Shown: piece by piece, positions 1-32,268 of the stretch
Numbering within the stretch: position 1 is the first letter of the stretch
Layout of the letters: the number at the start of each line of letters is the position of its first letter
Source: an uncultured Mollicutes bacterium
GTDB taxonomy: Bacteria > Bacillota_I > Bacilli_A > Acholeplasmatales > Anaeroplasmataceae
DNA length: 32,268 bases
Assembly (NCBI GenBank): GCA_947177025.1
Contig: CAMWSQ010000006.1
Span: 1-32,268, forward strand
Direction: 5' to 3'
Program-made: the position numbers and the translations under genes
The notes under the pieces: model-generated
Told to the model about the DNA's origin: nothing
Database searches by the model: none
Seen by the model: the letters and a program-made list of their open reading frames with translations, nothing else

Positions 1-111
1 GCATATACTAATATTGGTGATAGCATGGAAGAAAAAATCATTTTGGGATTAGTACTTTTTATTTTACTTTATGCCATCTTGAAGCTTCCAAGCCAAAGTA
101 AAAAAAACTAA
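1..111 (+). CDS. C-terminal fragment of a membrane-associated protein (5' end outside the window)
   Basis: Frame 1 is open from base 1 to TAA at 109-111: AYTNIGDSMEEKIILGLVLFILLYAILKLPSQSKKN*, with one hydrophobic helix near the C-terminus. Confidence 0.55.
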   Translation, partial: AYTNIGDSMEEKIILGLVLFILLYAILKLPSQSKKN

Positions 112-130
112 CTTGTTTTTTTCATATGAA

Positions 131-163
131 AAGCTTGCCGATTGGCAAGCTCCTTTTATTTTA
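131..163. terminator. Rho-independent terminator between convergent genes
   Basis: GCTTGCC-GATT-GGCAAGC inverted repeat followed by TCCTTTTATTTT; lies between convergent ORFs. Confidence 0.75.
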
Positions 164-698
164 CTAATATTTCTTTAAAAATGTAAGATGCAAGACTAGA
201 ATATTGAATAGAACCAGATTCCATAAATTTCTTTGTCTGACTACTTTCTGTAAAGGATGTATCAACATCTACTCTTGAAGCGCTTGGTGCCTTAGTAAAA
301 ATCATTACTACAGGAGCACCATCCTTTGATGGATCATGCATATTGATTGCTTCTCTAACTTCAGTACGCTTAGTGCTTGATGTATACTCTGCTGAATTTA
401 AATAATAAATAACAGCATCTGTATTTCCTAAATATTCAGCCTGAGCCTGTAGCTTAGTTACAAGCTGTACACATCCCGTGTTAGAGCTTGTTCCATATAA
501 TAAAACGAATGTGTCTCCGTTTTCCTTCTTTTGTTTTGCTTCCTCTAAGGTAATTACTTCAAAAATATGATCCTTTTCAATGTCAGCTCCTGCCTTATGA
601 AAATCATCATAAAAGCTATATCCTGAACAGCTAGCCATAAATAATAATAGCAAGCATGCTATAGATGTTATACAAATTGCTTTAACAAACTTTTTCAT
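156..698 (-). CDS. Lipoprotein with thioredoxin-like fold (atypical active site)
   Basis: Signal peptide with lipobox LLLFMASC; 'TFVLLYGTSSNTGCVQLVTKLQ...YYLNSAEY' resembles a thioredoxin-like core without CxxC. Confidence 0.55.
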   Translation of the reverse strand: MKKFVKAICITSIACLLLLFMASCSGYSFYDDFHKAGADIEKDHIFEVITLEEAKQKKENGDTFVLLYGTSSNTGCVQLVTKLQAQAEYLGNTDAVIYYLNSAEYTSSTKRTEVREAINMHDPSKDGAPVVMIFTKAPSASRVDVDTSFTESSQTKKFMESGSIQYSSLASYIFKEILVK

Positions 699-779
699 TG
701 TAAGCCTCCTAAAAATAATACTCTAAAAAGTATTATATCTTAAATTGTACATTTTATCAATGTTTTTTGTGGTTTAACC

Positions 780-2753
780 TTATAATTTTTCGTTTTTTTC
801 ATATTCCAAAGGGAGTAAAAACTCGCCTCGATAATTTGAAAACCCATCATCTGTATATTTTATATACTTCTTCGTAGGATAAATCTGACTGGCTTTGTAA
901 ATCCACATCATCTTTTCATCAAAGCATAAAATCTCATCTATTCCATCCTGATCAATATCGTAAACTTCAACAGATGTCATAGGATGCCCATCCTGTGGAA
1001 ATTGAACAACACAATCTAAATCTCCATCAATGAGACCTCCCTCTAAGCTAGCGTTCAGCAAGGATAAGATGTGTTTCCCATCATAATTCACTGGAGTAAT
1101 AACATTCCCATTAAATGGAACTTCTTTTTGCTTTAATAAATTTCCTTCTGCATCATAAATACAAAGAATTCCATCACTTCCCCAAAAGGCAGTAGCCATA
1201 ATTTGCAGTCCTTCTAGTTCTTCTTTATATTTGGCAACACTAATTCTTTGAGCGTGACCAATTTCATTATGCTTATAAATGCTTCCATCTAAATTGATGA
1301 TATTCATCCCTTCGTTTCCTGAAGCTAATATCAACTGCTTAGGAGCATTTTTCTTTAATCTTGTATAAATGATTTCATCTGTGTGATCTGAATTCATAGG
1401 CAAGGAGAAAACAATTGTTCCCTCGTGATCAACCAAATCATAGCCGACAAACATTTCATCCTTTCCATCTCCATCAAAATCAGCGATATATGGGAAATGT
1501 CCTGTATTTTTATGATGATATCTCCAAAGAAACTTAAATGTATGAGAATAAGCCCAAACATTTTGATATCTGTCCTTAATTATAAAATTACCCTTATAGC
1601 CTAAACCTTCAAAATCAGCTACCCGAATGGCATCTACATTTAGACGATGATATGGTTCATTCAAAACTAGGGGATCTCCTTCTATAATTGGAGTAGGCAT
1701 TTCATAAAGAATCCTTCCAGTTAATAAATCACAAATAATGATCATAAAATCCATGGAATAAATAACTTCATATTTGCCATCCCCATTTATATCAGCAATT
1801 TGGAAAGGTAAATCACAGGATATCAAAGTATTGTCCCTAGAAGGATTTGCCTCCCCCTTTTGCCATAAAACATTCCCATCATAATCAAAACAGGTCAAAC
1901 AGGAAAGTCTTGCGAAAGAATCACGAATCATTCTCTTCTGATGCTGAGCAATTAAGAAAATTGGTTTTCCATCAACCATTCGAATACGAAGCTGTCTTCC
2001 ACTTCCAAAATCTCCTAATGAGATTTTATGTATGCATTTTAGGATTGGATACTCCTTTTGTTTTTGTTTTAAAGCTACTTCCTTTTGTTGAGCAAACTGA
2101 AGATGCTTTGCATAGTTTTCCTCTGTCATTTCTGTCTTTATTTCACTATAGCGACATGCTGCCTTAGCAACCAATGCCACCTTACATCCAGAAATGAAAG
2201 GAATCTCTAAATTAAACCATAATACATCATCTATAAAAATTTGTGTTGTATTAGAAACTTTAATTTTAAAATGATATGTTTTTAAATCATCCAAAACAAA
2301 TTTCTTTTTTTCGTAAATTGTGAAGGTTTCCTCGTTTCGATGATACACTACTATTTCATCTGCTTTAATACCAACAAAATCATACACACGAGAGGTCAAA
2401 TAATTCCAGGCTAGACCACAATAGTTCTTTACCTCGAATACTCTTAAATCAAATTCAATGACATATTCTGAAAAGAACTCTTGTCTATGAACCAAACAAC
2501 AAAATACGTTTGTAAAGGCTCCCTTGGTTTGATCTCCACGATTTTGTTCCATATATCGTTTTTTCCCATCAGATGTAACTAGCCAAGATCCGTCTAAGCT
2601 TCTCCATTGATGTAAACAGATAGGGTCATACCAATTACCATAGATTCCAGGTTGTTTGATGTAATGATATTCTCCTAAGGCTGTATGACCTCGGTCATAA
2701 GGAAATTCATTTAATTCTAAATCTTGAAAGGTTTCGTAAAAAATAGTTTTCAC
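780..2753 (-). CDS. FG-GAP/VCBS-repeat beta-propeller protein with N-terminal lectin-like domain, no signal peptide
   Basis: DxDGDGxxE-type motifs (DINGDGKYEVIY, IADFDGDGKDEMFVG, VYDIDQDGIDEILCF). GTG start in a GTGA overlap with the upstream HAD gene; GGAGG RBS. Confidence 0.65.
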   Translation of the reverse strand: MKTIFYETFQDLELNEFPYDRGHTALGEYHYIKQPGIYGNWYDPICLHQWRSLDGSWLVTSDGKKRYMEQNRGDQTKGAFTNVFCCLVHRQEFFSEYVIEFDLRVFEVKNYCGLAWNYLTSRVYDFVGIKADEIVVYHRNEETFTIYEKKKFVLDDLKTYHFKIKVSNTTQIFIDDVLWFNLEIPFISGCKVALVAKAACRYSEIKTEMTEENYAKHLQFAQQKEVALKQKQKEYPILKCIHKISLGDFGSGRQLRIRMVDGKPIFLIAQHQKRMIRDSFARLSCLTCFDYDGNVLWQKGEANPSRDNTLISCDLPFQIADINGDGKYEVIYSMDFMIIICDLLTGRILYEMPTPIIEGDPLVLNEPYHRLNVDAIRVADFEGLGYKGNFIIKDRYQNVWAYSHTFKFLWRYHHKNTGHFPYIADFDGDGKDEMFVGYDLVDHEGTIVFSLPMNSDHTDEIIYTRLKKNAPKQLILASGNEGMNIINLDGSIYKHNEIGHAQRISVAKYKEELEGLQIMATAFWGSDGILCIYDAEGNLLKQKEVPFNGNVITPVNYDGKHILSLLNASLEGGLIDGDLDCVVQFPQDGHPMTSVEVYDIDQDGIDEILCFDEKMMWIYKASQIYPTKKYIKYTDDGFSNYRGEFLLPLEYEKNEKL

Positions 2754-3394
2754 TTGACATCCTCCAAACCATCAATTAAAGCAGATATATCGGAAAGGAT
2801 GGGTACTCCACCCTTAGATAATACTTCTACAGACTGATGCCCACAGGATACAAGCATACAGCTTGCCTGCATTGCTTTTGCAACCTCCAAATCATGAAGT
2901 GTATCTCCAACAAATAAAACCTCATTTCCTTGAATTCCATTAGCTTTCATATAGTTTAATGCAATCTGTACTTTGGATTCTGCATGGATATTATCAATTC
3001 CCAAAATGGCATCAAAGAAGGTATCTATTTTATAGCTTTGACATTGTTCTAATAAATTGTTTTTCTCACTAGCGGATAAAATTACTAAATGATATCCCTT
3101 TTCCTTAAGCTTTTGAAAGGTTTCAACGCATTTCGGAAATAAACCGCATTGTAAAGAAAGTGGCTGATATTTAGCAATAAACCAATCCGCTAAATCCTCA
3201 AAAGAATCTAAGGTAAAATCAATTCCAGCAAGCTCATAATACTTCTTTACAGGGAAAGTAAAGATGTTTTTATATCGCTCCTTTGTAACCTCTGGCTTAT
3301 TTTGTTTTCTTAATATTTCATTCAATAATTCAATACATAAATCAATATCATCTATAATTGTTCCATTGAAATCTAAAAAAATATACTTTTTCAT
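2750..3394 (-). CDS. HAD-superfamily hydrolase (phosphoglycolate phosphatase-like)
   Basis: Motif I FLDFNGTIIDD, motif II VILSASE, motif IV VGDTLHDLEVAKA. Confidence 0.85.
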   Translation of the reverse strand: MKKYIFLDFNGTIIDDIDLCIELLNEILRKQNKPEVTKERYKNIFTFPVKKYYELAGIDFTLDSFEDLADWFIAKYQPLSLQCGLFPKCVETFQKLKEKGYHLVILSASEKNNLLEQCQSYKIDTFFDAILGIDNIHAESKVQIALNYMKANGIQGNEVLFVGDTLHDLEVAKAMQASCMLVSCGHQSVEVLSKGGVPILSDISALIDGLEDVK

Positions 3395-4329
3395 ATGGCT
3401 TCTCCTAATATTCGTTTTGCTTCCAATTCAATTTCTTCCTTTAGCCAAAGTGGCTCTAATACTTTAACCTTGCTGCCAAAGCCTAAAACAAAGCTTCGAA
3501 TCATTTGCTTATTCTGCATACTGCATTCTAGGATTGTAATAGAATCACTCACTCGAGTAATCTTTTGATTTTTTCCATATATCCTTTCTGAGATTGCAGT
3601 ATATAAATCCTTGCACTCTAGCTTAATATCATAATATTCTCCATTCTGTTTCATTCCATATTGGTCAATATAGTCTGAGCTTTGATATGTTTTTAATTTT
3701 GTAAAGCCTTGTGATAAAATACGAATGCTTTGAATTCGATTCAGTTTGAAATATCCAAAATCATTTACTGTCTCATTCCATGCAAGACATATCCAAGAGC
3801 CATTAAACACAAACACTTGATAAGGATGAAGAATATGAACACTTTCTTTATTTCTTGTAGAAAGATATGTGATTTGACATTTCTTTTTTGTAGTCATAGC
3901 TTCTGTAAAAATAGAATATCGCTTTAACAACTCTTCTTTAGGCATAGAAAGTGGATAGCGGTCTATAATCTTTACATCCGTGCTAAAGGACTCAATATTT
4001 GAACTCAACACCTTAGAAATTGCTTTAACATAGTTTTTATATTCTAAAAAATCTGCTTGATTTTCTAAAAATGCACAGCTTGATTTTAACACATCTGCTT
4101 CCTTTTGGGTAAGCTTCACTGTTGGAAGAATACTGTCCTTATTTAAGTGGTATCCCCCATAAACACCTCTTACAGATTCTATGTCATACCCACAATCCTG
4201 CAGAGTTTTAATATATTCAATTATATTTCTTGGATTGATTTCAAGCATTTCTGCCAATTCATTTTTGCTCATAATATTTTTAGCAGATAATAATTGGAGA
4301 ATCTCAATACAAAGCATTGTTTTATTCAT
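3391..4329 (-). CDS. HTH / WYL-domain transcriptional regulator (YafY-like)
   Basis: N-terminal HTH (LLSAKNIMSKNELAEMLEINPRNIIEYIKTL), DIESVRGVYGGYHL, WYL-like middle. Start set at internal ATG (4329) behind GAAGGTGG rather than the ORF-track start at 4374. ATGA overlap with the HAD gene. Confidence 0.85.
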   Translation of the reverse strand: MNKTMLCIEILQLLSAKNIMSKNELAEMLEINPRNIIEYIKTLQDCGYDIESVRGVYGGYHLNKDSILPTVKLTQKEADVLKSSCAFLENQADFLEYKNYVKAISKVLSSNIESFSTDVKIIDRYPLSMPKEELLKRYSIFTEAMTTKKKCQITYLSTRNKESVHILHPYQVFVFNGSWICLAWNETVNDFGYFKLNRIQSIRILSQGFTKLKTYQSSDYIDQYGMKQNGEYYDIKLECKDLYTAISERIYGKNQKITRVSDSITILECSMQNKQMIRSFVLGFGSKVKVLEPLWLKEEIELEAKRILGEAI

Positions 4330-4392
4330 AATACCACCTTCTATCATTTTAACAAAAAAAGTCATTTTATTCAATTTTTTTGCAAGAAAAAA

Positions 4393-4415
4393 ATAGAACC
4401 GAAGTTCTATTTTTG
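4393..4415 (-). terminator. Rho-independent terminator overlapping the galU stop codon
   Basis: ATAGAAC-CGAA-GTTCTAT stem flanked by A/T runs; the galU TAG is in the stem. Confidence 0.65.
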
Positions 4416-5279
4416 ATGTTTATTTAAGATTTCTTGCATATCCTCTTTTAAATCTGAGCGATTTAAAGCAAAATCGATGGTAGCATCTAAAAAGCCTTTC
4501 TTAGATCCAATATCATATCTTCTTCCATCAATTGCCAAAGAATATACCTTTTCCTTTGACATCATTCTTAGAATAGAGTCTGTCAACTGAATTTCTCCAC
4601 CTGCACCTCTTGTTTGAGTTTTTAGAAAATCAAAGATTGCAGGAGTTAAAACGTAACGACCACCAATAGCTAAATTAGATGGAGCATCTTCTCTCTTTGG
4701 TTTTTCCACAACACTTTCTAATTCTACTAAAGCTTCATTAGAACTAGTGCGTGGTTTACATATTCCATATTTGCTGACATCCTCATCAGGTACGACTAAT
4801 GTTCCTAATATAGATGAGCCTGTTTGATCGTAAGCATTGATTAATTGTTTTGTAGCTGGTTCAACTCTGCCAACATAAACATCATCCCCTAAGAGTAAAG
4901 CAAAAGGCTCATTGTTAGCAAATTTTTCTGCACAAAGCACAGCATGTCCTAATCCAAGTTGTTCTTCCTGATATGTGAATTCAACATGGATTTGTTTTGG
5001 TAATGCTTCAATTATTTCTAATTCCTTTGTCTTGTTCTTTGACTTCAAAAAGTCTTCCAAAACAACATTATGGCCAAAATGAGTACGAATGCATTCCTTT
5101 TCAGAATTAATAATAATTAAAACCTCTTCAATACCACTCTCTATAGCCTCACGAACAATATATTCAATTGTAGGGATATCTACTAAAGGGAGCATTTCCT
5201 TTGGGACAGCCTTTGTAAAGGGTAAAAAGCGTGTTCCAAAACCAGCAGCAGGTATAACTGCCTTTCTAATTTTCTTCAT
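4407..5279 (-). CDS. galU: UTP-glucose-1-phosphate uridylyltransferase
   Basis: KAVIPAAGFGTRFLPFTKAVPKEMLPLVDIPTIEYIV and LGLGHAVLCAE signature motifs. Confidence 0.95.
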   Translation of the reverse strand: MKKIRKAVIPAAGFGTRFLPFTKAVPKEMLPLVDIPTIEYIVREAIESGIEEVLIIINSEKECIRTHFGHNVVLEDFLKSKNKTKELEIIEALPKQIHVEFTYQEEQLGLGHAVLCAEKFANNEPFALLLGDDVYVGRVEPATKQLINAYDQTGSSILGTLVVPDEDVSKYGICKPRTSSNEALVELESVVEKPKREDAPSNLAIGGRYVLTPAIFDFLKTQTRGAGGEIQLTDSILRMMSKEKVYSLAIDGRRYDIGSKKGFLDATIDFALNRSDLKEDMQEILNKHQK

Positions 5280-6744
5280 TTTTTGTCTCCTTTGGTTCTA
5301 CTGTTTTTTTCTTAGTAGTACTTGTAGTCTTTTTTGTTGAATTCTTAGATGAAGTTTTTTTCGTTGTGGTTGATTTCTTCGCAGGAGCTTTCTTTGGCTC
5401 TTCTGCTGGTTTTTCCTTAACCTCAGCAGCAACCTCTTCAACTACAGCTTCTTGAACTGATTCAGTAGGAGTAGCTTGTTCTTCTAAAACTTCAACTGGG
5501 GTTTCTTCTACAGGTTCTGGTTGTACTTCTGGTTCTAGTTCATTTGATTCAAGAGGTTTTTCAGGTTCTACTGGTTCAGACTCAGAAGCAACCAAAACTT
5601 CTCCAGCAGTAACTGTTTCTAGAGTCTCATCTGCAACTGTATCTGGTTTTACTTCTGTCTCTATTTTATTAGAAACTGGTCTTGCAGTCTTACTTTTAGA
5701 TCTTTCAACCATCTTTCCATTGACCATAACTCCAGAACTCTTAGAATAATCTTTATAGGTTTCTCTTGAGAAAATTCTTTTAATTAAGCTAAAGTGGAAT
5801 AGTAAAATATAGAATAATGCTATAACTAAAGCATATAGAGCTAACATACCAATCGTTTGCCAAATAATTTTTCCTGGAGATAAATAAGAATCATCATAAC
5901 GGAAGGTATATCCTGTTTGTTCCTTATTCTTTTCAAACTCTTCCATCCATGGTTCATAAAACTCTTCAAAAGTATCTTCTGCTTCTTGAATTTTCTTTTT
6001 ATCTTTTCCAGCAGCTAAGTAAGCATCTAAATATGTATTATAATTTTCAAATAAAGGCTTTACATCTTCAAAGAATTTTTGAGAAAAATCTAAAGGTACA
6101 TTTGTAGAATACTGAACTTTTCCATCAGCATCCTTCATTTCTAATTTTGTAATATCACCATTAATTTCCTTTTTTATTTGTTCCAGCATTGTTTCTGTAA
6201 GCGTAATACGCATAAAATTCCAAGCCGAATTTGTGCTTGTAACATCTCTTGAAGCATTTAACAAAGCTTCTTCTTTTGTCAAAGGCAATGAAACATAGCT
6301 TTGTGAATTCATTTTTTCATTTACAATAAAATAATATTCATAGGAATTTCCATTCTCACCAGAAAAAGAAATGCTTGTTTGATTATAGCTAGTGGAACCA
6401 GCATTTACATTACTTATAGAAAACTTTGTATTAAAAATATACAAATAATAGGCTCTCTCATAACGTAAAAATCTAGAAGTATTATCTTCTCCTCCATAAG
6501 ATACATCTGTTTGTGATGTTGCTGGATATAAAACGATGTCTAATTTTTCTTCATTATTTTCTATAATGGATGTTGTGTCAAAACAGCCTTCCCAAACCAT
6601 TGGCACTTTATAATATTCTTCTTTTTCAATCGCACTTTTAACTATACCCTCTAAATGATTCATTTGGTTAGAACTATATCCAATGACATATATTAATATG
6701 GCAAAAACAATAGCTATACCAAAATATAAAACCTTTTTCCACAT
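5266..6744 (-). CDS. Two-TM membrane protein with acidic linker and lysine-rich histone-H1-like C-terminal tail
   Basis: TM1 near the N-terminus (VLYFGIAIVFAILIYVIGY), TM2 (TIGMLALYALVIALFYILLFHF), E/P/V-rich linker, tail KKAPAKKSTTTKKTSSKNSTKKTTSTTKKKT. Confidence 0.7.
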   Translation of the reverse strand: MWKKVLYFGIAIVFAILIYVIGYSSNQMNHLEGIVKSAIEKEEYYKVPMVWEGCFDTTSIIENNEEKLDIVLYPATSQTDVSYGGEDNTSRFLRYERAYYLYIFNTKFSISNVNAGSTSYNQTSISFSGENGNSYEYYFIVNEKMNSQSYVSLPLTKEEALLNASRDVTSTNSAWNFMRITLTETMLEQIKKEINGDITKLEMKDADGKVQYSTNVPLDFSQKFFEDVKPLFENYNTYLDAYLAAGKDKKKIQEAEDTFEEFYEPWMEEFEKNKEQTGYTFRYDDSYLSPGKIIWQTIGMLALYALVIALFYILLFHFSLIKRIFSRETYKDYSKSSGVMVNGKMVERSKSKTARPVSNKIETEVKPDTVADETLETVTAGEVLVASESEPVEPEKPLESNELEPEVQPEPVEETPVEVLEEQATPTESVQEAVVEEVAAEVKEKPAEEPKKAPAKKSTTTKKTSSKNSTKKTTSTTKKKTVEPKETKNEEN

Positions 6745-6810
6745 AATTTCTATATTCCTTTCATATATATACTATTTTACCTTTTTTTAGAAAAAAATCA
6801 ACTATAAGAC

Positions 6811-6838
6811 TTTACAAATCAAATAAAATAAGTATAAT
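6811..6838 (+). promoter_or_regulatory. Putative sigma-A promoter for tRNA-His
   Basis: TTTACA (6811-6816), 16-nt spacer, TATAAT (6833-6838), about 30 nt upstream of the tRNA. Confidence 0.65.
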
Positions 6839-6869
6839 AATAATTGCACGTTTTCAAACGGCTATATAT

Positions 6870-6946
6870 GGCGCACATGGTGAAGTGGTTAACACAGCGG
6901 ATTGTGGCTCCGCCACGCGCAGGTTCGATCCCTGTTGTGCGCCCCA
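6870..6946 (+). tRNA. tRNA-His (GTG)
   Basis: Acceptor GCGCACA/TGTGCGC, anticodon arm GCGGA-TTGTGGC-TCCGC, T arm GCAGG-TTCGATC-CCTGT, G-1 opposite C73 (typical of tRNA-His), encoded CCA at 6944-6946. Confidence 0.97.
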
Positions 6947-6960
6947 AAACTAAAACGATA

Positions 6961-6990
6961 GGTCTAGGAAAATCCCTAGACCTTTTATTA
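6961..6990. terminator. Rho-independent terminator after tRNA-His
   Basis: GGTCTAGG-AAAATC-CCTAGACC then TTTTATTATTTT. Confidence 0.85.
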
Positions 6991-6999
6991 TTTTACTTA

Positions 7000-7401
7000 T
7001 TATCTCTGAAATGGTCGATTAAATGATCCTATTTCAATTAAATTTCCTTCTGGGTCTCCTATATAACAGGTTCTTTGTCCCCATGGTTCTGTAGTAGGGG
7101 GTAGAACGGGAACTGCGCCTTTTGAAACCACTTCTTTAAAGCAAGAATCTACTTCTTCATATGTATCTACATATAAGGCAATTTCAAAATGACCATTGAA
7201 GCCTTTCACATAATTATATTTTTTATCCGTCATTTTCTCGAAATTTTCTCGACCATAAAGCATAAATAATGTTCCATCTTTAATCAAATAAACATTAACA
7301 GCATCCTCTGATTCTTTAATTTCAAATCCTAAAACATCTCTATAAAACTTTATCATTTTAGGCATATCTTCTACAAATAAACCAAAACCATCTAATCTCA
7401 T
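7000..7401 (-). CDS. VOC-superfamily (glyoxalase/bleomycin-resistance-like) protein
   Basis: GLFVEDMPKMIKFYRDVLGFEIKES ... CYIGDPEGNLIEIGSF. Confidence 0.85.
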   Translation of the reverse strand: MRLDGFGLFVEDMPKMIKFYRDVLGFEIKESEDAVNVYLIKDGTLFMLYGRENFEKMTDKKYNYVKGFNGHFEIALYVDTYEEVDSCFKEVVSKGAVPVLPPTTEPWGQRTCYIGDPEGNLIEIGSFNRPFQR

Positions 7402-7506
7402 AAATCTTTAACCTTCCATTTTTCTTTCTAATAATTTTATCATAATACTGATGATTTGACAAATATTAAAATTCTAAAATAAACACTAGAATCATATATT
7501 AAATCG

Positions 7507-7515
7507 TGCTATAAT
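7507..7515 (+). promoter_or_regulatory. Putative extended -10 promoter
   Basis: TGCTATAAT (TGn-TATAAT) upstream of the leader ORF; no strong -35 at ideal spacing. Confidence 0.55.
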
Positions 7516-7544
7516 AGTGAAGTATAAAGAAAGTTGGAATATTG

Positions 7545-7610
7545 ATGAAAAAGACATTAAAATCACTACTACAACTGAATATAACAACATCGGCCTCTCA
7601 CCTCATGTGA
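7545..7610 (+). CDS. Putative 21-aa leader peptide MKKTLKSLLQLNITTSASHLM*
   Basis: ATG 7545-7547 to TGA 7608-7610; the last codons run through the 5' arm, loop and start of the 3' arm of the hairpin at 7592-7616. Confidence 0.45.
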   Translation: MKKTLKSLLQLNITTSASHLM

Positions 7611-7626
7611 GAGGCCTTATTTTTTT
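7592..7626 (+). terminator. Terminator/attenuator hairpin in the leader of the RhuM-like gene
   Basis: Perfect 10-bp stem GGCCTCTCAC-CTCAT-GTGAGAGGCC followed by TTATTTTTTT, upstream of the RBS and ATG of the 7650 ORF. Confidence 0.8.
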
Positions 7627-7649
7627 GAGAAAAACAGGAGGAATCAAAA

Positions 7650-8528
7650 ATGAATAATCAAAAAAACATTTATGAATTAATCAAATTTGAGGATGGTGAA
7701 TTCTCACTAGATGTTAATGTAAGCCCTAATGAAGATACTGTTTGGTTAACTCAAGCAGAAATAGCGTTATTATTCCAAAAGGATAGAAAAACCATTACTA
7801 CTCACATACGCAACATACTTACATCTTATGAATTGGATGTCAACTCAGTATGCTCGTTTTTTAAGCATACTGCCTCTGATGGTAAAACTTATAATGTGAA
7901 ATATTACAATCTTGATATGATAATTTCAGTAGGATATCGTGTCAATTCAAAAAGAGGTATCCTCTTTCGTAAATGGGCTACCTCTATCTTAAAACAATAT
8001 ATGTTGAATGGTTACTCAATAAATGATAAGCGCTGTTTAGAGTGTAAAGAAAACCTTATCAGTTTGAATAATAAAGTAGATTATTTGATGAATGATAATC
8101 ATTCTACACATCAAAGATTAGATTCATTAGAACAGCCTAATACTTTGTTATCTGATAAACTATTCTATGAAGGAGATATCTTTGATGCATATTCTTATAT
8201 TAAACAATTGTTCACTTCTGCCAAGTCATCAATTACTCTTATTGATGGATATGTTGATTTATCTGTTTTAGATATGCTCGTGGGCATTTCTCTACCAATT
8301 ATTATCTATACTTATCCATCTTCTACATTAACCAATCAAGATATAGAAAAGTTTTCTATCCATCATAATCTTACAGTTGTTAAAACAAATAAGATACATG
8401 ACAGATTCATTATTATAGATGATTCTATCTATTTATGTGGTTCTTCTATTAAGGATGTAGGTAAAAAGAGATTTGTTCTGACTAGGCTTGAATTCATATC
8501 TAAAGATGATTTATTAAAAAAATATTAA
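7650..8528 (+). CDS. RhuM-family (virulence RhuM-like) protein with PLD-like C-terminal domain
   Basis: N-terminal WLTQAEIALLFQKDRKTITTHIRNIL ... YNLDMIISVGYRVNSKRGILFRKWATSILKQYMLNGYSIN is characteristic of RhuM; C-terminal ITLIDGYVDLSVLDML ... HDRFIIIDDSIYLCGSSIKDVGKK is PLD-like. RBS AGGAGG. Confidence 0.85.
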   Translation: MNNQKNIYELIKFEDGEFSLDVNVSPNEDTVWLTQAEIALLFQKDRKTITTHIRNILTSYELDVNSVCSFFKHTASDGKTYNVKYYNLDMIISVGYRVNSKRGILFRKWATSILKQYMLNGYSINDKRCLECKENLISLNNKVDYLMNDNHSTHQRLDSLEQPNTLLSDKLFYEGDIFDAYSYIKQLFTSAKSSITLIDGYVDLSVLDMLVGISLPIIIYTYPSSTLTNQDIEKFSIHHNLTVVKTNKIHDRFIIIDDSIYLCGSSIKDVGKKRFVLTRLEFISKDDLLKKY

Positions 8529-8600
8529 AATTTGTTTGCAAAACATTGAAATAATTCTTCACAGAAAAAGGTATATTACGCTAGTATAATTCTGTTTATA

Positions 8601-8655
8601 CGCCACCCAAAATGAAAAAACAAGGTCTAAGGATTTCCCTAGACCTTTTATTTCT
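8601..8655. repeat. Diverged second copy of the tRNA-His 3' flank plus terminator
   Basis: CTGTTTATACGCCACCCAAAATGAAAAAACAAGGTCTAAGGATTTCCCTAGACCTTTTATT resembles CTGTTGTGCGCCCCAAAACTAAAACGATAGGTCTAGGAAAATCCCTAGACCTTTTATT at 6932-6990. Confidence 0.65.
8624..8652. terminator. Rho-independent terminator
   Basis: GGTCTAAGG-ATTT-CCCTAGACC (one mismatch) then TTTTATTT, between convergent genes. Confidence 0.75.
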
Positions 8656-8668
8656 ATAATTATAACTT

Positions 8669-11600
8669 TTATTCCTTATATCCCCAGTTTACAATAATGG
8701 AATTGTAGTCTTCTCTTGCCCAATATGAACTCCAATTACTAGGCTTTGAATTGGCTTCACAATTAATTACCAACTTATTGCAATTATCAAAGGCATAAGA
8801 TTCTATGCTTGTTACGCTAGCTGGAATTATTATACTCTTTAGTTTTTTACAACTATCAAAGGCAGATCTCCCTATGCTTGTAACACTATCTGGGATTATT
8901 ACTGATGTAATAGTATTAAATCTATTAAATTGATAGTTTCCTATTTCCGTTATTGTATTTGGTATTTCTATACTTGTTACTTCTTCCCATTCGTTATTAC
9001 TATTTCTTAGATAAAAATGATTTGAATTAAAGGAAAAAATAGAATTATTTAAACTAATATTACACCAGTCTTCTATGGTTCCTTCATAGAAGATACTAGT
9101 TATTTTGTCACTCCAATAAAATGCTGAACTATCTATAGTTGTGATACTAGCAGGAAGTGTGATGCTTGTTAGATTACTACAATAAGAGAATGTATCTTTC
9201 CCTATGCTTGTTATACCACTTGGAAGTATTATGCTTTCTAGACTACTACAATTAGAGAAGGCCTTATTACCTATGCTTGTAACACTATCTGGGATTGTTA
9301 TTGATGTAATAGTATTGAATCTATTAAATTGATAGTTTCCTATTTCCGTTATTGTATTTGGTATTTCTATACTTGTTACTTCTTCCCATTCGTTATTACT
9401 ATTTCTTAGATAAAAATGATTTGAATTAGAGGAAAAAATAGAATCATTTAAACTAATATTACACCAGTCTTCTATGGTTCCTTCATAGAAGATATTAGTT
9501 ATTTTGTAACTACAGAGAAATGCTGAACTGTCTATAGCTGTGATACTAGCAGGAAGTGTGATACTTGTTAGATTACTACAAAAATAGAATGTATTGTATC
9601 CTATGTCTGTTATACCACTTGGAATTATTATGCTTTCTAGACTACTACAATTAGAGAAGGCGGATGTCCCTATATTTGTGATATTATCTGGGATTGTAAT
9701 ATTTGTTAGATTACTACAACCATAAAAAGCAGAGTTTCCTATACTTGTGACATTAACTGGAATTATGATCTGTGCGAGATTGCTACATCCATAGAAGGCA
9801 CTATTTCCTATGCTTGTAACACTATCTGGGATTGCTATTGAAGTAACATTATTAAATCTTTTAAATCGATAGTTTCCTATTTCCGTTATTGTATTTGGTA
9901 TATCTATACTTGTTATTTCTTCCCATTCATTATTACTATTTCTTAAATAAAAATGATTTGAATTAGAGGAAAAAATAGAATTATTTAAACTAATATTACA
10001 CCAGTCTTCTATAGTTCCTTCATAGTAGATATTAGTTATATTGTCACTCCAATGAAATGCTGAACTATCTATAGCTGTAATACTGGCAGGAAATGTGATG
10101 CTTGTTAGATTACTACAAGAATAGAATGTATCTTCCCCTATGCTTGGTATACCACTTGGAAGTATGATGCTTTCTACACTTTCACATCCCCAGAAGGCAT
10201 TATTTGGTATTCTTTCTCCTCCAGTAACGATTACTTCTTTCAAACTGCTTGGTATACCTGTCGAACTATAATGTGTAAAACCTGTTGACCCCTCTGCCCC
10301 GAAGATACACCCAAAATGTGTATTTCTTTTTTCTGTTATACTTTGTCCTACAAATGGAATGGTCAGAGATTTAATGCCATTAAATCCATAAAGAGCATAG
10401 TTTCCTATTTCTGTTATCGTATCTGGTATGATTACTTCTTCTATATTTGTTGCTTCTTCCCATTCATTTTCACTATTTCTTAAATAAAAATGACTTGCAT
10501 ATAGCATTGGCGTACTATTTGATTGTATTTTACACCAATCTAATAAAGTTCCTTCATAGTAAGTATTTGTGAGACTGCTACAACCAGAGAAGGCAGTTGT
10601 TCCAATTCTTGTTATACTTGATGGAATTATAATATCTGTGAAACTACTACAGCCATAAAAAGCAGATGTTCCTATTCCTGTTACATTAACAGGAATTATG
10701 ATATCTGTGAGATTGCTACAATTAAAGAAGAGATAGTTTTCTATAGTTGTTAAATCCTTTGGAAGGATTGCACTTATTAGACTAGAACACTCAAAAAATG
10801 CATGTTGTCCTATGCTTGTGACACTGTCTGGAATTGTTATATTCTTAAGATTGCTACAATAAGAGAAGGCATATTGCCCTATTGCTGTTATTTCATTTGG
10901 AATAATTATCTCTTCCAAACTTTTTAAATCTTCCCATTCATTATTGTTATTTCTTAAATAGAAATGACTTGCATACTCCATTGGATTTGAAGATGTACTA
11001 CCTAATTGCATTTTACACCAATCTACTAGAGTTCCTTCATAATAAACACTCGTAAGTCTTTCGCAGAAATCAAATGCATATCCTTCTATACTTGTCACAC
11101 TATGTGGAATTGTGATTTTTTCTATATAGTAACACTCACTAAAGGCAGCTGTTCCTATACTATTTCCTCCTTTAATAGTTACTTCTTTTAGGCTAGTTGG
11201 GACATATTTAGAATTAAAAGAAAGTGAATCTGCTCCAAAGAGATATCCAAGGTATGTATTATTTGTTTGGTCAATATTTGCTCCTACAAATGGGATAGTT
11301 ATACTTGTCACCTTGCTACATGCCGTAAATACAGATAGTCCTATGCTTTGAACGCTTTCTGGAACAATTATAGTTGCGACATTATTAAATCCGTAGAATT
11401 GAAAGTCTCCTATTTTTTTTATCGTATTTGGTATCTCTACACTTGTGACTTCTTCCCATTCATTAATGCTATTCTTTAAATGGAAATGACTTGCATATGA
11501 CATTGGATTTGAAGATGTACTACTAAAGCTAAGATTACACCAATCTTCCAACGTTCCTTCATAATAGACATTAGTTAGATTGCTGCAGCCTCCAAAAACA

Positions 11601-12394
11601 TATTCTCCTAAGTTAACAACACTATATGGAACTACTATATTTTTTAAATCAGCACAATTAGAAAATGCAAAATCCCCTATACTTGTCACACTATCTGGTA
11701 TTATAATACTTGTTATATTATTACAACTTGAAAATGCAAAATCTTCTATACTTACAACTGGAAGATTATTATAAGAAGATAAAACATATATTTCAGAGTC
11801 TATTGCAGTGCCTATTCCTATAACACTATAACTAGTTCCACCTGCATTTAGTTCATATTGTAATCCACGGGTATGTTCTAATACTTGTATTGATTCTGTT
11901 TGTTTTGCTCCACAAATACAAGTTCTTTCTTTTGTTCCCTCCTCAGTAAAAGTAGGTTCTATAATAATAACCCATTGCCCAAATGAGTGATTTACTTCTT
12001 CTGTTTTCTTACCACAACTACATATTTGCCAATGCATAGTTTCTGTTTTGCCATACGACGTAAAAGAACAAATATGCTCTTCTTGTTTTACTGAAATTGA
12101 TTGCGTTTCTTTATATTCACAGACACTGCAGACTCTTTCTTCTAAGCCTTCAGTTGAAGTCGTTGCTTCTTTTATGATATTCCAATCACCAAATTTGTGA
12201 TTTTCTTCTGGAGATTTTTTGCCACAACTACATACCTGCCAATGCTTTGTTGAATTGCTTTTATAATCACCAGAAAAAGAACAAATATGCTCATTCTTAT
12301 CATTATTTAAATCATTATCATCAGAATTATTACAAGATGGTAAAATGAATAATCCTAGTAAAATAGTTAAAAGAAATATACTAATTTTTTTCAT
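8669..12394 (-). CDS. BspA-like leucine-rich-repeat (LRR_5) surface lipoprotein
   Basis: Lipoprotein signal MKKISIFLLTILLGLFILPSC; many 23-aa units such as IPDSVTSIGNSAFYGCSNLTNIT; recurrent YYEGTLEDWCNISL insert; N-terminal HWQVCSCGKK/ERVCSVC repeats. Start at 12394 behind GGAGG. Confidence 0.92.
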   Translation of the reverse strand: MKKISIFLLTILLGLFILPSCNNSDDNDLNNDKNEHICSFSGDYKSNSTKHWQVCSCGKKSPEENHKFGDWNIIKEATTSTEGLEERVCSVCEYKETQSISVKQEEHICSFTSYGKTETMHWQICSCGKKTEEVNHSFGQWVIIIEPTFTEEGTKERTCICGAKQTESIQVLEHTRGLQYELNAGGTSYSVIGIGTAIDSEIYVLSSYNNLPVVSIEDFAFSSCNNITSIIIPDSVTSIGDFAFSNCADLKNIVVPYSVVNLGEYVFGGCSNLTNVYYEGTLEDWCNLSFSSTSSNPMSYASHFHLKNSINEWEEVTSVEIPNTIKKIGDFQFYGFNNVATIIVPESVQSIGLSVFTACSKVTSITIPFVGANIDQTNNTYLGYLFGADSLSFNSKYVPTSLKEVTIKGGNSIGTAAFSECYYIEKITIPHSVTSIEGYAFDFCERLTSVYYEGTLVDWCKMQLGSTSSNPMEYASHFYLRNNNNEWEDLKSLEEIIIPNEITAIGQYAFSYCSNLKNITIPDSVTSIGQHAFFECSSLISAILPKDLTTIENYLFFNCSNLTDIIIPVNVTGIGTSAFYGCSSFTDIIIPSSITRIGTTAFSGCSSLTNTYYEGTLLDWCKIQSNSTPMLYASHFYLRNSENEWEEATNIEEVIIPDTITEIGNYALYGFNGIKSLTIPFVGQSITEKRNTHFGCIFGAEGSTGFTHYSSTGIPSSLKEVIVTGGERIPNNAFWGCESVESIILPSGIPSIGEDTFYSCSNLTSITFPASITAIDSSAFHWSDNITNIYYEGTIEDWCNISLNNSIFSSNSNHFYLRNSNNEWEEITSIDIPNTITEIGNYRFKRFNNVTSIAIPDSVTSIGNSAFYGCSNLAQIIIPVNVTSIGNSAFYGCSNLTNITIPDNITNIGTSAFSNCSSLESIIIPSGITDIGYNTFYFCSNLTSITLPASITAIDSSAFLCSYKITNIFYEGTIEDWCNISLNDSIFSSNSNHFYLRNSNNEWEEVTSIEIPNTITEIGNYQFNRFNTITSITIPDSVTSIGNKAFSNCSSLESIILPSGITSIGKDTFSYCSNLTSITLPASITTIDSSAFYWSDKITSIFYEGTIEDWCNISLNNSIFSFNSNHFYLRNSNNEWEEVTSIEIPNTITEIGNYQFNRFNTITSVIIPDSVTSIGRSAFDSCKKLKSIIIPASVTSIESYAFDNCNKLVINCEANSKPSNWSSYWAREDYNSIIVNWGYKE
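8876..10150 (-). repeat. Long imperfect direct repeats inside the LRR gene (3 copies)
   Basis: Copies begin at about 8876, 9275 and 9812 (GCTTGTAACACTATCTGGGATT...). Offsets are 399 and 537 nt; the 138-nt difference is two 69-nt (23-aa) LRR units. Confidence 0.85.
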
Positions 12395-12721
12395 ATTTAC
12401 ATACCTCCACATATTCTCTATTAAGAAAAAATTATGAAATGTTAATTATATACTCAAATTTTAACACATTATAGCAAAAATAACAATATGAATCATAGTA
12501 TTTCAATTCCAACCATTTAGTACATAAAAGTAGGCTACATATACATTTTCATGCTTATACTTTATAACTTAAGTCTATAGGAATTATAGAATTTTCTGTA
12601 TCTGTAATTTTAAAACATATTAAAAATATCATTTGAAAGATATCTATAAAAATGAAAAACGTCGTCTTACAAATAGTGATAATTTAATTGAAATAAATCA
12701 GCAACTTACTTCCTATAAAAA

Positions 12722-12752
12722 AACGAAGTTTAACTTGTTTTAAACTTCGCTA
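12722..12752 (-). terminator. Rho-independent terminator
   Basis: CGAAGTTTAA-CTTGT-TTTAAACTTCG preceded by AAAAAAA (T tract on the minus strand). Confidence 0.65.
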
Positions 12753-12758
12753 ATAAGT

Positions 12759-13877
12759 TTATTTCCATTCTGTAGAGGAAATTACATCTAAATCTAGAGA
12801 ATAAAATGTTCCCTTAGGGATTCCATCTTTATCAGTATCATGATAACTTCCAATGAACATATATTTATCTTTCGTAAAGACACTACTGCATATTTTATTT
12901 ATATAAATTGCTTTTACCTGTTCGGTTTGATGATCATAATGAAAAACAATGACCCTTCTATAAATAGACATACCTGAAGGATTAACAACAACTGGAATAA
13001 ATACATCCCCATTATAAATCACTGGAATTTGGATAGAATAATACAAGTCTTTATACTCTTCTCTAGGTATGCGAAGAATAGTTTTTAATTCTGTTCCATC
13101 ATAGTAATGCAATAGGTTTGTAGCTCCATAGCTTTCCTCATCTATATATTGAACAATTCCATTTTGTATATTTATGTATTCTAATATATGTTTTGTCGCT
13201 TTATAAACTAATTGAGGATTTTCATCAAAGGTATATTTATAAATCTCAAACTCTTCGGAAAAATCTTTCAGTAAATAATAATTTCCTTTGTCTATATATA
13301 AATGATAAAATTCAACATCAAAATCCTTTTGCCTTATGACTTTGCCAGAATAATCTAGTTCAATCAAAGAGGACAATTGTGTATCTCTGTTTGTTCTTAA
13401 ATAAGCTATTTTATCCTCTAAGTAAAATACATCACATACTCGTTCATAGTCTATTAAAAGAACATTTTTGTTGAATTCTAAATCATATTCAACAAAATAA
13501 TTTGGATATATTGTTTGACCTTCATCTTGAATACGCTGCCAATAATTCATATAAATATGATTATTCATAAAGGCATAATCATCAACATAGTAGGAATCCT
13601 TACATTCCTCCTCATAAACCTTTTTATTGTTCTTATAGAATCTTAAAAAATGATGGAATGTATTAGAATCGTTTATATCGTTTATGATATAGCCAGTAAG
13701 AAAACTATATTCCTCATTGATTTCTGTAAATACCCACTCTTTTCTATCTACTTGTTTATATTTGACTTTTTCAGTTTCATACTCCTCTAGTAGCTCTGGA
13801 GCACTTATTCTACAGCTTGTTAATGTTAATAAAGATAATATTGCTAATAAAAAAATAAACCCTTTTTTCATAACCAT
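12759..13877 (-). CDS. Uncharacterised lipoprotein
   Basis: Signal peptide and lipobox LLTLTSC; no family recognised. Confidence 0.6.
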   Translation of the reverse strand: MVMKKGFIFLLAILSLLTLTSCRISAPELLEEYETEKVKYKQVDRKEWVFTEINEEYSFLTGYIINDINDSNTFHHFLRFYKNNKKVYEEECKDSYYVDDYAFMNNHIYMNYWQRIQDEGQTIYPNYFVEYDLEFNKNVLLIDYERVCDVFYLEDKIAYLRTNRDTQLSSLIELDYSGKVIRQKDFDVEFYHLYIDKGNYYLLKDFSEEFEIYKYTFDENPQLVYKATKHILEYINIQNGIVQYIDEESYGATNLLHYYDGTELKTILRIPREEYKDLYYSIQIPVIYNGDVFIPVVVNPSGMSIYRRVIVFHYDHQTEQVKAIYINKICSSVFTKDKYMFIGSYHDTDKDGIPKGTFYSLDLDVISSTEWK

Positions 13878-13908
13878 ACCTCACTGTTATACTTATATAA
13901 TACAAGAA

Positions 13909-13939
13909 ATGAGGAAGTATGTCAAGCCTTCCTCATTTT
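13909..13939 (-). terminator. Rho-independent terminator overlapping the end of the DUF2188 gene
   Basis: AAATGAGGAAG...CCTTCCTCATTT inverted repeat at the 3' end of the minus-strand unit. Confidence 0.5.
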
Positions 13940-14125
13940 GCCATCTAGGCCATGGAGCATTACTGTACTACCATCGTTCTTATTCTTACATAAGCTTTTC
14001 GCATAAGCCAATGCCTCAGCCTGCGTATCAAATAATTTAATTACTCTAGTAGAGCCTTGAATAAATACCTTCCACTCTCTTCCATTGTTGTCTCTTTTAG
14101 AAACATGATAAATTGTCTTAGCCAT
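13922..14125 (-). CDS. DUF2188-like small protein
   Basis: YHVSKRDNNGREWKVFIQGSTRVIKLFDTQAEALAYAKSLCKNKNDGSTVMLHGLDGKMR. Confidence 0.8.
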   Translation of the reverse strand: MAKTIYHVSKRDNNGREWKVFIQGSTRVIKLFDTQAEALAYAKSLCKNKNDGSTVMLHGLDGKMRKA

Positions 14126-14127
14126 TG

Positions 14128-14829
14128 TTACCTCCTCTTTCTTCCAGATAGTATAAATTCTTCTTCCATTTTTTCTGGATTTTTTAATGCATACTCTTGA
14201 TGTTCTTCCTCCGCTGGGTAAAATACACTTTCCTCACAAAGATCAACATATACTTTCTGGTTTGTACTCTTTTCTAAGTTTTGAATATAAGAATATGCTA
14301 TTTGTTTTTCTTCTAAATTTGAAGTATAGATACCACAAGTATAGTTTTCTCCTCTATCAATGAATTGACCTTCACCATCAAATGGATCAATATGAGAAAA
14401 ATAAATTTCTAACAAAGTCTCATAGGACACCTTAGAGGAATCATATTCAATGAGAATTGCTTCTCTATGATGAGTTTTTAAGCCTTTTACCTCTTCATAT
14501 GTTGGACAAATCTCTTTGCCACCAATAAAGCCACTGACAACCTTTTTTACTCCCTCACAGGAATAGAATGGTTCTGCAATACACCAAAAACAGCCTCCCG
14601 CAAAAACTGCAGTTTGAAGAGTAGAAACATAATGATATTCCACTTGATTAACTGAATAGTCAAATCCTAATTTTAAATATAAGTGATTCGAAATTGGATT
14701 TAATGTATCTACATATAAAATAAGGGGTTTTCTTTTGTTCAAGTATTTTTTGACAAAGTTTTGTGACAATTCTTGCTGAATATCCTTTTCCTCTATAGGC
14801 TGGCTTAGTATATACATGACTGATTGCAC
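14128..14829 (-). CDS. msrA: Peptide methionine sulfoxide reductase A, carrying the GNAT C-terminus at its N-terminus
   Basis: TAVFAGGCFWCIAEPF ... FIGG ... HHREAILIEYD ... PAEEEHQEYALKNP. The first ~60 residues include LYVDTLNPISNHLYLKLGFDY, which is GNAT C-terminal sequence. Confidence 0.9.
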   Translation of the reverse strand: MQSVMYILSQPIEEKDIQQELSQNFVKKYLNKRKPLILYVDTLNPISNHLYLKLGFDYSVNQVEYHYVSTLQTAVFAGGCFWCIAEPFYSCEGVKKVVSGFIGGKEICPTYEEVKGLKTHHREAILIEYDSSKVSYETLLEIYFSHIDPFDGEGQFIDRGENYTCGIYTSNLEEKQIAYSYIQNLEKSTNQKVYVDLCEESVFYPAEEEHQEYALKNPEKMEEEFILSGRKRR

Positions 14830-15463
14830 AAATAGTATTAAAGTTTCTTACCAAAGATGCAATACTTACGATTTTACCATCCTCAAAGTATGCATAAACG
14901 TTTCCTTCTTTACCCCTCAATCTTTCACAATATTCTTCTACTGGCTTTTCTTGATGCATAGCTTCTAATTCAAATTCTTGATAGCACTTTGCAAGCTCTA
15001 ATACATGCTCTGACGTGCAAGGATACACACCTGTTGTATCCACAGGATTCAATTTTCTTAAAACCATTATCTTCATAGAATGAATTAGTTGAATTTCTCC
15101 ATCTTTTCTTTCTTGATAAGCTTTTAAGAAGGCTTCTGTAGCTTCTTGTTCTCCTAGCATATTTTCTACAACTAAGTTCATGCTAGATACTACATTTGCA
15201 GCGTATTCACAAAGATTTGCAGAACCAAACAAAAGTGCATTATAGGGTTCCACCTTTAAAAGTAATAAAAATTCATTTTCACTTTTAAAGGAGAATGCAT
15301 AGTTTTTTTGATTAAAAAAAGTATAGCTTTTCGCATTGAAAAAGAAAAATGCTGTTTCTATCGTTGTTTCTAAGGAATTATTCAAATATTTTTCATTCTC
15401 CTGAAGAAACTGCATTCCATCAAGATAAACTTTATATGTTATATTGCTTTTTAAACCTTTCAT
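14660..15463 (-). CDS. GNAT-family N-acetyltransferase, apparently frameshifted near its end
   Basis: ISHVYTKPAYRGKGYSARIVTKLCQKILEQKKTP is a GNAT acetyl-CoA motif; the expected continuation is in the 14128..14829 frame. Confidence 0.8.
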   Translation of the reverse strand: MKGLKSNITYKVYLDGMQFLQENEKYLNNSLETTIETAFFFFNAKSYTFFNQKNYAFSFKSENEFLLLLKVEPYNALLFGSANLCEYAANVVSSMNLVVENMLGEQEATEAFLKAYQERKDGEIQLIHSMKIMVLRKLNPVDTTGVYPCTSEHVLELAKCYQEFELEAMHQEKPVEEYCERLRGKEGNVYAYFEDGKIVSIASLVRNFNTICAISHVYTKPAYRGKGYSARIVTKLCQKILEQKKTPYFICRYIKSNFESLIFKIRI

Positions 15464-15848
15464 AGAAATACTTGATAATCCCCTTTCTCTTTATAATACC
15501 AATATACATTCCTCTATCATCAATTATAGGAATAAAGTTTTGTTCAAAGGATAACTTTATAACCTCTTGAATAGGACAACTGATATCTAATGCCTTATAT
15601 GGACGATATTTCTCAATACAATCTACACATTGCGATTCTGCAAGTTCAACATCAAAATGACTATTATTCTTAATATATCTTAATATGTCTCCTTCAGACA
15701 AAGTTGCCATATAATGTCCTTCCTTATCTATTAATGGAACAACTGTAAACTTATAACGATCAAATTTTTCTAAAGCCTGTCTGATTGTGGATTTAGAATC
15801 TAAATAAAAAGTTTTGTCCTTGGGAGTTAATAAAGCAATAATATTCAT
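15432..15848 (-). CDS. CBS-domain-pair protein
   Basis: TIRQALEKFDRYKFTVVPLIDKEGHYMATLSEGDILRYI and PIQEVIKLSFEQNFIPIIDDRGMYIGIIKRKGIIKYF. Confidence 0.85.
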   Translation of the reverse strand: MNIIALLTPKDKTFYLDSKSTIRQALEKFDRYKFTVVPLIDKEGHYMATLSEGDILRYIKNNSHFDVELAESQCVDCIEKYRPYKALDISCPIQEVIKLSFEQNFIPIIDDRGMYIGIIKRKGIIKYFYERFKKQYNI

Positions 15849-15945
15849 ACATCATTCCTCTTCTTTCTATCTTCATTATAAACTATTTTATTCATAAAAT
15901 CTACATTCCTTTCTATCATTTTTTCACATATTTTTCCAAAATTAA

Positions 15946-15966
15946 AAGACTCACTTTTGTGAGTCT
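15946..15966 (-). terminator. Rho-independent terminator at the end of the aro operon
   Basis: AGACTCAC-TTTT-GTGAGTCT with A-rich upstream (minus-strand T tract). Confidence 0.75.
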
Positions 15967-15973
15967 AATTTTA

Positions 15974-17245
15974 TCATTTATTGTCTAAAATAAGCTTGGC
16001 AACCTGTCTTCCACAATCCATAGCCTCTACTACTGTTTTAGCTCCAAGTACAATATCTCCTCCAGCATAAATGCCTTCTATATTCGTTTTAAGCCCATCA
16101 CATACTAAATATTTATGATCTGTAGCAAGAACATGTTTATCATATATGTCCTCTGGATCTTGCCCAATAGCGCTAATAATAGAATCACAAAGAATGGTAC
16201 AATATTTCCCCGTACCAACTGGACGTTTTCTACCAGATGCATCAGGAGCACCTAAAGTCATTTCTTCAACTTTTATTCCTTCCACCTTTTCTTCTCCAAG
16301 AACCTCCACTGGATTATTTAAAAATTGGAAAATAACTCCCTCTGCTTCTGCATCCTTAATTTCTTGCTTAGTAGCAGGAGCCTCTAGTCTGCTTCTTCGA
16401 TAAACAACTAAAACCTTTGCTCCATCTTTTCTTGCACATCTTGCAGCATCCATAGCAACATTTCCTGCACCAATCACAACTACTGTACCAGAAAGCTGAG
16501 GACGATTGCCCTGTCCAAGCTTAATATCCAAATTGACAGCCTTTAAATAATCTAAGGCATCATATACACCTGGCAAAGATTCATTTGGAATTCCCAATTG
16601 TTTTGACTTAGTTAATCCAATAGATATGAATACAGCATCAAATTGTTTTTTTAAATCAAAAATTTCAGATTCTTTGAGTTTCGTATTAAAATGAATAACA
16701 GCTCCTAAATCCTCAAGCTCTGCCGCAATTCTTGTGATTTTAGTATAGTCTAAACGATAGCTTGGAATCCCATAAGTTAAAACACCACCAATGTAGTATT
16801 CTGCTTCAAAAATTTCTACACTGCATCCTGTCTTTAACAGCTCCTTTGCACAAGAAAGTCCTGCAGGTCCAGCACCAATGATGGCTACTTTTTGGGAAGA
16901 CCTTTTTTCTATTTTTATAGGCTTGTTCATATGCTCAACAACATAGCGTTCTAACTTGCCACAATCAATCGGTTTACTTTGAATTCCAAGAACACAATGT
17001 CCAACACATTGACGCTCATGTGGACAAACAATCGAACAAATATAGGGAAGATCAGAACAGGAATTTATAATTTCATACGCTTCTTCTAAACGATTTACCT
17101 TGATTTCTTTAATAAAATCTCGAATACGCATACGTGTAGGACATCCCGTTTCACAACGAGGATTCTTACAAGATAAACAACGCAGTGCTTCTATTCTTGC
17201 CTCATCTTCTGTCATGCCTTCTGGCATAGACCATTTTTCATTCAT
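15974..17245 (-). CDS. GltD-like NAD(P)H-dependent FAD/Fe-S oxidoreductase (glutamate synthase small-subunit family)
   Basis: CLSCKNPRCETGCPTRMRIRDFI, VCPHERQCVGHC, VAIIGAGPAGLSCAKEL, VVVIGAGNVAMDAARCARKDGAKV, IYAGGDIVLGAKTVVEAMDCGR. Confidence 0.9.
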   Translation of the reverse strand: MNEKWSMPEGMTEDEARIEALRCLSCKNPRCETGCPTRMRIRDFIKEIKVNRLEEAYEIINSCSDLPYICSIVCPHERQCVGHCVLGIQSKPIDCGKLERYVVEHMNKPIKIEKRSSQKVAIIGAGPAGLSCAKELLKTGCSVEIFEAEYYIGGVLTYGIPSYRLDYTKITRIAAELEDLGAVIHFNTKLKESEIFDLKKQFDAVFISIGLTKSKQLGIPNESLPGVYDALDYLKAVNLDIKLGQGNRPQLSGTVVVIGAGNVAMDAARCARKDGAKVLVVYRRSRLEAPATKQEIKDAEAEGVIFQFLNNPVEVLGEEKVEGIKVEEMTLGAPDASGRKRPVGTGKYCTILCDSIISAIGQDPEDIYDKHVLATDHKYLVCDGLKTNIEGIYAGGDIVLGAKTVVEAMDCGRQVAKLILDNK

Positions 17246-18245
17246 CTTTATTCTCTCCTTGATATGCTTTGTAAATTAAGCTTGCATCCGCTAATGCGAT
17301 TGCAACACAAGCCTCTAAAACGACCTGAGCTCTTAAAATTATCGCTGCATCATGACGACCTTCAATTCTCAATTCTTCAATTCTTCCACTTTCTTTGTTA
17401 AATGTTTCCTGAGGAATACTGATAGAAGGTGTTGGTTTTACAAAAACATTTACAACCAATGGATTCCCATTGGAAACCCCACCATTGATTCCACCATTAT
17501 GATTTGTTTTTGTAGTTCCCTTTTCATCTATTATGCAATCATTAAATTCGCTTCCTCTAAGACGGGCTCCATCAAATCCTATGCCAAAGGAAACTCCTTT
17601 AACACCACCAATAGAAAATAAAAGATGAGAAATAGTGGATTCTAAAGAGTCAAAATAAGGCTCTCCCAATCCAACAGGAATCTGATCGGCTTGAATTTGA
17701 ACAATTCCTCCAACAGAATCCTTTTCCTCTACTGCTTTTTCTAATATACTCTTAAACTGAGTTTGATCTGTAACCCCACCAAGATTTGTAATCTTTGTAG
17801 AAAAACTGATAGTTTTTAATATTTTTTTTGCAACAACTCCAGCAGCCACAATTCCAAGAGTTAATCTTCCCGAAAAAGAGCCACCACCTCTATAATCCTG
17901 ATATCCTTTATATTTGACATTTGCCACAAAATCAGCATGAGAAGGTCTAGGATGACTTACTAGCTTAGAATAATCCTTACTTTTTGTATTCGTATTTAGA
18001 AAACGAAGGAGAATAGCTCCACCTGTAGTATAGCCTTTAAACACTCCAGATTCTATAATAATTTCATCAGGTTCTATTCTAGGAGTAGTTCCAAGACCAC
18101 CAGATTTTCTTCTTGCTAAATCAGCAGCAAAATCTGCTTCTTTTAAAGAAATTCCTGCTGGAACTCCATCCAATAAAACACCTACAGAATTTCCATGACT
18201 TTCCCCATATATATTAAGTTGAAATAGTTTTCCTATGTGATTCAT
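17238..18245 (-). CDS. aroC: Chorismate synthase
   Basis: YGESHGNSVGVLLDGVPAGI, RPSHADFVANVKYKGYQDYRGGGSFSGRLT, GRHDAAIILRA. Confidence 0.96.
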   Translation of the reverse strand: MNHIGKLFQLNIYGESHGNSVGVLLDGVPAGISLKEADFAADLARRKSGGLGTTPRIEPDEIIIESGVFKGYTTGGAILLRFLNTNTKSKDYSKLVSHPRPSHADFVANVKYKGYQDYRGGGSFSGRLTLGIVAAGVVAKKILKTISFSTKITNLGGVTDQTQFKSILEKAVEEKDSVGGIVQIQADQIPVGLGEPYFDSLESTISHLLFSIGGVKGVSFGIGFDGARLRGSEFNDCIIDEKGTTKTNHNGGINGGVSNGNPLVVNVFVKPTPSISIPQETFNKESGRIEELRIEGRHDAAIILRAQVVLEACVAIALADASLIYKAYQGENKDE

Positions 18246-18263
18246 ATTGAACCCTCCTGATTT

Positions 18264-19025
18264 TTATTTAATATCTATATATGCTACAACAGCTTCATAT
18301 GGAATAGAAATTGATTGTCCCTGCCATATTTCTTCTGCCTTTAATGCCTGCATAACCAGCATATATAATCCATTGATTTTAGAATGAGCATCCTTTAGTA
18401 ATTGTGTTTCTAAGGGGTTGAAGATAATATCAATAACCTTGCCTGATTTCTCGGCAATTTCCTTAGACACTGGACTAACTCCTACATTTGGAAACATTCC
18501 AACTGGAGTTGTATTCACTAATACATCAATATTTTTCGTTTCAAGTTCCTTATAACTAATATCATTCTTTTTAGGAGTTCTAGACACAAAATGACAAATT
18601 CCGCCTAAATCCTGTAATGCTTGGTTGACTGCCAAGGAAGCTCCACCTGTGCCTAAAATGTAACATTCTTTATTTTGAACATCAACCTTATAGTACTTTA
18701 AAGTTTCTAAAAAACCATCATAATCCGTATTTGTTCCATATGCCTTTCCATTTTTGACATAGACTGTATTAACACTACCAATAGCTTTGGCTTTTTCATC
18801 TATGCAATCTAAGTACTGCATAATTGTTTTTTTGTAAGGAATCGTCACATTAAAACCAGAATAATATCCCTGTTTTAACTGTTCTATGTATTTTTCCAAC
18901 TCTTCTTCCTTGCATTCTAAAAGAGAATAGGTTGCCTCTTGATGTAAAGATTGAAAAACAAAGCTATGAATGATTTTTGAATAACTATGAGAAAGCTTTT
19001 CTCCTAATAATCCATACTGTTTCAT
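18264..19025 (-). CDS. aroE: Shikimate dehydrogenase
   Basis: YGLLGEKLSHSYSKIIHSF, GFNVTIPYKKTIMQYLD, GTNTDYDGFLETL, LVNTTPVGMFP. Confidence 0.95.
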   Translation of the reverse strand: MKQYGLLGEKLSHSYSKIIHSFVFQSLHQEATYSLLECKEEELEKYIEQLKQGYYSGFNVTIPYKKTIMQYLDCIDEKAKAIGSVNTVYVKNGKAYGTNTDYDGFLETLKYYKVDVQNKECYILGTGGASLAVNQALQDLGGICHFVSRTPKKNDISYKELETKNIDVLVNTTPVGMFPNVGVSPVSKEIAEKSGKVIDIIFNPLETQLLKDAHSKINGLYMLVMQALKAEEIWQGQSISIPYEAVVAYIDIK

Positions 19026-19291
19026 TTCATCAAATCCTTTTGATATTCTTTAGAAGATTTTAATACTCCTTCAAAGAAAATACGATAATAGTCTTCAAGA
19101 TCTTTATTATTTAGCAATGAAACATTCTTTTCAATAATGTTTTGTTCTCTAGATGCATCTAATACAGGAAGCTGATTCTCTAGCTTATATTCTGCAACCA
19201 TTTGAACTGCATGCATTCTTTCTTCAAAAAGCTTTAGCATTGCTTCATCAATTTGATTTATTTTATTTCTTGCATCATCTAATTTACTCAT
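19022..19291 (-). CDS. Chorismate mutase (AroQ type)
   Basis: 89 aa: LDDARNKINQIDEAMLKLFEERMHAVQMVAEYKLENQLPVLDASREQ. Confidence 0.9.
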   Translation of the reverse strand: MSKLDDARNKINQIDEAMLKLFEERMHAVQMVAEYKLENQLPVLDASREQNIIEKNVSLLNNKDLEDYYRIFFEGVLKSSKEYQKDLMK

Positions 19292-20549
19292 AGGTTACAT
19301 CTCCTCCTAATGCCTCAAATACTTCCCAAAAATTCGGATAGGATTTAGAAACACATTCTGCATTCAAAATAGTTAAATCCTCATCCATCTTTAAGCTTGC
19401 CATTGCGAGTGCCATTGCAACTCTATGATCATTGTGAGAATCTACTACACCTCCATGAAGTTTCTTTGTTCCATAAATCTTCATTGTATCAGGTTCTTCA
19501 TCAATCTTAGCACCTAACTTCTCTAGTTCTTCCTTCATGCAGGTAACTCTATCACATTCCTTGATTCTTAAGCGAGAAACGTGTGTAAAATAAGAAACTC
19601 CTTCTGATACACTGGCTAAAACAGTAAGTGCAGGTCCTAAGTCAGGAGACTGAGAAAAATCAATCGTTGTTCCCTTAGTTTGACTAGGTAAACAATATAA
19701 AAGCTCATGATCAAACTGAATATTTCCATTTAAAGAAGAAATATCCTCTATGATTTTTTTATCTCCTTGATAAGAGATAGGATTCATTCCTTTTAGCTGG
19801 ATGTCTGCTCCCATTGCTCCTGCAATTAAGAAGAATGCAGTTTGAGAATAGTCTCCTTCTACTGTATAGTTATAAGAATGATAGCTTTGATTTCCTTTGA
19901 TTTCAAAGGAGGTATATTCATGATTTATAATTTCAATTCCAAATTTAGATAAGATATCTAAAGTCAAATCTACATATCCTTTAGATTCTAAAGTGCCTAT
20001 AATCTCTATTACAGAATCTCCATTTAATAAGGGTAAAGCAAATAATAGTCCTGTAATAAACTGTGAGGAAATATTTCCCTGAACCTCATATTTTCCTGGA
20101 ACGAGACCTCCAGTTGTTTTTAAAGGTAAATATGCATCCTCAGGATGTGTAAACTGTATTCCTAGCTTTTGAAATATTTCAAAATAAGAATCTAGTGGTC
20201 TTTTCACCAAATGATTTCTTCCTATAAATTCCATAGGTGTTGGATTGACTAATGCAATAGGAATTAAAAAACGCAAAGTAGAGCCAGATTCGTTTGCATC
20301 AATCACATTATCTGTTCTTTTCACTTTAGAGCCTTTAATCCTTAGTGTAGTTCCTTCTACCTCTATTTTAGCACCTAAGGCTTTCATTGCAGAAATAGTT
20401 GCTAGAATATCTTTAGAAAACATGACATTAGAAATTACACTTTCCTCTTCACTTAATGAAGCTGCAATAATTGCACGATGAGATAAGCTTTTTGAAGGAG
20501 GTATAGACACAATCCCCTTTAATTTTTTGGGATGAATGGTTACATTCAT
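19284..20549 (-). CDS. aroA: 3-phosphoshikimate 1-carboxyvinyltransferase
   Basis: PPSKSLSHRAIIAASLS, NESGSTLRFLIPIAL, RLRIKECDRVTCMKEEL, DSHNDHRVAMALAMA. Confidence 0.96.
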   Translation of the reverse strand: MNVTIHPKKLKGIVSIPPSKSLSHRAIIAASLSEEESVISNVMFSKDILATISAMKALGAKIEVEGTTLRIKGSKVKRTDNVIDANESGSTLRFLIPIALVNPTPMEFIGRNHLVKRPLDSYFEIFQKLGIQFTHPEDAYLPLKTTGGLVPGKYEVQGNISSQFITGLLFALPLLNGDSVIEIIGTLESKGYVDLTLDILSKFGIEIINHEYTSFEIKGNQSYHSYNYTVEGDYSQTAFFLIAGAMGADIQLKGMNPISYQGDKKIIEDISSLNGNIQFDHELLYCLPSQTKGTTIDFSQSPDLGPALTVLASVSEGVSYFTHVSRLRIKECDRVTCMKEELEKLGAKIDEEPDTMKIYGTKKLHGGVVDSHNDHRVAMALAMASLKMDEDLTILNAECVSKSYPNFWEVFEALGGDVTYE

Positions 20550-21571
20550 TTTATCAGCTCCTTTAAATGCTTTTCTTCAACTGGATATAAGAAGGCTTGC
20601 CCAATCTTAGAAAGTAAAACCATATTAATTTTACCTGCCAAATTCTTTTTATCCTTTGCAATTTCTAAAATATATTCCTTGTAGCTTGGTTCCTCACAAG
20701 GTAAATCATATTGCTTTATAATTTCCTTAAGTTCTTTATAACAATATTCTTCTGTCAATCCTAAATCCATACCAAAACGGAGAACCATCAGCATACCTAA
20801 AGCAACTGCCTCACCATGCTTTAACCCTAACTTTAACTCAATAGCATGTCCAAAGGTATGTCCAAAGTTCAACAGCATTCTTTCCTTTGTATCAAACTCA
20901 TCCTTTTCAACAATACTTTGTTTTACACATAAGCTTTGATAAATAATCTCTTCATCAACCTCTGGTTTATGCTTTAGCATTTCAAATAGCTTTTCATTTC
21001 CAATGGCAGCATGTTTAATAAGCTCTCCCATACCATTATTCCATTCTCTTTTAGATAACGTATGTAATACCTTCGGATCTATTAAAACCAGCTTAGGCTG
21101 TTTAAAACAACCCAATATATTTTTACGTTCATAAAAATCAATGCCTGTTTTCCCACCAATAGAGGAATCCATCTGGCTAAGCAATGAAGTAGGCACACTC
21201 ACATAAGGTAAGCCACGATAGAGAGTTGCGGCAACAAAGCCTGTTAAATCTCCTATTACTCCACCACCCAAGGCTAAAAGTAATTCATTTCTACGGATAT
21301 CTTTATCTAAAAGCTTTTGGACAACAGATGCATACATTTCTATGCTTTTGGAAGCTTCTCCATGTGGAATAACTACACTTTCTACTTCATAGTCTTTTAA
21401 ACTATTCTTTACTGCTTCTAAATATAACTTTTCAACAATATCATCTGTAATAATATAAATTTTTTTATTGTGATAAACTTCCTTAATATAAAAAGAAAGA
21501 TGAAACAAAATGTCATCTTCTATAAAAATGTTATAGGAATTCGTCTTTAATTGAATTCTTAATTGTTTCAT
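20546..21571 (-). CDS. aroB: 3-dehydroquinate synthase
   Basis: LLALGGGVIGDLTGFVAATLYRGLPYVSVPTSLLSQMDSSIGGKTGID, NFGHTFGHAIE, HGEAVALGM. Confidence 0.96.
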   Translation of the reverse strand: MKQLRIQLKTNSYNIFIEDDILFHLSFYIKEVYHNKKIYIITDDIVEKLYLEAVKNSLKDYEVESVVIPHGEASKSIEMYASVVQKLLDKDIRRNELLLALGGGVIGDLTGFVAATLYRGLPYVSVPTSLLSQMDSSIGGKTGIDFYERKNILGCFKQPKLVLIDPKVLHTLSKREWNNGMGELIKHAAIGNEKLFEMLKHKPEVDEEIIYQSLCVKQSIVEKDEFDTKERMLLNFGHTFGHAIELKLGLKHGEAVALGMLMVLRFGMDLGLTEEYCYKELKEIIKQYDLPCEEPSYKEYILEIAKDKKNLAGKINMVLLSKIGQAFLYPVEEKHLKELIK

Positions 21572-22398
21572 TTTTCCATCTTCCTTCTAATTTGTGTAGA
21601 TTGATTAAATAGTTTTTTCAATGTATCTTTATCATTGTACTTTAAGGCATTTTTTAAAATATCAAGTTCTGCCTCAAAACTAGAGATATGTTCTAATAGA
21701 TACTCTTTATTTTCTAAAAACAATTCACTCCAAAGAGCGTCATTAATCATTGCAATTCTCGTTAAATCACGATAAGAGTCTCCAATAAATTTTACAGTAT
21801 CTGCATCATGATCACTATTGACCAAAGATACAGCAATTGCGTGAGTGAGCTGACTAGTAAAGCCAATCATTTGGTCATGACGTTCAATTGAAATCGTTGT
21901 AATTCTTCCAAAATCTAAATCATGTGCAATTCCTATTAAAACTTCTTCTGCGGTTCTATTAACAGAGTCTATTGGTGTAATTAAAAAATTTGCTCCTCTA
22001 AATATTTTGTAATCAGCAAATTGAATTCCTATCTTTTCTTTTCCTGCCATAGGATGATGGGATAAATAAGTTGCCTTTCCTGCAAGTAAGGTTGCTTTTC
22101 TTACAAATGAACTTTTTACTCCACATACATCTGTAATGATTTGATTTTCTTTAAATAAAGCATTATGCTGTTTTAAAAAATCTAAAATAGCCTGTGGATA
22201 GATTGCAAGAATAATACAATCACACTCTGATAAAATCGAAAAATCATCAATAAATCCATCTTTTATAAACTTGTTTTCTTTAGCATACTGAATGACATCT
22301 ACACTTTGGTCTATCCCATAAATTTCATGTCCCTTTAAGGATAGTCCCATAGCATAGGACCCACCAATCAGTCCTAGTCCAACAATACAAATTTTCAT
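21568..22398 (-). CDS. tyrA: Prephenate dehydrogenase
   Basis: IVGLGLIGGSYAMGLSLKGHEIYGID, DVCGVKSSF, HPMAGKEKIG, QLTHAIAVSL. Confidence 0.92.
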   Translation of the reverse strand: MKICIVGLGLIGGSYAMGLSLKGHEIYGIDQSVDVIQYAKENKFIKDGFIDDFSILSECDCIILAIYPQAILDFLKQHNALFKENQIITDVCGVKSSFVRKATLLAGKATYLSHHPMAGKEKIGIQFADYKIFRGANFLITPIDSVNRTAEEVLIGIAHDLDFGRITTISIERHDQMIGFTSQLTHAIAVSLVNSDHDADTVKFIGDSYRDLTRIAMINDALWSELFLENKEYLLEHISSFEAELDILKNALKYNDKDTLKKLFNQSTQIRRKMEK

Positions 22399-23411
22399 TA
22401 TAGCTTTTTCCCAACAATTGGTGCAATTAATCTTAGCTGCTGCATCATATGATCAAAACGCTCAGGCTTTAGGCTTTGTGCACCATCACATAATGCACAT
22501 TCTGGATTGTTGTGGACCTCAACAATAATTCCATCAGCTCCTACAGCTAATGCTGCCTTAGACAAATCTTCTACCATAGACCACTTACCAGCTGCATGAG
22601 AAGGATCTACAATAACAGGTAAATGAGATAATTCCTTCACTGCAAGTACAGCAGATAAATCTAGTGTATTTCTAGTATATTTTTCAAAAGTACGAATTCC
22701 TCTTTCACATAAAATAACCTTATCATTTCCGCCAGCTAAAATGTACTCAGCTGCCATCAACCATTCTTCTATTGTTGCAGAAAGACCACGCTTTAATAAA
22801 ATAGGCTTATCAATTTTTCCAAGAGCCTTTAACAAATGGAAATTTTGCATATTACGAGCGCCGACCTGAATGATATCTACATCCTTAACAAATCGTTCAA
22901 TCATATCCTCAGACTGAATTTCTGTAATGATTGGCAAACGTGTTTCCTTTCTTGCTTCCATTAATAAATCTAAACCCTCAAGTTCTAATCCTTGAAATGC
23001 ATAAGGGCTTGTTCTTGGCTTATATGCTCCACCTCTTAAAATATGTGCTCCACTTTCCTTTACACTTTGAGCAACACTTACAATTTGATCATGATTTTCA
23101 ACAGAGCATGGACCTGCCATAACCGTAAAGTTTCCTCCACCAATCTTTACACCACACACATCAATAATGGTAGGCTCTGGATGAAATGCCTTAGAAGCCT
23201 TTTTATATGGAACCTGAATTCTTGTGATAGTATCTACGCCTGGCAATGCATAGACATCACTATCCATTGTTTTCGTAGTATCTCCAATAATACCGATGAC
23301 TTTTACATCTCCACTACTTGCATCCTTTATTTCAAGACCCCTTGTCTTAAAATACTCTATAATATTTTGATATTCCTTCTTTGTTATGGAATCCTTCATC
23401 TTAATAATCAT
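22398..23411 (-). CDS. aroF: 3-deoxy-7-phosphoheptulonate synthase (type I beta-like)
   Basis: VMAGPCSVENHDQ, LRGGAYKPRTSPYAFQGL, ILCERGIRTFEKYTRNTLDLSAV, VIVDPSHAAGKW. Confidence 0.95.
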   Translation of the reverse strand: MIIKMKDSITKKEYQNIIEYFKTRGLEIKDASSGDVKVIGIIGDTTKTMDSDVYALPGVDTITRIQVPYKKASKAFHPEPTIIDVCGVKIGGGNFTVMAGPCSVENHDQIVSVAQSVKESGAHILRGGAYKPRTSPYAFQGLELEGLDLLMEARKETRLPIITEIQSEDMIERFVKDVDIIQVGARNMQNFHLLKALGKIDKPILLKRGLSATIEEWLMAAEYILAGGNDKVILCERGIRTFEKYTRNTLDLSAVLAVKELSHLPVIVDPSHAAGKWSMVEDLSKAALAVGADGIIVEVHNNPECALCDGAQSLKPERFDHMMQQLRLIAPIVGKKL

Positions 23412-23444
23412 AAGTAATACCTCACTTGTACCTATATTTATATT

Positions 23445-23473
23445 ATTCTATCATAAAACGACATTGTATTCAA
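23445..23473 (-). promoter_or_regulatory. Putative sigma-A promoter for the aro operon
   Basis: Minus strand TTGAAT, 17-nt spacer, TAGAAT, about 30 nt upstream of the aroF ATG. Confidence 0.6.
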
Positions 23474-23485
23474 GAAAAGGAGATA

Positions 23486-23520
23486 AAGAAAAACCATTGT
23501 GAATTTAAATCACAATGGTT
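23486..23520 (-). terminator. Rho-independent terminator of the ABC transporter operon
   Basis: AACCATTGTGA-ATTTAAA-TCACAATGGTT; minus-strand T tract follows. Confidence 0.8.
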
Positions 23521-23571
23521 CAAAATGCCTCATTCCTTATTAAAAAGGTTAAAGGGTATAAAACAAAGCTA

Positions 23572-25341
23572 TTATTTATTTTTTTCAAATTGAGAATCAT
23601 ACATATCCTTATAGATAGGACAAGTGTCATAAAGGTGAGTGTGGCTTCCTTGACCCACAATAATTCCATGATCTAAAACTACAATTTCATCTGCATCCTT
23701 AATTGTGGATAGACGATGGGCAATAATGAAGGTTGTTCTTCCCTTCGCAACTACATCCATCGCATGTTTAATTCTAATTTCTGTTTCACTATCAATGTTA
23801 GCAGTAGCTTCATCTAATACTAATATTTTAGGCTTACGTAGAAGGATTCTTGCAAAGGATAACAGCTGCTTTTCCCCTAAGGATAGATTTTCTCCTCTAA
23901 AGGAAATCGGAGTATCTAAGCCAAGCTCGCTCTTTTCTAGCATATATCCAGCTCCTACCTCTTCTATAACTTGTAATACCTCTGCATCAGAATATTCTCG
24001 CTCCATAGTTACATTAGAACGAATAGTACCTGCAAATAAAGCAGGAGTCTGAAGCACAATTCCAAGGTTTCTACGATAGGAAGCCTTGTTATAGGCTTTA
24101 ATATCTACTCCATCAACTAGAAGTTCTCCTTCTTGATAATCATTATAGCCAAGTAATAAATTCATTAAGGAAGACTTCCCACTTCCTGTATGACCTACAA
24201 TTCCAATCTTTTTCCCAGCTGGAACAGATAAGGATAAATCCTTTAATACATAATTATCTTCAATATAGGCAAATCGTATATGCTTAAATTCTACATCACC
24301 TTTGATTTCATCTGGAGCTTCTGCTCCATCTAAGATTCTTGTGTCATTGGCTTCATCCATAAATTGATATACTCGATTAGCAGCAACTAAAGAATCCTCT
24401 AATTCATTTAGGTTATTGAATATTGCATTGATTGGATTAATCATACGATCCAAATACCCAATGAAGGTTGTAATTAAGCCAGCCGTAATTCCGGCATTTC
24501 CTAAGGATTCATATCCAATAAAGAATAGAATTCCGATCTCTGCCAAACGTTTTAATATTGTGAGAAGCTCCCAACCAAAATAGATATTGATGGTATTTGC
24601 TTTCACATCGTTGTAATTATACCGATTTACAAGTTCCTTATATTCATTCATCATATTATCTTCTTGATTAAAGTCCTGAATGATTAAAGCTCCACTGATT
24701 AACTCATTTAATTTTCCTGTGATTCTTGAACCTGTTTCTCTTAAATCTAAATAATACTTATGAACCTTTCTACGATACACTGTAATCCAAACTAAAATAA
24801 GTGGTACAATAGCTAGAATGATTAACCCTAAAATAGGCTTTAAGTAAATTAAACCAACATAAACAATGACAATATTAATTATGGCATTGATAATAGAAAA
24901 CATTGTCATATAAAAGGTTCTTACTCCATTACTATCTGAGGTAATCTTCGCAACGATTTTACCATCTGGTTCTAATGAAAAATAATCCACTGGAAGATAA
25001 TCTATTTTACGAATGGCATCCTCTCTCAAATTTTTTTCAATATGCATTCCAGCAAGTGTTTGTAAATATTGTCCAAAATATCGCATCACTACTACTACAA
25101 TTGTACAAAGCAAATATGCACCAATTAACCATAAAATCATTTCCATATTATTTGCAGGAATATAAGTGTCTAGAATTTCTTTAGTAAACAAAGGAGTAAT
25201 TGTTGTAAGTAAAGCAATGCCTATATTTAAAAACAAAGTAATCAATACTAGCTTCCACTCTTTTTTGATATAAGGAAGTGTTTTTTTAAATAAGGTGGAT
25301 TTTGAATACCCTTCTGTCTTCTTCTTAGGCATTAGAATCAC
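23572..25341 (-). CDS. ABC exporter, TMD-NBD half transporter (subunit with catalytic Walker B Glu)
   Basis: Walker A GHTGSGKSS; divergent signature LSLGE; Walker B ILVLDEATANID; H-loop IAHRLSTI. Confidence 0.93.
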   Translation of the reverse strand: MILMPKKKTEGYSKSTLFKKTLPYIKKEWKLVLITLFLNIGIALLTTITPLFTKEILDTYIPANNMEMILWLIGAYLLCTIVVVVMRYFGQYLQTLAGMHIEKNLREDAIRKIDYLPVDYFSLEPDGKIVAKITSDSNGVRTFYMTMFSIINAIINIVIVYVGLIYLKPILGLIILAIVPLILVWITVYRRKVHKYYLDLRETGSRITGKLNELISGALIIQDFNQEDNMMNEYKELVNRYNYNDVKANTINIYFGWELLTILKRLAEIGILFFIGYESLGNAGITAGLITTFIGYLDRMINPINAIFNNLNELEDSLVAANRVYQFMDEANDTRILDGAEAPDEIKGDVEFKHIRFAYIEDNYVLKDLSLSVPAGKKIGIVGHTGSGKSSLMNLLLGYNDYQEGELLVDGVDIKAYNKASYRRNLGIVLQTPALFAGTIRSNVTMEREYSDAEVLQVIEEVGAGYMLEKSELGLDTPISFRGENLSLGEKQLLSFARILLRKPKILVLDEATANIDSETEIRIKHAMDVVAKGRTTFIIAHRLSTIKDADEIVVLDHGIIVGQGSHTHLYDTCPIYKDMYDSQFEKNK

Positions 25342-27088
25342 CTTCTTCCATTTGTTGAGCTATAAATTGTTCATAATACCAACCTTTTAAAGCCATTAAT
25401 TCTTCATGAGTTCCACGTTCTACAATATGACCTTCATCTAAAACAATGATTTGGTTTGCATGCATAACAGCAGATAATCTATGCGCAACAATAATATTCG
25501 TTTTATTAGAACGATATTTTTTTAGAGAATGAATAATATTTGCTTCTGTTTTTCCATCTACGGCAGATAAAGAATCGTCCATAATTAAAACATCAGCATT
25601 TTTTAAGAAGGCTCTTGCAATGGCAAGTCTCTGTTTTTGTCCGCCAGAAAGAGTTACACCATATTCTCCAACAATCGTATCAAAGCCTTCTGAAAGCATC
25701 TCTATGTCCTTTTCAAAATCAGCAAGCATAACTGCTTCATTAACTTCTTCTAAAGACGCATTTGAATCTCCAATCAAAACATTCTTTAGAACAGATCTAG
25801 AAAACAGCATATGCTCCTGTGGGACATATCCAACATGACGTCTAACCTCTTGTTGATTATATACTTCAATTTCTTCTCCATTGATAAAGATTTTTTCATT
25901 ATCAATCGGAAGCTGCCGAACAAGCTGACGTACTAAAGTAGACTTCCCACTTCCTGTTTTACCGACAATACCTAAAGTTTGACCTTCTGTTATTGTTAAA
26001 TCAATATGCTTTAATACATCAATATGATCTCCTTCATAACGGAAGGAAAAATCTCTAAATTCAATGGATTTAATTTCCTTTAAGTCTTCGTCATCTATAT
26101 CGATAACTTTACTTTTGGCATCATAAATTTCATTCAACCGATCTGCAGAAATTAAGGATTGGTAGAAGTTATTAATCATATTTCCAATATTCGTTAAAGG
26201 TGCTTGGAATAAATTTAGATATAAAGTAAACTGAACTAAATCAGAAACCTTGAATGGGTGAGTCGGATCATTTCCATATTTGATGCAATAATATCCACCC
26301 AAGCCATATGCAATAATCGTAGCTACAGCAACAATAGACTGAAACATCGGTTGAAAAATAACATTAATTTTTAGATTAGCTTTTTCAACGTCATATGTAT
26401 CTTGAGAATATTTTAAATTCTTTTGATAGTTTTCTTCTTCTTTAGAAAAAGCACGTATTGTTCTAACATTGGTTATACTTTCTAAAATGACATTCCCCAT
26501 CAAAGAGGATTTTTCACGGACCATTTTCCAGTTTCGTTTTACCTTAGCCTTTAATAGAAGATTAGCAACAAAAATTAAACTTAATGGAATAAAGCATAAA
26601 AGAGCTAAATCCCAGCGAATTAAAATCATAGCTACTAGAGTTACGACTACTGTCATAGCTTCCAAGAAAATATTTAAAAGACGGTTTCCTCCACTGAAGT
26701 TAACAGCTTTTACATCTCCTAAGGCTCTAGTTAATAAATCTCCAGACTGAAAATGCTCAAAGAAGGTAGCATCCTGAACTAAAATATTCTCCATATAGCG
26801 TACCTGTAGAGCATAATATAGATGAACCTTTAATCTATTTTGTAAAACTTTTTTTGTCGTTGTTACAATATATATTAAAAGAACTGTTATTAAAAAAGGT
26901 AATAAAATATTCAAAAATAAAAAGTTTATAGTCAGTTCTTCCTCTTCAATAGCGGCAGTAAGCTGTTTGATTATCCAAGCAGGCACTAAGTTGAGCACAG
27001 TTAATAATAAACCTACTAAGACAATACTTACATATCGATACCAGTTTTTAGAAATAAACCACCATAAACTTTTAATAAATTTAAACAT
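25325..27088 (-). CDS. ABC exporter, TMD-NBD half transporter (subunit with Asp after Walker B)
   Basis: Walker A GKTGSGKST; LSGGQKQR; Walker B VLIMDDSLSAVD; H-loop VAHRLSAV. Confidence 0.93.
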   Translation of the reverse strand: MFKFIKSLWWFISKNWYRYVSIVLVGLLLTVLNLVPAWIIKQLTAAIEEEELTINFLFLNILLPFLITVLLIYIVTTTKKVLQNRLKVHLYYALQVRYMENILVQDATFFEHFQSGDLLTRALGDVKAVNFSGGNRLLNIFLEAMTVVVTLVAMILIRWDLALLCFIPLSLIFVANLLLKAKVKRNWKMVREKSSLMGNVILESITNVRTIRAFSKEEENYQKNLKYSQDTYDVEKANLKINVIFQPMFQSIVAVATIIAYGLGGYYCIKYGNDPTHPFKVSDLVQFTLYLNLFQAPLTNIGNMINNFYQSLISADRLNEIYDAKSKVIDIDDEDLKEIKSIEFRDFSFRYEGDHIDVLKHIDLTITEGQTLGIVGKTGSGKSTLVRQLVRQLPIDNEKIFINGEEIEVYNQQEVRRHVGYVPQEHMLFSRSVLKNVLIGDSNASLEEVNEAVMLADFEKDIEMLSEGFDTIVGEYGVTLSGGQKQRLAIARAFLKNADVLIMDDSLSAVDGKTEANIIHSLKKYRSNKTNIIVAHRLSAVMHANQIIVLDEGHIVERGTHEELMALKGWYYEQFIAQQMEEGDSNA

Positions 27089-27169
27089 ATTTTTTCACCT
27101 CATTTCTTCTTTTGTATAAATAATTATACTCCTAAACAAAAGAGAAAAAAGGAAAAAGTATGACAAAAA

Positions 27170-28003
27170 TTAATTGATTCGACATTTTTTCAATAAAGAG
27201 ATTTCTGCTTTATATCCTTCATCCTCATTTGGTGTCTCTAGATAGAAAGGCAAATCCTTCAATTTTGGATGATTAATTATACGGACAATAGCCTCTTTGC
27301 CTATTGTTCCTTCTCCAATTTTAGCATGTCTGTCTTTATTAGATGCAAAAGGCATCATAGAATCATTTAAATGGATAGCTTTTAATCTATCTAATCCAAT
27401 AATCGCATCAAATTCTTCTAGCACACCATCTAAATCATTTACAACATCATAGCCTGCAGAATACACATGACAAGTATCTAAGCAAACTCCGAGCTTTTCA
27501 TTATGCTCTACTTTATTGATAATTTCAGCAATTTCTTCAAAGCTACGTCCAATTTCACTTCCCTTACCAGCCATAGTTTCAAGTAAAATTGTTGTCTTCA
27601 TTTCTGGATAAATAACTTCATTAAGTATTTCCACAATTTGAGCTATTCCTACTTCTACACCTTGGCCTGTATGACTTCCTGGGTGAAAATTATATAAGGC
27701 ATTAGGAAAATGCTCTAGCATTTCTATATCAGATTGAAATACCATTCTTGCAAATTCTCTAGTTTGTGGATTGGCAGAACATGCATTTAATGTATAAGGA
27801 GCATGACATAAAAGTCCTTCTATCCCTACCGATTTTGCATATTCCATGAATTCTTCGAAATCCTTTTGATCCCAAGGACGAGCTTTACCACCTTGGGGAT
27901 TTCTAGAAAAATACTGAAATGTATTTCCTCCTAAATCTGTTATATTCTTTCCTGCTTTTAAAAATCCATTTGCAATGGATAAGTGACATCCTATTTTAAA
28001 CAT
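27170..28003 (-). CDS. nfo: Endonuclease IV (AP endonuclease)
   Basis: IGCHLSIANGF, TFQYFSRNPQGGKAR, LLCHAPYTLNACS, LGVCLDTCHVYSAGYD, HLNDSMMPFASNKDRHAKIGEGTIG. Start at internal ATG 28003 behind GGAGG. Confidence 0.95.
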   Translation of the reverse strand: MFKIGCHLSIANGFLKAGKNITDLGGNTFQYFSRNPQGGKARPWDQKDFEEFMEYAKSVGIEGLLCHAPYTLNACSANPQTREFARMVFQSDIEMLEHFPNALYNFHPGSHTGQGVEVGIAQIVEILNEVIYPEMKTTILLETMAGKGSEIGRSFEEIAEIINKVEHNEKLGVCLDTCHVYSAGYDVVNDLDGVLEEFDAIIGLDRLKAIHLNDSMMPFASNKDRHAKIGEGTIGKEAIVRIINHPKLKDLPFYLETPNEDEGYKAEISLLKKCRIN

Positions 28004-28116
28004 TTTATTTCCTCCAAACAAACATCATTTCTTTTTGGAATTCTATTTTTTACAAGTATGTGTTTTTCTCTTTGCCTAAATCCTATTTTAACACCTATAA
28101 TTCAATATAAATCTTT

Positions 28117-29106
28117 TCAATCAAGAAAGTCAATGTAAGATTGAACAATTTCTTTAATTTCATCCGTCTGTTTACTATATTCTTTGTTTATATCGTAACC
28201 TACAAGTTCTATAATTTGTTGCCTTGATTCTATCTTAATAGTGTCATTTGAAGCATTGCCAAATAATAAGTATGTATGATTTTGCTTTGGCACTCCAAAC
28301 CCTACAGGATTTTCATCATACCAGTAGTTTACTCCAACAAAACTAATATAACGTATATCTTTTAGACTTTCTGTTTCTTTCAATAACTCTGTTATATTAA
28401 TTTTATAAAAAACTTGAGGAATAGCTATGTTTTCTTTGGGATTTTCATTGCTTCTGTCTAAAGATTCTGATGCAGTCCAAATAAAGATTGTATTATATGC
28501 TTGAACAATTTCTTCTACTGTTTCTAGTGTAGGTAAACCTAAATCATATTCCATGACCTTATCTATAACATTTTTATATCTTGATATTGTTTGAGAAATA
28601 CTTTGATTTTGTGCAGACAAGGACTTAGAACTATCATATTCTTCTAATAAAATCTTTTGTTGATTTTGGTAAAGAATATAATCATCTTTCTTTAATCGCT
28701 TGTTTGCCTCATTCGCTTTATTTGTGAAAAAAAGATAGTATTTATTTTTTTGAAGAATTTCATCATTTTCAGAATATAAAGACCAAGTATTTAAATAGAG
28801 CTTTCCTCCACAAAAACAAATGCGTCCTTCTTTATCCCCAGTTCCTTTTAGATACTCAACGATTTCGAGATTATAAATCGTATATGGAATGTCGACTCCT
28901 GTACCATCATATTGCTTGGTTTCAGCTTCATTTTTTATTTTTCCTACAAATACATATTCGCAAGCATCTATGAACTCTTTATCTGTTGAATATAGATTAC
29001 AATCGCTTCTTTGAATATTTACTCGTTTCGCATTTAAAACTACAAATCCTATTATAACTAATGAAACAAATATAATAGATAAAATCACAATTAATTTTTT
29101 CTTCAT
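28117..29106 (-). CDS. Uncharacterised membrane-anchored/secreted protein with two internally related domains
   Basis: N-terminal hydrophobic segment; two similar halves (see findings). Confidence 0.6.
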   Translation of the reverse strand: MKKKLIVILSIIFVSLVIIGFVVLNAKRVNIQRSDCNLYSTDKEFIDACEYVFVGKIKNEAETKQYDGTGVDIPYTIYNLEIVEYLKGTGDKEGRICFCGGKLYLNTWSLYSENDEILQKNKYYLFFTNKANEANKRLKKDDYILYQNQQKILLEEYDSSKSLSAQNQSISQTISRYKNVIDKVMEYDLGLPTLETVEEIVQAYNTIFIWTASESLDRSNENPKENIAIPQVFYKINITELLKETESLKDIRYISFVGVNYWYDENPVGFGVPKQNHTYLLFGNASNDTIKIESRQQIIELVGYDINKEYSKQTDEIKEIVQSYIDFLD

Positions 29107-29283
29107 TCCTTATCCCCCTTTTTAAAAAAATGAAACAAAGCAAGCATATCCCTAGGTAATTTATCAAAAATATTTGATTTATCCTCTGTATAATATAATA
29201 TCAAAAAAGAAAACAAAATACAACATAATACTAAATTTTCAAAAATTATATATGGATATTTAAAATCTAAGAAAACAAAAAGA

Positions 29284-29306
29284 AAACTGCTAGTTTCCTA
29301 GCAGTT
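29284..29306 (-). terminator. Rho-independent terminator downstream of PFOR
   Basis: AACTGCTAG-TTTC-CTAGCAGTT with minus-strand T-rich tail (TTTCTTTTTG). Confidence 0.75.
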
Positions 29307-29322
29307 CCCGTTATGTATAATT

Positions 29323-32268
29323 TTACTTATTAGGATATTCGATATTAGCTAAACGAGTGTAGTTAGCAAATCTCTTTTGTGCATCCTTTAAATTTGTTTC
29401 AAGAAGATCTTGAGCCTTTTCAGGATTAATCTTAACTAATTGAGCATAACGTCCTTCGTTCATTAGGAAGTCATTATACTTAGACCAATCTGGTTCTTTA
29501 GAATCCATAGTGAATGGGTTCTTGCCTTCCTTAGCTAAATCAGGATTATATCTGAATGTTGGCCAATATCCACATTCAGTAGCCTTCTTAGCTTCCATTT
29601 GGCTCATGAATAAGCCCTTCTTAATGTTATGAGCAATACATGGAGCATAGCAGATTACGATAGATGGACCATTGTAAGCTTCTGCTTCTTTTAATGCCTT
29701 AATTACTTGGTTTTGGTTGTAACCATGAGATACAGTTGCAACATAAACATGACCATAAGACATAGCAATTGAAGCTAAATCCTTCTTGAATGTTGGCTTA
29801 CCAGCAGCAGCAAACTTAGCGATAGCACCAGTTCTTGAAGACTTAGAAGATTGACCACCTGTATTAGAGTAAACCTCTGTATCAACAACTAGGATGTTAA
29901 CATCTTCGTTATTAGCAATAACATGGTCTAAACCACCATAGCCAATATCATAAGCCCAACCATCACCACCGATGATCCATTGGCTAACCTTAACTAGGTA
30001 ATCCTTTAAGGATAGAATTTCTTCTGCATAAGGAGCTTTAATTCCCTTCATTGCAGCAACAATTTTTGGAGCTAATTCCTTAGTCTTAGCACCAGATGTA
30101 CGGTTTTCCATCCATTCAGTACATAACTTTTGTGCCTCAGCTGGCATTGCATCCATATTTAAAGCCATAACGTTTTGGATTCTATCACGTAAAGTTTCAA
30201 CAGCCATACGCATACCAAATCCAAATTCAGCATTATCCTCAAATAAAGAGTTAGCCCAAGCTGGTCCACGACCTTCTGCGTCTGTAGTATATGGGCTTGA
30301 TGGATAAGATCCAGAATAGATTGATGTACAACCTGTTGCATTTGCAACTAGCATACGATCACCAAACAATTGAGAAACTGCCTTAACATATGGAGTTTCA
30401 CCACAACCACCACAAGCTCCAGAGAATTCAAATAATGGTTTAGAGAATTGAACATTCTTAGCATTATTTGTTCCAGCAACATCGCCCTTGTAGCTTACCT
30501 TATTATAGAAGTATTCACATACTTTTGCTTCTTTGTTCTTATTAGATTCAGCCATAGTATGAGAAGTTAACGCAGGATTCTTAACCATTGTTCCATCTTC
30601 TGCTTTCTTTGGCTTACCAGGACAAACAGTTAAACATACACCACAGCCTGTACAATCTAATGTAGAAACTTGAAGTGTATACTTATATCCCTTGAATCCT
30701 GTAGCATCTAAGAATTGAGCACCCTTAGGAGCCTTAGCAACTTCCTCTTCAGTACATAAGAATGGACGGATACATGCATGTGGACAAACAAATGCACATT
30801 GATTACATTGAATACAGTTTTCAGATGTCCATAGAGGTACATCAGTAGCTACTCCACGCTTTTCATAAGCTGCAGTTCCTTGAGGCATATGGCAATCATC
30901 ACCGAACTTAGCAAATACAGATAGAGGTAAAGAGTCACCATCGATAGCGTTGATTACATCAGCAATCTCTCTAACGAATGCAGGTCTCTTCATATCAACC
31001 TTCTTCTCTTCATCTACTAAATTAGCCCAATCAGGGTTTACAGGAACTTCAACAAGTCTTGTTCCACCCATATCAATTGCCTTATGGTTTTGATCTACAA
31101 CATCTTGACCCTTCTTCAAGTAAGTCTTAGTTGCAAATTCCTTCATATGTTGTTTAGCTTCTTCATAATTCATGATTTGTTCATTTAACTTGAAGAATGC
31201 AGATTGCATAATTGTGTTAACACCTAAGCCTGGACGGAAGCCACATTCTCTTGCAGCAGCATTTGCAGCAATAATGTAGAACTTAGCATGCTTTTCAGCT
31301 AATAATCTCTTATAACGGTTAGGTAATCTCTTTTCAATATTCTTAGCATCTACTACTGTATTAAGTAAGAATGTTCCGCCATCACGTAATCCTACAATCA
31401 TATCAAACTTATCAAGATAAGCATCTAATGAACAAGATACAAAGTGTGGTTGGTTAACTAAATATGTAGAACGAATAGGGTTCTTAGAGAAACGTAAGTG
31501 TAATCTTGTAGAACCACCAGACTTCTTAGAGTCATATGCAGCATAGCTTTGAGAATAGAAAGATGTATAGTCACCAACGATCTTAGAAATATTCTTACAA
31601 GCACCAACTGTACCATCAGAACCTAATCCGAAGAATAATAATTCTGTTGTTGTAGGATCAGCAACGTCAATATTTTCAGTAACCTCTAATGAAGTATACT
31701 TAATATCATCATTAATACCTAAAGTGAAATGATCCTTTGGTTTTGACTTCTTTAAGTTGCAGAATACTGCATTTACTAAATCTGGAGTTGTATCCTTACT
31801 AGATAGACCATAGCGTCCACCAACAATAACAGGAGCATCCTTAGCACCAAAATATGCAGCCTTAACATCTAAGCATAATGGCTCATATAAAGCACCTTGT
31901 TCAATAGTTCTATCTAATACAGCAATTCTCTTTACTGTCTTAGGCATAGCCTTTAAGAACTTAGAAACAACAAATGGACGATATAAATGAACCTTTAAAA
32001 TACCTACTTTTTCGCCTCTAGCTGTTAAGAAGTCAACTACTTCCTCAGCACATTGAGTAACTGAGCCCATAGCTACGATAACATACTTAGCATCCTTAGC
32101 ACCATAGTATGAATATGGTTGATACTTACGTCCAGTTGCCTTAGATATAGCCTTCATATACTTTTCAACTACATCATATAAGCCTTCATACTTAAAGTTT
32201 TGAAGCTCTCTAGTTTGGAAGTAAACGTCATCATTTTGAGCTGTACCACGAGTCTTAGGATGTGCAGG
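29323..32268 (-). CDS. nifJ: Pyruvate:ferredoxin (flavodoxin) oxidoreductase, 5' end outside the window
   Basis: CIQCNQCAFVCPHACIRP, CTGCGVCLTVCPG, GACGGCGETPYVK, GGDGWAYDIGYGGLDHV, NTGGQSSKSSRTGAIAKFAAAGK. The frame stays open upstream of the ORF-track Met (PAHPKTRGTAQNDDVYFQTRELQNFKYEGLYDVVEKYMKAI) to the window edge. Confidence 0.97.
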   Translation of the reverse strand, partial: PAHPKTRGTAQNDDVYFQTRELQNFKYEGLYDVVEKYMKAISKATGRKYQPYSYYGAKDAKYVIVAMGSVTQCAEEVVDFLTARGEKVGILKVHLYRPFVVSKFLKAMPKTVKRIAVLDRTIEQGALYEPLCLDVKAAYFGAKDAPVIVGGRYGLSSKDTTPDLVNAVFCNLKKSKPKDHFTLGINDDIKYTSLEVTENIDVADPTTTELLFFGLGSDGTVGACKNISKIVGDYTSFYSQSYAAYDSKKSGGSTRLHLRFSKNPIRSTYLVNQPHFVSCSLDAYLDKFDMIVGLRDGGTFLLNTVVDAKNIEKRLPNRYKRLLAEKHAKFYIIAANAAARECGFRPGLGVNTIMQSAFFKLNEQIMNYEEAKQHMKEFATKTYLKKGQDVVDQNHKAIDMGGTRLVEVPVNPDWANLVDEEKKVDMKRPAFVREIADVINAIDGDSLPLSVFAKFGDDCHMPQGTAAYEKRGVATDVPLWTSENCIQCNQCAFVCPHACIRPFLCTEEEVAKAPKGAQFLDATGFKGYKYTLQVSTLDCTGCGVCLTVCPGKPKKAEDGTMVKNPALTSHTMAESNKNKEAKVCEYFYNKVSYKGDVAGTNNAKNVQFSKPLFEFSGACGGCGETPYVKAVSQLFGDRMLVANATGCTSIYSGSYPSSPYTTDAEGRGPAWANSLFEDNAEFGFGMRMAVETLRDRIQNVMALNMDAMPAEAQKLCTEWMENRTSGAKTKELAPKIVAAMKGIKAPYAEEILSLKDYLVKVSQWIIGGDGWAYDIGYGGLDHVIANNEDVNILVVDTEVYSNTGGQSSKSSRTGAIAKFAAAGKPTFKKDLASIAMSYGHVYVATVSHGYNQNQVIKALKEAEAYNGPSIVICYAPCIAHNIKKGLFMSQMEAKKATECGYWPTFRYNPDLAKEGKNPFTMDSKEPDWSKYNDFLMNEGRYAQLVKINPEKAQDLLETNLKDAQKRFANYTRLANIEYPNK

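Follow-up and report, generated by a model that had tools for sequence, protein, structure and literature searches.

MsrA is known to occur in one chain with other domains, and a review of Msr fusions describes partners that include MsrB, thioredoxin, glutaredoxin, AANH and ThyX-like domains, with GNAT not found among them (PMC6211008). A functional connection between Msr repair and a GNAT enzyme has been described in Salmonella, where the GNAT enzyme NatB acts poorly on N-terminal methionine sulfoxide and reduction by MsrA/MsrB restores N-terminal acetylation (PMC12299546). Like the known MsrAB, MsrBA, Trx-MsrAB and MsrA-Grx proteins (PMC6211008), the relatives of the locus considered here contain a full MsrA domain with the GCFWC motif fused in one chain; unlike in those proteins, MsrA is joined to a GNAT acetyltransferase and not to MsrB, Trx or Grx. 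Our literature search for a described GNAT-MsrA fusion found none, although this is no proof of novelty. With NatB of Salmonella and YfmK of B. subtilis the likeness is one of GNAT family, and the dependence of NatB on Msr repair for its use of N-terminal methionine (PMC12299546) may be why the two enzymes became fused. Compared with these N-terminal acetyltransferases, the GNAT described below is a putative acetyltransferase by sequence, to which solved GNATs are only distantly similar (best structure match, 3ec4 at 1.8e-09).

The window, by which we mean the whole 32,268-nucleotide stretch of DNA that was analysed, comes from an uncultured Mollicutes bacterium of the Anaeroplasmataceae. The features that matter for the argument are as follows.

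15432..15848, minus strand: upstream CBS-domain gene; overlaps the GNAT start by 32 nt; a neighbour conserved in the genus
14660..15463, minus strand: GNAT frame, 267 aa; N-terminal domain without a name at aa 1 to ~125, GNAT Pfam stretch at aa 166-245, final ~20 codons out of frame past the shift
14128..14829, minus strand: second (MsrA) frame, 233 aa; homology only from about 14716 down; GNAT C-terminus (LYVDTLNPISNHLYLKLGFDYSVNQVEYHYVS) followed by a complete MsrA domain (AVFAGGCFWC...SGRKRR)
14131..14613, minus strand: MsrA (PMSR) domain with GCFWC catalytic motif; PF01625 at 3.8e-48 over aa 73-221 of the 233-aa ORF, the lower coordinate being set by rounding to where the ORF ends
14724..14727, minus strand: CCCC run, proposed in the initial annotation as the shift site; disfavoured (641.5 bits)
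14717..14720, minus strand: TTTT run (AAAA on the plus strand), the place best supported for the net +1 change of frame (650.4 bits); relatives read KTPYLYVD here
13922..14125, minus strand: DUF2188 gene, downstream; its counterparts in G008, which has an intact fusion, and in G001, which has a GNAT without MsrA, lie at the same position and are 98.5% identical

In the ORF list of the window, the GNAT frame (15463-14660) and the MsrA frame (14829-14128) overlap on the minus strand and together make up a 444-codon protein with a net +1 shift inside it. The initial annotation had proposed exactly this, i.e. that the 1336-nt span less one base would encode an intact 444-aa fusion, and its arithmetic is right (1336 - 1 = 1335 nt, or 444 aa plus a stop). 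The domain assignments are clear on both sides of the shift. The first ORF is placed in the GNAT families by Pfam (PF00583, 2.5e-09, 37.9 bits against a cut-off of 20.7), and the second matches the PMSR/MsrA profile PF01625 at 164 bits (cut-off 23.7) and TIGR00401 at 138.8 bits (cut-off 108.1); the N-terminal domain of the fusion has no Pfam match. The GNAT ORF does end, as had been suggested, in a tail foreign to the family; its last ~20 residues (FICRYIKSNFESLIFKIRI) are out of frame, and the GNAT alignment stops there. In other words, the C-terminal part of the GNAT domain is not complete in one frame; the reading departs after K-T-P-Y, and the remainder lies in the other frame, which holds the usual GNAT C-terminus, LYVDTLNPISNHLYLKLGF, and is continuous into MsrA. 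In relatives this segment is in one frame with the rest.

Two other parts of the window may be mentioned in passing. Judged from sequence alone, positions 8669-12412 encode a 1247-aa lipoprotein-like protein with many leucine-rich (BspA-like) repeats, and on the minus strand 17238-23411 looks, by the appearance of its genes, like a compact aromatic amino acid (shikimate) pathway run. Additionally, the DUF2188 protein (13922-14125, 67 aa) is 98.5% identical between species and the adjoining GNAT only about 50%, an unusually strong conservation for a small protein.

A search for homologous fusions in relatives found intact ones. Among ten other species of the genus that we compared, the arrangement N-domain-GNAT-MsrA is uninterrupted in five (G004, G007, G008, G009 and G010), a GNAT alone stands at the same locus in three (G001, G005 and G006), where it ends naturally after the same C-terminus, and two have no match. 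One-frame fusions are also present in two further genera of the family (G027 and G016). The fusions measure 436-471 aa, stop to stop, in the five congeners and G027; that of G016 (L012) is 540 aa long, with about 80 extra residues C-terminal of MsrA. The gene order CBS - fusion - DUF2188 in G008 is that of the window, and in G001 the order is CBS, GNAT, DUF2188, with MsrA missing. Since relatives carry the fusion in one frame and the closest shares the gene order as well, the simplest reading is that the fusion is ancestral at this locus, as the initial annotation had supposed, that the copy in the window is a broken one, and that some sister species have lost MsrA.

The wider family takes several forms: GNAT-MsrA, GNAT alone, N-domain-MsrA and, elsewhere, MsrA-GNAT in reversed order. 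For example, seven loci of another genus of the same family (g6; L121-L127) and one of genus g5 (L128) encode MsrA with a short N-terminal stretch and no GNAT, in ORFs of 273-297 aa, stop to stop, and at five g6 loci (G025, G061, G067, G076 and G077) the GNAT-MsrA profile matches part of this stretch through its N-terminal domain. A single ORF of a Lachnospiraceae MAG, RGIG7055, encodes MsrA and, after it, a GNAT domain (L029:3148-4083), apparently an independent joining of the same two activities. Three further candidates (L030, L034 and L066) were rejected as GNAT-MsrA fusions; they are MsrA with unrelated upstream sequence.

How well has the broken gene been preserved? With invariant columns defined on six aligned intact fusions, the second frame of the window keeps 60 of 60 invariant residues (54/54 in MsrA and 6/6 in the GNAT C-terminus), the catalytic GCFWC motif among the features present, and the first frame keeps 27 of 28, the exception being a V to I change. 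With the six aligned relatives in one frame and the invariant columns kept, the match of the second frame is not chance, and the earlier proposal that this frame continues the GNAT domain into MsrA holds. A cysteine in the motif N-Y-T-C, 85 residues past the catalytic one, is common to the window and all six aligned fusions, and near the C-terminus no cysteine is conserved among these sequences; in this the fusion family differs from MsrA (PF01625, TIGR00401) and its known fusions, and the N-Y-T-C cysteine is, from its position in the alignment, a candidate resolving cysteine. MsrA identity is 70% between the window and G008, 69% between the window and G010, and 70% between G008 and G010; for the GNAT part, the window is 51% identical to G001, and G008 46%. 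These comparisons with G008, G010 and G001 give no sign of accelerated evolution in the window gene. Decay would be expected in a pseudogene of any age and there is none here outside the break, which must then be either very young or not real.

The position of the break differs from that first proposed. A CCCC run is indeed present at 14724-14727, but it is not the best place for the frame switch. Over the junction, the relatives read K-T-P-Y-L-Y-V-D or close variants; in the window the GNAT frame supplies K-T-P-Y and the MsrA frame L-Y-V-D, which puts the change of frame right after the tyrosine codon, inside TTTT (14720-14717). A shift at CCCC was rejected, as it would yield K-T-L-I-L-Y-V-D, which is present in no relative, and relatives keep the P-Y codons after CCCC. 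Using a profile built from nine relatives, we also scored each possible one-base skip at positions 660-800 of the 1336 nt, and the scan gives its maximum, 650.4 bits, at the T run, as against 641.5 at CCCC. The leucine codon at the shift site is variable among relatives (CTA, CTG, TTA, TTG and CTT).

We are highly confident that the locus is a broken orthologous fusion whose lesion is not regulatory, being either a very recent pseudogenising indel or a consensus error. Both of these had been listed in the initial annotation and both stand. Of the two, a very recent indel in the strain is the reading that we lean towards, if only slightly; our apportioning of belief between it and error is a judgement, not a measurement. 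That the fusion is unbroken in the real genome and the draft consensus has one T too many is a serious contender, to which we would give somewhat less than an even chance. The draft genome to which the window belongs, as contig 6, has 111 contigs and 1.34 Mb and is 74.6% complete with 3.3% contamination, both halves of the gene are preserved at invariant positions, and all related GNAT-MsrA fusions examined are in one frame; all of this is in keeping with an error. Against it, a four-base run is short for a homopolymer error, and coding frameshifts are scarce in the assembly. A two-way comparison between about 980 kb of the window's genome and 1.26 Mb of G010, over about 191,000 aligned residues, gave five raw candidates in the former. 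On inspection two of them proved to be upstream leaders and a third an antisense ORF, so that the GNAT-MsrA gene and the C-terminus of a GH13-like protein remained; G010 had one raw candidate, at the N-terminus of a gene. The GH13-like case (G000:C21, L158, about 18500-18660) is likely a second coding frameshift, at about 18560, near GGGGG, and affects the last ~35 residues. With one other convincing coding frameshift in about 980 kb, a generally error-ridden assembly was rejected as the cause; two isolated frameshifts are compatible with occasional consensus errors and with a normal load of real broken genes. Interrupted coding sequences (ICDS) of bacteria are known to stem from authentic mutations as well as from sequencing errors (PMC1852416). 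In those of Mycobacterium smegmatis (PMC1852416), as in our case, a single indel divides a conserved gene between two frames while its orthologues elsewhere are intact; the GNAT-MsrA break is read from a consensus sequence. The lesion reading has its own difficulties; neither slippage nor short-read error has a strong hot spot in a run of four bases, and full preservation of both halves would be equally expected if some mechanism still yielded the fused protein.

The regulatory options raised earlier fare much worse. Programmed +1 ribosomal frameshifting, by which one gene would give GNAT alone and GNAT-MsrA, would account for two intact, conserved frames, and both products are plausible proteins given that the genus has GNAT-alone species and fusion species. 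However, the fusions of seven relatives are in one frame and need no shift, the codons at the site vary rather than being conserved, the switch shows no stop, obvious hungry codon or known +1 signal, and the fold of the downstream 80 nt is ordinary relative to shuffles (z = -0.43, for pseudoknot-free folds). Moreover, the first-frame product would be without the GNAT C-terminus, whereas true stand-alone GNATs end after it. We consider such programmed frameshifting very improbable, and we would give just as little credence to a +1 state that has become fixed in the species, with low-level frameshifting still making the fused enzyme at a controlled ratio; if true, the latter would add a new, lineage-specific case of programmed frameshifting, in an enzyme of redox repair and acetylation. 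A phase-variable contingency gene that switches through slipped-strand mispairing at C4 or T4 would be in keeping with a lesion within or beside two short homopolymers, but high-rate slippage normally occurs at runs far longer than four bases, C4 and T4 are the only repeats here, and the run is not kept in relatives, which makes phase variation more improbable still. Least credible of all is that GNAT and msrA are two natural overlapping genes that were never fused. G001, G005 and G006 do have stand-alone GNATs at this locus, but those proteins carry the very C-terminus that in the window lies in the MsrA frame; the one-frame fusions in five other species of the genus and the G008 orthologue in the same gene order contradict it, and no start or ribosome site in the window suits a separate MsrA. 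Before the MsrA domain, the one standard start codon that follows the GNAT stop in frame is a GTG (14643-14641), at a distance of 17 nt from that stop. The closest AGGA precedes this GTG by about 21 nt, so an independent MsrA start is unlikely.

On the preferred reading of a recent mutation or consensus error, the locus is the orthologous copy of a bifunctional fusion gene (N-terminal domain, GNAT acetyltransferase and MsrA) that is intact in sister species, interrupted by the net gain of one base in TTTT just past the K-T-P-Y codons. Translation of the gene as written would give a GNAT without its C-terminal part and with a junk tail, and MsrA would not be reached. No second msrA and no msrB were found in the window's genome, a draft that is 74.6% complete.

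In closing, the break itself is ordinary, and its main lesson is that an overlap of GNAT and MsrA frames in a draft genome should not be taken for regulation; the fusion family is the more interesting subject. In the intact enzyme, MsrA would be expected to repair S-methionine sulfoxide, for example at N-terminal methionine, and the GNAT domain may acetylate the repaired or a related amino group; one chain with both activities could carry out repair and then acetylation of N-terminal or free methionine. The presence of GNAT and MsrA in one chain here, and in reverse order in a Lachnospiraceae MAG, suggests that sulfoxide repair and amino-group acetylation may share a substrate.
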